A DNA stretch of 64,000 nt from contig BPHE01000012.1 of assembly GCA_026003395.1 (NCBI GenBank), forward strand, positions 1-64,000. Reading direction: 5' to 3'. This DNA is from Vicingaceae bacterium (GTDB lineage: Bacteria; Bacteroidota; Bacteroidia; Flavobacteriales_E; Vicingaceae). The notes beneath the pieces are model-generated. The model was given only the letters and a program-made list of their open reading frames with translations, was not told the DNA's origin and made no database searches. Position numbers and translations under genes: made by a program. Shown piece after piece: positions 1 to 64,000 of the stretch (position 1 is its first letter; each line of letters starts with the position of its first letter).

Positions 1-16
1 GAGAAATATTTTTATA

Positions 17-610
17 AACCACAGAAGACATAGAGAGACACGGAGGTTTTCACGGAGATTTTTTGACTTTGAAAATTTCTGATTGTTTTTTGCTTTACTC
101 AATTTCTTAAATTATTGATTTTAAAGCATTCTCCTTTTTCATCGACACATATTTGCATCAAAATGTAATTGCCGAGGTTTTGTAAACCTCACCCCGCCCT
201 TATGGTCCCCCTCTCCTTCTTAAGGAGAGGGGCTTGGGGAGAGGTCTTTTTTTCTCTTCTCCATTGCTAAAATCCTTGTATTCCTGGCATTCTACGTATC
301 TATAATCCGTATTTATACCAAAATCCATTTGTCGGGGATTTGAAAACCTCACCCCGCCCTTATGGGCACCCCTCTCCTTACAAAGGAGAGGGGCTTGGGG
401 AGAGGTCTTTTTTTTACTTCACAATTCTTTAAATCATAGTTTTTACATCGTTTTGTGTTTCTATTGACACATAAAAGAATTGTGAATTTGTAGCAGACAA
501 GAGACTAGAAAAGCGAAACAGAAATCAAGAAACTGTAAATATTTGGAATAAAAGATAGAGAAAGATGTAATAGATGGAACAGAAATGGAAAAATATCATA
601 TAAAAAGAAA
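17..610 (+). repeat. Dispersed repeat element A with two tandem units
   Basis: No gene is visible here. A leader (about 17-183) starts with CACAGA/CACGGAG motifs and a TTTTTGACTTTGAAAA stretch. Two copies of a roughly 65-bp core follow (184-246 and 343-407), each starting AACCTCACCCCGCCC and ending GGGGAGAGGTC. A trailer then includes TTGTAGCAGACAAGAGACTA (from about 489) and TCAAGAAACTGTA. The same order occurs in reverse at 21236-22138 and forward at 43009-44495. Within the core, CCCCTCTCCTT pairs with AAGGAGAGGGG, GCCC pairs with GGGC, and the outer arms ACCTC-CCCC and GGGG-GAGGT can close a three-way junction. The element may begin before the window. Confidence 0.85.
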
Positions 611-675
611 AGCAGTCCAATAAATAAATTCATATTTTCGATTTTAAAAATTGTCATTCTGAAGTGTGAAAGTCA

Positions 676-708
676 TGAGACACGGAAGTTTTCACGAAGA
701 TTTTTTAA
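676..708 (+). repeat. Left arm of a split CACGGAG inverted-repeat site
   Basis: GACACGGAAGTTTTCACG at about 680 closely matches the leader of elements A and C. It ends directly at the TTAA (705-708) next to IS copy 1. The matching right arm, with TCTCTGTGTTCCTCCGTG, starts directly after IS copy 2 at 5093. The two arms read as one inverted-repeat site opened by the IS insertions. Confidence 0.6.
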
Positions 709-2450
709 TCCCAAACTTTTCCATTTTTAGACAATACATATTTCCAATTTCTCTAATATCTCTTTATATTTCTTTGGATATTCGGCTTTTTTCCACTCCT
801 CTCCTATCTGTATACTCTGTATCCTACTCAACATCTCTATTATGTCCTTCGGACTGTGTTGGCTTTCCATCTTCTTTTCCTTCAACTTCCTCTGTATCCG
901 GTACCAATACACCATCGCCAAATAATGCACAAACATCCATCCTTCCAATGTCTCTTTGTCCCGAACATACATCCTGTCCGCTTCCAATACATTCTTAAAC
1001 ACATCATACATCTGCTCTATAGCATGCCGGCTCTTATACATCTCATATATCTTCTTCCCTTCCTCTTCTTCTACATTGGTAATGATGACCAACGTCCCAA
1101 AACGATGCTGGATAGAATGATAATTCTCTATGCTGTATCCTTCGTATTGTTTCTCTATCCGTAGCAAATAATCCCGTTCCTCTTCTGCCCGTAAATGCTC
1201 ATCAAAAAACACATATATCCATCGGTTATCTTTTTTATACCGGTAATACCATATGGGTCGCTCCTGATAAATAAAAAAACCTGTCCATTCCCGTTTGTCG
1301 GATTGTCTTAGCCGGTCTTCTTCTATCAGCGACGAGTCCCGCTTCAATGGCATCACATAATGCAATCCCTCCTCTTCCAGATACTTCCGGTTCTCTTCTG
1401 AATTAAATCCTTTGTCGCCTATCACCACACATTGTTTTACGCCGCTTTCTGCAATGGCATTTTTCAGGGTCTTTACATCGCTGATGTCTCCGCTTAACAC
1501 CCGATAATACAAAGGCATTTGCTGTTCATACCCATATAAACATAGAAAGTTGATTTGCGGACGAAATTGCCATTGGGCATTGTATCCTTTCTGATTAAGC
1601 CCTAATTGTTGGGATTGAGAAAAAACATGGGTAATGTCTATCAAAAGATGCCGGGAGCTATCTGTCATTAGTTTCTGAAAAAATGCTACGATTTTTTTTC
1701 GTTGTATGCCTATCTGTTCAAGCATCTGACTGCATTTTTGAGGTGTGATGGTGGGTATGGAAAGAAGGTGTTTAAGATAAGTAAAAGCATAGTGAAGGGG
1801 ATAGTTTTTCATAGGTGCCTGATGGAGCAACCGCATATAGGTGTAAAGCAGAAGATATTTCCACTCGTTGGGGAAAGTGGATTGCAGGGCTTGAAGCAGG
1901 TCGGTGTTGTGCTGGAAGAGCCATTGAGACAATCCATATTCATAAACGGAGATGTGTTGGAGAGCTTCTTGCAGTTTTCTGCGTTTGCTTTTGATGATGC
2001 CGTTTTTGGTAATTCGGCCGATACAACCCAAGGTGATTTTAACGGGTCTTCCACCTTTTTCTTTGGAGCGTTTGCTGGTGATTTGGTAGAGGTAAAGGTA
2101 TCCGTTGATAGAGCGGATTTCTGTTCCTTTTGTTTTGAATTGAAGGGCCCATTTAGGGATTTTGGAGGATTTTTTGGTTTTTGATTTTTGTGGAGTTTTG
2201 GAACGGGAGGAGGATTGAGTTGATTTTTTTGTTTTTCATAGTATTGTTTATTTAGACAATACATAAAGATAAGCACAAAATAAGGGAAACGGGATAATTT
2301 TAAGAAAAAAATATCAGCAGTATGATGTGGAAAACAGGTGGGATAAGGATAAGAGAAGGTATTTACAAAAAATGAAGGGTAAAGTAGATAGAAATCAGGC
2401 AGAACAATACTTGCATAGGTTGTATGGCTTAAAATCGTAAAAGTTTGGGG
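709..2450 (-). mobile_element. Insertion sequence copy 1 (IS4 superfamily, IS1634-like)
   Basis: The element is 1742 bp. Its imperfect terminal inverted repeats are CCCAAACTTTTCCATTTTT at 710 and, read on the minus strand from 2449, CCCAAACTTTTACGATTTT. TTAA lies one base outside each end (705-708 and 2451-2454), which suggests a 4-bp target duplication. It carries one transposase gene on the minus strand, frameshifted near its start. Copy 2 (3345-5088) is nearly identical and 2 bp longer; the difference corresponds to two missing A/T bases in the transposase start region. The family assignment rests on the YREK signature and overall length; the exact subgroup is uncertain. Confidence 0.9.
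727..2239 (-). pseudogene. IS4-superfamily transposase, N-terminal frameshift
   Basis: This DDE transposase is nearly identical to the intact copy at 3363-4877. The original ATG is at 2239. The coding strand there has A5-C-A7 where copy 2 has A6-C-A8, so two bases are missing and the ATG frame stops after about 28 codons. The long frame is open from an internal methionine at 2031 (434 residues, starting MGCIGR). It keeps both catalytic aspartates (LLIDITH, VVIGDKGF) and the YREK motif (YKSRHAIEQMYDVFK). The missing part is the basic, serine/lysine-rich N-terminus of about 70 residues, which may bind DNA. Dropping one A from the A7 run would restore the full frame, so slippage could rescue it. 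It may otherwise be supplied in trans by copy 2. Confidence 0.85.
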
Positions 2451-2595
2451 TTAAATAAAATTTTTTCATTACTTTATGTATGATAGAATGATTTTATGTA
2501 CATTTACGCAAAAAATAAATATGAAAACTATCAAAGAAAATTTAAGGAACCTTTATTCTGGTAAATGGAAAAACTTATAGAGTAAAATTCGAAAG
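2451..2595. other. Left part of the inter-IS segment
   Basis: TTAA (2451-2454) borders IS copy 1. The rest is AT-rich and carries the 5' part of the broken cargo gene, whose ATG is at 2521. I see no clear promoter; the start is preceded by A-rich sequence without a Shine-Dalgarno motif, as is common in Bacteroidota. Confidence 0.5.
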
Positions 2596-3261
2596 TTGGA
2601 TAATCCTGACGACATTCATTGTCCGCATTTATTATCAACAACAGATGAATTTGAAAAGGCGTGGAATCAATCAGATATTAAAATGATGATTTTTGGAATT
2701 AGAACTAATACTTGGGGAATTAAGGATATTAGCAAAGATACAATAGAAGATTTAATGAATCTTTATGAAGAGTTTTATTTTGGAGGAGGTAATTGGAAAT
2801 ATGCCCAAACATTTTGGAATTATTTTTATTCTATTCAGGAATTATTAAAATGTCGCCTAAATAAAAAAGTAAGTGTAATATGGAATAATGTGTACAAGAT
2901 TGAGAATGCACCATGGGATATTGAAAATAAATATTTTAATGTTACTTTGGAAGAGGTTGAAATCTTTCGTCCAAATGTAATATTGCTTTTGGGGTTAGAT
3001 GCAAGGTATACTTTACTTTCAAATATTTTTGGACAAAGTAATCTCAAAGTGGACGATTATTGGGATGATGAGAAATCGCTCTATTCATTAAATATTGATA
3101 GTTTAAGTATAGAACCAAAAATAGAACCAAAAATAGAACCAAAAATAAAAAAATATTTAAAAAAAATAATTATTACATATCATCCAAATGCACGTGGAGA
3201 ATCTGGAATTAAAATGAAATATCTTATTGAACATCTTTCTAATGAACTTAAGAGTTTATAA
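2521..3261 (+). pseudogene. UDG-like superfamily protein, in-frame TAG at codon 20
   Basis: Reading from ATG 2521 gives 19 codons (MKTIKENLRN start), then TAG at 2578-2580, then the same frame continues to TAA at 3261. A TTG at 2596 could restart it, giving 221 residues. The remainder resembles a family of about 220-residue proteins related to uracil-DNA glycosylases: MIFGIRTNTWG near the N-terminus, VIWNNVYKI in the middle, PNVILLLGLDA, and YHPNARG near the C-terminus, like the HPS loop of UDGs. A 12-bp unit (ATAGAACCAAAA) is repeated three times around 3111-3146 and encodes IEPK repeats. The gene is very AT-rich and lies between two like-oriented IS copies, so it was probably carried in. 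Glycosylase activity is not shown by the sequence; the family link is from recognition only. Confidence 0.6.
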
Positions 3262-3344
3262 AACAAAATTATTGTATGCCTTAATAAAATGTTCATAGGC
3301 ATAATAAATAATAGAATTGTCGCGAAACAATGTTGGAAGTTTAA

Positions 3345-5088
3345 ACCCAAACTTTTCCATTTTTAGACAATACATATTTCCAATTTTTCTAATATCTCTT
3401 TATATTTCTTTGGATATCCGGCTCTTTTCCACTCCTCTCCTATCTGTATACTCTGTATCCTACTCATCATCTCTATTATGTCCTTCGGACTGTGTTGGCT
3501 TTCCATCTTCTTTTCCTTCAACTTCCTCTGTATCCGGTACCAATACACCATCGCCAAATAATGCACAAACATCCATCCTTCCAATGTCTCTTTGTCCCGA
3601 ACATACATCCTGTCTGCTTCCAATACATTCTTAAACACATCATACATCTGCTCTATAGCATGCCGGCTCTTATACATCTCATATATCTTCTTCCCTTCAT
3701 CTTCCTCTACATTGGTAATAATAGCCAACGTCCCAAAACGATGCTGGATAGAATGATAATTTTCTATGTTGTATCCTTCGTATTGTTTCTCTATCCGTAG
3801 CAAATAATCCCGCACCTCTTCTGCCCGTAAATGCTCATCAAAAAACACATATATCCATCGGTTATCTTTTTTATACCGGTAATACCATAGGGGTCGATCC
3901 TGATAAATAAAAAAACCTGTCCATTCCCGTTTGTCGGATTGTCTTAGCCGGTCTTCTTCTATCAGCGACGAGTCCCGCTTCAATGGCATCACATAATGCA
4001 ATCCCTCCTCTTCCAGATACTTCCGGTTCTCTTCTGAATTAAATCCTTTGTCGCCTATCACCACACATTGTTTTACGCCGCTTTCTGCAATGGCATTTTT
4101 CAGTGTCTTTACATCGCTGATGTCTCCGCTTAACACCCGGTAATACAATGGCATCTGCTGCTCATACCCATACAAACATAGAAAGTTGACTTGCGGACGA
4201 AATTCCCATTGGGCGTTGTATCCTTTCTGATTCAGTCCTAATTGTTGGGATTGAGAAAAAACATGTGTAATGTCTATCAAAAGATGTTTAGAGGTATCGG
4301 TCATTAGTTTCTGAAAGAATGCTACGATTTTTTTTCGTTGTATGCCCACCTGTTCAAGCATCTGACTGCATTTTTGCGGAGTGATGGTGGGCATGGAAAG
4401 AAGGTGTTGGAGGTAAGTAAACGCATAGTGAAGGGGATAGTTTTTCATAGGCGCCTGGTGAAGCAAACGCATATAGGTGCAGAGCAAAAGATATTTCCAC
4501 TCGTTGGGGAAAGTGGATTGCAGGGCTTGAAGCAGGTCGGTGTTTTGGTGGAAAATCCAATGAGACAATCCATATTCATAGATGGAGATGTGTTGGAGGG
4601 CTTCCTGCAGTTTTCTGCGTTTGCTTTTGATGATACCGTTTTTTGTAACGCGGCCGATACAACCGAGGGTGATTTTAACGGGTCTTCCGCCTTTTTCTTT
4701 GGAGCGTTTGCTGGTGATTTGGTAGAGGTAGAGGTAACCGTTGATGTTACGGATTTCGGTTCCTTTTGTTTTGAATTTGAGGGCCCATTTAGGGATTTTG
4801 GAGGATTTTTTGGTTTTGGGTTTTTGTGGAGTTTTGGAACGGGAGGAGGATGGGGTTGATTTTTTTTGTTTTTTCATAGTATTGTTTATTTAGACAATAC
4901 GCAAAAATAAGGACAAAATAAAGGAAACGGGATAATTTTAAGAAAAAAATATCAACAGTATGATGTGGAAAACAGGTGGGATAAGGATAAGAGAAGGTAT
5001 TTACAAAAAATGAAGGGTAAAGTAGATAGAAATCAGGCAGAACAATACTTGCATAGGTTGTATGGCTTAAAATCGTAATAGTTTGGGT
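3345..5088 (-). mobile_element. Insertion sequence copy 2 (IS4 superfamily, IS1634-like)
   Basis: The element is 1744 bp, in the same orientation as copy 1. Its imperfect inverted repeats begin CCCAAACTTTT at 3346 and CCCAAACTATTACG on the minus strand from 5087. TTAA lies one base outside both ends (3341-3344 and 5089-5092). It carries an intact transposase. Together the two copies bracket 0.9 kb holding the UDG-like gene, so the block could move as a composite transposon; two independent insertions fit the data equally well because all four junctions carry TTAA. Confidence 0.9.
3363..4877 (-). CDS. IS4-superfamily DDE transposase (intact)
   Basis: This 504-residue protein would catalyse excision and insertion of the element. 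The N-terminus (1-35) is rich in Lys, Ser, Pro and Thr, as expected for a DNA-binding tail. The catalytic core shows D202 (LLIDITH), D276 (VVIGDKGF) and the YREK signature with Y402, R405, E409 and K416, so the catalytic glutamate is E409. The long beta-strand insertion before the glutamate is typical of IS4-type enzymes. The ATG at 4877 lies just inside the element end. IS1634 and ISPepr1-type transposases are the nearest relatives I recognise; the exact subgroup would need an ISfinder comparison. It could also act on the frameshifted copy 1. Confidence 0.9.
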   Translation of the reverse strand: MKKQKKSTPSSSRSKTPQKPKTKKSSKIPKWALKFKTKGTEIRNINGYLYLYQITSKRSKEKGGRPVKITLGCIGRVTKNGIIKSKRRKLQEALQHISIYEYGLSHWIFHQNTDLLQALQSTFPNEWKYLLLCTYMRLLHQAPMKNYPLHYAFTYLQHLLSMPTITPQKCSQMLEQVGIQRKKIVAFFQKLMTDTSKHLLIDITHVFSQSQQLGLNQKGYNAQWEFRPQVNFLCLYGYEQQMPLYYRVLSGDISDVKTLKNAIAESGVKQCVVIGDKGFNSEENRKYLEEEGLHYVMPLKRDSSLIEEDRLRQSDKREWTGFFIYQDRPLWYYRYKKDNRWIYVFFDEHLRAEEVRDYLLRIEKQYEGYNIENYHSIQHRFGTLAIITNVEEDEGKKIYEMYKSRHAIEQMYDVFKNVLEADRMYVRDKETLEGWMFVHYLAMVYWYRIQRKLKEKKMESQHSPKDIIEMMSRIQSIQIGEEWKRAGYPKKYKEILEKLEICIV

Positions 5089-5150
5089 TTAATTTCTCTG
5101 TGTTCCTCCGTGCTTATCGTGGTGAATTTATTTTTTTAAAACCACATTGA
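5089..5150 (+). repeat. Right arm of the split CACGGAG inverted-repeat site
   Basis: Directly after the TTAA of IS copy 2, TTTCTCTGTGTTCCTCCGTG and then CGTGGTGAATTT match the outer end of element B in reverse (about 21229-21265). It pairs in inverted orientation with the left arm at 676-708. No array core lies between them apart from the IS block. Confidence 0.55.
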
Positions 5151-5182
5151 ATACACGATTGTAAAATGAAATGGAAAAAAGA

Positions 5183-6808
5183 TTATTCAGAAGATTGTGC
5201 GTTGAGTTTATAGTTTTTTTCAAAAACAATCATTTTGTCGGCATTGTAAGGCAAGTAGAATTGTTCTTCAATGGGTTGGTATCCTAATGCTTCGATTTTT
5301 ATTTTATATGAACGATCACCCTGGAGAGTGACATAAAATTGTCCGTCTTCTTCATCTACTTCAAAGGATGATACCTTTTTGTTGTTTTCATCAAATACCG
5401 TAATGCGTGGAACAATGGTAGAATTGGTGTCGTTTTTTAAAACAGTGCCTTTAAAAACAGACAATTTGCTGTTGTTTGATTTGAACAAGTCATAATTGGA
5501 TAGGTCGATGATATAAATATCTCTTTCTCCGTACCCCTCCTTGCGAACACTTGAAAAGAATGCCGTTTTGTAGTCGGCGCTGATAACAAAATTGACATCA
5601 TCATCAACAGTATTGATAGGATAACCAAGATTGACAGGTTCTGACCAAGTGCTGTCATCTTGTAAAACTGACATAAAGATATCGTATCCACCCATGGATT
5701 TGTGACCTTTTGACGAAAAAAACAGAGTGCGGCCATCAGGATGGATAAATACGGAGATTTCATCTTCGGATGTGTTGACAGGTTCTCCAAGATTAATGGG
5801 TTCGGTCCAATTGTAACGAGAAATGCGACGGCTGACCCAAATATCACCATGTCCCTTAGAACCTTTAGGACGTTCGCTGATAAAATATAAAAATTCGTTA
5901 TCTGAAGTAATGCTGGCAGATGACTCAAAATAAGTAGAATTGACTGTTTTGCTTAAAGGTCGGGGCATGCTCCATTTATTCGAATAAGAGGAGTATTTTG
6001 AGAGAAAAATATCACCGATATAGTTGATTCCATCATTCCGGTAGACAAAAAGCATTTTGCCATCTTTGGAAAGGCCTATGCTGGCATCGTGTCCTTTTGT
6101 GTTGATGCGTCCGGGAATGGGTTCTGCATCTGTCCAGTATCCTAACTGTTCGTCAAACTGGGAAATGTAAATATCTTCGTAATATTTTTTATCTCCCATT
6201 TCATCGATGCGTCCACCTTCTGTATCGGGACGACGGGATGTGAAAATAATGGTTTTGCCATCGGCTGTGATGCATGGGTTATAGTCGTCGAACCGGGAGT
6301 TAATTTCTCTTCCGATGTTTTTGATAGTTACATTTACGGGATTTTGCATCATTGCTTTGGCTGTGTGTACTTGAGAAATATATTTCTCTACAGGACTTTG
6401 GGCGACATATTTCGTTTTGTTGACAGATTTAAATTTTTCGAATGCGCTCAAAGCTTCATCGAGGCGTCCGGTACGATGCAATGAGATTCCCAAGTTGAGA
6501 TATAAATCTTTATCGACAGATTCGTCGATTTTTTTTGCATTGTTGAAATAGTCGTATGCAAGATCATAATTTTTCAGGGCAAGATGGCATTCTCCAATGC
6601 GATAATTAATTAAGGCATTGTTGGGATGTTCGGCGTGTATTTGACGATAGAGGATGAGGGCTTCGCGAAAATTGTTGTTGAGATACTCGTGACGAGCTTG
6701 AATCATGGTTAAACGGAATTTTCCGCTGATTTTTTCTGATTGTGCCTGAAGTTGATGGGAAAAGAAAAAAAATACTAAAGAATAAAATACAGCTAAAATT
6801 CTATTCAT
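5183..6808 (-). CDS. TPR / PD40 beta-propeller surface protein
   Basis: This 541-residue protein is probably exported to the periplasm or outer membrane. The chosen ATG (6808) starts a clear signal peptide (MNRILAVFYS, hydrophobic core, cleavage near QAQ-S about residue 23); a frame extension upstream lacks this. TPR-like helices cover about 30-140. About 165-430 holds PD40/WD40-like propeller repeats, seen as recurring units such as DGKTIIFTSRR, DGKMLFVYRND, DNEFLYFISER, DGRTLFFSSKG and DYKTAFFSS, each followed by a DI[YFW] strand. About 445-530 looks like a carboxypeptidase-regulatory-like beta-sandwich. The order resembles PorE-type proteins of the type IX secretion system, but the C-terminal OmpA peptidoglycan-binding domain is absent, so it is a paralogue rather than PorE. 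It lies downstream of the ftsE-like gene on the same strand. Confidence 0.75.
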   Translation of the reverse strand: MNRILAVFYSLVFFFFSHQLQAQSEKISGKFRLTMIQARHEYLNNNFREALILYRQIHAEHPNNALINYRIGECHLALKNYDLAYDYFNNAKKIDESVDKDLYLNLGISLHRTGRLDEALSAFEKFKSVNKTKYVAQSPVEKYISQVHTAKAMMQNPVNVTIKNIGREINSRFDDYNPCITADGKTIIFTSRRPDTEGGRIDEMGDKKYYEDIYISQFDEQLGYWTDAEPIPGRINTKGHDASIGLSKDGKMLFVYRNDGINYIGDIFLSKYSSYSNKWSMPRPLSKTVNSTYFESSASITSDNEFLYFISERPKGSKGHGDIWVSRRISRYNWTEPINLGEPVNTSEDEISVFIHPDGRTLFFSSKGHKSMGGYDIFMSVLQDDSTWSEPVNLGYPINTVDDDVNFVISADYKTAFFSSVRKEGYGERDIYIIDLSNYDLFKSNNSKLSVFKGTVLKNDTNSTIVPRITVFDENNKKVSSFEVDEEDGQFYVTLQGDRSYKIKIEALGYQPIEEQFYLPYNADKMIVFEKNYKLNAQSSE

Positions 6809-6903
6809 GGCTTGTTTTTGATTTAATAAAAATTTTACAAGGAATATGTGCAAATGTAATTGAAAATTTAAAGAATGCAAACATAAAATGAAGTAAAGAA
6901 TGC

Positions 6904-7593
6904 TTAAAGTGATGTGTCAAAGAGTTTGCCATTTTCACATTTAAGAATGCGTGATGGAAATGCTTTAATTAATTCGTAATTATGGGTAGCCATAAGGACT
7001 GCTTTGCCGGAATCGCTGATTTTTTTAAGAAGTTGCATTATTTCGTGAGATGTTTCAGGGTCGAGGTTTCCGGTGGGTTCGTCGGCAAGAATTAAATCCG
7101 GATTATTTATTAGCGCGCGCGCTATGGCTACTCTTTGTTGCTCACCACCTGAAAGTTCGTGCGGCATTTTATAGCCCTTGTTGGCGAGTCCGACATTGGA
7201 CAACAGTTCATCGGCACGATGTTGCATTTGTTGTTTGTTTTTCCATCCGGTGGCTTTCATCACGAAATATAGGTTTTCGTTAACGTTGCGGTCGGTAAGT
7301 AGCTGAAAGTCTTGGAATACTATACCAAGATGACGCCGAAGGTAGGGTATTTGTTTGCGTTTGAGGTTATGGAGTTCGAATTTTCCAAAATATCCTTCGC
7401 CTTCTGCAAGGGGGAGTTCGCCGTAGAGTGTTTTGAGAAACGAAGTTTTGCCGCTGCCGGTTTTGCCTATGAGATAGACAAATTCCCCGGAATAGATATC
7501 AAGGTCAATGTCGCTTAATATAACGTGTGGTCCTTGCAGAATCTTTGCCCTGCGAAGTTTAAGTATACCGGTTTTGATGGAGTCGTTGGACAT
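6904..7593 (-). CDS. ftsE: FtsE-like cell-division ABC ATPase
   Basis: This is a 229-residue ABC ATPase, the usual FtsE length. Walker A is GKTGSGKT (43-50), the Q-loop Q94 is in VFQDFQLL, the signature is LSGGEQQ (147-153), Walker B is LILADE (167-172), and H204 is the switch histidine. FtsE pairs with the membrane protein FtsX to control peptidoglycan hydrolases at the division site; in Bacteroidota the two genes are commonly unlinked, and no ftsX is visible here. The start at 7593 (MSNDS) fits the family; an upstream extension of 27 codons has no homologous look. LolD/MacB-type exporters share the fold, so the FtsE label is likely but not certain. Confidence 0.8.
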
Positions 7594-7775
7594 TTTGAAA
7601 TATCTTTTTTGTGAAATACAATATTCAACAATTTTTGTGGTAGAAAAAAAAAGTTGGATACAATTTTTAAACAAACAAACGTTTATTATGCTTAAAAGTT
7701 GGTTTTTTGTTGGAGTTCCAAAAAAAGGGGGGGGTAATGATAATGGGGTGTAGGATGTTGGATGTGAAGATGAAA

Positions 7776-7924
7776 TGCGGCCGGCGGTGAGCGGATAGCC
7801 CGCAAGCGGGGCGGCCCGGCAGGCAAGGAGTGCGGCAGCCGACGGCAGGAGGATCGCCGCGCGACTATGACTGCCGTTTGGCCGCCCCGCGCGGACTATG
7901 AGCGAACCGCCGAGATGCCGCCCA
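7776..7924. other. GC-rich palindromic island, possible structured RNA or mobile repeat
   Basis: About 150 bp are strikingly GC-rich inside an otherwise AT-rich intergenic stretch (7594-8077). Perfect inverted repeats are nested: GCGGGGCGGCC (7806-7816) with GGCCGCCCCGC (7880-7890); inside it ACGGCAG (7842-7848) with CTGCCGT (7871-7877); outside it CGGCGGT (about 7783-7789) with ACCGCCG (about 7906-7912). CCCGCAAGCGGG (7799-7810) is a further small hairpin that would compete with the large stem. No open frame of note crosses it. It could be a noncoding RNA, a dispersed repeat or an acquired fragment. Confidence 0.6.
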
Positions 7925-8077
7925 TTAAATAATTATGCCCAAGGAAAAACACTTTGAGAATTGAAAATATAAAATGGTGTCTTAAAAATTGTTTAACATT
8001 ATCAGGTTGAAAACTAAATGATTTTGATGTGTTTTAAATGAATGTAAGTGATAATTTTACGCGAATTTCAAAATATT

Positions 8078-11000
8078 ATGCATTTGAGAGTGAAACCAAT
8101 TGCCTTAGGGGCTATTCTGTTGCCGATTGTTTTGTTGATAGTAATGGTGGATGCTAATGGGCAGGTCACACGTCAAAATGATTGGAGATTTGCTGCATAT
8201 GACCGGATGATGGATGATTTTATGAAAGGAAAAATATGCCGGTGTGGTAAAAGAGGCAGAATTGATTATTGAACATCCCGACCTTTACAGCTACCGACAG
8301 GTGGAGGATGCATATTTTTACCGGTGTTTGGCGGCTGTGGAGTTGTTTAATAAAGATGCCGAGAATCTTGTAAACGACTTTAAAGAGAGGTTTCCGTATT
8401 CGGATAAAACCATACGTGCATCGTTTTATTTAGGTAGGTATTATTTCCGGAAAAGGAAATGGGATAAGGCGTTAGAGGTGTTTGGTTCAATAAAAAAAGA
8501 AGAGTTGGATTATGGTATGTTGTGTGAATATCATTTCAGGTTGGGGTATTCGTATTTTGAGCTGGACTTGTATGACAAAGCCAAGCCACATTTTTATGAG
8601 GCGATGAATTTTAACGACATTTTTGCCGATGCGGCGAGGTATTATTATGCATTTATTTTATATCTTGAGAAAGATTACAGCCCGGCGTTGGAAAATTTTT
8701 TGAAGTTGCAGGATAATGAGAAATTCGCAAAGGTAGTTCCTTATTATATCATTCAGATATATTATATTCAAGGGAAATACAGAGATGTGATAAAGTATTA
8801 CGAAAATTTAGGCGATAGTATTGTGCCCAATAGAAAAAACGAGTTGTATAAATATTTGGCCGAAAGTTATTATTATTTGAAAGAATATGATAAGGCCATT
8901 AGTTATTATGAAGAGATTTTGTCGGATATAAGAAGAAACAGGGAATACAGTTATAATCTGGCTGAAGCATACCGTAAGACCGGTAAATGTCAGAATTCGG
9001 TTGAGTATTATCGATATGCCATTGGGGAAAATGATTCGTTGTCGCAGATTGCTTATTATAATATGGGGCGATGTTATATTGAGATGAACCGGAAGGAATA
9101 TGCCCGTAATGTATTCAAAAATGCGGCAGAGTTGCCTTTTAACAGTACATTAAGAGAAGAAGCATTGTATAATTATGCCAAATTGAGTTATGAATTGTCT
9201 TTTCATCCCTTTAATGATGCTGTGCTGGCCATTGAGAAGTTTTTGAATGAATTTCCAAACTCGTTGAAACGCGATGAAATGATAAGTTATTTGATATCCA
9301 TATATTACACGACCAAAAATTATAATGCTGCATTGGCGTCTATAGAAAGATTGAAATTTAAGGATATAAAAATATTGGAGATTTATCAAAAGATTGCGTA
9401 TTTGCAAGCCATTCAGTTGTTTAATGACCAAAACTACCGGGAAGCCATTGGCTTTTTTGACAAATCACTACAATATAAATACGATAAAAATGTATATTCG
9501 CAGGCACTGTATTGGAAAGCAGAATCGCATTACCGCCTTGGAGAATATACTGATGCTATAAAAGATTGGCAAAACCTATTGGAATATCCTGCGGTGATAA
9601 ACCAAGAATTTTATCTCAACATATACTATCAGCTGGGGTATGCTTATTGGCAACTGAAAAAATACAACGAATCAATCGAATGGTTCAGAAAATTTACTGC
9701 ACAAAGCAGTATTGATGTCAAGAAGAAATGTGATGCATATAACCGCATTGCCGATGGGTATTTTTTACAAAGAAAGTTTGAATGGGCGCTTGAGTATTAT
9801 GAAAAAAATACTTTTTGTGGCAAATATGAGACCGATTACGCTATGTATCAATCGGCATTGTGTCTTGGGGTGGTGAAAAATTATGACGAAAAAATTAATA
9901 TATTGAAATCATTAGTCACTCAATATCCTAACAGTGATTATGTAGATGATGCTTTGTTTCAAATTGCAGAAACTTATCTTGTGCAAGGTCAGCAAAGCAA
10001 CGCGCTTGTTTATTTAAAAAAGATATATGATGAACATCGAAGGTCGCCATATCTTGCCGAAGTGATATTGAAAATAGGTTTGGTTTATTACAATCAGGGC
10101 AACGATGATGAAGCATTGAAATATTTTAAACAAGCAGTGGAGCAGTTCCCATCGACCGAATATGCATATAGTGCCATAGACAAAATAAAGGCAATCTATC
10201 TCGAAAATAATGATGTGGCAGGATTTGAAAATTATGTAAAACAATTCGATTTTATCAAAATCAATCCGTCATCATTGGATTCGTCCAGTTTTTATGTGGC
10301 AGAAAAGAATTATTTTGACGGAGATTGTGCAAAGGCGGTGTCGCAACTTACGGCTTATCTTGAAAAATATCCTAACGGATATTTTCGTGTGCCTGCGTTG
10401 TATTACAGAGCTGATTGCGAATGGAGAGGCGGTTTTGTGGAAGAAGCAAGAAACGATTTATTGAAACTGTGGGAAATGGGAAGAAACCGTTTTTCGGCCA
10501 ATGTTGCCGAAAGATTGGCCGAGATTTACAGGAAAGAAAATAATTGGAATAAAGCAGAATATTTCTACAAACAATTAATTGAGTTAAGTGCAGAAGAAAA
10601 ATTGTTGAAAAATGCACATTTTCAACTTACTCAAATATACTTTGAGATGAATCGTCCTGATGATGCATTAAAGCATGCAGACATATATTTGAAAATGTCG
10701 GGTTCAAATGAAGAGAATTCAGTTCAAAAAATAAAACTAATCAAAGCAAAATGTTTAATGGAAAAATTGATGCCTGACCAAGCTGAATCCATTTTCAAAG
10801 AATTGTCGCAAAAGAATAATGCCATTGGAGCAGAATCGAAATATTATCTGGCATTTTTGAAATACCAAAGAGGTGAATACAAGAAAGCTGAAAAAGACAT
10901 ATTTGATTTTGTGAAATCCTCGCCCGGATACGAATATTGGGTGACCAAATCATTGATATTGTTGGCTGATGTATATTTAGGAATGAATGAGATATTTCAG

Positions 11001-11162
11001 GCAAAACAAACTTTACAATCGGTGGTGGACAATACCAAATATGATGATTTGAAAGAAATTGCCCAAGAAAAACTGGATATTATCAATGAAAAAGAAAGAT
11101 TACGCATAAGAGAAAACGGTAGTGGAGAAAATCCAATTGAAGAAATAAACCTTGAAAGATAA
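8078..11162 (+). pseudogene. Large TPR protein, single-base frameshift near codon 52
   Basis: The gene encodes an exported TPR solenoid of about 1028 residues. The first frame starts at ATG 8078 (MHLRVKPIAL), has a signal peptide ending near ANGQ, and stops at 8272. The second frame carries the other 970 or so residues to 11162. Removing one A from the A5 run at 8230-8234 joins them as FMKGKYAGVVKEAELIIEH. From there the protein is almost all tetratricopeptide-like helix pairs with recurring [YF]-x-[LI]-[GA]-x-[AC]-[YL] and DxALxYF units. The frame break may be a real mutation, a slippage site or a sequence error. The following barrel gene starts 5 bp after the stop, so the two probably form an operon and may work as a periplasmic scaffold and an outer-membrane partner. 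No lipobox cysteine is present, which argues against PorW/SprE. Confidence 0.7.
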
Positions 11163-11167
11163 GAAGT

Positions 11168-12811
11168 ATGAATAGATTTATAAAAAATTTTTTTATTGCA
11201 GTTTGGGTCACACCTATCATTTTGTATTCGCAAGTAACCGATACGCTCATTGTAGTTAAGCCATTGGATCCGGTTGTGAAAACGTCCCAAAAAATTTTAG
11301 ATCAACCAAATGTAAAAGATACCATAGAGGTAAAACAAGAGATTAAATATACATTTGTAGAAGTACCATTTCAAGCAGCAAGGATTATTGACACTATTGC
11401 ACCTGTGAAAGTCAAATCTGAAGCTGTAAACAAATTATATCATCAATACGTTCGATTGGGTGTCGGTTCAAATTTTAACAAAATATTTTCTGCATCTATC
11501 AATGGTGGCAGGTCGTCAAAATATCGCTATTCGATGTGGTATGACCATTTTAGTTCGAATGGTCTTGCAAGGTTAAACTATGACAATTTTTCGCATAATC
11601 AGGCAGGCGGCGATTTTACAGTATTTTGGGATGAAACAATGTTTACCGCAAAATTAAATTACACACGCAATGCTTTTCACTATTACGGTATTTTTGACAG
11701 AGACAATCGCAATATAGAAATTACCGACCGGACATTTTTGTTGAATCATTTTGTATATATAAATCCGGAATTCAGGTTTAAAGACAACTTAGAGGAAAAT
11801 TCATTGAAATTAAGACATGACAATATACTTGGGTATACTTATACAACCAATGCAAATCAAGTGAACGAACACTTTTTCAATTACCGTGGAAATTGGGGGA
11901 AACGTATAAATAGGGATTTATATACTGTGTCTGTTTATGGTGATTACAATTCATTTAGAAATAAGTTGTCTGAAAGAAACGGGATTGTGAAAATAACACC
12001 ACACATAAGATCAACCGGCAAAAGATTGGATGCCGATCTTGGATTTTCAGTCAATATGCAGTTTGATACTATTGCCCATTTCTACTTTTTCCCGGATTTG
12101 CATGTGAAATATGAACTGGTAAAAGATGCCTTCATACCATTTGTCAATGTTAAAGGAGGGGTTGTTAGAAATAACTTGAGAAATTTTTCGATGGTAAACA
12201 ATTTTATAGATACATCCGCACATATACAAAATACCATCGATAAATTTGAAATACAAGGAGGATGGAGGGTATCTTTTTCACGGAGAATTTATTTTGTGTT
12301 GGATGCTACTTTTAAAAATGTGCAAAATATGCCATTTTGGATAAAAAATTACAATGATCCATGGCAAAATAAATTTATACTCGTTTATGATAACATGGAC
12401 TGGTTGAAATTCAGGTTTAATTTTGCTTATGATGAAAATGAAAGAATGAAAGCCGGATTATATGTCTATTATAATGATTACCGCACACAAAACGAAAAAA
12501 GGGCATGGCATATGCCTGTGTTTGAATATGGTGGCTGGATCATGTATAACCTGGCAGATAAATTCATCGGGCAAATCAATTTACATGGATTTGACAAACA
12601 GTATGTGAAACTGCCCGATTATATGAATCAAAGCGAAGGGATGAAACTCAAGGGATTTACCGATTTGAACCTAAGGTTTGAATATCGCTATACAGACAGA
12701 ATTTCTGCATTTGTGTCTTTCAACAATATTTTATCCCAATCATATCAACGCTGGCAGGATTATAATACACAACGATTCAACTTGATGGGAGGCTTCACTT
12801 TCGGATTCTAA
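11168..12811 (+). CDS. Outer-membrane beta-barrel protein
   Basis: This 547-residue protein begins with a signal peptide (MNRFIKNFFIA, cleavage near YSQ, about residue 20). A proline- and valine-rich linker of about 70 residues follows, then from about 90 to the end alternating hydrophobic/aromatic strands such as YRYSMWYDHF, VYGDYNSFRN, FRFNFAYDE and LRFEYRYTDRISAFVSFNNIL. The C-terminus ends in aromatic F-G-F (GGFTFGF), as in barrels assembled by BamA. It resembles the barrel portion of TonB-dependent-receptor-like proteins but has no plug domain. It sits 5 bp behind the large TPR gene, which suggests cotranscription and joint function. No specific function can be named. Confidence 0.7.
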   Translation: MNRFIKNFFIAVWVTPIILYSQVTDTLIVVKPLDPVVKTSQKILDQPNVKDTIEVKQEIKYTFVEVPFQAARIIDTIAPVKVKSEAVNKLYHQYVRLGVGSNFNKIFSASINGGRSSKYRYSMWYDHFSSNGLARLNYDNFSHNQAGGDFTVFWDETMFTAKLNYTRNAFHYYGIFDRDNRNIEITDRTFLLNHFVYINPEFRFKDNLEENSLKLRHDNILGYTYTTNANQVNEHFFNYRGNWGKRINRDLYTVSVYGDYNSFRNKLSERNGIVKITPHIRSTGKRLDADLGFSVNMQFDTIAHFYFFPDLHVKYELVKDAFIPFVNVKGGVVRNNLRNFSMVNNFIDTSAHIQNTIDKFEIQGGWRVSFSRRIYFVLDATFKNVQNMPFWIKNYNDPWQNKFILVYDNMDWLKFRFNFAYDENERMKAGLYVYYNDYRTQNEKRAWHMPVFEYGGWIMYNLADKFIGQINLHGFDKQYVKLPDYMNQSEGMKLKGFTDLNLRFEYRYTDRISAFVSFNNILSQSYQRWQDYNTQRFNLMGGFTFGF

Positions 12812-12915
12812 ACCAAAATTATTGTTAAAATTTATTTTCCGCAGAAGAATAGTTTGATAATCAAGTAGATGCGAGTTTCTACGAAAAAGAATTTTGTTAG
12901 TAAATTTTAGGGTAA

Positions 12916-14931
<2,016 letters not shown>

Positions 14932-14933
14932 GT

Positions 14934-15950
14934 TTATAAACGGGCTTTTGCTGCAAACGAAAGGGGGCTGAAAAGTCCCCTTTTGTATTTAAACCAAGCC
15001 GCAGCTCCAATCATGGCAGCATTATCGGTGGTATATTCTAAAGGTAACATAAAAACTTCTGTTTTGGTTTTTTGGGCCAACAACAAAGCTTCGGAGCGGA
15101 GCAATGAGTTAGCAGAAACCCCACCACATATTACCCATTGTCTGATGCCGGTATGTGCAATGGCTTTTTCAACTTCGGAAAGTAAAATATCCACAATTGT
15201 TTTTTGTACAGATGCAGCTATATCATGTAAATTTCGTGAAATAAAATCCGGGTCGTCTTTGGTTTTATCCTGCAGGAAATACAAAACTGCTGTTTTTAAT
15301 CCACTAAAACTAAAGTGAAAATCTTCAACTTTAGGATGTGGAAATGAAAATTTTCCGGCATTTCCTTTTTGTGACAAGCGGTCTATCATGGGACCACCGG
15401 GATAAGGCAACCCAAGCAACTTGGCAATTTTATCGAAGGCCTCTCCCGCCGCATCATCTAATGTTTGTCCCAAAATTGTATATTGAACGTCACTTTCCCA
15501 CAAATATAGCTGAGTGTGTCCACCGGAAACAGTCAGTGCCAAAAAAGGAAACCGTAGACCTTGATGAATTCTTGGATCGTCGATAAAATGGGCCAAAACA
15601 TGTGCTTCCATGTGATTGACGGCAATTATAGGTCTTTCAATGGCCATTGCCAAACTTTTGGCAAAATTCACACCAACTATCAATGAACCAAGCAATCCGG
15701 GACCTTGTGTTACCGCTATAGCATCTATTTCTTTTAGATCAATCCCGGCTTCTTTTAGTGAAAGGTCAACCAACCAACCAATGTTTTTTTCATGGTCTCT
15801 GGAAGCAAGCTCAGGCACCACACCGCCATATTTCTGGTGTACATTTTGAGAACTTATAATATTGGATTTTACTTTCAGATTTTCCAAAACTGCTGCTGAC
15901 GTATCGTCGCACGAAGATTCAATGGCCAATATATGCACTTTATCTTTCAT
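14934..15950 (-). CDS. tsaD: tRNA N6-threonylcarbamoyladenosine transferase TsaD
   Basis: TsaD transfers the threonylcarbamoyl group to A37 of ANN-decoding tRNAs, working with TsaB, TsaC and TsaE. The 338-residue protein shows the ASKHA-fold start ILAIESSCDDTSAAV, the metal-binding HMEAHVLAH, the VSGGHTQLYL phosphate loop, GGPMIDRLS, FSFSGLKTAV and CGGVSANS. The start at 15950 (MKDKVHI) fits the family; an alternative 5 codons earlier at 15965 is possible. It is divergent from the TamB-like gene (161 bp apart) and convergent with gyrB. Confidence 0.95.
   Translation of the reverse strand: MKDKVHILAIESSCDDTSAAVLENLKVKSNIISSQNVHQKYGGVVPELASRDHEKNIGWLVDLSLKEAGIDLKEIDAIAVTQGPGLLGSLIVGVNFAKSLAMAIERPIIAVNHMEAHVLAHFIDDPRIHQGLRFPFLALTVSGGHTQLYLWESDVQYTILGQTLDDAAGEAFDKIAKLLGLPYPGGPMIDRLSQKGNAGKFSFPHPKVEDFHFSFSGLKTAVLYFLQDKTKDDPDFISRNLHDIAASVQKTIVDILLSEVEKAIAHTGIRQWVICGGVSANSLLRSEALLLAQKTKTEVFMLPLEYTTDNAAMIGAAAWFKYKRGLFSPLSFAAKARL
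14960..14984 (+). terminator. Hairpin terminator of gyrB, inside the 3' end of tsaD
   Basis: AAAGGGG (14960-14966) pairs with CCCCTTT (14977-14983) around a 10-base loop, and the 3' arm runs into TTTT. The structure codes for the last residues of TsaD on the minus strand, so one sequence serves two roles. Confidence 0.55.
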
Positions 15951-16078
15951 TTCCTTTGTCCACAAATTTCAGAACTTTATAAATAGAATGGGATTATTTT
16001 TTGACATTTAATTCAACATTTTGTAAATTTTTAAATCATTATAAATTGACGGACGTTATATTTTCATAAATAACCACG

Positions 16079-16086
16079 TATTTTTG
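16079..16086 (+). promoter_or_regulatory. Probable -7 box of the TamB-like gene
   Basis: TATTTTTG matches TAnnTTTG and lies 25 bp before the TTG start. No well-spaced -33 TTG is visible; the nearest, at 16046-16048, is too far. Confidence 0.4.
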
Positions 16087-16111
16087 TAAAATAATTTCAA
16101 CCTCTACTTAA

Positions 16112-19100
16112 TTGAAAAAAACACTGAAATATATTGCACGTTTTTTTATTGTAGCCCTTATTTTATTAGGCCTATTTGTCACTCTTATGTTAATGCCAAT
16201 CGTGCAAACCTTTGTTGCCAAAAAAATGATCGACAGGTTTAACCCTGCCAAGGCATTTAATATTTCATTTGACTATTTGGATGTGAGCCCCCTAAATCAA
16301 TTAATTGTTCATCGTCTGCTTATACGTGATCATCATCACGACACATTGATTTATGCCGAAAAGGTATTGGCCACATACCATTATGCATTTAATGAAAATA
16401 AAATCTACTTGCATCTTGCTTCATTGAATCATCCGGTATTTAAACTGATTACATATAAAAATGAACAAGAAACAAATCTTGATAAATGGTTAATGCAGCT
16501 GGCTTCAAAAGACACTACCGATACAAGCGCCTCTGAAATCCCCCTGAAAATTCAAAAAATTCTCATTCATCAAGGACGCTTTTGCATGTGGGATTATAAT
16601 ATCCCGAAACAGGAAAATTTGTCTCTCATTGATTTTAATTATTTGACTCTTGATAAAATAAATCTAATAGCCAATCGTCCGGATTTTTTTTCTGATACTA
16701 TTGAAATACCTGTGGAACGATTGACAGCATCTGAAAAAAGCGGTCTGATTATACGACATTTACAGACATTTTTTAAACTCAGTCAATCGGGATTAGTATT
16801 TGATAAAACTATTCTGAAAACGAACAATACTTTTTTGAAAGGAGATATACAACTGCAAACCACACAACTTAGCGATTTTTCTGACTTTTTCAATAGTGTT
16901 TATATCAATTCGGATATTGATACGGCAAAAATTGCTATAAGTGACTTAAATTTTTTTACACAATTACCTGAAAATTTTTCTAATCAGCAAATACACTTTA
17001 AATCCCGTTTACGTGGCACGCTTGGGAATTTAAAATTAAAAAATATGAATCTTTCAACCGGTCATTTAACTTATGTCACAGGCAATGTAAAAATAAGTGG
17101 CCTCCCGGAACTTGATAAAACATTAATTATCGCAGATATTGATCAATTTTCCACTACTTCGGCCGATGTTCAATCCATGCACTTGATTGATCTGCCAAAT
17201 AAAGAATGGGAAAAATTTCACAGAATAAGTCCTGTTACATATCATGGTCAAATACATGGTTTTTTAAACGATATTACCGTATTTGGGGCATTAAAATGTT
17301 CTGCCGGCAATGTTAAAATGGATATTAATGTCAAAAACAAAAATGATTTGCTTACCGTAAAAGGAAACTTAAAATCCGGAATTGTCAACCTGCACAAATA
17401 TGACCCGACTTTGCCGGTAGGTAAAATGTCTTTTATAGTGGATGCAAATTTCAATTACAAAAATAAACATGATTTCTCATCCAAAATTAGCGGTCGTTTT
17501 GACGCGTTAGAATTTAATCGTTATACTTATCAAAATATCGAGTTAGATGGAGAGTTATCAAATCAAAAATATACAGGTAAGTTAACCATCAACGACCCCA
17601 ATCTGGTTTTAAATTACAATGGTGAAATTGATTTTTTGCATGAAAGACCTATTTTGAATTTTTATGCCAATATCGTCAAAATAAAACCGGCAGCCATTAA
17701 CTTTCCTCTTCCCGACACATCAGTAACTTTATCTGCTAAGGTAAATATCAATACCAAAGGACTTGAAGTTAATACAATATCCGGTGAAATAGAAATAAAC
17801 GACCTTTTGTATTTGTCTGAGAACGATAGTTTTGTTTCCCAAACCATCTCAATAGTTTTTGACCAGTTCAACAAAAATAGAGTAATAAGTTTGACATCCA
17901 ATGAATTGGTTTTTCATTTTACAGGTTCATATATTCCGGAGCATTTGCCGGAATATTTTCAATATACCCTTCATCAATTTTTGCCGGATTATTTTTCCAT
18001 TCCCAAAAAATTAAAAAACGATACTGTGTTTGACCTTCGGTTTACTATTGAAGCCGACACTTCTATCAATCAACCCTTACATTTATTTGCAAAAGATTTT
18101 TACTTAAAAAAGATGATAAAAATTCATGGAAGTATTATTCACGGAAAATTTAATGCAAAAGTTGACCCTGTTGATTTTGTCGTGTTGAATAAAATGGTCG
18201 ACAATTTTAGGTTAAATGTAAATACTTCCGGAAATTATTTATTGGTCAATTCAGGTATTGGCTCTATAAAAATTGATGATTCTTTAAGTGTTGACAATAT
18301 CCGTTTCGACAGCAAGTTGTTTAACAATAATATACAAGGCCGTTTGCGTTGGCAAAATAATGACTCGATTGCAAATCTGGCTGACATAAATTTCGGTTTA
18401 CGGTATTTGGCCGACAGTGTGTATTTTAAATTGGATTCGAGTTTGGTTGTGGTTAACGACAGAAAATGGGATATAACTTCTTATGGTTGGAGTGCATATA
18501 CCAAGCATTCCATTTTTGTAGATTCTCTCAAAGCCACGGACCGTTTGGGCGAGATATTAATCAATGGTAATACGGTCGATCGGACAAACCCGCTCAAAAT
18601 TTCAATTAAAAAATTTGATATAAATTATCTTGCTTCATTTGACAAAGGCCTGCAAACCTTAAAAGGATTTTTAAACACCCAACAAACCATATATCAAAAA
18701 GACACCCTATATTTCAATTATGGTCAATTGTCCATTGATTCATTTCAATTTTCTGAAATTTATATAGGGGAAGTTGCTTTTCAAAATGAAGCAGATCAAA
18801 AAAATCAAATGTTTAAAGCACAAGGAGAGATCATTAAAGACAATAAGCGTGTGCTTGAGTTATTTGCTTTTATGAAAAAAACAGGCGAACAGGTAAAGAT
18901 GAATCACCAAATCAAATTTAAAGAAGCTGAATTTAAATTATTGGAACCTTATTTAACCGGTGTATTTTCCAATTTAGGAGGACAGCTAGAAGGAGAAATT
19001 AACATTACCGGCACACTCAAAGAGCCTGTTTTGGTAGCCAACCTTGTTACCAACAATATAAAATTGAAAGTGGATTACCTGCAGACTTCCTATACCATTC

Positions 19101-20506
19101 CCGGCAAAAATAATATTCAAATTGAACCGGATTGGATTGGATTCAACAATGTGAGAATATATGATGAAAAAAATAATTCAGCCATTCTAAATGCAAATAT
19201 TCTGCATAAAAATCTAAAAAATTTCAACTTTGATATTGGATTGTTTACAGACAAATTTTTATTTATCAACACCAAGGCCGAACATAATACCACTTTTTAC
19301 GGCACTGCATATGCCAAAGGTGTGGTAAATATAAGTGGTTTTGAAGACAAAATAATGATAGAAGCCAATGTGACAACCCTACACAATACCCAATTAAATT
19401 TGCCTTTGAGTAATCCTGAAGAAGTTTCTGAGTTTGGATTTGTAAATTTTATTAACGTAAAGGAAGAAGTAAAAGGTGAGAAACATAAAATCGAGGAAGA
19501 CCAAGGGCCTGTTTTGACAATGAATTTTGATGTAACAGTCACGCCTGAAGCAGAGTTCAGAATGATTTTCGACGAAAAAGTAGGAGATATTTTACGTGCA
19601 CGTGGAAGTGGACGCATCAATCTGCAAATAGATGAAAACGGAACTTTTAGAATGTTTGGAGATTATGTGGTAGAAGAAGGAGATTATTTGTTTACGATGC
19701 AAAATTTGGTTAACAAAAAGTTTATCATCGAAAAAGGCGGCGAAATAAGTTGGAATGGCGATCCGCTTGATGGTAACATAAATTTATATGCTACCTATAA
19801 AACAAGGGCTGCATTAGCTACGTTGCTTAATGATTCTTCTCAACAATTCAAAAAAAAGGTGCCTGTCAATGTCAGGATGCATTTGTTGAATCAACTGGCC
19901 CAACCTGATGTAGAATTCGAAATAGAATTGCCCACCATTGATGCAACGACCCGCCAAAGAGTCAATGCAATTTTATACGCCGGTGGAACAGCCAAAAACA
20001 ATCCCTTGATCACCCAGCAAGTATTTTCATTATTGGTGTTAAACAGATTTGTGCCAATGGCCGGAAATACTACAGCAACAGGAGAGGGAAATGCCGGTTT
20101 ACAAAGTGGAACAGAACTCTTATCAAATCAAGTGAGCAATTGGCTGAATCAATTCAGCAATCAGATAGATTTTGGTCTTTCTTATCGCAAAGGTTCCCGT
20201 TCTCAACAAGATGAAGTAGAACTTGCAATGAGCACTCAACTATTCAACGACCGTATTGTCATTGACGGTAGTGTAGGTTATGTAAACGCACAAAATACAC
20301 AAGCCAACACTCTCGTTGGAGATGTATCGGTAGAATATAAATTGACAGAAGACGGAAAAGCACGGATTAAAGCATTCAACCGTTCAAACAACAATAACCT
20401 TAACGCCAATGTTGCACCTTATACCCAAGGTATTGGATTTATTTACCGGATAGATTTCTTTAATTTACGAGACCTTTTTAAAAAGAATAATCAAAATGAG
20501 AATTGA
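16112..20506 (+). CDS. tamB: TamB-domain envelope protein
   Basis: This 1464-residue protein has one N-terminal membrane helix (about residues 8-30, [15 protein letters not shown]) and a very long repetitive beta-rich body, as in AsmA/TamB-type bridge proteins that span the periplasm and move phospholipid or help outer-membrane protein assembly. The C-terminal DUF490/TamB domain is clear: [61 protein letters not shown], and a final [19 protein letters not shown] stretch. The start is TTG at 16112, in frame with [10 protein letters not shown]; no better ATG is available. It overlaps trmD by 11 bp, so the two are translationally coupled. Divergence from tsaD is, from memory, a common arrangement in Flavobacteriia. 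Confidence 0.85.
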
Positions 20507-21182
20507 CATTATTACCATATTCCCCGGAATGTTCAACGATTTCTTGAGCCATTCCATAATTTCCAGAGCCATTCAAAAGAAAAAGGCTGAAATTTATATC
20601 CATAATCTTCGTGACTATTCTAATGACAAACATAAATCTGTGGATGATTATATGTATGGTGGTGGCGCCGGTATGGTAATGATGATAGAGCCAATTGCCA
20701 ATTGCATTGAATATTTACAATCTCAAAGAAATTATGACGAAGTAATTTATCTTACACCCGATGGCGAAAAACTAAATCAAAAAACTTGCAATCGTTTGTC
20801 TCTTTTGCAAAATATCATTTTATTGGCAGGCCATTACAAGGGAGTGGATCAACGCGTAAGAGATATATTCGTAACCAAGGAAATCAGTATTGGAGACTAT
20901 GTATTAACCGGCGGAGAATTACCGGCTATGGTTCTGACAGATGCTATTGTTAGGTTATTGCCGGGAGTATTAAATGATGAGACCTCTGCTTTAACCGATT
21001 CTTTTCAAGACAATCTATTATCTCCCCCAATATACACAAGACCTTCGGATTTTCGGGGATATCGAGTTCCCGATGTTTTGCTATCCGGAAATTTCAAAGC
21101 TATAGAAGAATGGCGCTTGAAGCAAGCCATCGAAAAAACCCGCCGCTTACGCCCTGATTTGTTTGATAATTTAGAAGAATAA
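20496..21182 (+). CDS. trmD: tRNA (guanine-N1-)-methyltransferase TrmD
   Basis: TrmD methylates N1 of G37 in tRNAs reading CNN-type codons, preventing +1 frameshifts. The 228-residue SPOUT protein has the N-terminal [12 protein letters not shown], the [13 protein letters not shown] loop near 55-65, [13 protein letters not shown], and the trefoil-knot stretch [13 protein letters not shown] with the following DA. The C-terminal helical part ([13 protein letters not shown], then [10 protein letters not shown]) completes the family pattern. The start overlaps the end of the TamB-like gene by 11 bp. A repeat array follows immediately downstream. Confidence 0.95.
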
Positions 21183-21228
21183 TATTCATAAAAAAGTTTT
21201 TGAAACACATCCTGGCCTTCATTCTATA

Positions 21229-22138
21229 AATTTCACCACGGAAAGCACAGAGAATCACAGAGAAAATAATATGACAATTTTCTATTTCTATTCCATCAAT
21301 TACACCTTTCTCCATCTTTTATTCAAAATGTTTACAATTTCTTGATTTCTGTTTCGCTTTTCTAGTCTCTTGTCTGCTACAAATTCACAATTCTTATATG
21401 TGTCAATGAAAATGCACAACGACGCAAAAACTATGTTTTAAAGAATTGAGAAGTGAAAAAAAAGACCTCTCCCCAAACCCCTCTCCTTTGTAAGGAGAGG
21501 GGTGCCCATAAGGGCGGGATGAGGTTTTCAATTCCCCGGCAATTACATTTTGGTGCAATTACGAATTTTAGAAACGTAAAATGCCCGTAGGCAAGGATTT
21601 TAGCAAATGAGAAGTTAAGACCTCTCCCCCAGCCCCTCTCCTTTGTAAGGAGAGGGGTGCCCATAAGGGCGGGGTGAGGTTTTCAAATCCCCAGAAATTA
21701 CACTTTGGTGCAATTACGAATTATATAAACACAAAATGCCAGTAGCCAAGAATCTTAACTTTTGAGAAGTGAAAAAAGACCTCTCCCCAAGCCCCTCTCC
21801 TTTGTAAGGAGAGGGGTGCCCATAAGGGCGGGGTGAGGTTTTCAAATCCCCAGAAATTACACTTTGGTGCAATTACGAATTATATAAACACAAAATGCCA
21901 GTAGCCAAGAATCTTAACTTTTGAGAAGTGAAAAAAGACCTCTCCCCAAGCCCCTCTCCTTTGTAAGGAGAGGGGTGCCCATAAGGGCGGGGTGAGGTTT
22001 TCTCTCGGCAAACAGATTTTGGTGCAAATATGTGTCAATAAAAACGCAAAACACTTTAAAATCAACGATTTAAGAAATTGTCAAAGTCAAGAAACCCTCC
22101 GTAAAAATCTCCGTGCTTCTCTGTGTCCTCTGTAATTT
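21229..22138 (-). repeat. Dispersed repeat element B with four tandem units
   Basis: The stretch 21183-22260 has no gene. Read on the minus strand it has the same order as elements A and C: leader (22138 to 22003) with CACAGAG/CACGGAG motifs, four cores (22002-21937, 21843-21778, 21684-21619, 21529-21464), then the trailer with TTGTAGCAGACAAGAGACTA. The trailer ends at about 21229-21265 in an inverted CACGGA/CACAGAG block. Two adjacent units, 21685-21843 and 21844-22002, are perfect 159-bp duplicates. The leader lacks about 28 bp present in A and C. Short reading frames over the array, with TKERG-like peptides, are products of the repeat and not genes. Confidence 0.88.
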
Positions 22139-22170
22139 TGAAAAAAACCAAAAAGTTGCAATATCAAAAT

Positions 22171-22216
22171 GCCCGCATGCCAATAGAGAATTTAAGCTTT
22201 TTGACAATGAGCGGGC
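22171..22216. terminator. Weak inverted repeat downstream of the M4 protease
   Basis: GCCCGC (22171-22176) pairs with GCGGGC (22211-22216) across a 34-base loop, just past the stop of the minus-strand M4 gene. The stem is short and no U-run is clear, so this is only a possible end of the long minus-strand operon. Confidence 0.25.
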
Positions 22217-22260
22217 AATTAGTTATTCAGACAAAATCAAAAATATAATTCCTTATTCTT

Positions 22261-25200
22261 TTAATTTTTTGTAAACTTTTTGACGGTATGCCATCCGTTA
22301 TGCGTTGTCATTTCCAACAAATATACACCGTTTTCCAATTTATGCGTCTCAACATTCACTGTATTTTCACCAGTGTATTGTGATTGATAAACAATTTTAC
22401 CACTGATATCCATTATTCTGATTTCTTCAAGAGGCAATTCCGACTGAATTGTTAAATTGTCTTTGGCAGGGTTTGGATAGATTTTTATTCCCGAAACAAA
22501 ATAATTTTCATCTATACCTGTACAGGTTTGCACAACGGCTTTAACTTCTGTTCTTGGGCTTATACAATCCGGAGTACGTACACGCCAATTGTAGTAGTAA
22601 TAATAGTAAGACGCACCGGCAGTACTGTTTTTAATCGACACAAGCCCATTGATCTGATATGGGTAATTTACTCCCGAATTGTTGCGGTACATATCGGCTG
22701 CAGTTCCATTGAACGTCAATACATAATCGTTGCCCGGATTTATTACAAATCCGACCGGTATTGTCATTCCATTCATTCCGACATTTTGAATGGGAACAGT
22801 CACTGACTGCAACACTGAACCGGAAGAATTTCTCAATTCAATGGTCAAGTTTTTATTGACATTGGGATATACTGTCACAGAGTCCAACAATATGGTATTG
22901 AAAACATCAAAAATCAACCCTTGATTGGAAGCATTATGAAAACTACCATTTCCGATAGAAGGTGATGGTGCACCGGTAAATTGAATAGGAGATGAGATAT
23001 AATCACTAACATAGTAAGATGTAGTAGATTGAAGTGGCGGAGTTGTAAAGTTAGTTCCTGTATAAACAAGATTTCCTCCGGAAGGAGCATCATACCATTT
23101 GAGCGTACCACTGCCTGAAGCATAAAGAGATGCTTGTTGATTGACACAAACAGTATCATCAACTCCTGCCGGCGCTGTAGGCATATTGACCGTCACATTC
23201 TGACTGTATTGTGTTGAACCATAACTGTTCGAAGCTGTAAGCGTCACAGTAAAATTGCCATTATATGTATAAGTATGTGAGGGATTTTGCAATGTTGAAG
23301 TATTGCCGTCTCCAAAATTCCACAACCACGATACAGGCCCGTTGGTGCTTTGGTCGGTAAATTGTATGGTGCCATCACAAGTTTGATTGCTGCTCATAGT
23401 GAAAGCAGCCACAGGAGGCGAGGTTGGATAATTACACTGCCAGTTGATTTGAAAACCTTGTCCCGTAACAGCTTGATCACTATAAAACTTTATCGTTACT
23501 GCACCGGAATTGCTTGTTATGCTGTTTGGAGGAGGTGTTCCATTGCAATATTTACCGATTAACGGAGACGAAGTTCCGGGACCATCATAAATTTCCAGGT
23601 AATCATAAATACAATTAATTGCTTGTTCTACATCAAATTGTGGGAATGTAAGGGTAATTGAAGCTGCACCTGTTGGAGAAATTGTTACTAATGAATTCTC
23701 ATCATCGCCATATGGTCCATTAGGTCCGCCACTATCATAAATTGTACCGCTGCAACCATATTGTGTCGAAGCCGCCCCATTAGCCGGCATAACCACAATA
23801 CATGGATTGGCTGTATCTATGTTGATATAGGAGTTTTTGATAATTGAATCTTTACCGCAAGATCCACCGTCAGCAACCAATTTGACATTGAAAGTGCCGT
23901 ATGATGTATATGTATGGGATGGGTTCACTTGAGTAGAAGTGTTTCCATCACCAAAATCCCAATAAAACGTATTACCATTCACACTATTGTTGGTAAACTG
24001 AACGGTAAAAGGAGCAACACATCCGGAAGTTTGGTTGGCAATAAAGTCACTTGTCACCGTCGGTGAATATGGTTGTCCAACGCCACATGCATACCATGCA
24101 TTTGTAGTAGCTTCTACCTCCGGCGTACAGGCCCCATAAAGATCTACAGCCGATTGGATGGAGTAAAAACGGGCATCTATATATTGAGAATTAGCAGAAA
24201 GATACACGGTGAGGTTACGAAATGCAATAGCTTGTGCTTTTGCAATACCTTGACCGGTGACTGAGTAATTATTTCCAATGTCGTTAGTTCCCGAACCTCC
24301 GGTAGTCAACAGATAAAACCAAAAATTTTGCACACCGCTGTTGGTATGAACCCCTCCATTGTCTGCAGTGCCGGTATACCAGTATGTTCCATAATAAGTG
24401 TCGGGGTCGTTAAATTGATTAGGATTGGCCATATTGCGAAAAGCAGCGCCTATATCCTCTCCTATCAACCAATTGCCGGCGGCTCCTTTGCCATATTTTT
24501 CAATGGCAGCGGCAAAAATATCACTAAAAGATTCGTTCAATGCACCGGATTCATTCTGATAGACAAGATTAGCTGTAAAAGAAGTCAATCCGTGGGTAAT
24601 TTCATGTCCGGCAATGTCTAAAGAGGTCAATGGAGTATATGTGTTGTTCCCATCTCCATAGGTCATTCTTTGTCCATCCCAAAAAGCATTGACAAAGTTG
24701 ACATCATAATGTACATAACTCTTGAGCGTAAAACCCTGGTTATCGATTGAGTTTCTGTTAAAATTTATCCAATAAAAATCATAAGTCACTTCAGCCCCCC
24801 AATGAGCGTCGGTGGCATATTGATCTTTTTGGGGATTGACGTTGTTCCAATAATTGTCGGAATCTGTAAAATCTACAGCGGCTCCATAGTTGGTGCCTGT
24901 TTGCATATTAAAGGTCTGTATGCCGTTTCCTCTTGCCGATTCACGCAGGCGGAATGATGTAGGCGAAATGCTGTCGGTAGTGATAGTTTTGGTACCGCTG
25001 TAAGCAGTTACTGCTGTTCCATAACTATCTGCTGTGTGAATTTTATTGTTCTCAAAAAGAATCTCTCCTGTGGCTGCATCCACATATATGTCTCTTCTGC
25101 TAAGAGGTTTGTGGGCATAAATATCAAATTTATATGCCAATCTTAATCCGCCATTCAATGGATAGTTGTTTTTGAATATCCAAACCATTTGCGCTTTTGG

Positions 25201-25755
25201 GTAAAATGTGGCGGTTGGATTGCCGGTTTCCCATTTGATAAACTGTTCTTCATCGGGAACTTCCCATTTATAAATACTTGCTCCTATGTGGTTTAATGCA
25301 TATTGCAGGGCTTGTTGTTCGGAAATAGAGATAGCCGCGTTTTCAATATTAGTGTGATAAATATCCCCATTTAAACTTTTCACCTTCCCGTCTTTAATAT
25401 GTATCTTGTAATCGGCAAATTCAATCGGTTTATTTTGCAAAAAAATGGCATAGCGTATATGCCTCCACCCCCACACATCAGGTTCTTCTCTAACAGGTAA
25501 TATGTCTACCGGATTTTCGTTTTTCAAGAACGAGTTAATCCAATGTTTTAGTTTATCAGGATCAAAATTGTAACCTTCACGAAACTCAACATAATTGGGC
25601 ACGGCTAAATATGGTTTCAATCTCACCTTTACCGCACCTTTGACTTTATCATTGGCACTTTGACCGGTCAAAACAGTTTCTTCATTTAAAGGATTGCCGG
25701 CATATTGATTTAAACTAAAAAGCAAAGAAAAGACAATGATTAAAAATTTTTTCAT
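22261..25755 (-). CDS. Secreted M4 metallopeptidase with PKD, CUB and T9SS sorting domains
   Basis: This 1164-residue protease is built for export across the outer membrane. It has a signal peptide (1-19), an FTP/PepSY propeptide (about 45-240), and a thermolysin-like catalytic domain with HEITH (H384, E385, H388) and the third zinc ligand E408 in NESFSD. Two PKD domains follow (FYWDFGDGNTST and WLWNFGDGNTST motifs) with a CUB-like domain between them. An Ig-like stretch (LYASGSGTLKWYDAPSGG) comes next. It ends in a type A type IX secretion sorting domain (IYPNPAKDNLTI, DISGKIVY, LENGVYLLEM, VKKFTKN). It is 7 bp downstream of comEC in the surE-lpxB-comEC run. The window itself holds no core type IX secretion gene that I recognise. 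Confidence 0.93.
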   Translation of the reverse strand: MKKFLIIVFSLLFSLNQYAGNPLNEETVLTGQSANDKVKGAVKVRLKPYLAVPNYVEFREGYNFDPDKLKHWINSFLKNENPVDILPVREEPDVWGWRHIRYAIFLQNKPIEFADYKIHIKDGKVKSLNGDIYHTNIENAAISISEQQALQYALNHIGASIYKWEVPDEEQFIKWETGNPTATFYPKAQMVWIFKNNYPLNGGLRLAYKFDIYAHKPLSRRDIYVDAATGEILFENNKIHTADSYGTAVTAYSGTKTITTDSISPTSFRLRESARGNGIQTFNMQTGTNYGAAVDFTDSDNYWNNVNPQKDQYATDAHWGAEVTYDFYWINFNRNSIDNQGFTLKSYVHYDVNFVNAFWDGQRMTYGDGNNTYTPLTSLDIAGHEITHGLTSFTANLVYQNESGALNESFSDIFAAAIEKYGKGAAGNWLIGEDIGAAFRNMANPNQFNDPDTYYGTYWYTGTADNGGVHTNSGVQNFWFYLLTTGGSGTNDIGNNYSVTGQGIAKAQAIAFRNLTVYLSANSQYIDARFYSIQSAVDLYGACTPEVEATTNAWYACGVGQPYSPTVTSDFIANQTSGCVAPFTVQFTNNSVNGNTFYWDFGDGNTSTQVNPSHTYTSYGTFNVKLVADGGSCGKDSIIKNSYINIDTANPCIVVMPANGAASTQYGCSGTIYDSGGPNGPYGDDENSLVTISPTGAASITLTFPQFDVEQAINCIYDYLEIYDGPGTSSPLIGKYCNGTPPPNSITSNSGAVTIKFYSDQAVTGQGFQINWQCNYPTSPPVAAFTMSSNQTCDGTIQFTDQSTNGPVSWLWNFGDGNTSTLQNPSHTYTYNGNFTVTLTASNSYGSTQYSQNVTVNMPTAPAGVDDTVCVNQQASLYASGSGTLKWYDAPSGGNLVYTGTNFTTPPLQSTTSYYVSDYISSPIQFTGAPSPSIGNGSFHNASNQGLIFDVFNTILLDSVTVYPNVNKNLTIELRNSSGSVLQSVTVPIQNVGMNGMTIPVGFVINPGNDYVLTFNGTAADMYRNNSGVNYPYQINGLVSIKNSTAGASYYYYYYNWRVRTPDCISPRTEVKAVVQTCTGIDENYFVSGIKIYPNPAKDNLTIQSELPLEEIRIMDISGKIVYQSQYTGENTVNVETHKLENGVYLLEMTTHNGWHTVKKFTKN

Positions 25756-25762
25756 AAGAATA

Positions 25763-27898
25763 TTATTTTGACGTGTTGCTCATATTAATATTTAAAATAC
25801 TGTCATTTAATAGATAAAGACGTTTTTCAAATTTATTAAAAAATTTCGAAGAATCAAATAAATTTACACGAGCGGTCACAACTATTTTCCGAGGTTGAAG
25901 ATATTTTATCCAGTTTATCAGATCGCTACGGTATGAGAGCACTACTAAAAAATCTGTCTTTAACCGGGATTTTCCATCTTCCTTTGGTAATTCATTGAGA
26001 TATATAGGCATACTCCTTTTGAAGAAAAAAAATGTTACCGTATCATACTTTAAAAATTGTCTATAAAAGATTATTTTAGGAAATTTCCCTGATGTGTCGT
26101 TTTCCCAGATTGAATTAGATTCAATCGAATCCAGAGAAAACAGCAGTGTATTTTTAATGCCGTGTTGTAGATTAAATTCGTTGAGATAAAAATGAATTTT
26201 ATGGATTTTATCCGGTTTAATGTCCGTAATGATAATCTGTGAACGATTTTTAACAAAATGAAGAAACAGATTTTTTTGAAAATGATAGATGGATGACATT
26301 TGATATTTGCTATTTTCAAAAATTCTAAGGTTTACGGATGTTAATATTACGAGAATCAATGCCAATACTATGTTTAAATACATAGTTTTTTTGAATAAAA
26401 CAAAATATCCCAGAAAAAAGATTGTTGTAATTAAAAGAACAAATTCTAATCCGGAAAGATAAAAACCTTCTAAGACGGAATAAGGAAGTTTTTCAATCTG
26501 TCCTAAAACATATTTCAGCAAATAAATACAATTTGTCAATATTGATGAAACAACATTTTTAATCAAAAAGATTTTAGAAAACAATAAATAAACAAAAGTC
26601 AATAAGACAAGAAGTGTGGATAAGGGAATGGTAACCCAATTGGATAAAATAAAATAAACAGGAAATTGATGAAAAACATAAAGAGCCCAAGGGAATGTGC
26701 CTATTTGAGCAGCCAAACTGACTGCCGTCAATGACCATAATTTGTCCAATATGGTATTTTTAAAAAATAATAATCCATAAATGGCAGGATAAAAAATTAC
26801 TATACTTAGAACTGCAAAATAAGATAACTGAAAACCCAATTGAAACAATTCGGTAGGATTGTATATCAATATAATAAAAGCAGAAAATGCCAAAGCATTT
26901 AAGGTATGCACCTTTTTGCCAAATAGTTCTCCTATACGCATAAAACTAAACATCAACACAGCTCTGCTTACAGAAGGCGAAAAACCTGTTATCATTGCAT
27001 AAAGAAACAATATAAATATCAGTAAAATGATTTTCCATGCTGCATTGACTTGATTTCTCTTTAATTTCAAAATCCAGGATAGAAATAAATAAATGATTCC
27101 CACATGCAATCCTGAAACTGCAAGAACATGAATGACACCTGTTTTGGTAAATAATTTTTTTGCGTCCGGGTCGAGTTGGTTTTTATATCCCAATACCATC
27201 GCCTGTAGCAGTCCGGTAACATATTTATCATGAGAAATACTTTCAATGATGGAAACGAAATATTGCCGTGTTATACGTATAAATCTGTCAAACACATGTT
27301 CATCTTTATATAAAACTTGATATTTATCTTCTGTCAGATAAGCGGTAAATTGTATGCCATTTTTTTTCCAATATTCTTCAATTGGATTTTTCATTGGAAT
27401 TTGAATGGAATTGTGTATAAAATGAAGTGTGGCACAAAATGCCAAAACATGGTTCTCAATATCCAACCTATCTGCTGTTTTTACGAACAAAATGGATTTG
27501 ACTGGTGAATGTAAAGAGATTAATTTCTGGCCTTGACAGTATCCTATGATATCACATTCTACAATAGATAATGAATTTGTTTGACGTATAATTTTTGATG
27601 TTTTGCCAATGAAACACTTTGCATTCGATATTTGCCGATCAATATTTTTATTTTGGGTCCAACACAACAACATTCCCGAAAACACAAATAAAAATGCCAT
27701 CGGAATAGTTCTATAAAAATGACTATTATTGACATTTAGATATTCGGTAGTAACTAAATAGGCAATCAACAATATTGATAGAGATAATAGATAAATAAAA
27801 AATTGTTCAAAACTCTGAAAGTATTGACCCAAAATTATTCCAAGCGTGAAAAACGGCAGCCATCTGAGAAGGGGTATTTCCCTAATGGAAAAGTTCAT
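25763..27898 (-). CDS. comEC: ComEC/Rec2-family DNA-uptake channel
   Basis: ComEC is the inner-membrane channel for single-stranded DNA in natural transformation. The 711-residue protein has an N-terminal pair of membrane helices, a soluble OB-like domain (DUF4131, about 90-170), and the competence domain with VIHVLAVSGLHVGIIYLFLSW and the GFSPSVSRAVLMFSF helix, followed by many membrane segments to about 540. The last 170 residues show no HxHxDH metal site, so the metallo-beta-lactamase domain of longer ComEC proteins is absent or degenerate. ATG 27898 (MNFSIREIP) is preferred; a TTG three codons upstream is possible. No other competence gene is nearby. Confidence 0.85.
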   Translation of the reverse strand: MNFSIREIPLLRWLPFFTLGIILGQYFQSFEQFFIYLLSLSILLIAYLVTTEYLNVNNSHFYRTIPMAFLFVFSGMLLCWTQNKNIDRQISNAKCFIGKTSKIIRQTNSLSIVECDIIGYCQGQKLISLHSPVKSILFVKTADRLDIENHVLAFCATLHFIHNSIQIPMKNPIEEYWKKNGIQFTAYLTEDKYQVLYKDEHVFDRFIRITRQYFVSIIESISHDKYVTGLLQAMVLGYKNQLDPDAKKLFTKTGVIHVLAVSGLHVGIIYLFLSWILKLKRNQVNAAWKIILLIFILFLYAMITGFSPSVSRAVLMFSFMRIGELFGKKVHTLNALAFSAFIILIYNPTELFQLGFQLSYFAVLSIVIFYPAIYGLLFFKNTILDKLWSLTAVSLAAQIGTFPWALYVFHQFPVYFILSNWVTIPLSTLLVLLTFVYLLFSKIFLIKNVVSSILTNCIYLLKYVLGQIEKLPYSVLEGFYLSGLEFVLLITTIFFLGYFVLFKKTMYLNIVLALILVILTSVNLRIFENSKYQMSSIYHFQKNLFLHFVKNRSQIIITDIKPDKIHKIHFYLNEFNLQHGIKNTLLFSLDSIESNSIWENDTSGKFPKIIFYRQFLKYDTVTFFFFKRSMPIYLNELPKEDGKSRLKTDFLVVLSYRSDLINWIKYLQPRKIVVTARVNLFDSSKFFNKFEKRLYLLNDSILNINMSNTSK

Positions 27899-27927
27899 TT
27901 TATACAATTGGAAAATTCTATACGAAT

Positions 27928-29100
27928 TTAATCCAAAGCAAAATAATCCAGGTAATTCAAATGAACAATTTTTACATTAGTAAAATAGTGGTAAATAATA
28001 CTTTTGAAATCATAACCCATTCGGGCCATCTTCATTGCTCCTTCCTGACATAATCCAACGCCATGCCCAAAACCTCTTCCTTGAAAATAAACTTGATGAT
28101 TTTGGATCACTGCAGAAAAATATGTAGATTTCAATCGAAAATAATCTCTTATTTTAGCTTTTGAAATTTTACATGAATCCCATTGAACCCATGGACCCCG
28201 ATACATGGCCCAATGCATCGAGTCAAGATAGTTGAGAGCACAAGGGTAATTTTCTCTTAAAAAATTTTTCCATTCATGCAAGCTTATTTGTTTTTCCCAG
28301 GTGGAATTTTTTTCATTGATACAAAAACTGTCTATTATGCTTTTGAGATAACTTTGAGGATAAGTCCAAATATCTTCGGAATTAACAGTGATGCCTCCAC
28401 AATTGCTATGAAACGCTGCCTGAATAGGTTGGTATTTTTCATCCACTACCACAAGTCCGGTCGTTTCTTTGGCCGCCAATTGTATTTTATTGGATTTCGC
28501 TTTTCCAAAATATACCTGACAATGCACCCTATCGCACAAATGAAATCCTTCTGATTCATGCCTTCGCATACTTCCTACCGCATATGTTCTTGCAAGAATT
28601 ATTTGCACTTTGTAATATTCATTCAAATGAACACGTCCTCCTTCTGCTTCTGCCACACCCGCCGCATACCTGTCTAAATCGACATGATTGACGATTGATA
28701 ATGAATTTTCAGTAGCGTGAGAAAATATTTTAATGTTGTCCGGATAGATTCTTTTCAATTCAGAAAGTCCATTTATGGTTACTTCTATTTCTTGTCCTTC
28801 GAATTCTTCGATAATAAATACCAAATGATCGGTATTGATTTTTTTATTGTTTTTAAATAAAATTACGTTTTGGTTGAGTCTGACTATTTTAAGTTTATCG
28901 TTATGATACAATGAGTCGATTTTTCCATTTGAACCATAAACATAATACTTTCCGGAAACCGGTGATAAAAGAACCGAACTGACAGGCATTTTATGGAAAA
29001 TTCCCACCTGTATATATTTGATATCGCTCCATTTCCTGCCAATACTTATATGCAATGAACATAATAAACACAACCATATGTATGCAATAGATTTTTTCAT
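27928..29100 (-). CDS. SpoIID/LytB-domain protein
   Basis: This 390-residue protein has an N-terminal signal or anchor (1-21, KKSIAYIWLCLLCSLHIS). It carries a SpoIID/LytB domain, seen in VDLDRYAAGVAEAEGG, ILARTYAVGSMRRH, FHLCDRVHCQVYFG, FHSNCGGIT and the C-terminal QGRGFGHGVGLCQEGA. In sporulating Firmicutes SpoIID is a lytic transglycosylase that cuts stripped glycan. This organism shows no other sporulation genes here, so a peptidoglycan-remodelling role in the periplasm is the likely reading. The ATG (29100) overlaps the lpxB stop by 4 bp. Confidence 0.85.
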   Translation of the reverse strand: MKKSIAYIWLCLLCSLHISIGRKWSDIKYIQVGIFHKMPVSSVLLSPVSGKYYVYGSNGKIDSLYHNDKLKIVRLNQNVILFKNNKKINTDHLVFIIEEFEGQEIEVTINGLSELKRIYPDNIKIFSHATENSLSIVNHVDLDRYAAGVAEAEGGRVHLNEYYKVQIILARTYAVGSMRRHESEGFHLCDRVHCQVYFGKAKSNKIQLAAKETTGLVVVDEKYQPIQAAFHSNCGGITVNSEDIWTYPQSYLKSIIDSFCINEKNSTWEKQISLHEWKNFLRENYPCALNYLDSMHWAMYRGPWVQWDSCKISKAKIRDYFRLKSTYFSAVIQNHQVYFQGRGFGHGVGLCQEGAMKMARMGYDFKSIIYHYFTNVKIVHLNYLDYFALD

Positions 29101-30203
29101 TGCATTTCTTTTGCAAGTTGAACAATGATGTTTGCTGCTTTGTCTGAAGGGCCGGATATGTTAGATTTTAATAAATTTTTAAGCTCTTCATAACCATCAA
29201 TAATCTTTTTTTCTTCATGGCTGCTCTCCAGTATTTTTTTGGTTTCATTTATTAAATTTTTCTCATTTAAATCGTGTTGAATTAGTTCTTTGACGAGTGG
29301 TTTGTCAAGAATAAGATTAACCAGTGAGATATATTTTACTTTGACTAATCTTCGGGCCAACCAGTAAGATAAAACGCTTCCTTTGTAGCAAACAATTTGA
29401 GGAGTACCAATCAATGCCGTTTCAAGAGTTGCTGTACCTGAGGTAACCCATGCTACTCGGGCATGTTTTAAAATGCGATAAGTGTCGTTGTAGATAATAG
29501 AAACATTTTTATTTCCTGCAATTTTTCTGTAAATATCTTCCTCGATATTATTTGATGCAGCTATAATAATTCGAAAATTATTAAAAGACGCGGAAGCAGA
29601 TAACATCACCGGCAAGATATGCTCTACCTCTTGCTTGCGGCTTCCGGGCAGAAGTGCTATGTATTGAGCGGGTAACCCTTCACGGGATTCAATAGATTTT
29701 TTTTCTAACTCATCCAATAAGGGATGTCCGACGTAGATGGCCTCAACTCCGTGTTTTTTGTAAAATTCTTGTTCAAACGGCAAGATTACCAACATTTTGT
29801 CGACATACTGTTTAACAATATTTACTCTTGACTCTTTCCATGCCCATAATTGTGGCGAGATATAGTATACAACTTTGAACCCCCTTTTTTTTGCCCATTT
29901 TGCCATCCGTAAATTAAATCCCGGGAAATCCACCAATACGACCACATCGGGATGGTACTCAATGATTTGTTTATATGCATCATGAAAATTACGTCGAATT
30001 TTTGGCAGATGGCTCACAACTTCCCAAAATCCCATAAAGGATAATTCTTCTATAGGTTTTAAAATTTCAACACCCGCATTAGCAAGGCGATCTCCTCCCC
30101 ACCCCTTCAAAATAGCATTTTCGTCATATTTTTTAATAGCCATGGCCAAATTGGCTGCATGCATATCACCTGAAGGTTCGCCTGTTAAAATAAAATACTT
30201 CAT
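29097..30203 (-). CDS. lpxB: Lipid-A-disaccharide synthase
   Basis: LpxB joins UDP-diacylglucosamine and lipid X to form the lipid A disaccharide at the inner membrane. The 368-residue GT19 enzyme has ILTGEPSGDMHAANL at the N-terminus, GWGGDRL, ELSFMGFWEVV, the DFPGFNLRMAKWAKK stretch, YYISPQLWAWKESRV, LPFEQEFY, VGHPLLDE, LPGSRKQEV and TSGTATLETALIG. ATG 30203 (MKYFILTGE) is the start; its ATGA overlaps the stop of the upstream gene. LpxB shows that the organism makes a Gram-negative lipid A. Confidence 0.95.
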   Translation of the reverse strand: MKYFILTGEPSGDMHAANLAMAIKKYDENAILKGWGGDRLANAGVEILKPIEELSFMGFWEVVSHLPKIRRNFHDAYKQIIEYHPDVVVLVDFPGFNLRMAKWAKKRGFKVVYYISPQLWAWKESRVNIVKQYVDKMLVILPFEQEFYKKHGVEAIYVGHPLLDELEKKSIESREGLPAQYIALLPGSRKQEVEHILPVMLSASASFNNFRIIIAASNNIEEDIYRKIAGNKNVSIIYNDTYRILKHARVAWVTSGTATLETALIGTPQIVCYKGSVLSYWLARRLVKVKYISLVNLILDKPLVKELIQHDLNEKNLINETKKILESSHEEKKIIDGYEELKNLLKSNISGPSDKAANIIVQLAKEMQ

Positions 30204-30514
30204 TCCCAACCGTAAACTTTAAAATATAAATAAAGTATCCAAGGCACATAAAAGAATGTTGCGGCCAGGATACCTCTACCGGCTTTATAGAGATGTTTGT
30301 TTAAAAACATCCATAACAAAAAAGCATTAAAAATGATACTGAGGGAAAGAATGGGCGATTGATATTCTTTAACTTTGACAAACATTTCCCAGTAATAAAT
30401 AGGTGAGCGATGAGAGAACCGGATCAAATAAAACAACCAGAAACCAATTACAGGTCCTAACAAGCCGACAAGAAAGCCCAGCCAAAACCTGTCGTATTTT
30501 AAGTTTTTTCCCAT
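30200..30514 (-). CDS. Small membrane protein between surE and lpxB
   Basis: This 104-residue protein has three predicted membrane helices: FWLGFLVGLLGPVIGFWLFY (about 11-30), ILSLSIIFNAFLLWMF (about 55-70) and GILAATFFYVPWILYLYF (about 80-98). It has no motif I can name. The gene overlaps surE by 16 bp and lpxB by 4 bp, so all three are coupled, which hints at an envelope role. A protein in this position between surE and lpxB seems common in Flavobacteriia. Confidence 0.7.
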   Translation of the reverse strand: MGKNLKYDRFWLGFLVGLLGPVIGFWLFYLIRFSHRSPIYYWEMFVKVKEYQSPILSLSIIFNAFLLWMFLNKHLYKAGRGILAATFFYVPWILYLYFKVYGWE

Positions 30515-31257
30515 TTTTTCAACTTGTCTAACATTGAGTAATCGGTGAGGTCAACTTGAATTGGTACAACCGAAACATAATTGTTTTCCAAAGCCCATAC
30601 ATCATGATCTGTTCCTTCGTCCATACTTACAAATTTGCCGGTCAACCAGTAATAAGGTTTTCCGGACGGGTCTATTCTTTCATCAAATTCTTCTTTCCAA
30701 AAAGCTTTTGCCTGACGGCAAATTTTTATACCTCTCACAAGTGGCTCATCAATTCTTGGTATATTTACATTCAGGCAAACATTTTTTTCCCAAGGAGTAT
30801 TGATGGCTTGTTCGATGATAATTCGGGCGTATTTTTTTGCCACACTAAAGTCGGCTTCTATCGAAAAATCACATAAAGAAAACCCAATGGCAGGAATACC
30901 TTCGATTGCGGCTTCAATGGCCGCAGACATGGTACCGGAGTAAATTACGTTGATAGAATGATTGGCTCCATGGTTAATCCCTGAAAAGACCCAATCGGGT
31001 TTTTCATTTTTAAAGACCACATCAACTGCTAATTTCACACAATCGACCGGAGTCCCTGAACAAGCATAAGCTGTTATGCCGTCCATTCTAAATGGATGGA
31101 CTCGTAACATAGAATTGACGGTGATGGCATGTCCCATTCCACTTTGAGGTTTGTCTGGAGCTACTACGGTAACCTCTCCGAAATCTTTGGCAACCTCCAC
31201 CAAAGCTTGTATACCCGGCGCAGTTATGCCGTCATCATTAACAACCAATATTTTCAT
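30499..31257 (-). CDS. surE: 5'/3'-nucleotidase SurE
   Basis: SurE is a metal-dependent phosphatase of nucleoside monophosphates, linked to stationary-phase survival. The 252-residue protein has the metal-binding N-terminus ILVVNDDGITAPG (D8, D9), the serine in PQSGMGHAIT, YACSGTPVDCVKLA, and the asparagine-containing SGINHGANHS. Length and motif order match the family. It is the first gene of a minus-strand run that continues through lpxB, comEC and the M4 protease. Confidence 0.93.
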   Translation of the reverse strand: MKILVVNDDGITAPGIQALVEVAKDFGEVTVVAPDKPQSGMGHAITVNSMLRVHPFRMDGITAYACSGTPVDCVKLAVDVVFKNEKPDWVFSGINHGANHSINVIYSGTMSAAIEAAIEGIPAIGFSLCDFSIEADFSVAKKYARIIIEQAINTPWEKNVCLNVNIPRIDEPLVRGIKICRQAKAFWKEEFDERIDPSGKPYYWLTGKFVSMDEGTDHDVWALENNYVSVVPIQVDLTDYSMLDKLKKWEKT

Positions 31258-31425
31258 AGACCGCTAAATTAAACACTTTAAGTTATGTAAAAAGGTGATA
31301 ATAGATGAAATTATTAAAATTCAAACGTTAATATCATCTTTCAATCATAATCCCTAATGTTTATAGAGAAAATCAGAATCAAGAGCTTTTAACAAAATTT
31401 TTAATTATTTCAATTTATCTTTTCC

Positions 31426-31433
31426 TATCTTTG
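31426..31433 (+). promoter_or_regulatory. -7 box upstream of the DUF2892 gene
   Basis: TATCTTTG is a perfect TAnnTTTG, 13 bp before the ATG at 31447. The region upstream is T- and A-rich without a clear -33 TTG. Confidence 0.5.
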
Positions 31434-31446
31434 AAAAAAATGTAAT

Positions 31447-31659
31447 ATGAAAACGAATGTAGGCAAAACAGACCGTTTAGTGCGGATAATTTTGGCATTG
31501 TTGATATCTACGCTTTACTTTGCCAATGTCATCACTGGAATGCTTGGTGTAGTCCTGATGTTTATAGCGGCAATTCTTCTGATTACTGCCATTGTCGGTT
31601 TTTGCGGATTGTATCAAATTTTCGGAATCAATACATGTCCGCGTAAAGAAAAGCCCTGA
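31447..31659 (+). CDS. DUF2892 (YgaP-like membrane) protein
   Basis: This 70-residue protein matches the short DUF2892 family: an N-terminal NVGKTDRLVRIILALL, one hydrophobic hairpin (about 14-52) and the ending FCGLYQIFGINTCP with conserved cysteines. In other bacteria this domain is the membrane part of rhodanese YgaP; no rhodanese domain is present here, so it probably acts alone or pairs with one encoded elsewhere. It is a single-gene unit convergent with the aminotransferase gene, 10 bp away. Confidence 0.8.
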   Translation: MKTNVGKTDRLVRIILALLISTLYFANVITGMLGVVLMFIAAILLITAIVGFCGLYQIFGINTCPRKEKP

Positions 31660-31669
31660 ATGAGTTTAA

Positions 31670-32902
31670 TCAGGAAGTGGCTTTTCTTGCAGAAACTTTG
31701 TTGTGAAGTGTATAGCCGTCGTATTTGGGTAGGGCTTCTTTTAAACACTCAATTGCTTTAATTATCAAGTTTGTTTCGAGCACGTAAGCAATGCGCACTT
31801 GATTTTTCCCGGTCTCCGGATTGGCGTAAAATCCTGTAGCAGGTGCCATCATCACTGTATACCCGTCTTTTTCGAAATGCTCCAACATCCATTGACAAAA
31901 ACGGTCGGCATCGTCAATGGGCAATTCTGCCACCGTATAAAAAGCACCTCCCGGTGTGGGACAGTAAACTCCTTCAATGGAGTTTAATCCTTCGACCAAT
32001 ACATTTCTTCTTTGGATATATTCTTCGATTACATTGTTGAAGTATGAACTTGGTGTTTCTAATGCAGCCTCACCTGCAATCTGTCCAAAAGTAGGTGGGC
32101 TTAATCTTGCCTGTGCAAATTTCAGGGCAGCGTCGTATACTTGAGGGTTTTTAGTGACAAGAGCTCCGATTCTAGCCCCACACATACTATAACGTTTAGA
32201 TATAGAGTCAATCATTACCAAATGGTCTTCCAACCCTTCCAAACACATGATACTGAAGTGTTTTTTTCCATCGTAAGTAAACTCCCTGTAAACTTCATCG
32301 GCAAATAAAAAGAGATTGTGTTTTTTGACGATTTTTCCGAGTTTTTCTATTTCTTCGCGGGTATAGAGATAACCGGTGGGATTCCCCGGATTGCATATCA
32401 ATATGGCTTTGGTTTTAGAATTGATTAACTTTTCAAATTCTTCAATCGGAGGTAGTTTAAATCCATCTTTGATGGATGAAGTTACCGGAATGATTTTGAC
32501 GCCTGCAGTTACGGCAAAACCATTGTAATTTGCATAAAAGGGCTCGGGCACGATTATTTCATCACCTTCATTCAAACATGAAAAGAAAGTGAATAACAAA
32601 GCTTCAGACCCTCCCGTTGTGATGAGTATATTGTTTTCAGAAACATGTATTCCGTGCTTTTCATAATAGGTCGAAAGTTTTTTACGATATGAAAGATTGC
32701 CGGCAGAATGGGAATATTCAATTACTTTTAGTTGTATGTTTTTAACTGCTTTAAGAGCCACCTCGGGTGTTTCAATATCAGGTTGGCCGATATTCAAATG
32801 TATAACTTTTATCCCATTTCTTTTGGCTTGTTCCGCAAAAGGCACAAGCTTTCTGATAGGTGAGGGCGGCATTAATTGCCCTCTATTGGAAATTTGCGGC
32901 AT
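31670..32902 (-). CDS. Class I/II aminotransferase (aspartate-type)
   Basis: This 410-residue PLP enzyme has fold type I motifs: HLNIGQPDIETPE at the N-terminus, TTGGSEALLF, LICNPGNPTGYLY, FADEVYREFTY, the PLP lysine K236 in SISKRYSMCGARIG, and a C-terminal arginine region in NQVRIAYV. The substrate is probably aspartate or another common amino acid with 2-oxoglutarate; motifs alone do not separate aspartate from broader aminotransferases. It is the last gene of a tight run with the AIM24-like and ABC-lipoprotein genes (15 and 3 bp gaps). Confidence 0.82.
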   Translation of the reverse strand: MPQISNRGQLMPPSPIRKLVPFAEQAKRNGIKVIHLNIGQPDIETPEVALKAVKNIQLKVIEYSHSAGNLSYRKKLSTYYEKHGIHVSENNILITTGGSEALLFTFFSCLNEGDEIIVPEPFYANYNGFAVTAGVKIIPVTSSIKDGFKLPPIEEFEKLINSKTKAILICNPGNPTGYLYTREEIEKLGKIVKKHNLFLFADEVYREFTYDGKKHFSIMCLEGLEDHLVMIDSISKRYSMCGARIGALVTKNPQVYDAALKFAQARLSPPTFGQIAGEAALETPSSYFNNVIEEYIQRRNVLVEGLNSIEGVYCPTPGGAFYTVAELPIDDADRFCQWMLEHFEKDGYTVMMAPATGFYANPETGKNQVRIAYVLETNLIIKAIECLKEALPKYDGYTLHNKVSARKATS

Positions 32903-32917
32903 TTTTATTTGATTTTA

Positions 32918-33718
32918 TTAGTAATTATCTCCATCCAACATTCTTCCTAAACCTCCGAGTATACTCCCTTCTTCTTTACCCTTTCCTCCGTATGCCGATG
33001 CATAAGATAAAATTCTATTGGCCAAACGGCTAATTGGTAAAGATTGAATCCATACGGTTCCTTCGCCTGTAAGGGTGGCAAAAAACATTCCTTCCCCTCC
33101 AAACAACATATTTTTTATTCCTTTTACAAATTGAATATCATAATCTATGCCGCCGGTGAATCCAACAAGACACCCGGTATCCACACGCAATTGTTCTCCC
33201 CGAGACAACTTTTTTTCAATAATCGTTCCCCCTGAATGCAAAAAGGCCCATCCGTCGCCCTCAATCTTTTCCATGATAAAACCCTCGCCACCAAACAATC
33301 CGGCTCCAATTCTTTTTTGAAATTCAATACCAATGGAAACACCTTTGGCAGCACATAAAAAAGCATCTTTTTGACAAATAATTTTATGACCATAGTTTTT
33401 CAAATCAAGTGGAATGATTTTACCCGGATAAGGTGAGGCAAAACATACCCTTTGTTTTCCACTACCGCTGTTAGTATATACAGTCATAAACAAACTTTCT
33501 CCTACAAGCAGGCGCTTTCCGGCGGATACAAGCTTTCCAAAGAATCCTTGGGAAGGTTGGGAGCCGTCTCCGAAAATGGTTTGCATTTCGATGTGAGTAT
33601 CCATCATCATCATGCTTCCCGCTTCTGCAACTACCGATTCACCCGGGTCGAGTTCGATCTCGACGCATTGCATCTCTTCACCGAAAATCTTATAATCTAT
33701 TTCGTGAGAATTATACAT
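32918..33718 (-). CDS. AIM24/TIGR00266-family protein
   Basis: This 266-residue protein matches the AIM24-like family: [32 protein letters not shown] at the start (in parts [10 protein letters not shown] and EAGSMMMM), the glycine-rich [28 protein letters not shown], and [14 protein letters not shown]. The fold is a triplicated beta-roll. No biochemical role is established in bacteria. The gene sits 3 bp after the peptide-binding lipoprotein gene and before the aminotransferase, so it is likely cotranscribed. Confidence 0.85.
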
Positions 33719-33721
33719 AAA

Positions 33722-35446
33722 CTATTCTTTATCGAACCAAACTTGAGAAAAATCTCTGTATTCCATGGCATTGGCAGGGAAATTTTTAACGTATATTTGT
33801 AATAATCGGGTATTTTCATCATAAAATATGGGCATGATTGCAGCATCATTTATAGCCACTTGATCGGCCTGACGGAACAAATCATATTGTTTGACAGGGT
33901 CTGTTTCTCTCAAGGCGGCTTCAAACAATGAATCAAACTTTGCACTTTGATATCTGACCGAGTTAATATAAGATTTTGTATTTAAATCGGAAGGAACATG
34001 CTTTCCGTAAAACATATTCAAGAAATTTTCAGGGTCGGGATAATCGGCTACCCAACCGGCTCTCCAGAATTTTGCCTTTCCTGTTTCGTAATTTTCAAGG
34101 TGTTGGGCAAATTGCAAAACTTCTATATTGACTTCTATATTGAGATTTTCTTTCAACATTTTTTGAATCACTTCGGCAGTATGGATATTCCGGTCACCAC
34201 CACCGCTGTTGATTTGAAGTGTTAATTTAGGGAATCCTTTTCCGTTGGGATAGCCGGCCTCAGCCAACAATTGTCTGGCTTTTTCGGGGTCATAAGTATA
34301 TCCTTTAATTTTTTCGTATTCGTAACCTTTAATGGGAGGTACAATTCCATAAATGGCGGGTCGGCCTTCACCTTGTAAAGTGTAGTTGACGATTGACTCC
34401 CTGTCAATAGCATAATTGAATGCCTGACGCACTTTTACATTGTCAAAAGGAGGAAGTTTGTGTTGAAATCCATAGTAATAGATACTCAAAGCCGGCACTA
34501 CCTGCATTTCAAAAGGACGGTTGCCTCCCTTCTTGGCCTCTTCAAACTCTGCAACTACTTCTTTGATCATTTCAAGCGGTAAACGAAATACCATGTCTAG
34601 GTTCCCCTTACGGAATTCAACCAATTCCGATTTCTTTTCTTTAATAAATGAGTATTTTATAGCGTCGAGATACGGTAATTGATTGCCATACATATCAATC
34701 CCCCAATAATCAGGATTTCTTTCAAGAATAACATACTCACCTTCCTTGAGGGTTTTTACTCTAAAAGGTCCGGTCCCCACGCATTTAACACGCATTTCAA
34801 CACCATATTTTTCAAACGCTTCTTTGGGATAAACCCAACATGCAGAATGAGAAAGAATTTTCAAAAATGTAGAAAATGGGTAATTCAATTCAATTTTTAG
34901 CGTATAATCATCGATGACTTTAATGCCTTCAACACCTCCGGGCAATGGATTTTTGTTTTTTGTGGACTCATAATATTCATTTGCACCTTTTACTTTGTCT
35001 TTAAAAAGCCAAAACATTTGATTTTCAGGAAAGCTTTCACATATTTTATCTAAACAATATTTAAAATCATGAGCAGTTACTTCACGGCCTTTGCCATCAG
35101 GGAAGCATGGGTCATCATGAAACTTCACTCCTCTTCTAAGATAAAAAGTAAATTCGGTAGCATCCGGATTGATTTCCCATTTTTCGGCGATACAGGGTAT
35201 TACTGACAGGTCTTCCTGGTTAAGTTTTACAAGGCCTTCATAGATCTGATTGGTAATCCGGTGTGCAACTACCTCTGTGACGTTGAGTGGATATAAACTT
35301 CGAAAGTCCTCCGTTTCATTTACTCTAAAAACACCTCCGTATTTAATCCCACCTTTTCCCAATCTGCTTTCAGATTGTTTTTTTTCTTTCCCGCCACAGG
35401 CAATAAGCATCACTGCGGCAAATAGATATAATATTCCTCTTTTCAT
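33722..35446 (-). CDS. Peptide-type ABC transporter substrate-binding lipoprotein
   Basis: This 574-residue protein is a solute-binding protein of family 5 (DppA/OppA type). The lipoprotein signal ends at C17 in LIACGGK, so it is anchored in a membrane. Family motifs are visible: LYPLNVTEVVAHRITNQIYE, then EFTFYLRRGVKFHDD, YPFSTFLKILSH, GTGPFRVKTLKEGEYVILERNPDYWG, FDNVKVRQAFNYAIDRESIV, and DYPDPENFL. It lacks permease and ATPase neighbours here, so they must be elsewhere. A good promoter is at 35469-35499. The substrate is probably a peptide but cannot be read from sequence. Confidence 0.87.
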   Translation of the reverse strand: MKRGILYLFAAVMLIACGGKEKKQSESRLGKGGIKYGGVFRVNETEDFRSLYPLNVTEVVAHRITNQIYEGLVKLNQEDLSVIPCIAEKWEINPDATEFTFYLRRGVKFHDDPCFPDGKGREVTAHDFKYCLDKICESFPENQMFWLFKDKVKGANEYYESTKNKNPLPGGVEGIKVIDDYTLKIELNYPFSTFLKILSHSACWVYPKEAFEKYGVEMRVKCVGTGPFRVKTLKEGEYVILERNPDYWGIDMYGNQLPYLDAIKYSFIKEKKSELVEFRKGNLDMVFRLPLEMIKEVVAEFEEAKKGGNRPFEMQVVPALSIYYYGFQHKLPPFDNVKVRQAFNYAIDRESIVNYTLQGEGRPAIYGIVPPIKGYEYEKIKGYTYDPEKARQLLAEAGYPNGKGFPKLTLQINSGGGDRNIHTAEVIQKMLKENLNIEVNIEVLQFAQHLENYETGKAKFWRAGWVADYPDPENFLNMFYGKHVPSDLNTKSYINSVRYQSAKFDSLFEAALRETDPVKQYDLFRQADQVAINDAAIMPIFYDENTRLLQIYVKNFPANAMEYRDFSQVWFDKE

Positions 35447-35468
35447 ATACGTAAAATTTCCTATTGCA

Positions 35469-35499
35469 CAAAGATAATTATTGAAAAATAATATGCAAA
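35469..35499 (-). promoter_or_regulatory. Bacteroidota-type promoter of the SBP gene
   Basis: On the minus strand TTTG (35496-35499) and TATCTTTG (35469-35476) are separated by 19 bp, matching the -33/-7 consensus. The ATG is 22 bp downstream at 35446. Confidence 0.7.
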
Positions 35500-35619
35500 T
35501 TAAAGTTAAAAAAACTTTTAGTTTTTATTTGAATTTAATGTTCGATTATTCTATACCATTATTTTATAGTACGTCTGTTTTTGATTGATATTTAATAGAA
35601 ATTTCTGCCGGATATGAAT

Positions 35620-37143
35620 TTATTTTTTTATGATATCATATAGATCTGTCCTTCTGTCTTTTAAATTTTTCACACTTCCGAAATTATGAAGCTCCCTCAA
35701 TAAATCGAGATCTACATCTGCAATAAGAATCATTTCGGTGTTGGCTGTGGCTTGTGCTTTTATGCCATCTGCCGGGAATGCAAAATCACAGGGAGTCAAA
35801 ACCATGGATTGAGCGTATTGAATGTCCATATTGTGAACATTTGGCAAGTTGCCTACACTACCGGCAATGGCAACATAACACTCGTTTTCAACAGCTCGGG
35901 CAAGAGCGCAGTTTCTAACACGGGAATAACCGTTTTGAGTATCTGTGAGAAATGGTACAAACAATATGTTCATACCATCCAAAGCCAATAGTCTTGATAA
36001 TTCAGGGAATTCTACGTCGTAGCAAATCAATATTCCTATTTTTCCGCAATCGGTGTCAAAAGTAGTGATTTGGTTTCCTCCATGCATACCCCAAACTCTT
36101 TGCTCATCAGGAGTGACGTGTATCTTTTCGTACTTATCCACCTTACCGTTTCTATGGCATAAAAAACCAACGTTATACAGTTCGTTTCCTCTTAATTCGG
36201 GCATGCTGCCGGTGATTATATTGACGTTATATTTAATGGATAATTTACAAAATTCGTTGACAATATCCGGCGTGTATTTAGCCAACATTCTTATGGCTTC
36301 GGGCTCGCTTAAATGATTGTAGGCAGCCATGAGCGGTGCATTGAAAAATTCTGGAAACAATACAAAATCGCTTTTATAAGCACCAAGTGCATCTACAAAA
36401 TATTCCACTTGGTCCATTAGGTCTTCCAATGTGTTATATGGTCGCATCTGCCACTGCACCAAACCAATCCGTACGATGCTTTTTGTTGTTTTCAGATTTT
36501 TGGAGGGTTTTTGATAATAAATATTTTCCCATTTCAATAAAACAGCATATTCTTTTGATGCTTTATCCCCTTCAAGATATCCTTGCAAAATCCTTACAGG
36601 GATAAATCCGTTGGACAAATGGAAGTTTAAAACCGGGTCGCTAATTTCCTTGGCTCTAACTTTCTCAATATATTCTTTTGGGGAAAGTGCATTGGCATAT
36701 TGATGATAGTTAGGAATTCTACCACCAAAAATGATAGACCTCAAATTTAGTTTTTCGCATAAATCTTTGCGGTAATCATATAACCTTCGGCCTATACGCA
36801 TTCCACGAAACCTAGGCCTGACAAAAACATCAATTCCATAGAGCACATTGCCTTTAGGATTGTGTGTGGCAAAAGTATAATTGGCAGTAATTTCTTTGTA
36901 AGTGTGGTTGTCGTCAAATTGATCATAGTCAACAATAATAGAAAGAGCACAACCGGCCAATTCTCCATTAACTTTTACCACAACCTGGCCTTCAGGGAAA
37001 ATTTCAACCAGTTTTTCAATATGATGTTTTTTCCAGAAAGCATCAGGCATAGACGGATAGGCCTCTATCATAGCTTTTTTCAGCTCATCATAATCTTCTA
37101 TTTTTAATAAAGTCAGTTCGATGTTCAGTGGTCTTTCTTCCAT
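35620..37143 (-). CDS. GNAT acetyltransferase-nitrilase fusion
   Basis: This 507-residue protein joins two domains. Residues about 8-200 are GNAT-like, with the acetyl-CoA loop in RPRFRGMRIGRRLYDYR. Residues about 222-490 are a carbon-nitrogen hydrolase with the E-K-C triad: E265 (LFPEFFNAP), K340 (YEKIHVTPDE) and C374 (GILICYDVEFPE). Such fusions are known in many bacteria, but their substrate is not established. The gene follows xth by 44 bp on the same strand. Confidence 0.87.
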   Translation of the reverse strand: MEERPLNIELTLLKIEDYDELKKAMIEAYPSMPDAFWKKHHIEKLVEIFPEGQVVVKVNGELAGCALSIIVDYDQFDDNHTYKEITANYTFATHNPKGNVLYGIDVFVRPRFRGMRIGRRLYDYRKDLCEKLNLRSIIFGGRIPNYHQYANALSPKEYIEKVRAKEISDPVLNFHLSNGFIPVRILQGYLEGDKASKEYAVLLKWENIYYQKPSKNLKTTKSIVRIGLVQWQMRPYNTLEDLMDQVEYFVDALGAYKSDFVLFPEFFNAPLMAAYNHLSEPEAIRMLAKYTPDIVNEFCKLSIKYNVNIITGSMPELRGNELYNVGFLCHRNGKVDKYEKIHVTPDEQRVWGMHGGNQITTFDTDCGKIGILICYDVEFPELSRLLALDGMNILFVPFLTDTQNGYSRVRNCALARAVENECYVAIAGSVGNLPNVHNMDIQYAQSMVLTPCDFAFPADGIKAQATANTEMILIADVDLDLLRELHNFGSVKNLKDRRTDLYDIIKK

Positions 37144-37187
37144 AAGTTTTTTGTCTTTAATTTACAGTTTTTTTCAATTAAAAAAAA

Positions 37188-37949
37188 TTAAAAAATGTCA
37201 AGTAATACCGGGCAATGATCAGAATGTTTTGCTTCTGGGAGTATTTTGCATCCGTTCAAGTATGGCAAAAGATTTTCAGTGACAAAAAAATAATCTATGC
37301 GCCAGCCTAAATTTCTTGCTCTTGCATTGGCTCTAAAACTCCACCATGTGTATTGGCCGGGATTTTTATTGAAATGCCTGAAAGCGTCAACCAATCCAAG
37401 ATCAACAAAACGATCCATCCAGGCACGCTCTTCGGGTAAAAAACCTGAAGAATTTTTATTTGCCACAGGGTTATGAATGTCTATTGGCTTGTGACAAATG
37501 TTGACATCACCACAAATAATAAGTTTTTCCCGATTGGCAATGCGAGGTTTTACATAGTCATAAAAATAATCAAGCCATTCGTACTTAAACTGTTGGCGAA
37601 TATCTCCGGTTGTGCCGGACGGCATATATACATTGATTAGCGAAAATTTATCAAATGTCAATTCCAGTACTCGTCCTTCGCGGTCAAACACTTGATTGTT
37701 GCATCCAATTTTCACATTTAATGGATGTATTTTAGTGAAAGTGGCAACTCCGCTATAGCCCTTTTTTTCTGCAGCATGCCAGAAAATTTCGTATCCCATT
37801 GCCTTGTAAGGATCTGCGTTGATTTGGGATAGTCCGGCTTTTACTTCCTGAAAACAAAGAATATCGGCATTTACAGATTTTATCCAGTCGGACAAACCTT
37901 TTCTTTCAGCCGCCCGTATTCCATTCACATTATAGGTTACAATTTTCAT
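37188..37949 (-). CDS. xth: Exodeoxyribonuclease III / AP endonuclease
   Basis: This 253-residue enzyme of the exonuclease III family cuts DNA at abasic sites and removes 3' blocks. Motifs are IVTYNVNGIRAAERKG, CFQEVKAG with the metal-binding glutamate, YSGVATFTK, VYMPSGTTG, ICGDVNICHKPIDIHNP, the tryptophan-rich YTWWSFRANARARNLGWRIDY (in parts) and the final KHSDHCPVLLD. ATG 37949 (MKIVTYN) matches the family; an upstream in-frame extension would add nine residues. The 1160-residue outer-membrane gene starts divergently 85 bp away. Confidence 0.92.
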   Translation of the reverse strand: MKIVTYNVNGIRAAERKGLSDWIKSVNADILCFQEVKAGLSQINADPYKAMGYEIFWHAAEKKGYSGVATFTKIHPLNVKIGCNNQVFDREGRVLELTFDKFSLINVYMPSGTTGDIRQQFKYEWLDYFYDYVKPRIANREKLIICGDVNICHKPIDIHNPVANKNSSGFLPEERAWMDRFVDLGLVDAFRHFNKNPGQYTWWSFRANARARNLGWRIDYFFVTENLLPYLNGCKILPEAKHSDHCPVLLDIF

Positions 37950-38034
37950 AACAAAATATGCGGCAATAATAAGCAAAAAGATTCGTTTGTCATTTCAGTT
38001 TCTTACTTACTCTTAACTTTACCATTTGATTTAA

Positions 38035-41000
38035 ATGGTTGTTTTGACACGTTTTATTTACCATATCAATTTTTTGGGTCAAATCTTGATCATTTTATTG
38101 ACATCAGTTTTGCAAAGCGTTTATGCTCAGTTGCCTAAAGTTTTTGTGGAAAAAACTATTGTCATAAATTCTGACACGGTATTGCTGGACTCTCTGTCTA
38201 TTGTGCCGGGATCTTTCAATATTTTTTCAAAACGAAATGATTCCATTCAAATGGTTGACGCCGATTGTTATGAATTGTTGCCTATTTCATCAAAATTAAT
38301 TTTAAAAGACAAGTCGTGCTTTGATTCGTTGATCTATGTGAGTTACCGCAGGATGGTTTGGAATTTTTCCAAAATTTATTACAATAAACCGGATTCGGTT
38401 ATTGAGTATTATTTTAAAAATCAATTATCCAAACCCTATATGCCTTCGGAACAAAACAGATATGATTTTTTTGATTGGGGCGATTTACAAAAAAATGGTA
38501 CTATCAGCAGGGGTATCATAGTCGGAAATAATCAGGATTTGTCGGTGAGTTCTTCTTTCAACTTACAATTAGCAGGGAAACTAAGTGAGGATATAGAGAT
38601 TCTTGCATCCGTATCGGACAATAATATTCCGGTGCAACCGGATGGAAATACAAGGAACCTTCAAGATTTTGACCAGGTTTATATCAAAATTTTTAATGAA
38701 AGACATGCACTAACGGTAGGGGATTATTTTTTTTCCGGTAAAGGGGGATACTTTTTGCGTTACAATAAACGTTTGCAAGGATTGAATTATATTGGGACAT
38801 TTGTAAATGCAAAGGGTGTCAAACAAAATGTTGAGACTGCTTTGGCTTTTTCTCGTGGAAAATTCGGACGGAATATAATTCAAGGGCAAGAAGGCAATCA
38901 AGGACCCTATCGATTGAAAGGGGAGCAAAATGAAACTTTTATCGTTGTGCTTGCCGGTACTGAAAAAGTTTTTGTAGATGGAAAACTCATGGTCAGAGGG
39001 CAGGATTTTGATTATATGATTAATTACAATACGGCCGAGATAGTTTTCACTCCTAAAGTGTTGATTACACAAAATACAAGAATCATAGTGGAATTTCAAT
39101 ATACAACCCAAAACTATGCACGTTCATTGATGTATGCGGGGTCCGAGTGGGAAGCGAAAAAATCAAAATATTATTTGAAGGTTTATTCCGAGCAAGATGT
39201 GAAAAGCAGGCCATTGAACCAAGAATTGGATTCTGCACGGAAAGTGTTTTTATCGCAAATAGGAGACGAGGTGGATAAAGCATTTTTTTCGGGAATTTCT
39301 CTTGACGAATATTCAAGCAACAAGATTTTATATAAAATGATCGATTCATTAGGATATGATTCGGTGTTGGTATATTCTACCAACCCCGACAGTGCAAAAT
39401 ACAAAGTCGTATTTTCTTATGTGGGTGCCGGAAATGGTAATTATGTTTTGGCCGATCTTTTGGCTGCAGGCAGAGTATATCGTTGGGTGGCACCTGTTGG
39501 AGGCATCAAACAAGGCGATTACGAGCCGGTGATTTTGCTTTATACACCACAAAAACTGCAAATGGCCACAGCCGGTGGTCAATGGTCTTTGATCAAAGGT
39601 GTGAAGCAAATGGCTGAAATGGCTGTGAGTGATTACGATCCGAATACTTTTTCGGACCTTCAATCACACACACATACCGGCTGGGCAATTAATCAACATA
39701 TTATCATAGGTAATCAAAATGATACCGGAAAAGTCATAAAGCCATTTGGCGGCTATTACACAGAATATGTTGACAGATATTTCAAACCCGTTCAATGGTA
39801 CCGAGAACCGGAATTCGACCGTCAATGGAATATCAGAGGGCAAAATATACAGGGAGATCAATGGTGGAATAAAATTTATGGAGGGGTTTCCAATAGGTTT
39901 TTTTTGTTGCGTTATGAGTTTAATACCTTTTCAGCGTCAACGATGAATGCATACCGCCATGTTTTGCATGCAAATTATGCCAAAGATAAAACTGTATGGA
40001 AAAATTCGGCCACTTTTTTGACAGGCAGAGGCATCGTCAATTCACAATATCTTACTTATAGAATCAATCCCGAACATAATATCGGTCGTTTGACCTTAGG
40101 TTTTTGGAATGATGTGGAACACAATCAGATTTTTAATGCAACGAACGATACACTTTCCAAACGGTCGTTTGCTTGGACAGAATATATGCCTTACCTTCAA
40201 ATAGGTGATTCGTCCACCAATCAATTTAAAATTTCTTATAAATACCGAGAAGATTTTTTTTCTGATTACAAAGCGTTGATCAAATCAAATTATTCTCATG
40301 ATTATGCAATGCAATCGGCTTTCATATTTAATGTAAGGCACCAATTGTCCTTGCAAATGACATACCGGCAAATAAGAATCATAGATTCATTGCTTGCGGT
40401 CAGTAAAAACAGGGATAATTTATTGTTCCGTGCCGACCATCGATATCGCAATAAGAAAGGATGGATACAATCCCAATTATACTATGAAACAGGGTCCGGT
40501 ATTGAGGCAAAAAAAGAAATCCGTTATATTGAAGTTCAACCGGGTTTAGGAACACATACCTGGATTGATTATAATAAAAATGGAGTGAAAGAAATAGGCG
40601 AATTCGAACCGGCAATTTTTTCGGACCAAGCAAATTATGTAAAAGTTATCACCAACTCAAACGACTATGTGAGTGTTTATTACGGCAATGTCAATGCTAT
40701 GATGTTTATTAAACCTGAACAGTTTTGGAGTAAGCATGAAAATTTATTCCAAAAAACTGTTGGAAAATTGAGCAATAAGTTTACATACAGGTCTGAAATA
40801 AAATCTTACCGTCCTGAAGATATTTTGTTGCCCGGTGTGTATGGCTTGAACGATACCTTTCAGATTCAATCAAATTACAGCATTGTCAACAGTGTTTTTG
40901 TAAATAGGAATAATTCCGTTTGGAATGCTGAGTGGAATAAAGGAACCTTCTATCAACGAAATTTCTTATTGACCGGATTTGATTTGCGATCCACAATGTT

Positions 41001-41517
41001 TGATGAAGTGCGGTTGAGGTTGAATCCTTCAAAAGAATGGTATACATCATGGCATTGGAAAAAATCTTTCAAACTATCATCATCCGACCTTTCAGCCGGC
41101 AGAAACTACTTTTTGACCATAGATGAATATGCCCCTGAAATTGTATGGCAACCAAACAATTATTTTAGAATTACGGCCAACTATAGTTATCAAATAAAAC
41201 AAAACAAGCAGGAATTTGGAGGAGAAAAGGCGCAAATACATCGACCTGCTTTGGAATTAAGATATAATGTGGCCACTAAGGCCTCATATCAATTAAAGGT
41301 TCAATATGTGTTGATTAATTATCAAGGAACTACCAATACTCCCGTGGCTTTTGATATGCTGGAAAGTTTAAATCCGGGACAAAATTGGATCGTATCGGCT
41401 GCCTGGCAAAAAGTTATCAATAGAAATATGCAAGTGAATTTAATTTATAACGGACGAATCACGCCAGATAATAAATTTATTCAGACGGGCAATTTGCAGG
41501 TGAGAGCATTTTTTTAA
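38035..41517 (+). CDS. Large outer-membrane beta-barrel protein, function unknown
   Basis: This 1160-residue protein has a signal peptide (hydrophobic 12-30, cleavage after VYAQ). From about 150 it is dominated by amphipathic beta strands. A stretch around residues 310-350 (VFVDGKLMVRGQDFDYMI, then AEIVFTPKVL) resembles repeat units of the type IX translocon protein SprA, and NNQDLSVSSSFNLQLAGKL with EILASVSDNNIPVQPDG resembles the same family of surface barrels. It is far shorter than SprA. It ends in F-F (QVRAFF), as expected for a BAM substrate. No specific function is recognised. Upstream is divergent xth; downstream is an unrelated hydrolase. Confidence 0.72.
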   Translation: MVVLTRFIYHINFLGQILIILLTSVLQSVYAQLPKVFVEKTIVINSDTVLLDSLSIVPGSFNIFSKRNDSIQMVDADCYELLPISSKLILKDKSCFDSLIYVSYRRMVWNFSKIYYNKPDSVIEYYFKNQLSKPYMPSEQNRYDFFDWGDLQKNGTISRGIIVGNNQDLSVSSSFNLQLAGKLSEDIEILASVSDNNIPVQPDGNTRNLQDFDQVYIKIFNERHALTVGDYFFSGKGGYFLRYNKRLQGLNYIGTFVNAKGVKQNVETALAFSRGKFGRNIIQGQEGNQGPYRLKGEQNETFIVVLAGTEKVFVDGKLMVRGQDFDYMINYNTAEIVFTPKVLITQNTRIIVEFQYTTQNYARSLMYAGSEWEAKKSKYYLKVYSEQDVKSRPLNQELDSARKVFLSQIGDEVDKAFFSGISLDEYSSNKILYKMIDSLGYDSVLVYSTNPDSAKYKVVFSYVGAGNGNYVLADLLAAGRVYRWVAPVGGIKQGDYEPVILLYTPQKLQMATAGGQWSLIKGVKQMAEMAVSDYDPNTFSDLQSHTHTGWAINQHIIIGNQNDTGKVIKPFGGYYTEYVDRYFKPVQWYREPEFDRQWNIRGQNIQGDQWWNKIYGGVSNRFFLLRYEFNTFSASTMNAYRHVLHANYAKDKTVWKNSATFLTGRGIVNSQYLTYRINPEHNIGRLTLGFWNDVEHNQIFNATNDTLSKRSFAWTEYMPYLQIGDSSTNQFKISYKYREDFFSDYKALIKSNYSHDYAMQSAFIFNVRHQLSLQMTYRQIRIIDSLLAVSKNRDNLLFRADHRYRNKKGWIQSQLYYETGSGIEAKKEIRYIEVQPGLGTHTWIDYNKNGVKEIGEFEPAIFSDQANYVKVITNSNDYVSVYYGNVNAMMFIKPEQFWSKHENLFQKTVGKLSNKFTYRSEIKSYRPEDILLPGVYGLNDTFQIQSNYSIVNSVFVNRNNSVWNAEWNKGTFYQRNFLLTGFDLRSTMFDEVRLRLNPSKEWYTSWHWKKSFKLSSSDLSAGRNYFLTIDEYAPEIVWQPNNYFRITANYSYQIKQNKQEFGGEKAQIHRPALELRYNVATKASYQLKVQYVLINYQGTTNTPVAFDMLESLNPGQNWIVSAAWQKVINRNMQVNLIYNGRITPDNKFIQTGNLQVRAFF

Positions 41518-41568
41518 GATTGAAGAAGCATTGAACTACATTGATGGTTCCTATTTAAACGAATGAGG

Positions 41569-41576
41569 TAATTTTG
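41569..41576 (+). promoter_or_regulatory. -7 box of the alpha/beta hydrolase gene
   Basis: TAATTTTG matches TAnnTTTG and lies 25 bp before the ATG at 41601. Confidence 0.45.
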
Positions 41577-41600
41577 TTTGGTTTAATAAAAATTTACATT

Positions 41601-42422
41601 ATGTTAGAAAAAAACAAAATTTTTGAACGATTAGATGATCGTCCGATTGCTTATGACCACTACATACCTACAAAACCTAACAATAAACTTGTCATTTTTT
41701 GCCATGGATTCAAAGGATTTAAAGATTGGGGTCATTTTCCTTATTTTTGCATGGAATTGTCAAATCATGGGTATGAAGTTTATGCCATTAATTTTTCCAA
41801 AAATGGCACTACAGTTGAAAATCCCGATGTTTTTGCCGATTTGGAAGCATTTTCGGAAAATACATTCACCCAAGAAAAAAAAGATTTACAAGAATTTATC
41901 GAATTTGCTGTTAAAGATAGCATAAATGAACATCCCGGGATATTTTTGGTAGGACACAGCAGGGGCGGAAGTATAGTTTTGTTGGTTACCGCAGAAAATA
42001 AAATGGTGAAAGGTGCCGTGTGTTGGGCTGCTGTTGCAGATTTAAAAAAACGTTGGGAGATATATGATGTTGACACTTGGCGAAAAGAAGGAGTAATCTA
42101 TGTGCCTAATAGCAGAACGGGACAGAAAATGCCTGTAAAATTCAGCGCTTATGAAGATTGTTTGAAAAATGAGGATAAAATAAATGTTTTGGACCATGCA
42201 AAAAAAATTAATGTGCCGATTTTATTAATTCACGGTGGTAAAGATGAGACAGTACCTATAAAAGAAGCAATGTCAATAGAGCAATCCAATCCTAATATAG
42301 AGCTAATGATTTTTCCTGAAGCAGGTCATACTTTTGGGTCATCACATCCGGCAGGCGAAAAAGTACCTGATGAATTTAAGCAACTGACGATTAGCACGAT
42401 AGAATTTTTTAACAAATTTTGA
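41601..42422 (+). CDS. Alpha/beta hydrolase
   Basis: This 273-residue protein has the alpha/beta-hydrolase pattern: oxyanion region FCHGFKGFKDWG, nucleophile elbow GHSRGG with S120, the acid in HGGKDETVP, and the catalytic histidine in EAGHTFG. There is no signal peptide, so it is cytoplasmic. The family includes esterases and dienelactone hydrolases; the substrate cannot be named. ATG 41601 (MLEKNKIF) fits the family better than an upstream start. Confidence 0.8.
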   Translation: MLEKNKIFERLDDRPIAYDHYIPTKPNNKLVIFCHGFKGFKDWGHFPYFCMELSNHGYEVYAINFSKNGTTVENPDVFADLEAFSENTFTQEKKDLQEFIEFAVKDSINEHPGIFLVGHSRGGSIVLLVTAENKMVKGAVCWAAVADLKKRWEIYDVDTWRKEGVIYVPNSRTGQKMPVKFSAYEDCLKNEDKINVLDHAKKINVPILLIHGGKDETVPIKEAMSIEQSNPNIELMIFPEAGHTFGSSHPAGEKVPDEFKQLTISTIEFFNKF

Positions 42423-42477
42423 TATTTTGGCATTAAATTTGAGTAATGTCTGTCATAACCTTAAAATCAAAAAAACT

Positions 42478-42936
42478 ATGAGAAAAGTACTTTTATCTGC
42501 TTTTTTTCTGGGCATATTAAGTTTTGAAATGATTGCCCAAAATGTGGAATACAAAGTAGTGACAATTGTTGAATCGATTGTACCTATGGGTTTGGGGCGG
42601 TCAAGAATGATAGAAGCAACCGACCAATTGGATGTAAATCAATTCACTACAGAAAGAAATGACGGAAAAGACACTAAAATGGGAGATGTTGATAGAAAGG
42701 ATTTGAAAATCGATAGGTTTAAGGAAACGAAGTTGCTGAATTTCTACAGTGGGGTTGGAATTAATTTTCAAAACATTGCTTCGAATGATGCATTGATTTC
42801 TTCAAAAATCAATGATTTGGCTTCTCAAGGTTGGGAGCTTGTATTTGTGACCAGTGGTGTGGAGGCTGATGCAGGGAAAGACGACGGAAATGGGATATTT
42901 ATAACAAGATTATATTTTAAGCGTTCGAGACAATAA
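42478..42936 (+). CDS. Small secreted DUF4177-like protein
   Basis: This 152-residue protein has a signal peptide (MRKVLLSAFF, cleavage near MIAQ, about residue 20). The core, with VEYKVVTIVES at the start and INDLASQGWELVFVTSG plus FITRLYFKR at the end, looks like DUF4177, a small domain whose signature is the QGWELV stretch. A charged linker lies between. Function is unknown. It ends 26 bp before a strong terminator. Confidence 0.65.
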   Translation: MRKVLLSAFFLGILSFEMIAQNVEYKVVTIVESIVPMGLGRSRMIEATDQLDVNQFTTERNDGKDTKMGDVDRKDLKIDRFKETKLLNFYSGVGINFQNIASNDALISSKINDLASQGWELVFVTSGVEADAGKDDGNGIFITRLYFKRSRQ

Positions 42937-42964
42937 GAATGTCCTTTTGCTTTGATAGAGAGAA

Positions 42965-42988
42965 AACCGCCTCAGGGCGGTTTTTTTG
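42965..42988 (+). terminator. Rho-independent terminator
   Basis: AACCGCC (42965-42971) pairs with GGCGGTT (42976-42982) around TCAG, followed by a run of T. It ends the small secreted protein's transcript and precedes the repeat array. Confidence 0.8.
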
Positions 42989-43008
42989 TGCCTTAGCCGA
43001 TATTTTTC

Positions 43009-44495
43009 AAAACCACTGATGACAGAGAGATACACGGAGGATTACACGGAGAGTTTTTGACTTTGAAAACTTCTGATTGTTTTTGATTTTCTCAATTTCT
43101 TAAATCATCGATTTTAAAGTGTCCTGCCTTTTCATCGGCCCATATTTGTACCAAAATGTAATTGTCGGGATTTGAAAACCTCACCCCGCCCTTATGGGCA
43201 CCCCTCTCCTTGAGAAGGAGAGGGGCTTGGGGAGAGGTCTTTTTTTCTCTTCTCAATTGATAAAATTCTTGCCTACTGGCATTTTGCGTTTCTATAATTC
43301 GTAATTGCACCAAAATCTGTTTGCCAAGGATTTGAAAACCTCACCCCGCCCTTGTGGGCACCCCTCTCCTTTGTAAGGAGAGGGGTTTGGGGAGAGGTCT
43401 TAACTTCTCATTTGCTAAAATCCTTGCCTACGGGCATTTTACGTTTCTAAATTCGTAATTGCACCAAAATCTGTTTGCCAAGGATTTGAAAACCTCACCC
43501 CGCCCTTGGGGCACCCCTCTCCTTACGAAGGAGAGGGGCTTGGGGAGAGGTCTTTTTTTCTCTTCTCAATTGATAAAATTCTTGACTACGGGCATTTTGC
43601 GTTTCTTTAATTTGTATTTGCACCAAAATCTATTTGCCGAGGATTTGAAACCTCACCCCGCCCTTGCGGGAGCCCCTCTCCTTCGTAAGGAGAGGGGTTT
43701 GGGGAGAGGTCTTAACTTCTCATTTGCTAAAATCCTTGCCTACGGGCATTTTACGTTTCTAAATTCGTAATTGCACCAAAATCTATTTGCCGAGGATTTG
43801 AAACCTCACCCCGCCCTTGCGGGAGCCCCTCTCCTTCGTAAGGAGAGGGGTTTGGGGAGAGGTCTTAACTTCTCATTTGCTAAAATCCTTGCCTACGGGC
43901 ATTTTACGTTTCTAAATTCGTAATTGCACCAAAATCTATTTGCCAAGGATTTGAAAACCTCACCCCGCCCTTGTGGGCACCCCTCTCCTTCGTAAGGAGA
44001 GGGGTTTGGGGAGAGGTCTTAACTTCTCATTTGCTAAAATCCTTGCCTACGGGCATTTTACGTTTCTAAATTCGTAATTGCACCAAAATCTATTTGCCAA
44101 GGATTTGAAAACCTCACCCCGCCCTTGTGGGCACCCCTCTCCTTCGTAAGGAGAGGGGCATGGGGAGAGGTCTTTTTTTCTCTTCTCAATTGATAAAATT
44201 CTTGCCTACTGGCATTTTGCGTTTCTATAATTCGTAATTGCACCAAAATCTGTTTGCCAAGGATTTGAAAACCTCACCCCGCCCTTATGGGCACCCCTCT
44301 CCTTGAGAAGGAGAGGGGCTTGGGGAGAGGTCTTTTTCACTTCCCAATTCTTTAAATCATAGTTTTTACGTCGTTTTGCGTTTTTCTTGACACATATAAG
44401 AATTGTGCATTTGTAGCAGACAAGAGACTAGAAAAGCTAATCAGACATCAAGAAATTGTATTTTCTCTGTGTTTCTCGTACTCTCCGTGCTGAAA
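43009..44495 (+). repeat. Dispersed repeat element C with eight tandem units
   Basis: The stretch 42989-44603 holds no gene. A leader (43009-43173) with CACGGAG and TTTTTGACTTTGAAAA is followed by eight cores: 43174-43239, 43334-43399, 43488-43552, 43647-43711, 43800-43864, 43953-44018, 44107-44172 and 44267-44332. The spacing is 153-160 bp. Sequences between cores are homologous and fall into two kinds: one begins TTAACTTCTCATTTGCTAAA, the other TTTTTTTCTCTTCTCAATTG. The trailer (44333-about 44495) repeats the TTGTAGCAGACAAGAGACTA motif and ends in CTCTGTG/CTCCGTG. Stem sequences are constant while the hairpin loops vary (TGTA, CGTA, GAGA, ACG). Short frames with TKERG-like peptides are repeat products. 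Confidence 0.9.
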
Positions 44496-44504
44496 TTTCT
44501 TTTT

Positions 44505-44575
44505 CAAAACCACAGAGGACACAGAAATTCACGGAGTTTTTCACAAAAAGTTTTTCTTTTCTGTGCTTCTTCGTA
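44505..44575 (+). repeat. Additional CACAGAG/CACGGAG inverted repeat
   Basis: AACCACAGAGGACACAGAAA and TTCACGGAG are followed by TTCTGTGCTTCTTCG, forming a small inverted block beyond element C. It matches the outer ends of the repeat elements and could be the remains of another copy. Confidence 0.5.
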
Positions 44576-44603
44576 GTATATATAAGATTTACATAAAAAT
44601 AGT

Positions 44604-44611
44604 TACTTTTG
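44604..44611 (+). promoter_or_regulatory. -7 box of the RidA-family gene
   Basis: TACTTTTG matches TAnnTTTG, 63 bp before the ATG at 44675. No clear -33 TTG is seen. Confidence 0.4.
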
Positions 44612-44674
44612 CGAGGCGGCTTAAAATCATATAGAATTTTATTTTTCTTCAATATTTACATATAAGCAATCATT

Positions 44675-45097
44675 ATGGAAAACAAAAAAAGTATTTTTTC
44701 CGATAAAGCGCCCGAACCGGTGGGTTTGTATCCGCACGCCAGACGTCTGGGAAATTTATTGTTTTTGTCAGGTGTTGGTCCTCGGGTGAAAGGAAGTAAA
44801 GACATCCCCGGTGTAACAATTGACGAAAACGGCAATGTAATTTCTTACGACATTGAAGTGCAATGCCGCAGTGTTTTCGAAAACGTTCGTACCATTCTTG
44901 AAGCATCGGGATCATCATGGGATAAGATCATTGATGTGACTGTTTTTTTGACTAATATGAAAAAAGATTTTCCTGTATATAACCGTCTTTGGGCCGAATA
45001 TTTTAAAGAAAACCCTCCATGCCGTACCACCATTGAGGTGAATGCATTACCCACTCCCATTGCCATAGAATTGAAAGTCATTGCTTACATTGACTGA
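44675..45097 (+). CDS. RidA-family deaminase
   Basis: This 140-residue protein is of the RidA/YjgF family, trimeric enzymes that hydrolyse reactive enamines and imines. It shows PVGLYPHARRLGNLLFLSG at the N-terminus, VQCRSVFENVRTILE, DVTVFLTNM, and the catalytic arginine region CRTTIEVNALP. The PHARR..LFLSGVGPR pattern and length resemble 2-aminomuconate deaminase of the kynurenine pathway more than generic RidA. No other kynurenine-pathway gene is adjacent, so that specialised role is only a possibility. Confidence 0.82.
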   Translation: MENKKSIFSDKAPEPVGLYPHARRLGNLLFLSGVGPRVKGSKDIPGVTIDENGNVISYDIEVQCRSVFENVRTILEASGSSWDKIIDVTVFLTNMKKDFPVYNRLWAEYFKENPPCRTTIEVNALPTPIAIELKVIAYID

Positions 45098-45150
45098 AAT
45101 ACCATTGGTGAGTTAGTTATTAAATTAATTTACTAACCAAAATAAATATC

Positions 45151-45351
45151 TCATTTATTCCGGTCAAACCTGCCGGTTTTGGGGTCAAATCCATAAGGAC
45201 AATGCCTGCACCCGTTTTTACAACAATACCCTCGCTTCAATAAGTAATGTGCCGTAAACACCTTGTAGCCCTCCGGAGTATAATAAAAGTCGATATTTTC
45301 AATCAATTCGTTTTTTTTCAAGGGTCTTTCTTGCGAAAAATCATCATTCAT
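45151..45351 (-). CDS. Small cysteine-rich DUF5522 protein
   Basis: This 66-residue protein matches DUF5522 by its core [20 protein letters not shown] followed by [14 protein letters not shown]. The four clustered cysteines (CC-x4-C-x2-C) suggest a bound metal. The ATG (45351) overlaps the gmd stop in ATGAATGA, so it is coupled to gmd. An upstream extension inside gmd is less likely to be real. Function is unknown. Confidence 0.75.
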
Positions 45352-46441
45352 AGTAATTGAATATTTTATGCCCTCCCTCTTTGAGATATTTATCACGTTC
45401 AAAAATTTTCAAGTCGCTTTCCACCATGTCTTTAATCAAATCTTCGAGTGTATGTTTAGGCTCCCATCCAAGTTCTTTTTTTGCTTTGGAGTAATCGCCA
45501 ATTAACAGGTCAACCTCAGTAGGACGAAAATAACGAGGGTCGACCTCAACCAGTGTTTTACCGGTTTTACGGTCAATGCCTTTTTCTTCAATGCCTTTGC
45601 CCTGCCATTCAATATCTATACCGGCAAATTTAAATGCCAAGGTGGCAAATTGTCTTACCGAAGTGGTTTTGTTGGTAGCCAAAACGAAATCATCGGGTTT
45701 GTGATGTTGTAATATCATCCACATGCCTTCTACATAATCCTTGGCATGTCCCCAGTCCCTTTGTGCATCAAGATTTCCAAGATAAATTTTTTCTTGTAAT
45801 CCATGTTTGATACGGGCTACCCCCCTTGTAATTTTTCTGGTTACAAATGTTTCTCCTCTGATAGGACTTTCGTGATTAAACAAGATGCCGTTGGAAGCAA
45901 AAATTCCATATGCTTCACGGTAGTTTTTTGTAATCCAATAAGCATAAAGCTTGGCTGCAGCATATGGACTGCGAGGATAAAAAGGTGTATTTTCGTTTTG
46001 AGGAACTTCTTGCACCAATCCATAAAGTTCGGAGGTAGATGCTTGATAAAAGCGGGTTTTGTTTTCTAATTTCAAAATTCTAATGGCCTCGAGAATCCTA
46101 AGAGTACCAAGGGCATCGGCATTGGCTGTATATTCCGGCGTTTCAAAAGAAACCTTTACATGTGATTGGGCTGCCAAGTTGTAAATTTCATCAGGTTGCA
46201 CCTCTTGAATAATTCTGATGAGATTGGTAGAATCGGTCATATCGCCATAATGCAAAAAAAAGTTGACATCCGATTCATGAGGGTCTTTATAGAGGTGATC
46301 GATTCTGTCGGTATTAAACAAAGAGCTGCGGCGTTTGATGCCATGTACAATATAACCTTTTTTTAAAAGAAATTCCGCAAGATAAGCCCCGTCTTGTCCG
46401 GTGACTCCCGTAATCAGTGCTACTTTTTTGTTCATTTTCAT
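45344..46441 (-). CDS. gmd: GDP-mannose 4,6-dehydratase
   Basis: Gmd converts GDP-mannose to GDP-4-keto-6-deoxymannose, the first step toward GDP-fucose and related deoxysugars for surface polysaccharide. The 365-residue short-chain dehydrogenase has the NADP loop [12 protein letters not shown] (about 9-20), [19 protein letters not shown], the active-site STSELYG, and [10 protein letters not shown] with the YxxxK pair. The stretch [19 protein letters not shown] is typical of Gmd. The partner fucose synthase gene is not in view. It overlaps the DUF5522 gene by 8 bp. Confidence 0.95.
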
Positions 46442-46588
46442 TCAAATATTTGATGTGTTCTATTTGCGAAATTAAAATTTTTAAACCAAATTATACAATG
46501 TAAAATGTTTTTATCTCCGACCCATATAGATTTTTACGATCATTGCCGGTTTTGTAAGAAAATTAAATCATGCGAAACAAATCATGCG

Positions 46589-47365
46589 TTAAAATATAAT
46601 ATTAAATCTATCGGCATCCAGGAATACAGGAAATTTTTGTCTGTATTCAATCAAAGGCTGCTTATCCAGTGTGGCATAAAACACTCCCTGCGTATTACCG
46701 GCAAATTGAAGGCAATCTCCTTTAAAATCATACAAACCTGAATGTCCATTGTATTCTACATCATAGCCATCAACACCAATACGATTTACTCCAAGGCAAT
46801 AACAAGCATTTTCGATTGATCTGGCTTTCAACAACACATCCCAGGCATGAATACGGGCTTTGGGCCAGTTAGCAACATATATTGCCAAATCATATAAGAT
46901 GTGGTTATCTTGAATGTTTCTTGACCATACAGGAAATCTCAAGTCATAACATATAAATGGGGCGATAATCCAATCTTTTATTTGGAAAGTGATTCTCTCG
47001 CCCCCGGGAGTATAATGCTTATCTTCGCCTGCCATGCGGAACAGATGTCTTTTATCATAATGAACGGCCTGTCCATTAGGAAAGCAGGCATAAAATCTAT
47101 TGACCGGGCTGCCATTGTTTTCTGCAATGATGCTTCCACAAACAACCGTATTAATTTCTCGAGCCGTTTTTTTCATCCATTCCAAAGCTTTAGCGGAGAT
47201 AGACAAGAATGGCCGGGGATTCATGGTAAATCCGGTGGTAAACATTTCCGGAAGAATCAACATATCGGCACCATTCCAGTGCAAAAGAAACTCGTCAATT
47301 TTTCGAAGGTTTATTTCAGGTTTTTCCCATACGGGATTATATTGCAACCATGCAAGACGTAACAT
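46589..47365 (-). CDS. Omega-amidase (YafV/NIT2-type nitrilase)
   Basis: This 258-residue carbon-nitrogen hydrolase has the catalytic triad E40 (LILPEMF), K105 (YDKRHLFRM) and C139 (FICYDLRFP). The pattern HLFRMAGEDKHYTPGG is typical of omega-amidases that hydrolyse 2-oxo-acid omega-amides such as alpha-ketoglutaramate. It is 6 bp behind the methionine aminotransferase gene. A glutamine-using methionine transaminase makes the ketoacid amide that this enzyme would clear, so the pair fits methionine salvage or glutamine transamination. Confidence 0.87.
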   Translation of the reverse strand: MLRLAWLQYNPVWEKPEINLRKIDEFLLHWNGADMLILPEMFTTGFTMNPRPFLSISAKALEWMKKTAREINTVVCGSIIAENNGSPVNRFYACFPNGQAVHYDKRHLFRMAGEDKHYTPGGERITFQIKDWIIAPFICYDLRFPVWSRNIQDNHILYDLAIYVANWPKARIHAWDVLLKARSIENACYCLGVNRIGVDGYDVEYNGHSGLYDFKGDCLQFAGNTQGVFYATLDKQPLIEYRQKFPVFLDADRFNIIF

Positions 47366-47371
47366 GAAGCA

Positions 47372-48547
47372 TCACAGTTTTATGTTGTTTAAAATTTCAG
47401 CCGCTTTCATTAATGTTTCGTCATTTTTGGCAAAACAAAATCTAAGATAATGCTGTTGGACTTTTTTGTGATAAAACACAGACACCGGGATAGATGCGAT
47501 TTTAAATTGCCGGGTAAGTTTTTCTGCAAATGCCACATCATTATCTTCCGATAATTGTTGGTAATTTAACAGTTGAAAATATGTGCCTTCGGCCGGTTTG
47601 AAAGTAAACGCAGAATCTTTGATCAAATCAAGAAAATAATCTCTTTTTCTCTGATAAAAAGAAGATAGTGACAAGTATTTTTCTTTGTATTGAAGATATG
47701 CCGCATAAGCATATTGAATTGGAGTATTCACACTGAAAACATTGTATTGATGAACTTTTCTGAATTCTTTCATCAAATAATCCGGACCGTAGCAATATCC
47801 GATTTTCCATCCGGTGGTATGATATACCTTACCGAACGAAGAAATCACCAGGGAGCGTTCCTTTAAATACGGCAATTCACAAACACTGACATGCCTTTTT
47901 CCGTCAAAAACAATGTGTTCATATACCTCGTCGCTGATTAAAATAATATTGGTATTTTTCAAAATCCTTTCCAATTCGGTTAGGTCTTCTTTTGTAAAAA
48001 CTTTTCCACTGGGATTGTGGGGCGTGTTGATAATCATCATTCGTGTTTGGGAGTTAATGAGATTCTTCACTTTTGCCCAATCTATTTTAAAATCAGGTCC
48101 AACCATTTGATAATAGACAGGTTTTCCTCCTGCCAGATCAATTGCCGGAACATATGAATCATAAGCCGGAGTAAAAACAATGACCTCGTCATCAGGATGT
48201 ACAAAGGTTTGAATAGCCGTAAAGATGGCTTGTGTGGCACCTGCCGTGATGGTTATTTCTGTTTCAGGATCGAATGTTTGGCCGTAAAGTTCTTTGATTT
48301 TTCCGGCTAAAGCCGTTCTTAGTTCATAAACACCGGGCATAGGTGCATATTGGTTGTATCCCTTTTGAATGTATTGATAGACCAAACTTTGTAATTCATT
48401 GTCGCAAGAAAAATCGGGAAATCCCTGAGCCATGTTAATCGCTTGAGCTTCATTAGCCATGGCAGTCATAACACTGAAGATAGAGTTACCAACAGAACCA
48501 AGCTTTTCTTTCAGAAAAAAAGGGAGTGTTTGTTCCTTCTTTTTCAT
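47372..48547 (-). CDS. Methionine (glutamine-type) aminotransferase
   Basis: This 391-residue class I aminotransferase resembles YbdL and kynurenine aminotransferase-like enzymes. It shows INMAQGFPDF, QYAPMPGVYELR, TAGATQAIF, NTPHNPSGKVF, ISDEVYEHIVF, the PLP lysine K240 in SFGKVYHTTGWKIGY, and the C-terminal YLRFCFAK. It probably makes methionine from 4-methylthio-2-oxobutanoate using glutamine, consistent with the adjacent omega-amidase. Other amino acids are possible substrates. It lies 4 bp after rfaE2 in a run starting at panC. Confidence 0.85.
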   Translation of the reverse strand: MKKKEQTLPFFLKEKLGSVGNSIFSVMTAMANEAQAINMAQGFPDFSCDNELQSLVYQYIQKGYNQYAPMPGVYELRTALAGKIKELYGQTFDPETEITITAGATQAIFTAIQTFVHPDDEVIVFTPAYDSYVPAIDLAGGKPVYYQMVGPDFKIDWAKVKNLINSQTRMMIINTPHNPSGKVFTKEDLTELERILKNTNIILISDEVYEHIVFDGKRHVSVCELPYLKERSLVISSFGKVYHTTGWKIGYCYGPDYLMKEFRKVHQYNVFSVNTPIQYAYAAYLQYKEKYLSLSSFYQRKRDYFLDLIKDSAFTFKPAEGTYFQLLNYQQLSEDNDVAFAEKLTRQFKIASIPVSVFYHKKVQQHYLRFCFAKNDETLMKAAEILNNIKL

Positions 48548-48551
48548 ACAT

Positions 48552-49070
48552 TCAAATATTTTTTATTTTATCTATCAGAGATGTAGTAGAATATCCTTCT
48601 AAAAATGGTATGGCAACTACTTCCCCACCATTTTTCTTAATCACATCACTCCCGACAATATAGGAGGGATTGCCGGGGTCTTCGACATTAGGGTCATAAT
48701 CTCCGCCTTTCACAAGTACATCGGGTTGAAGTGTCTCTATCAATTTAAGAGGGGTTTCTTCATCAAAAATAATTACATAATCTACCACATGAAGAGAAGC
48801 CAGGTGAAAAGCCCTGTCATTTTCATTAAACACCGGACGCTTTGGACCTTTTAACTTTTTTACCGATTGATCAGAGTTAACACCTACTATCAATATGTTG
48901 GCCAATGACTTTGCTTTGGCAAGATAATGTAAATGCCCCGTATGAATTATGTCGAAACAACCATTGGTAAAGGCAATCTTTTTTGAAAGCAAACGATGGG
49001 ACATCACGATTCTTTTCAATTGGTCCAATTCACAAATTTTTTCTTTTAAGATTTCATCGTAATTAAGCAT
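48552..49070 (-). CDS. rfaE2: Heptose-1-phosphate adenylyltransferase (RfaE2/HldE-C type)
   Basis: This 172-residue nucleotidyltransferase has the cytidylyltransferase-like motif FTNGCFDIIHTGHLHYL with HTGH, VGVNSDQSVKKLKGPKRP, LASLHVVDYVIIFDE, LVKGGDYDP and the final EGYSTTSLIDKI. It activates D-glycero-beta-D-manno-heptose 1-phosphate with ATP for LPS core synthesis. The kinase half of HldE is absent, as is usual for the split enzyme. It overlaps the flippase-like gene by 8 bp. Confidence 0.9.
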   Translation of the reverse strand: MLNYDEILKEKICELDQLKRIVMSHRLLSKKIAFTNGCFDIIHTGHLHYLAKAKSLANILIVGVNSDQSVKKLKGPKRPVFNENDRAFHLASLHVVDYVIIFDEETPLKLIETLQPDVLVKGGDYDPNVEDPGNPSYIVGSDVIKKNGGEVVAIPFLEGYSTTSLIDKIKNI

Positions 49071-50040
49071 ACTTTTTATCTTTTTTGATCAATATCAGCG
49101 AAATTACACCTAAAATTACAATCATCAATGTTTGAGCGGTCCAAATAATCCATCCAAAGGCATAACCGATGTTTACATTAACACCATATAAAAACAAAAT
49201 TTCACGAATGCCGAGGGGGAAAGCCCCTATCCCACCGTTTGTGACGGCAATGCTTAGGCCCCCCACGATAAATGCAGTCAATATGCCCATTATAGGCACG
49301 CCCGAAGTTCCCGGTAAACACCAAATTGCCACATGAAACATTGCATAATATAAAAACCAAATTAATAAGGTATAAAACAAAAATAAACCTTTTTGTGGAA
49401 TATAAAGAATGCCGGCAATGCCATCCAGAAAACCCGATAAAAATGACCTTAATTTTTCTGCGATCTTTGACTGAGAGTATTTAATAAACCAAAAAAAGGT
49501 AAAGACCAGAACCAGAAGTAAAAGCGATAAAATTATAGTTTGTAACGGAGAAGTAAATAATGTTCCTAAAGGACTTTGTAATATAATTCCTCCAATTTTT
49601 TCGTATTCCAGAAAAAAGATAGTTACAATTAAAGTTAATAATATGATTGTGTCCAATATTCGCTCAGCCAGTATAGTACCAAAAGTTTTATCAAAAGGCG
49701 CTTGTCGGTATCTTGCGTAATAAACGGCACGAGACACTTCACCGGCCCTTGGCAAAACAAGATTTATCAAATATCCTATCATTACTGAATAAAAAGCGGT
49801 GAATTTATCAAAATTTACTCCAACCGACTGAAGAGTAATTCTCCAACGCAAAGCACGAATCCAGTGGCTCAAAGCTCCCAATGAAATGGAAACAAGTATC
49901 CAAAAATAATTTGCTTGAAGAATCGATGCTTTTATTTCTTGAATGTCCTTAGGAGTGAGTGAGCGGTAAACATAAAAAATCAAAAATATTCCAAGGATAA
50001 AAGGGAATATAACCTTGACGATATTTAAAATCTTTTGCAA
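49063..50040 (-). CDS. Flippase-like (YbhN/LPG-synthase TM) membrane protein
   Basis: This 325-residue protein has about eight membrane helices and the UPF0104/YbhN pattern: LGALSHWIRALRWRITLQS, YSVMIGYLINLVLPRAGEVSRAVYYARY, the FGTILAERILDTIILL stretch, and a C-terminal GGIGAFPLGIREILFLYG. The family is the transmembrane half of lysylphosphatidylglycerol synthases and is thought to move lipids between leaflets. Its substrate here is unknown. It is 11 bp after panD and overlaps rfaE2. Confidence 0.85.
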   Translation of the reverse strand: MQKILNIVKVIFPFILGIFLIFYVYRSLTPKDIQEIKASILQANYFWILVSISLGALSHWIRALRWRITLQSVGVNFDKFTAFYSVMIGYLINLVLPRAGEVSRAVYYARYRQAPFDKTFGTILAERILDTIILLTLIVTIFFLEYEKIGGIILQSPLGTLFTSPLQTIILSLLLLVLVFTFFWFIKYSQSKIAEKLRSFLSGFLDGIAGILYIPQKGLFLFYTLLIWFLYYAMFHVAIWCLPGTSGVPIMGILTAFIVGGLSIAVTNGGIGAFPLGIREILFLYGVNVNIGYAFGWIIWTAQTLMIVILGVISLILIKKDKKYA

Positions 50041-50051
50041 GTCGAAGGATT

Positions 50052-50405
50052 TTAATCACGGAGTTTGTTTGTAGTTTCATCAGGGAAAATTATAGTAGGC
50101 TTGAAACGTTTAGCTTCTTCAAAATCCATCAATGCGTAAGCAATTATAATAACTATATCTCCAACCGCCACTTTTCTGGCAGCAGGCCCGTTGAGGCAAA
50201 CCTCACCCGAACCTTTTTTCCCTTTGATGACATAGGTTTCGAGACGTTCGCCATTGTTCAGGTTTACCACTTGCACTTTCTCCCCTTCAATAATATTGGC
50301 TGCTTCCATCAACTCTTCATCAATAGTGATACTGCCAATGTAATTCAAATCGGCTTGAGTGACTTTAACCCTGTGAATTTTAGATTTGACTACATGTACC
50401 ATCAT
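50052..50405 (-). CDS. panD: Aspartate 1-decarboxylase
   Basis: PanD makes beta-alanine for pantothenate by self-cleavage to a pyruvoyl enzyme. The 117-residue protein shows [21 protein letters not shown] with the Gly24-Ser25 cleavage site, and [29 protein letters not shown] later. Numbering from the first of two tandem ATG codons (50405) puts the cleavage site at the usual position. It lies 19 bp after panC. Confidence 0.94.
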
Positions 50406-50424
50406 AGCGTCGCAAAGTTAAGAA

Positions 50425-51264
50425 TTAAATCAACACCATATTATCTATCAAACGGATACCTTCAACATAAGCAGCCACAAATAATCGAGGTGTTGCGTTT
50501 TGATGTTTATTTTCAACCGGCAGGAAAGTATTTTCATCCCGGATTTCAAAATATTCCCATTCAAGCGGCCCTGAATATTTTTTCAAAATCGCGGCAGCGA
50601 CCTCATTTGAGGGCAACCCTTGTAAAAACATTTCTTTTGCTTCTACCATTGCTTTATAAATTTGAGTTGCCAATTTACGTCCTTCCGGACTCAAACGGAG
50701 ATTTCTCGAACTCATTGCTAACCCGTCTTTTTCCCTTACTGTGGGGCATGCAATTATTTCTACAGGAATTTTAAAAAATTCTACCATTTTTCGAATCACG
50801 CACAATTGCTGATAATCTTTTTCACCAAAATAAGCACGGGTAGGTTTTACCAAATCAAACAATTTTTTCACCACGGTAACCACACCGTCAAAATGTCCGG
50901 GACGGTATTGTCCTTCCATTACTTCATTGTATACACCCAATGGTATGGAAATTTTTTTCAAGCCCTCAGGATAAATATCATCGATCGTGGGTAAAAACAA
51001 GATATCTACCCCTGCATCTCTCAATTTTTGGATATCTTCATCAATCGTTACCGGATAATTCTTGTAGTCATCAGGATTATTAAATTGAGTAGGATTGACA
51101 AAAATGTCGCAAACCGTAATGTCATTATTTTCGATTGAAGAATTGACCAACGAAAGGTGTCCGGGATGCAATGCGCCCATAGTGGGAACAAACCCTACCG
51201 AATGATCCCGGTTTAAGGACGACAAAATATTGAGCAATTCTTTGGAAGAACGGGCAATCAACAT
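50425..51264 (-). CDS. panC: Pantothenate synthetase
   Basis: PanC condenses pantoate and beta-alanine with ATP. The 279-residue protein has GFVPTMGALHPGHLSLV with the HPGH site, VCDIFVNPTQFNNPDDY, the GHFDGVVTVVKKLFDLV stretch, FGEKDYQQLCVIR, PTVREKDGLAMSSRN and a short C-terminal beta-alanine-binding region. It heads the minus-strand run panC-panD-flippase-rfaE2-aminotransferase-amidase, divergent from the GT5-like gene. Confidence 0.95.
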   Translation of the reverse strand: MLIARSSKELLNILSSLNRDHSVGFVPTMGALHPGHLSLVNSSIENNDITVCDIFVNPTQFNNPDDYKNYPVTIDEDIQKLRDAGVDILFLPTIDDIYPEGLKKISIPLGVYNEVMEGQYRPGHFDGVVTVVKKLFDLVKPTRAYFGEKDYQQLCVIRKMVEFFKIPVEIIACPTVREKDGLAMSSRNLRLSPEGRKLATQIYKAMVEAKEMFLQGLPSNEVAAAILKKYSGPLEWEYFEIRDENTFLPVENKHQNATPRLFVAAYVEGIRLIDNMVLI

Positions 51265-51317
51265 AAAATTTTTATTTAAAATGAATTTAAAAAATGCGAC
51301 AAATAAAAAAAAAATGA

Positions 51318-51347
51318 TTGAAAAAGGCGATTTTTTTCTTAATTTTG
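51318..51347 (+). promoter_or_regulatory. Bacteroidota-type promoter of the GT5-like gene
   Basis: TTG (51318-51320) and TAATTTTG (51340-51347) are 19 bp apart, matching the -33/-7 consensus. The ATG is 28 bp downstream. Confidence 0.75.
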
Positions 51348-51375
51348 TGCATAATCTTAAAAAAATCCTAATAAA

Positions 51376-52206
51376 ATGATGAAAAAAAAGCGCGTTCTTT
51401 TTGTTTCTCAGGAGATGACTCCGTTTGTTCGTGAGTCGGAAATTTCAACATTATCAAACGAATTAGCCCTGGGTATAATGTCAAACAATGAAATCCGGAA
51501 CTTTATGCCCAAATATGGGTTAATCAACGAAAGGAGGCATCAATTGCACGAGGTAATAAGATTATCGGGGATCAACTTAATTGTCAACAACTCCGATTAC
51601 CCCTTAATAATGAAAGTCGCTTCTATTCAACCTTCAAGAATGCAGGTTTATTTTGTAGAAAACGAAGAATTTTTCAAAAGAAAAGCATTCTACGGAGACG
51701 AAAACACTCCTTTTTTCACAGACAATGATGAAAGAACCATATTTTATTCAAAAGGCATTGTAGAAACAGTTAAGAAACTTGGCTGGGCTCCTGATATAGT
51801 AGTTTGTAGCGGATGGATGTGTGGTTTATTGCCTTTATATCTAAAAACTATTTTCAAAAATGAACCCTTATTATCAAATGCAAAAATCGTCACCATTCTT
51901 TACAACATGAACCTCAACGACTCATTTACTCCCGATTTTGCCAAAAAAATTGCGTCCGACGATATTTCAAAAAGTAATTTAAAAATCCTCGAACAACCTA
52001 CTGTGAAAAACTTATATAAATTGGCGGCCAATCATTCCGAAGCACTTGCCATTGGCACCCCCAACCCCGACAAAGATTTGACAGAAATAGTCGAACAAAG
52101 CGGTTTACCTGTATGGAATTTTGAAGAAGATGCCGAAAAAAGAGTTTCATCATTCTTAAATTTTTTGGAAGAAGTATTGGAAGGTAGCGAAATTTTGACC
52201 GAATAA
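51376..52206 (+). CDS. Glycogen-synthase-like protein, N-terminal GT5 domain only
   Basis: This 276-residue protein resembles the N-terminal Rossmann half of glycogen and starch synthases: RVLFVSQEMTPFVRESEIST (the counterpart of the ADP-glucose-binding N-terminus), RNFMPKYGLINERRHQLHEV, and WAPDIVVCSGWMCGLLPLYLK. The second, GT-B C-terminal domain is missing, so it is unlikely to make glycogen by the classical mechanism. The KxGG substrate loop is replaced by a serine/glutamate-rich stretch. Short proteins of this kind, divergent from panC, seem common in Bacteroidota. It overlaps the DUF4270 start by 1 bp (TAATG). Confidence 0.82.
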   Translation: MMKKKRVLFVSQEMTPFVRESEISTLSNELALGIMSNNEIRNFMPKYGLINERRHQLHEVIRLSGINLIVNNSDYPLIMKVASIQPSRMQVYFVENEEFFKRKAFYGDENTPFFTDNDERTIFYSKGIVETVKKLGWAPDIVVCSGWMCGLLPLYLKTIFKNEPLLSNAKIVTILYNMNLNDSFTPDFAKKIASDDISKSNLKILEQPTVKNLYKLAANHSEALAIGTPNPDKDLTEIVEQSGLPVWNFEEDAEKRVSSFLNFLEEVLEGSEILTE

Positions 52207-53582
52207 TGAAAAAAAACTTGTTAAATCCATTACCAATGCGGAATAAATTTTATTCCGCATTATTTTTTATATTGGGTGTTTTGTTGCTTGTTTATGCATG
52301 TAAAAAGAAAACGACACCGGCACCGGGATATTTGAGCGACCCGTATAATTCAGAAATGATAACAATTCCTTTGGAGTCGTATCACGATACATTGGATTCA
52401 CTTCCTACTTCAAAGGTAGCATATATGATGGCAGGCATAATGAATGATCCGGTTTTTGGTATTGCCATGTCATCATTTTATGCACAACCCCATCTAACCA
52501 CAGCATCTCTCTCGTTCACAAATCCTTCCGATTATGTAGTTGATTCAGTAGTACTTTATCTGGCCTACCAAGCAAACTATGGCCCCGTAACGGTGCCCAT
52601 TACATTGAAAGTTTTTGAACTCACCTCCGATATTTACATAGATTCGACCTATTATCATTTCAGTCAAATCCCTGTCAAGCCATATTTGATAGGTGCTGTC
52701 AGCTATAAACCCAACCTGACGGACAGTCCAATTGTGGAAGGCATAAAACGATCTCCACTTTTACGTATACCATTGAAGAAAAGTTTAGGAGAGAAAATTA
52801 TCCAACATGGTCAATTTTCTTCCAATGATGATTGGAAAGCTTTTTTTAAAGGCATATGTGTACAACCCGACATTTACACATACATAGACGAAGACAATCA
52901 AATTTTTGCTTCTAAGACATTATCCGGTCCGATTTTTCCACCACCCGGCCAAGGTTTTATCACTTCCTTTAATCTGGTAAATACCGACAGTAGAATTATC
53001 ATGTATTATCGGCAATTGTCAACCGGCACTCAGGCTACCTACAGTTTTAATTTCCCTGTTTCGGCAGCACGATTCAACCATTTTAAAATATATCCAAACG
53101 GGTCACAGGCCTATTCATCTTTGACAACACCTGTTGATACCACAGCTGCGTATATTCAGTCAATGCATGGTATTTATTTAAATTTGCGACTGAAAAACTT
53201 AGAAAACTTGAAATCAAAAAACTATTACGTCAATAAAGCCGAATTGATATTGCCGGTTAACAATTCCCTCACAGGTTCTTATTTGTTACCGGAAAGATTA
53301 ACTATGGCATTTGTTGACAGCACCGGGAACAACTATCAAATACCCGATTTTCAGGAAGGATTGACATTTTTTGACGGCACTTATCATTCCGACATTCAGG
53401 CCTACGTTTTTAATATTACCCGTTATATTCACCAAAAACTAAATGCCGGCCTCATTGACGATCATTTGGCTGTATATGTATCCGGACGAGCCATACAAGC
53501 TACAAGAGTTGTTCTCAACAACGAAAAACACCCTGTCAATCCAATGCAATTAAAATTATATATTAGCAAATTGAAAAATTAA
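52206..53582 (+). CDS. DUF4270 lipoprotein
   Basis: This 458-residue protein has a lipoprotein signal ending at C32 (VYACKKK) after a hydrophobic stretch. The body matches DUF4270, seen in the early DSLPTSKVAYMMAGIMNDPVFG and repeated long beta-strands, with YVSGRAI near the C-terminus. The family is widespread in Bacteroidota; its function is unknown and its place next to glmS is, from memory, conserved. It is translationally coupled to the GT5-like gene, and glmS starts 6 bp later. Confidence 0.85.
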   Translation: MKKNLLNPLPMRNKFYSALFFILGVLLLVYACKKKTTPAPGYLSDPYNSEMITIPLESYHDTLDSLPTSKVAYMMAGIMNDPVFGIAMSSFYAQPHLTTASLSFTNPSDYVVDSVVLYLAYQANYGPVTVPITLKVFELTSDIYIDSTYYHFSQIPVKPYLIGAVSYKPNLTDSPIVEGIKRSPLLRIPLKKSLGEKIIQHGQFSSNDDWKAFFKGICVQPDIYTYIDEDNQIFASKTLSGPIFPPPGQGFITSFNLVNTDSRIIMYYRQLSTGTQATYSFNFPVSAARFNHFKIYPNGSQAYSSLTTPVDTTAAYIQSMHGIYLNLRLKNLENLKSKNYYVNKAELILPVNNSLTGSYLLPERLTMAFVDSTGNNYQIPDFQEGLTFFDGTYHSDIQAYVFNITRYIHQKLNAGLIDDHLAVYVSGRAIQATRVVLNNEKHPVNPMQLKLYISKLKN

Positions 53583-53588
53583 ATTTAT

Positions 53589-55430
53589 ATGTGCGGAATA
53601 GTTGCATATGTGGGCAAAGAAAATGCCTATCCAATCCTTATAAAAGGATTAAAACGTTTGGAATACCGTGGATACGACAGTGCCGGAATCGCTTTAATGA
53701 TAGAAAACAAAATAAAAATTTTTAAAAAGAAGGGGAAAGTGAGCGATCTGGAAGAATTCACCAAATCGCTCAACTTGCACTCCAATATAGGCATTGGACA
53801 TACGCGCTGGGCTACCCATGGAGAACCCAATGATGTGAATGCCCATCCCCATTATTCGGGTAATAATCGGTTGGCTATCATTCATAATGGAATTATAGAA
53901 AATTATCTAACCTTAAAAAAAGAGTTGATAAAACGTGGACATCAATTCGTGAGCGACACCGATACCGAAGTATTGGCACATTTGATTGAAGAAATTCAAG
54001 AAAATGAAAAATGCGACCTGGTAGAAGCGGTCAGAATTGCTCTGAATGAAGTGATTGGAGCATATGCCATTGTGATCATGTCTGAAGAAAACCCTAATCG
54101 CCTGATTGCCGCAAAAAAAAGTAGTCCTCTGGTAGTGGGTATCGGTAAAGATGCTTATTATCTTGCATCCGATGCCACACCCATCATAGAATATACAAAA
54201 GATGTAGTTTATCTTGAAGATGAAGAGATAGTTGTCGTCGAACCCGGCAAGGATTTGAAACTCTTAACTATACACAAAGAATATAAAACACCCTATATAC
54301 AACAATTGGAAATGAATCTCGAATCTATCGAAAAGGGGGGATTTGACCATTTTATGTTGAAAGAAATATTCGAACAACCACAATCGATCAAAGACAGTTT
54401 TAGAGGGAGATTGGACTCTGAAAAAGGTCATGTTTTTTTGGGGGGTATCAGCGAGTATGAACAAAAACTATTAAATGCCCGAAGAATTATCATAGTTGGC
54501 TGTGGCACAAGCTGGCATGCCGGTTTGGTAGGTGAATATCTGATTGAATCTTTGGCAAGGATTCCTGTTGAAGTTGAATACGCCTCCGAATTCCGGTATA
54601 GAAATCCGGTCATCTATGAAGATGATGTAGTGATTGCCATCTCTCAATCGGGCGAAACTGCAGACACATTGGCTGCCATTGAACTGGCCAAGCAAAAGGG
54701 TGCTATTATTTTGGGAATTTGCAATGTTGTCGGCTCATCTATTTCACGTGCCACGCATGCAGGCTCTTATACTCACGCCGGTCCTGAAATAGGCGTTGCA
54801 TCAACCAAAGCATTTACCGCTCAGGTTACAGTACTCACTTTATTGGCATTACGTTTGGCCTCACTTAAAGGAACTTTACCCAAAAACCGGTTAAACTCGT
54901 TGTTGGTTGAATTGGAAAACATCCCTCAAAAGGTTGCAAAAATTTTGGAAAATAGTGAAAAAATTAAAAATGTAGCTGAAAGATTTATTCACGCAAGAAA
55001 CTTTCTTTATTTGGGCCGTGGATTTACATTCCCTGTGGCATTGGAAGGTGCCTTGAAATTAAAGGAAATTTCTTATATACATGCTGAGGGCTATCCCGCT
55101 GCAGAGATGAAACACGGACCAATCGCTTTGATCGATGAAGAGATGCCGGTTGTAGTAATAGCCGTAAAAGGACGTTCATACGAGAAAGTAGTAAGCAACA
55201 TCCAAGAAGTTAAAGCAAGAAAAGGGGTTATCATAGCCATTGTATCCGAAGGGGACACTACAGTGAAAAACATGGCCGATTATGTGATTGAAATTCCTGA
55301 GACAGACGAGATACTTTCTCCATTGGTTTCAGTGATTCCTTTGCAATTACTGAGTTATTACATTGCCGTGATGAGAGGTTGTAATGTGGACCAACCCAGA
55401 AATTTGGCCAAATCTGTAACCGTGGAGTAA
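53589..55430 (+). CDS. glmS: Glucosamine-6-phosphate synthase (isomerizing)
   Basis: GlmS makes glucosamine 6-phosphate from fructose 6-phosphate and glutamine, the entry to peptidoglycan and lipid A precursors. The 613-residue protein starts MCGIVAYVG, exposing the catalytic cysteine after Met removal. The glutaminase domain shows YRGYDSAGIAL and GHTRWATHGEP. The two SIS domains carry GCGTSWHAG, ISQSGETADTLA and LGRGFTFPVALEGALKLKE, and the C-terminus is NLAKSVTVE. No glmS ribozyme is visible; only 6 bp separate it from the upstream gene, so it is probably cotranscribed. Confidence 0.96.
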   Translation: MCGIVAYVGKENAYPILIKGLKRLEYRGYDSAGIALMIENKIKIFKKKGKVSDLEEFTKSLNLHSNIGIGHTRWATHGEPNDVNAHPHYSGNNRLAIIHNGIIENYLTLKKELIKRGHQFVSDTDTEVLAHLIEEIQENEKCDLVEAVRIALNEVIGAYAIVIMSEENPNRLIAAKKSSPLVVGIGKDAYYLASDATPIIEYTKDVVYLEDEEIVVVEPGKDLKLLTIHKEYKTPYIQQLEMNLESIEKGGFDHFMLKEIFEQPQSIKDSFRGRLDSEKGHVFLGGISEYEQKLLNARRIIIVGCGTSWHAGLVGEYLIESLARIPVEVEYASEFRYRNPVIYEDDVVIAISQSGETADTLAAIELAKQKGAIILGICNVVGSSISRATHAGSYTHAGPEIGVASTKAFTAQVTVLTLLALRLASLKGTLPKNRLNSLLVELENIPQKVAKILENSEKIKNVAERFIHARNFLYLGRGFTFPVALEGALKLKEISYIHAEGYPAAEMKHGPIALIDEEMPVVVIAVKGRSYEKVVSNIQEVKARKGVIIAIVSEGDTTVKNMADYVIEIPETDEILSPLVSVIPLQLLSYYIAVMRGCNVDQPRNLAKSVTVE

Positions 55431-55455
55431 AGTTTAATTGAGTTTCACAAAATTC

Positions 55456-55899
55456 TCAATGATTCCACAAAAGAAATGAATTGTTGTTTAACAACATTTT
55501 CGGATCGGGTTGCAATAAAATGTAAATGGCATCCAATATCGGCAAAATAAAAAAACCACCCAGAGTGACACAATATGCAACAGGCACAATGGGGGATGTA
55601 CCAAGATAAATTCTATGGGCTCCAAAATTTCCAAGAAATATAGCCAATAAAACTGCTTTTAATTTAAAATATTTTGGCAATGCGATTGAATCGTTTGCAG
55701 CGCATGCAGAATCATTCGATAATTTAAATTTTTTTTCTAATCTAATAAATGAAAAATTTTTAGCTGATTTTTCAATGTTTAGATATAATGAATAAGATTG
55801 ATTGGCAGAATTCGATTTTAAGCATGTAAAAAAAAGAATAAACAGAAAAAAAGCGGACCAAAAATAGTGATCCGCTTTTCTGTCAACCAACCTTATCAT
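55456..55899 (-). CDS. TM2-domain membrane protein
   Basis: This 147-residue protein has an N-terminal hydrophobic segment (about 12-28), a polar stretch, then a TM2 domain: KLKAVLLAIFLGNFGAHRIYLG, GGFFILPILDAIYILL and a short tail. The GxFGAHRxYLG turn is diagnostic. Family function is unknown. The N-terminal segment could be a signal peptide. Confidence 0.8.
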   Translation of the reverse strand: MIRLVDRKADHYFWSAFFLFILFFTCLKSNSANQSYSLYLNIEKSAKNFSFIRLEKKFKLSNDSACAANDSIALPKYFKLKAVLLAIFLGNFGAHRIYLGTSPIVPVAYCVTLGGFFILPILDAIYILLQPDPKMLLNNNSFLLWNH

Positions 55900-55914
55900 T
55901 TTATAAGGGTTATA

Positions 55915-56529
55915 TTACTTGATTGCTTGATGATACCTTCTGGCAACCTCATCCCAATTGACAATATTCCAGAAGTTAGCAACATAATCTGCTCTGCGGT
56001 TTTGATAATGCAAGTAATACGCATGCTCCCATACGTCGAGACCAAGAATAGGGGTTCCTTTTACAGACGCCACGTCCATCAGTGGGTTATCCTGATTTGG
56101 GGTGCTACATACTGCCAATTTTTTATCAGGGGTGACAATTAACCAAGCCCAACCGGAACCAAATTGGGATACAGCTGCCTGTGAAAATTGCTTTTTAAAT
56201 TCTTCAAACGATCCAAAAGCATCGTTGATTGCATTTATCAAGGCTTCGTCTTTAGGTTCCTTGCTGCTGACAGGAGTTAAAATTGTCCAAAACAATGAAT
56301 GGTTGTAGTGCCCTCCTCCATTATTTCTGACAGCAGCCGTCAACTGTGATACTTTGGACAAAATGCTCTCAATGGTTTCATTTTCTAATGGTGTACCTTG
56401 AATGGCATTGTTCAGATTGTTTACATACCCTGCATGATGCTTGGTATGATGAATCTCCATGGTTTTAGCATCAATGTAAGGTTCTAATGCATTGTAATCA
56501 TAAGGTAATTTTGGTAATTCAAAAGCCAT
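55915..56529 (-). CDS. sodA: Superoxide dismutase, Mn-type
   Basis: This 204-residue Fe/Mn superoxide dismutase dismutates superoxide. Metal ligands are seen in [21 protein letters not shown], and [11 protein letters not shown] (D and H). The GGGHYNHS motif, with the second-sphere glutamine in NQDNPLM, is the Mn pattern rather than the Fe pattern, though cambialistic use is possible. It has no signal peptide. A good promoter lies at 56562-56593. Confidence 0.92.
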
Positions 56530-56561
56530 AGTTTTAAAATTTTAGGGTTATACTTTGCATA

Positions 56562-56593
56562 CAAAAATAGATTGATACGTGGATATTGTCAAA
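56562..56593 (-). promoter_or_regulatory. Bacteroidota-type promoter of sodA
   Basis: On the minus strand TTTG (56590-56593) and TATTTTTG (56562-56569) are separated by 20 bp. The sodA ATG is 32 bp downstream at 56529. Confidence 0.7.
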
Positions 56594-56647
56594 TAAAAAA
56601 TGTTAATAGATTTTATTAAAATCATGCATTATTTGAAAAAAAAATTA

Positions 56648-56655
56648 TACATTTG
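56648..56655 (+). promoter_or_regulatory. -7 box of the small lipoprotein gene
   Basis: TACATTTG matches TAnnTTTG, 36 bp before the ATG at 56692. A TTTG at 56632-56635 is closer than the usual -33 spacing. Confidence 0.5.
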
Positions 56656-56691
56656 TGCTGCCAAATTATTAACCTTTTAAAACAAAAAATT

Positions 56692-56946
56692 ATGAAAAAA
56701 GTAATGTTTTTAGCCATGATGGCTGCATCTTTGACGTTTGTTTCATGCGGCCAATCAGAAGAAGAAGCTGCTCAAGCTGAAGCTGAAGCTCAAGAGCAAG
56801 TTGATCAAGCATTGAGCGAAATGGAAAATGCTCAAGAAGAAACTACCGAAGCTGCTGAAGCTGCTCCTGCTGAAGCTGCTCCTGCTGAAACTGCTCCTGC
56901 TGATTCAGCTGCTCAAGCTGCACCGGCTGAAGGTGGCAACCAATAA
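56692..56946 (+). CDS. Small Ala/Glu/Pro-rich lipoprotein
   Basis: This 84-residue protein starts with a lipoprotein signal ending at C19 (FVSCGQS). The mature part is almost entirely low-complexity: an acidic EEEAAQAEAEAQEQ coiled-coil-like half, then repeats of about four residues such as EAAPAEAAPAETAPAD encoded by near-repeats of GCTGCTCCTGCTGAA. It is probably an abundant surface or periplasmic lipoprotein; function is unknown. A strong hairpin follows 22 bp after the stop. Confidence 0.75.
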   Translation: MKKVMFLAMMAASLTFVSCGQSEEEAAQAEAEAQEQVDQALSEMENAQEETTEAAEAAPAEAAPAETAPADSAAQAAPAEGGNQ

Positions 56947-56958
56947 TCAAGGTTGTAA

Positions 56959-58602
56959 CTAATTTTGTAAAAGCGGAAACTCACATGGGTTTCCGCTTTT
57001 TGTTTTATTCAAAATCTCTAACGCTTTTTTTACTTCATTGTCGCTATTCATCATATATTTGAAAACATCAGTTTCATTTTTTAAAATTCTCAACATAAAA
57101 TTCAAAATTCTCTGATTGTAAAAATCCTTTAAAGTCAAGACCGTTTGATAATTTATTTCCAACCCATTGTTTTTGTTATAATCAATCCATTTTTTCCATT
57201 TCAAAGGGTCCTCTTCAAATTTTGCTATAATTTTATCAGGATCATTAACTCCTCTGATATAGTTGCTTTCAATATACTCAATGGCAAAATTCTGCATGAG
57301 TGTAAAATTTACAAACCGGCTTAAATGTGAAGGAAATATTGAAGTATCGGCAGGCACAAATATATCAGGATAAATTCCTCCACCTCCCACTAACAACCTG
57401 CCGCAATCTGAATAATATTTGGTGGTGTCAAATGTTTTTACACTGTCTTCATGAAATAATTCGCCTGAGTAATAACGTTGATAGGTCTCTGTGATGTATT
57501 CTTCAATTTTTCCTGAGTATGGTTTTTGAATGAAACGACCTGAAGGGGTGAAATATCTTGCAACTGTCAAACGCAATGCACTTCCATCCGGCAAATTAAA
57601 TTGTTCTTGCACCAGTCCTTTACCAAACGAACGTCTGCCAATGATAATGGCTCTGTCATGATCTTGCAAACAACCGGAAACAATTTCACTGGCAGATGCC
57701 GAATTTTCATTTATCAAAACAGTTATTGGTATTTTTAGATATTTTCCGTCTTTGTCAGAAAAATAATTTTCTCTTTTTCTTGCTTTTCCTTTAGTAAAAA
57801 CTATCAATTTGCCTTTTGGAAGGAACTCATTGGCTATGGCTGTGGCAGCATTTAAATATCCCCCACCGTTATCTCGCAAATCAAGGATGAGCCTTTGCAT
57901 ACCATTTTGTTCCAAATGACTCATTGCATCGAGAAACTCAAAATAAGTATTCCTGGAAAAACGATCTATTTTTATATACCCGGTTTTAGAATCAATCATT
58001 TCATAAACATTGATGCTTTTTATCGGGATTACTCCCCTACGTATCGTTACAGGGAATACTTTGTTTTCGGATTTTCGATATACTGAAATATTAACTACAG
58101 AATTAGCCGGTCCTCTAAGTATTTTCACAATCGAATCGCTGGAAATATTCTTACCGGCAATATCCATTTCTTCTACCTTTACAATCCTGTCAAGGGATCT
58201 TAATCCGGCCTTTTCTGAAGGTCCACCGGGTATCACACGTGTTATCAATAAAGTATCTTTAAACATTCTAAACTCAACACCTATTCCCTGAAAACTTCCT
58301 TCTAAACTTTCATTGACACGATTAAAATCCCGTGCAGGTATGTATGTACTGTGCGGATCCAATTCGGCGAGCATGTCATTTATGCCGGTTTCAAGAAAAT
58401 CGGCTACATTCACAGTGTCTACATAATAATTCTCGATCAACTGAATGATATAAGGGAGATTTTTCAAGTGCGAAACAGGCGAGTTTTGCACATTGTTTTG
58501 AATAAACTCGTTACGGTCAAAGTGTTTTCCCAAATAAAACCCCAACACCACCGAGAGTCCAATAATTAAAGGAATTATTGACTGATAGATATTCTTATGC
58601 AT
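56959..58602 (-). CDS. S41-family C-terminal processing protease
   Basis: This 547-residue protease (CtpA/Prc type) has one N-terminal membrane anchor (about 10-25). A PDZ domain follows at about 95-180 (GIGVEFRMFKDTLLITRVI, GPSEKAGLRSLDRI), then the S41 core with LILDLRDNGGGYLNAA, the nucleophile serine in NENSASASEIVSG and the lysine in SFGKGLVQEQF. A C-terminal helical extension of about 150 residues completes it. It acts in the periplasm on unfolded or C-terminal substrates. The last residues are encoded inside the bidirectional hairpin at 56969-57000. Confidence 0.9.
   Translation of the reverse strand: MHKNIYQSIIPLIIGLSVVLGFYLGKHFDRNEFIQNNVQNSPVSHLKNLPYIIQLIENYYVDTVNVADFLETGINDMLAELDPHSTYIPARDFNRVNESLEGSFQGIGVEFRMFKDTLLITRVIPGGPSEKAGLRSLDRIVKVEEMDIAGKNISSDSIVKILRGPANSVVNISVYRKSENKVFPVTIRRGVIPIKSINVYEMIDSKTGYIKIDRFSRNTYFEFLDAMSHLEQNGMQRLILDLRDNGGGYLNAATAIANEFLPKGKLIVFTKGKARKRENYFSDKDGKYLKIPITVLINENSASASEIVSGCLQDHDRAIIIGRRSFGKGLVQEQFNLPDGSALRLTVARYFTPSGRFIQKPYSGKIEEYITETYQRYYSGELFHEDSVKTFDTTKYYSDCGRLLVGGGGIYPDIFVPADTSIFPSHLSRFVNFTLMQNFAIEYIESNYIRGVNDPDKIIAKFEEDPLKWKKWIDYNKNNGLEINYQTVLTLKDFYNQRILNFMLRILKNETDVFKYMMNSDNEVKKALEILNKTKSGNPCEFPLLQN
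56969..57000. terminator. Bidirectional hairpin terminator
   Basis: AAAAGCGGAAAC (56969-56980) pairs perfectly with GTTTCCGCTTTT (56989-57000), followed by TGTTTT. It ends the small lipoprotein transcript on the plus strand and overlaps the final codons of the S41 gene on the minus strand. Confidence 0.85.
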
Positions 58603-58682
58603 GAATTTTTTTTGTTTTATCCATATTCACAGGCGTTAAAGATAAACAAGAATTTGTATGCAAAAAATTACTTAAAACATTT

Positions 58683-59108
58683 TTACAAATCAGTGATTTG
58701 ATTCACTTCAATGCCTGCCGATCTCAAAAAATCCAAGCCGCCGGTATCTTTATAATCAAAAATGTAAACCACTCTTTTTATGCCTGCTTGTAATATCAAT
58801 TTACTGCATTCACGACAAGGAGATAAAGTAATATACAAAGTTGCTCCATCGGAATTAAGAGTCGATCGGGCCACTTTCATTATGGCATTGGCTTCAGCAT
58901 GCAATACATACCAATAAGTCAATCCATCGTCATCCTCACATTTATTCTCAAATCCTGATGGGGTGCCATTGTAACCATCGGCTATGATGGTATTGTTTTT
59001 CACAATCAAAGCTCCAACCTGTTTACGCTTGCAATAAGACAATTTGGCCCATTCGAGAGCCATCCGAAGATAAGCTTTGTCGTATTTTAGTTGTTTTTCT
59101 TTATCCAT
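58683..59108 (-). CDS. dCMP/cytidine-type deaminase
   Basis: This 141-residue zinc deaminase has HAEANAI (H70, E72) and PCRECSK (C98, C101), the dCMP deaminase pattern that supplies dUMP for thymidylate synthesis. NGTPSGFENKC is also typical of dCMP deaminases. It is 80 bp upstream of the S41 gene on the same strand. Related ComEB proteins share the fold, so dCMP deaminase is the likely but not certain activity. Confidence 0.88.
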   Translation of the reverse strand: MDKEKQLKYDKAYLRMALEWAKLSYCKRKQVGALIVKNNTIIADGYNGTPSGFENKCEDDDGLTYWYVLHAEANAIMKVARSTLNSDGATLYITLSPCRECSKLILQAGIKRVVYIFDYKDTGGLDFLRSAGIEVNQITDL

Positions 59109-59137
59109 CTACGAATCGATGTTGTATAAATATAAAC

Positions 59138-59165
59138 AAAAAGCCCTTACAAAGAAGGGCTTTTT
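59138..59165 (-). terminator. Hairpin terminator downstream of tRNA-Leu
   Basis: AAAAAGCCCTT (59138-59148) pairs with AAGGGCTTTTT (59155-59165) around six bases. On the minus strand it ends in a T run, so it fits the tRNA transcript; it lies 29 bp upstream of the dCMP deaminase start. Confidence 0.8.
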
Positions 59166-59175
59166 GAGGGCTGTG

Positions 59176-59259
59176 TGCCCCAGGCGGGACTCGAACCCGC
59201 ACGGTGTTGCCACCACCGGATTTTGAGTCCGGCGCGTCTACCAATTCCGCCACCGGGGC
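59176..59259 (-). tRNA. tRNA-Leu (anticodon CAA)
   Basis: The 84-nt minus-strand sequence has acceptor GCCCCGG pairing with CTGGGGC, a D-loop with GGTAGAC, anticodon stem GCCGGA/TCCGGT around loop CTCAAAA (anticodon CAA, reading UUG), a long variable arm typical of class II leucine tRNAs, and GGGTTCGAGTCCC in the T arm. The discriminator is A; CCA is not encoded. Confidence 0.93.
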
Positions 59260-59276
59260 TATTATCATTCAAAGAG

Positions 59277-59622
59277 CGGGCAAATATACAAATTTCAAAT
59301 ATAGATGTATAGAAATTTTTGTATTTTTTCGTAAATATTAAAACTGATCTTGGTTTTAAGTATTTGCATTAGTGCATGAATCAAAAGATTAAGTGAATAT
59401 TGATTGATCGAACAATGCTAAGATATAAATTTTTTTGATTGCAAGAAAGATTATTGCTTCATGCAAACTTTTTTTAGAATGAAATTTTTGTAATACAGAT
59501 TTTTTTAAACGAATGTTACAATTTTTTTTAGAAAAAAAGAGGAGCAATGATTATACTCCTCTTAATGATCTCAAGGGAAAATGGGCTTATTTTTATAAAA
59601 AAACTTTTAAAACATGTTGCAA
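59277..59622. other. Intergenic stretch without a recognised feature
   Basis: This AT-rich stretch lies between tRNA-Leu and the bacilliredoxin gene. It contains several A and T runs but no gene, repeat, hairpin or promoter that I can support. Confidence 0.6.
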
Positions 59623-60036
59623 TTAACAAAACTCTTCGTAAGCGCTCATTAAATTTGCTGCAATGGCCTCAGGAGAGTGTCCTTCGATATGATGTCTTTC
59701 CAAAAAGTGAACCAATTTGCCATCTTTAAACAAAGCTACTGAAGGGGAAGACGGTGGAAAAGGCAACATATATTCTCTTGCACGCTGAGTGGCTTCTTTA
59801 TCCACTCCGGCAAATACGGTGGCCAATACATCGGGTTTTTTGTTAGCTTTCAGCGAGAGCAACACACCGGGTCTTGCCGATCCGGCAGCACAGCCACACA
59901 CAGAGTTGACCACTATTAAAAGTGTTCCCTGAGTATTTTTCATTATCTCATCAACTTGCTGCGGAGTAGTCAATTCAATAAATCCATAATCGGTTAATTC
60001 TTTTCGCATGGGAGCAACTAATTCTTCAGGATACAT
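59623..60036 (-). CDS. BrxA/BrxB-family bacilliredoxin
   Basis: This 137-residue protein belongs to the bacilliredoxin (YphP/YqiW, DUF1094) family, which removes bacillithiol or acts as a disulfide isomerase-like thiol enzyme. It has the CGC active site (C47-G48-C49) in VVNSVCGCAAGSARPG, and FPPSSPSVALFKDGKLVHFLER with HIEGHSPEAIA. Thioredoxin-fold length is normal. It is 12 bp downstream of sucB, so it may be cotranscribed with sucAB. Confidence 0.9.
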   Translation of the reverse strand: MYPEELVAPMRKELTDYGFIELTTPQQVDEIMKNTQGTLLIVVNSVCGCAAGSARPGVLLSLKANKKPDVLATVFAGVDKEATQRAREYMLPFPPSSPSVALFKDGKLVHFLERHHIEGHSPEAIAANLMSAYEEFC

Positions 60037-60048
60037 AGCATAATATTT

Positions 60049-61308
60049 TTAAAGGTTTAACAAAATTTCTTCAGGTTCTTTTCCGCTGAAAATCATTTTT
60101 ACAGGGTTTTCAATCATTTCTTTAACTTTATATAAAAAGCTTACACTTTCGCGTCCGTCAATTATTCTGTGATCATACGACAATGCCACATACATCACCG
60201 GTCTGATTTCTACTTTACCATTCACTGCCACAGGACGGTCCACAATATTGTGCATGCCGAGAATGGCGCTTTGAGGGGGATTGATGATCGGAGTACTCAA
60301 CATCGATCCGAATACACCGCCATTGGTGATGGTAAACGTACCGCCGGTCATTTCTTCAATCGATATTTTACCTTCTCTGGCTTTTGTGGCCAAGTTTTTT
60401 ATCTCTTTTTCAATTTCTGCCAATGATTTCACTTCAGCATTGCGTATAACGGGCACCATCAATCCCTTGGGGGTTGAGACCGCTATACCAATATCGCAAT
60501 ATTCATGATATACAATTTCATCTCCATCAATATAGGCATTTACAGCCGGAAACATTTTCAAGGCCTCGCAAACGGCTTTAGTAAAAAGAGACATAAAGCC
60601 AAGACCTATACCATGTTTTTCTTTGAAAGCTTCTTTGTATTTATTTCTTAATGCAATGACGGCGCTCATGTCGACCTCGTTAAAGGTAGTCAGCATCGCC
60701 GTTTCATTTTTAACAGACACCAACCGCTCCGATATTTTTTTGCGGAGCATCGACATTTTTTCCCTTCTTGTTTCACGGCTGCCTCCCCATTGAGTTATGT
60801 TGCTTGCATCAATACCCCCGCTTAGATATTTTATGACATCATGTTTTAATATTTTTCCGTTGGGGCCTGATCCCTTTACTTTTGAAGGATCAATCTTATT
60901 TTCTAGCATCATTTTTTCTGCAAGCGGGGTGGATTTTGCCACAGGCTTTTGTTTTATTTCTGTTTGAGCAGATTGTTGTTGGGTAATAGTTTGAGATTCT
61001 TCAGGTTGTTTTTTGGACTCAGGTTTTGATGAAGTTTTACTTACGGATGTTGTGGAAGAACTTTCCGGACTGAAGGAGGTGTCAATTTTGCAAACTACAT
61101 CACCTACTTTTACAACCTCTCCTTCTTGTACCAAAATTTCAATTTTACCTGACTCCTCCGCAGCCAGTTCCAACGTGGCTTTATCAGAATCTATCTCGGC
61201 AATAACCTGATCTTTTTCTACAATATCGCCATTTTTTACAAGCCAGTTGGCTATTTGCACTTCTGTTACACTTTCTCCCGGTGAGGGAACTTTCATTTCT
61301 ATTATCAT
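60049..61308 (-). CDS. sucB: 2-oxoglutarate dehydrogenase E2 component
   Basis: E2 transfers the succinyl group from lipoate to CoA in the TCA cycle. The 419-residue protein has one lipoyl domain with K43 in EIDSDKATLEL, a Ser/Thr/Gln-rich linker, a peripheral-subunit-binding segment (PLAEKMMLENKIDP, then GSGPNGKILKHDV), and the acyltransferase core with NGGVFGSMLSTPIINPPQS and the catalytic YDHRIIDGRE. It is 4 bp downstream of sucA. Confidence 0.94.
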   Translation of the reverse strand: MIIEMKVPSPGESVTEVQIANWLVKNGDIVEKDQVIAEIDSDKATLELAAEESGKIEILVQEGEVVKVGDVVCKIDTSFSPESSSTTSVSKTSSKPESKKQPEESQTITQQQSAQTEIKQKPVAKSTPLAEKMMLENKIDPSKVKGSGPNGKILKHDVIKYLSGGIDASNITQWGGSRETRREKMSMLRKKISERLVSVKNETAMLTTFNEVDMSAVIALRNKYKEAFKEKHGIGLGFMSLFTKAVCEALKMFPAVNAYIDGDEIVYHEYCDIGIAVSTPKGLMVPVIRNAEVKSLAEIEKEIKNLATKAREGKISIEEMTGGTFTITNGGVFGSMLSTPIINPPQSAILGMHNIVDRPVAVNGKVEIRPVMYVALSYDHRIIDGRESVSFLYKVKEMIENPVKMIFSGKEPEEILLNL

Positions 61309-61312
61309 AATT

Positions 61313-64000
61313 CTATAACTGTTGTTTGGTTATCTTTTGTTTTTCAAAAACTTTATCAAACAAATCTTGCATACGTTTTTGATGCAATTTATAGGATCCG
61401 GTAGAGGGGCTGGCGCTTTCGGGGATAGATACCAATTTCAACCGATCGTATCCTAATTTTGAACAAATATACCACCAAGGACCCATATTTTGAGGTTCTT
61501 CCTGAACCCATAACTTTCTGCCGGCATCTTTATATTTATCCAACATTGCATTGACCTGCTCTTCCGGGAACGGATAAAGTTGCTCAATTCTCACAATGGC
61601 AACATCGTTTACGCCATATTCTTTGCGTTTCTCAATAAGTTCATAGTAAATCTTGCCGGAACACAAGACCAATGTTTCGACTTTGTCTTTATGATCGGGA
61701 TCATCCAACACAGGTTGGAATCTTGATTTTTCCAATTCATCAATGGTTGAGACACACAAAGGATGTCGCAATAAACTTTTAGGTGTGAAAATCACCATTG
61801 GTTTTCTGTAAGACCATTTTAGATGACGGCGTAAAAGATGGAAAAAATTTGCCGGTGTGGTCGGATTGCACACGATCATGTTATTCTCGGCACATAATTG
61901 CAAGAATCTTTCGATGCGGGCACTGGAATGTTCGGCGCCTTGCCCTTCAAAACCATGAGGTAAATACATGACAACACCATTTTTTACATTCCATTTGTCT
62001 TCAGCCGAACTGATAAATTGATCAACGACTATTTGAGCGCCATTGTAAAAATCTCCAAACTGAGCTTCCCATACTGTCAACCCATCCGGCACACCAAAGG
62101 CATATCCATACTCAAATCCCAATACTGCATATTCAGACAGTAAAGAATTGTAAATATAAAAAGGCGCCTGATTATCACTGATATTTCTCAAAGGAATATA
62201 TTCCTCTTCCGAATCTTCAATTTTAATCACTGCATGGCGATGAGAAAACGTACCTCTTTCGACATCTTGCCCCGATATTCTCACCGGATGCCCTTCGGAC
62301 AACAAAGTTGCGTAGGCCAATGTTTCGGCCACTCCCCAGTCAACTTTTTCATCTTTCATCACCATGTCATGTCGTTCGTTCATCAAACGGACTATTTTGT
62401 TGAAAAACTTCTTGTCCTGTGGTAGTGTAAAAATTTTTTTTGCCAACTCCCGTATTTTTTGCTTACTTACTCCGGTTTCCGGCGACTTAATTAAATCTTT
62501 CTCGGACTGCTCTGTTTCGATGTGTTGCCATTCTTTTTCCAAAAATGATGTTATTTTCGAACGGGTTATCTGCTTGGACTCGTTGAGGCGTTCTTGGAGG
62601 AGATTTTGAAACTCTTCCTCCATTTTCTTTGCTTCTTCTTTAGTAATCACGTTTTCTTCCAAAAGAGATTTTAAATAAATCTCACGGGTAGGTGGATGTT
62701 TGGCAATAATCTTATACAATAAAGGTTGAGTAAAACGTGGTTCATCCCCTTCATTATGTCCGTATTTGCGGTATCCCAACAAATCGATAAACACATCACC
62801 TCCAAATGTCTCTCTGTATTGCAAAGCAAGCTCACAAGCATGCAACACAGCTTCTACATTATCGGCATTCACATGAAAAACCGGAGAGGCCGTAACTTTT
62901 GCCACGTCAGTACAATACGTACTGGACCTGCCGTCAAGATAATTGGTTGTAAATCCTACCTGGTTGTTCACGACAATATGCAGGGTACCTCCCACTTTGT
63001 AGCCTCTCAATTGGGCCATTTGAATAACCTCATAAACAATGCCTTGCCCGGCAATGGCAGCATCACCATGTATCAAAATGGGTAAAATTTCTTTCTCATT
63101 TTTAATATTGTGGTCGATTTTAGATCTTACCAACCCTAAAGCCACAGGATCAACTGCTTCAAGATGTGAAGGGTTGGGCATCATGGTCATTTTTATTTTT
63201 TTCTTGTGGTCGGTTTCAACTTCACATGAATACCCCAAGTGATATTTTACATCGCCATCAAACCCTGACCTGTCTTCATATTCTTTTCCTTCAAACTCGG
63301 CAAAAATATCTTTGTAGGTTTTTCCAAAGATATTGGCCAATACATTTAATCGTCCCCTATGGGCCATTCCAAAAACAAATTCTTTGATTCCCAACAATGC
63401 CGCTTCTTCAATTATAAAATCCAGGGCGGGAATTAGAGATTCGCTACCTTGTAAAGAGAACCTTTTTTGACCTACAAATTTTTTATGTAAAAACTCCTCA
63501 AATACAGTTGCCTGATCGAGTTTTTTCAAAATATGCTTTTTCTCTTCGACAGTAAATTTGCGTTTGGGAGTTCTTTCAATTTTTTCCCTTAACCATTGAA
63601 TTTTTTCGGGATGGCGTATATAGTCAATGTCTATTCCAATGGCATCACAATATATCTCTTGTAATCTCTCAATAATCTTGGCTAAAGTGGTTTTACCCAA
63701 ACCTATCTCTTCGCCGGCTTGAAATTCTTCATTAAGGTCTTCTCTTGTCAATCCGAAATTTTCAATGTCCAATGTAGGGCGGTATTTGCGTCTTTCCCTG
63801 ACCGGATTGGTTTTAGTAAATAAATGTCCCCGGTCGCGGTATGCATTGATCAAGGCCAATACCTTTACTTCTTTTGCAAAATTATCCGGAACAATATCCC
63901 CGGGCTTTTTTTGAAAATTTTGTAATGCAAAATCAAATCCAAGAAAAAAATCCCTCCAAGATTCCTCAACATTTTCGGGATTTTCTTTGTATGAACGATA
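61313..64000 (-). CDS. sucA: 2-oxoglutarate dehydrogenase E1 component (partial, start beyond window)
   Basis: E1 is the TPP-dependent decarboxylase of the 2-oxoglutarate dehydrogenase complex. About 895 residues are visible, and the frame stays open to the window end (YRSYKENPENVEESWRDF), so a few dozen N-terminal residues lie outside. Motifs include LINAYRDRGHLFTKTNP, GMAHRGRLNVLANIFGK, the TPP-binding GDAAIAGQGIVYE with its downstream NNQVGFTTN, GYRKYGHNEGDEP, LPHGFEGQGAEHSSAR, PTTPANFFHLLRRH and the C-terminal EEPQNMGPW. The methionine at 63859 is an internal TTG, not the start. Confidence 0.95.
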   Translation of the reverse strand, partial: YRSYKENPENVEESWRDFFLGFDFALQNFQKKPGDIVPDNFAKEVKVLALINAYRDRGHLFTKTNPVRERRKYRPTLDIENFGLTREDLNEEFQAGEEIGLGKTTLAKIIERLQEIYCDAIGIDIDYIRHPEKIQWLREKIERTPKRKFTVEEKKHILKKLDQATVFEEFLHKKFVGQKRFSLQGSESLIPALDFIIEEAALLGIKEFVFGMAHRGRLNVLANIFGKTYKDIFAEFEGKEYEDRSGFDGDVKYHLGYSCEVETDHKKKIKMTMMPNPSHLEAVDPVALGLVRSKIDHNIKNEKEILPILIHGDAAIAGQGIVYEVIQMAQLRGYKVGGTLHIVVNNQVGFTTNYLDGRSSTYCTDVAKVTASPVFHVNADNVEAVLHACELALQYRETFGGDVFIDLLGYRKYGHNEGDEPRFTQPLLYKIIAKHPPTREIYLKSLLEENVITKEEAKKMEEEFQNLLQERLNESKQITRSKITSFLEKEWQHIETEQSEKDLIKSPETGVSKQKIRELAKKIFTLPQDKKFFNKIVRLMNERHDMVMKDEKVDWGVAETLAYATLLSEGHPVRISGQDVERGTFSHRHAVIKIEDSEEEYIPLRNISDNQAPFYIYNSLLSEYAVLGFEYGYAFGVPDGLTVWEAQFGDFYNGAQIVVDQFISSAEDKWNVKNGVVMYLPHGFEGQGAEHSSARIERFLQLCAENNMIVCNPTTPANFFHLLRRHLKWSYRKPMVIFTPKSLLRHPLCVSTIDELEKSRFQPVLDDPDHKDKVETLVLCSGKIYYELIEKRKEYGVNDVAIVRIEQLYPFPEEQVNAMLDKYKDAGRKLWVQEEPQNMGPWWYICSKLGYDRLKLVSIPESASPSTGSYKLHQKRMQDLFDKVFEKQKITKQQL

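Follow-up and report, generated by a model that had tools for sequence, protein, structure and literature searches.

A palindromic repeat of predicted BoxC-type fold, arrayed in tandem in a Vicingaceae genome

Arrays of the repeat and their IS1634-like arms

The window analyzed here, a stretch of 64,000 nucleotides at the start of a Vicingaceae contig, contains three arrays of a short palindromic core, each lying in an intergenic region and, in part, bordered by sequences that resemble the ends of an insertion sequence. The features of the arrays are as follows.

61 to 79, forward strand: first array, left end, with an IS1634-type terminal repeat (three mismatches)
186 to 406, forward strand: array of two cores; a paralogue elsewhere has near-identical arms and one core
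21465 to 21999, reverse strand: array of four cores between convergent genes for a tRNA m1G methyltransferase and an M4 peptidase
22074 to 22092, reverse strand: 21.5-kb array, left end, with an IS1634-type terminal repeat (one mismatch)
43005 to 43177, forward strand: left arm of the eight-core array, common to other arrays, part of it resembling the IS1634 left end
43178 to 44332, forward strand: array of eight cores with a period of 153 to 160 bp
44333 to 44460, forward strand: right arm of the eight-core array, common to other arrays; a full-length version elsewhere matches the IS1634 3' end

The initial annotation had counted 14 copies in the window, and all of them carry the core. The home genome (2.54 Mb in 33 contigs) holds 75 core copies at 21 array places, all intergenic; the arrays comprise 1 to 12 units, with a period of approximately 153 to 160 bp within most of them. 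Array length changes, as is seen at paralogous places that have near-identical arms and differ in unit number. In one such pair, the arms are identical at 180/180 and 297/300 positions and enclose two units versus one, and in another they are identical at 317/330 and 200/200 positions and enclose three units versus one. In an array of 10 copies (L035), a run of 100 N at positions 3211 to 3310 lies between near-identical halves (684 identities, 15 mismatches, and 5 gaps); therefore, the array size at that place is unreliable. Two other arrays (L031, 2382 to 2596 and 7649 to 7864) are located about 5.3 kb apart, have near-identical flanks, and probably reflect a tandem duplication.

Four copies of an IS1634-family transposase gene are present in the home genome (a 557-aa ORF that scores 369 bits against NF033559, cut-off 100). 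The right arm of the arrays has 73% identity, over approximately 170 bp, to the 3' end of these four IS1634 elements; the left arms resemble the IS1634 left end above 100 shuffles in 11 of the 21 arrays; and an IS1634 terminal repeat with no more than three mismatches is found at the left end of two of the three window arrays. When the spacers and right arms were compared with the IS1634 left end, few scored above shuffles, so that similarity to this end is proposed for the left arms only. Based on the transposase, the right-arm match, the left arms, and the terminal repeats, the best reading of the arrays is that they represent relics of nonautonomous IS1634 derivatives, in which the core and some 93 bp would have turned tandem to give a unit of about 155 bp.

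The same data could be taken to mean that the repeat is merely an IS1634-derived MITE with an internal minisatellite and that its fold is incidental. The right-arm identity, the terminal repeats, and the left arms that beat shuffles are all in keeping with that proposal; however, in other genomes, including those of the same family, where it is 66 nt long, the core occurs by itself between unrelated flanks, and its fold is kept across phyla. The proposal is insufficient as a full account, and in that capacity we consider it quite unlikely, but it is a valid account of how the arrays arose locally. That the IS1634 similarity rises above shuffles in just 11 of the 21 left arms also weighs against the explanation that we prefer, which is set out below.

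Several other features were observed around these elements. Two of the IS1634-family copies (L079 on G000:C2 and L077 on G000:C21) have exact flanking direct repeats of 741 and 40 bp, respectively; no such repeats were seen at the other two copies. Direct repeats of 8 to 514 bp are given for the IS1634 family in a review (PMC2266710). A second repeat, CCACAGAGGACACAGAG...CACGGAG, flanks arrays on the outside (positions 6 to 90, 43000 to 43084, and 44497 to 44581 of the window), has inverted partners near the right ends, and is also present at places without an array. Two related DDE transposase genes, located about 2.6 kb apart, occupy positions 727 to 2031 and 3363 to 4877, and the second of these scores 179 bits with the IS1634 model.

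Fold of the core and its conservation

The repeat core described here occupies positions 43178 to 43238 of the forward strand and consists of five parts.

43178 to 43187, forward strand: 5' arm ACCTCACCCC, whose complement is the predicted third strand of a bottom-strand triplex
43188 to 43199, forward strand: short hairpin GCCC-TTAT-GGGC, situated within the 5'-side linker; other lineages retain the hairpin with different letters
43201 to 43225, forward strand: long hairpin CCCCTCTCCTT-GAG-AAGGAGAGGGG, with an 11-bp stem and a 3-nt loop
43226 to 43228, forward strand: 3-nt linker CTT between the purine strand and the third strand
43229 to 43238, forward strand: 3' arm GGGGAGAGGT, a mirror repeat of the purine strand of the hairpin and the predicted third strand; also an imperfect partner of the 5' arm

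The three-way fold drawn in the initial annotation was recovered, with predicted energies of -42.1 kcal/mol as RNA (z -5.5) and -24.1 kcal/mol as DNA (z -6.8); for this copy, none of 200 dinucleotide shuffles was as stable in either form, and the reverse strand folded equally well (-43.7 and -24.7). The near-constant stems and variable loops that had been described were also confirmed, except that the loops of the long hairpin are mostly 3 nt (GAG, TGT, ACG, CGT, ACA, and CTT in the window); one stem base had been counted in those given as 4 nt. The 11-bp stem of this hairpin includes TT/AA. Variation among copies also affects the 3-nt linker (CTT or TTT) and the two free bases in the short hairpin, and the G+C content of the 14 forward window cores ranges from 0.60 to 0.67.

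Fixed stems combined with variable loops had been read as a sign that structure is maintained, and here the outcome depends on which copies are compared. Within the home genome, none of the 24 pairs had changes on both sides among 58 distinct rows, and the covariation score was not above that of shuffles; the constancy of the stems therefore shows that the copies are young and not that an RNA has been selected. If one strand were selected as RNA, G.U would be expected to exceed A.C, but the two were equally frequent (17 versus 16 cells, with 6 of the 58 distinct rows, those with more than four broken pairs, omitted), so that maintenance in RNA is not supported in this genome. Across lineages, in contrast, 13 of the 24 pairs were compensated among 50 distinct rows, 97.0% of the cells were paired, and 82 compensated cells were counted, against a shuffled value of 15.4 and no more than 15 after sliding of the partners, an effect whose size is inflated by an alignment fitted to the structure, by several copies per genome, and by a few reverse-strand rows. 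Other families retain the layout with short hairpins such as GTCC..GGAC, GATTATC..GATAATC, and GCCACAC..GTGGC, with long hairpins that end in TAC/GTA or TTT/AAA, and with outer arms AACTC/GAGTT. Judged from these alignments, the structure of the core matters, and its fold is kept across distant lineages by compensatory change.

A structured RNA, either regulatory or a processed transcript, would account for a strong fold with compensatory changes across lineages, and the cross-lineage ratio of G.U to A.C, 13 to 3 in an alignment whose model itself favors G.U (44 distinct rows; eight reverse-strand, duplicate, or badly registered rows omitted), could point to RNA and to that extent counts against the explanation that we prefer. 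However, G.U and A.C are balanced in the home genome, both strands fold equally, copies lie inside coding genes in another genome (G051), and purine-motif triplexes are said, in the accessible text of PMC4666352, not to form in RNA. At gathering score, Rfam searches yielded only a tRNA elsewhere in the window and no match on the core at eight loci. We regard an RNA product as very unlikely. Assignment of the core to an Rfam family was rejected, since neither the gathering score nor the E-value gave a credible match.

A predicted third strand

The outer arms had been reported to pair with one mismatch. They do, but the mismatch is a systematic A/A (of the 67 own copies with a third-strand score of at least 7/9, 61 have A there), and it is accounted for by a feature absent from the initial annotation. 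The sequence GGGGAGAGG in the 3' arm is the mirror of the hairpin purine strand GGAGAGGGG, three bases downstream; the same order of hairpin, 3-nt gap, and mirror third strand is laid out for the BoxC/PIT/TM repeats in the accessible text of PMC4666352. We scored the triads by the rules that G lies on G.C and A or T lies on A.T (G.GC, A.AT, and T.AT) at the 119 of 132 places that could be parsed. All nine positions obeyed these rules in 56/69 own and 40/50 foreign copies, and eight or nine did so in 65/69 and 48/50; among shuffled tails, 9/9 was reached in 0.04% and at least 8 in 3.2%. A 3-nt linker was present in 52/67 own and 29/49 foreign copies. Furthermore, changes of the stem from one lineage to another are matched in the third strand: CCCCTCTCC occurs with GGGGTGAGG, CCCCTCTCT with GGGG(A/T)GAGT, CCCTTCTCC with GGG(A/T)TGAGG, and CCCCCTCCT with GGGGGTGGT.

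Mispairs between the outer arms were counted at 62 own and 47 other places, with four places that lack a 5' arm set aside and unparsed rows omitted. With rows restricted to those having at least 8/9 triplex matches and at least 7/9 paired positions, a filter that favors the triplex pattern, 21 of the 30 mispairs in other genomes fell at A.T positions of the stem, which make up two to four of the nine positions in those stems, and 19 of the 21 were A/A or T/T; the A/A mispair accounted for 58 cells among the 62 own copies. Such mispairs are permitted by the triplex rules and not by base pairing, and they therefore explain the mismatch that a plain junction leaves open.

If no triplex were involved and the core were simply a DNA cruciform or three-way junction, copying mechanisms would keep the palindrome, and its arms would matter as base pairs only. 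The proportion of paired cells and the 13 compensated pairs across lineages are consistent with this possibility, and among the matches listed from 101 assemblies (see below), the outer arm is closed by pairing at 8/8 in 27, near the 32 in which it is closed by the triplex rule. It leaves unexplained both the A/A mispair of the own copies and the pileup of mispairs at A.T positions elsewhere, and the letters are more conserved than pairing requires. On balance, we find it doubtful, though deserving of real weight. Because the 3' arm follows the rules of an intrastrand DNA triplex, the plain three-way junction is, on these sequence patterns, not the best description of the core. On the bottom strand, the role of third strand is predicted for GGGGTGAGG, the complement of the 5' arm. 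The element would thus be double-sided, with the short hairpin in the bottom-strand linker; because each side carries a third strand, the element comes close to a full palindrome, and a drawing as a three-way junction is possible too. Since the 3' arm also pairs with the 5' arm in many copies, triplex and junction are inseparable copy by copy. We predict that the repeat is a Bacteroidota version of the widespread bacterial BoxC-type repeat, a strand of which can fold back on itself into either a triple helix or a cross with three arms.

Distribution, spread, and relation to known repeats

A covariance model of the core had matches in 12 of 60 genomes, and a sequence-only model had matches in 77 of 395 Bacteroidota genomes, with the home genome included in both counts. 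An exact pattern that contained both arms and left the linker sequence free was found in at least 118 stretches, in a sample that was neither complete nor even. The matches listed come from at least 101 assemblies in approximately 18 phylum-level groups, as labeled from record titles, mainly Chloroflexota (at least 38), Cyanobacteria (at least 18), and Bacteroidota (at least 17). Among these listed matches, 75 assemblies have a linker of 9 nt or longer, and in 22 of them this linker forms a hairpin of at least five pairs (500 shuffles: mean, 1.4; maximum, 6). A second third strand occurs in 32 of the 101 assemblies (shuffles: mean, 0.6; maximum, 3). Two cyanobacterial cores (L122 and L087) score 71.4 and 70.0 bits, compared with 34.8 to 43.9 bits for the home family, and are thus nearer to the window core; this may point to horizontal spread or to repeated origin. 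A plasmid search found the core in one Brasilonema record, and a phage search gave no core match. A tandem core cluster was observed in a distant Bacteroidota genome (L213, G446:C54, 923 to 1894), where short hairpins compensate within one genome and a TCATGCTGAGCGAAGCGAAGCAT-type repeat precedes at least one core.

One copy (G024 C10) has no counterpart at the orthologous place of three congeners (G029, G004, and G017); in alignments with the empty site in G029 and G004, about 105 bp including the core is missing, the ends being approximate. Direct repeats across the core (at least 35 bits) were found at 8 of 108 cores and 2 of 149 controls, mostly as tandem copies, and on these counts they were rejected as a general insertion signature. 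Among 41 entries tested, two of them duplicates, in-frame copies were confined to two genomes, with none in the home genome: G051 has them in a ctaA-like gene (L050), in aroB (L263), in two type IX sorting domains (L264 and L265), and in an ORF without a family match (L262), and G043 has one in a gene for a SpoIIE-type phosphatase (L268). In six species of genus g31, to which G051 belongs (L263 and L277 to L282; six of seven genomes aligned, with L283 left out), the same loop of AroB holds differing inserts that are intact, shortened, decayed, or a different palindrome, with no clear insert in two species. The fold decays inside genes, which argues against selection on the fold there.

Dispersed palindromes would also be expected of a REP element moved by a Y1 (RAYT/TnpA-REP) transposase, and a Bacteroidetes TnpA subclass, 2.6, is credited with 'atypical secondary structures' in the accessible part of PMC6006769. 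However, there was no Y1_Tnp match in 5 of 22 core-carrying genomes, and no core was located within approximately 3 kb of 20 Y1 genes in core-carrying genomes or near the sole Y1 gene of the home genome; accordingly, none of these genes is a RAYT gene flanked by the repeat. Mobilization of this kind is highly improbable.

In the home genome, 12 of the 21 arrays are situated between convergent genes, compared with 3 of 18 window gaps, and a T-run follows many of the cores, as might be expected of bidirectional transcription terminators. Against such a role, no terminator-like site was found in positions 42900 to 44700, where shuffles had a mean of 3.0, T-runs are absent in many relatives, and PIT motifs showed no promoter or terminator activity according to the accessible text of PMC4666352. 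We think it improbable that the arrays act as terminators. Across bacteria, gene context obtained with a crude ORF caller showed no bias (7 convergent and 7 divergent among 80).

Taken as a whole, the explanation that we consider probable is that the element belongs to the G/C-rich intrastrand-triplex repeats of the BoxC/PIT/TM kind, is double-sided, is spread by its fold, and represents selfish or neutral DNA. Each strand would form the hairpin CCCCTCTCC...GGAGAGGGG, after which the purine-rich strand (GGGGAGAGG on top and GGGGTGAGG below) would fold back as the third strand. It can be envisioned that, during replication or repair, single-stranded DNA adopts this fold for a short time and that a stall or template switch caused by the fold leads to duplication and spread of the unit; the repeats of about 93 bp on both sides would then, in this genome, permit unequal recombination into arrays with a unit of about 155 bp. 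Such an element would be tolerated mainly between convergent genes, and no RNA product would be needed. An argument against this explanation is that, as described in the accessible text of PMC4666352, DMS footprinting supported no stable triplex in vivo, and no triplex was seen in duplex DNA.

A wider proposal, which we regard as speculative and rather unlikely, is that one class of triplex-forming palindromes across many phyla constitutes a minimal mobile unit without a transposase of its own, with the fold as the copying engine that would place it in intergenic DNA, transposon remnants, and, in frame, housekeeping enzymes, and that the triplex forms in cells. If this were true, covariation of the three strands would be evolutionary evidence for a triplex in cells. 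The three-strand pattern across lineages, the orthologous empty sites, and the in-frame copies offer sequence-level tests of spreading and of the in vivo triplex, and the home genome, with its arrays of 1 to 12 units and its paralogues of differing number, is naturally suited to the study of repeat expansion.

Knowledge of BoxC-type repeats dates from the 1990s, and to our knowledge there is no known way in which they spread. The accessible text of PMC4666352 describes G/C-rich intrastrand triplex repeats of the BoxC/PIT/TM class in Escherichia coli and more than 260 genomes, with an E. coli BoxC-type example of the CCCTCTCCC-TGA-GGGAGAGGG-TTA-GGGTGAGGG type in a table, and reports triplex formation in vitro by BoxC-type oligonucleotides, as determined by CD and NMR. 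The class is delimited there by a stem of 6 to 15 bp, loops of 1 to 6 nt, triads with at most one mismatch, G/C richness, and repetition. The core studied here has a stem of 11 bp, a loop of 3 nt, and a top-strand linker of 3 nt; its triads match at 8 or 9 of 9 positions in the 65/69 own and 48/50 foreign parsed copies given above; and it is G/C-rich (0.60 to 0.67) and present in 75 copies. Both the core and the published repeats have a pyrimidine-purine hairpin and, beyond a 3-nt loop, a mirror third strand, have A or T at the same third-strand position, are dispersed, and are linked to variable regions. Unlike the repeats described in that text, the core has a third strand on both sides and a second hairpin in one linker, an 11-bp stem with TT/AA on top, a Bacteroidota host, tandem arrays beside IS1634-like arms, and in-frame copies in other genomes. 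The word Bacteroidetes does not appear in the main text of PMC4666352, the only paper on the motif found in a literature search for which most subscription papers were out of reach; within the same limits, no report of in-frame copies or of IS1634-bound arrays was found.

Like the core, GTAG/CGTC REPs (PMC3733652, accessible text) are short, dispersed palindromes that often lie between genes in convergent or unidirectional orientation, and some of them form clusters together with flanking DNA; they differ in their tetranucleotide tag and, for GTAG, in a RAYT link, and no RAYT link was seen here. The BrickBuilt MITE of Porphyromonas gingivalis (PMC4596501) likewise combines MITE-like arms around an internal tandem repeat with an intergenic location, stem-loops, and a Bacteroidota host, but it has a 23-nt repeat and IS5-type ends, and no such core is described in the accessible part of that paper. 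Rickettsia palindromic elements, as presented in the accessible part of a review (PMC10969869), are palindromes of about 150 bp found in frame in housekeeping genes of Rickettsia, whereas those reported here are triplex-type palindromes of about 50 to 70 bp. In-frame insertion of this sort is seen in G051 and G043 and not in the home genome, and the AroB loop, with its varied palindromic inserts among congeners, resembles the Rickettsia palindromic elements.
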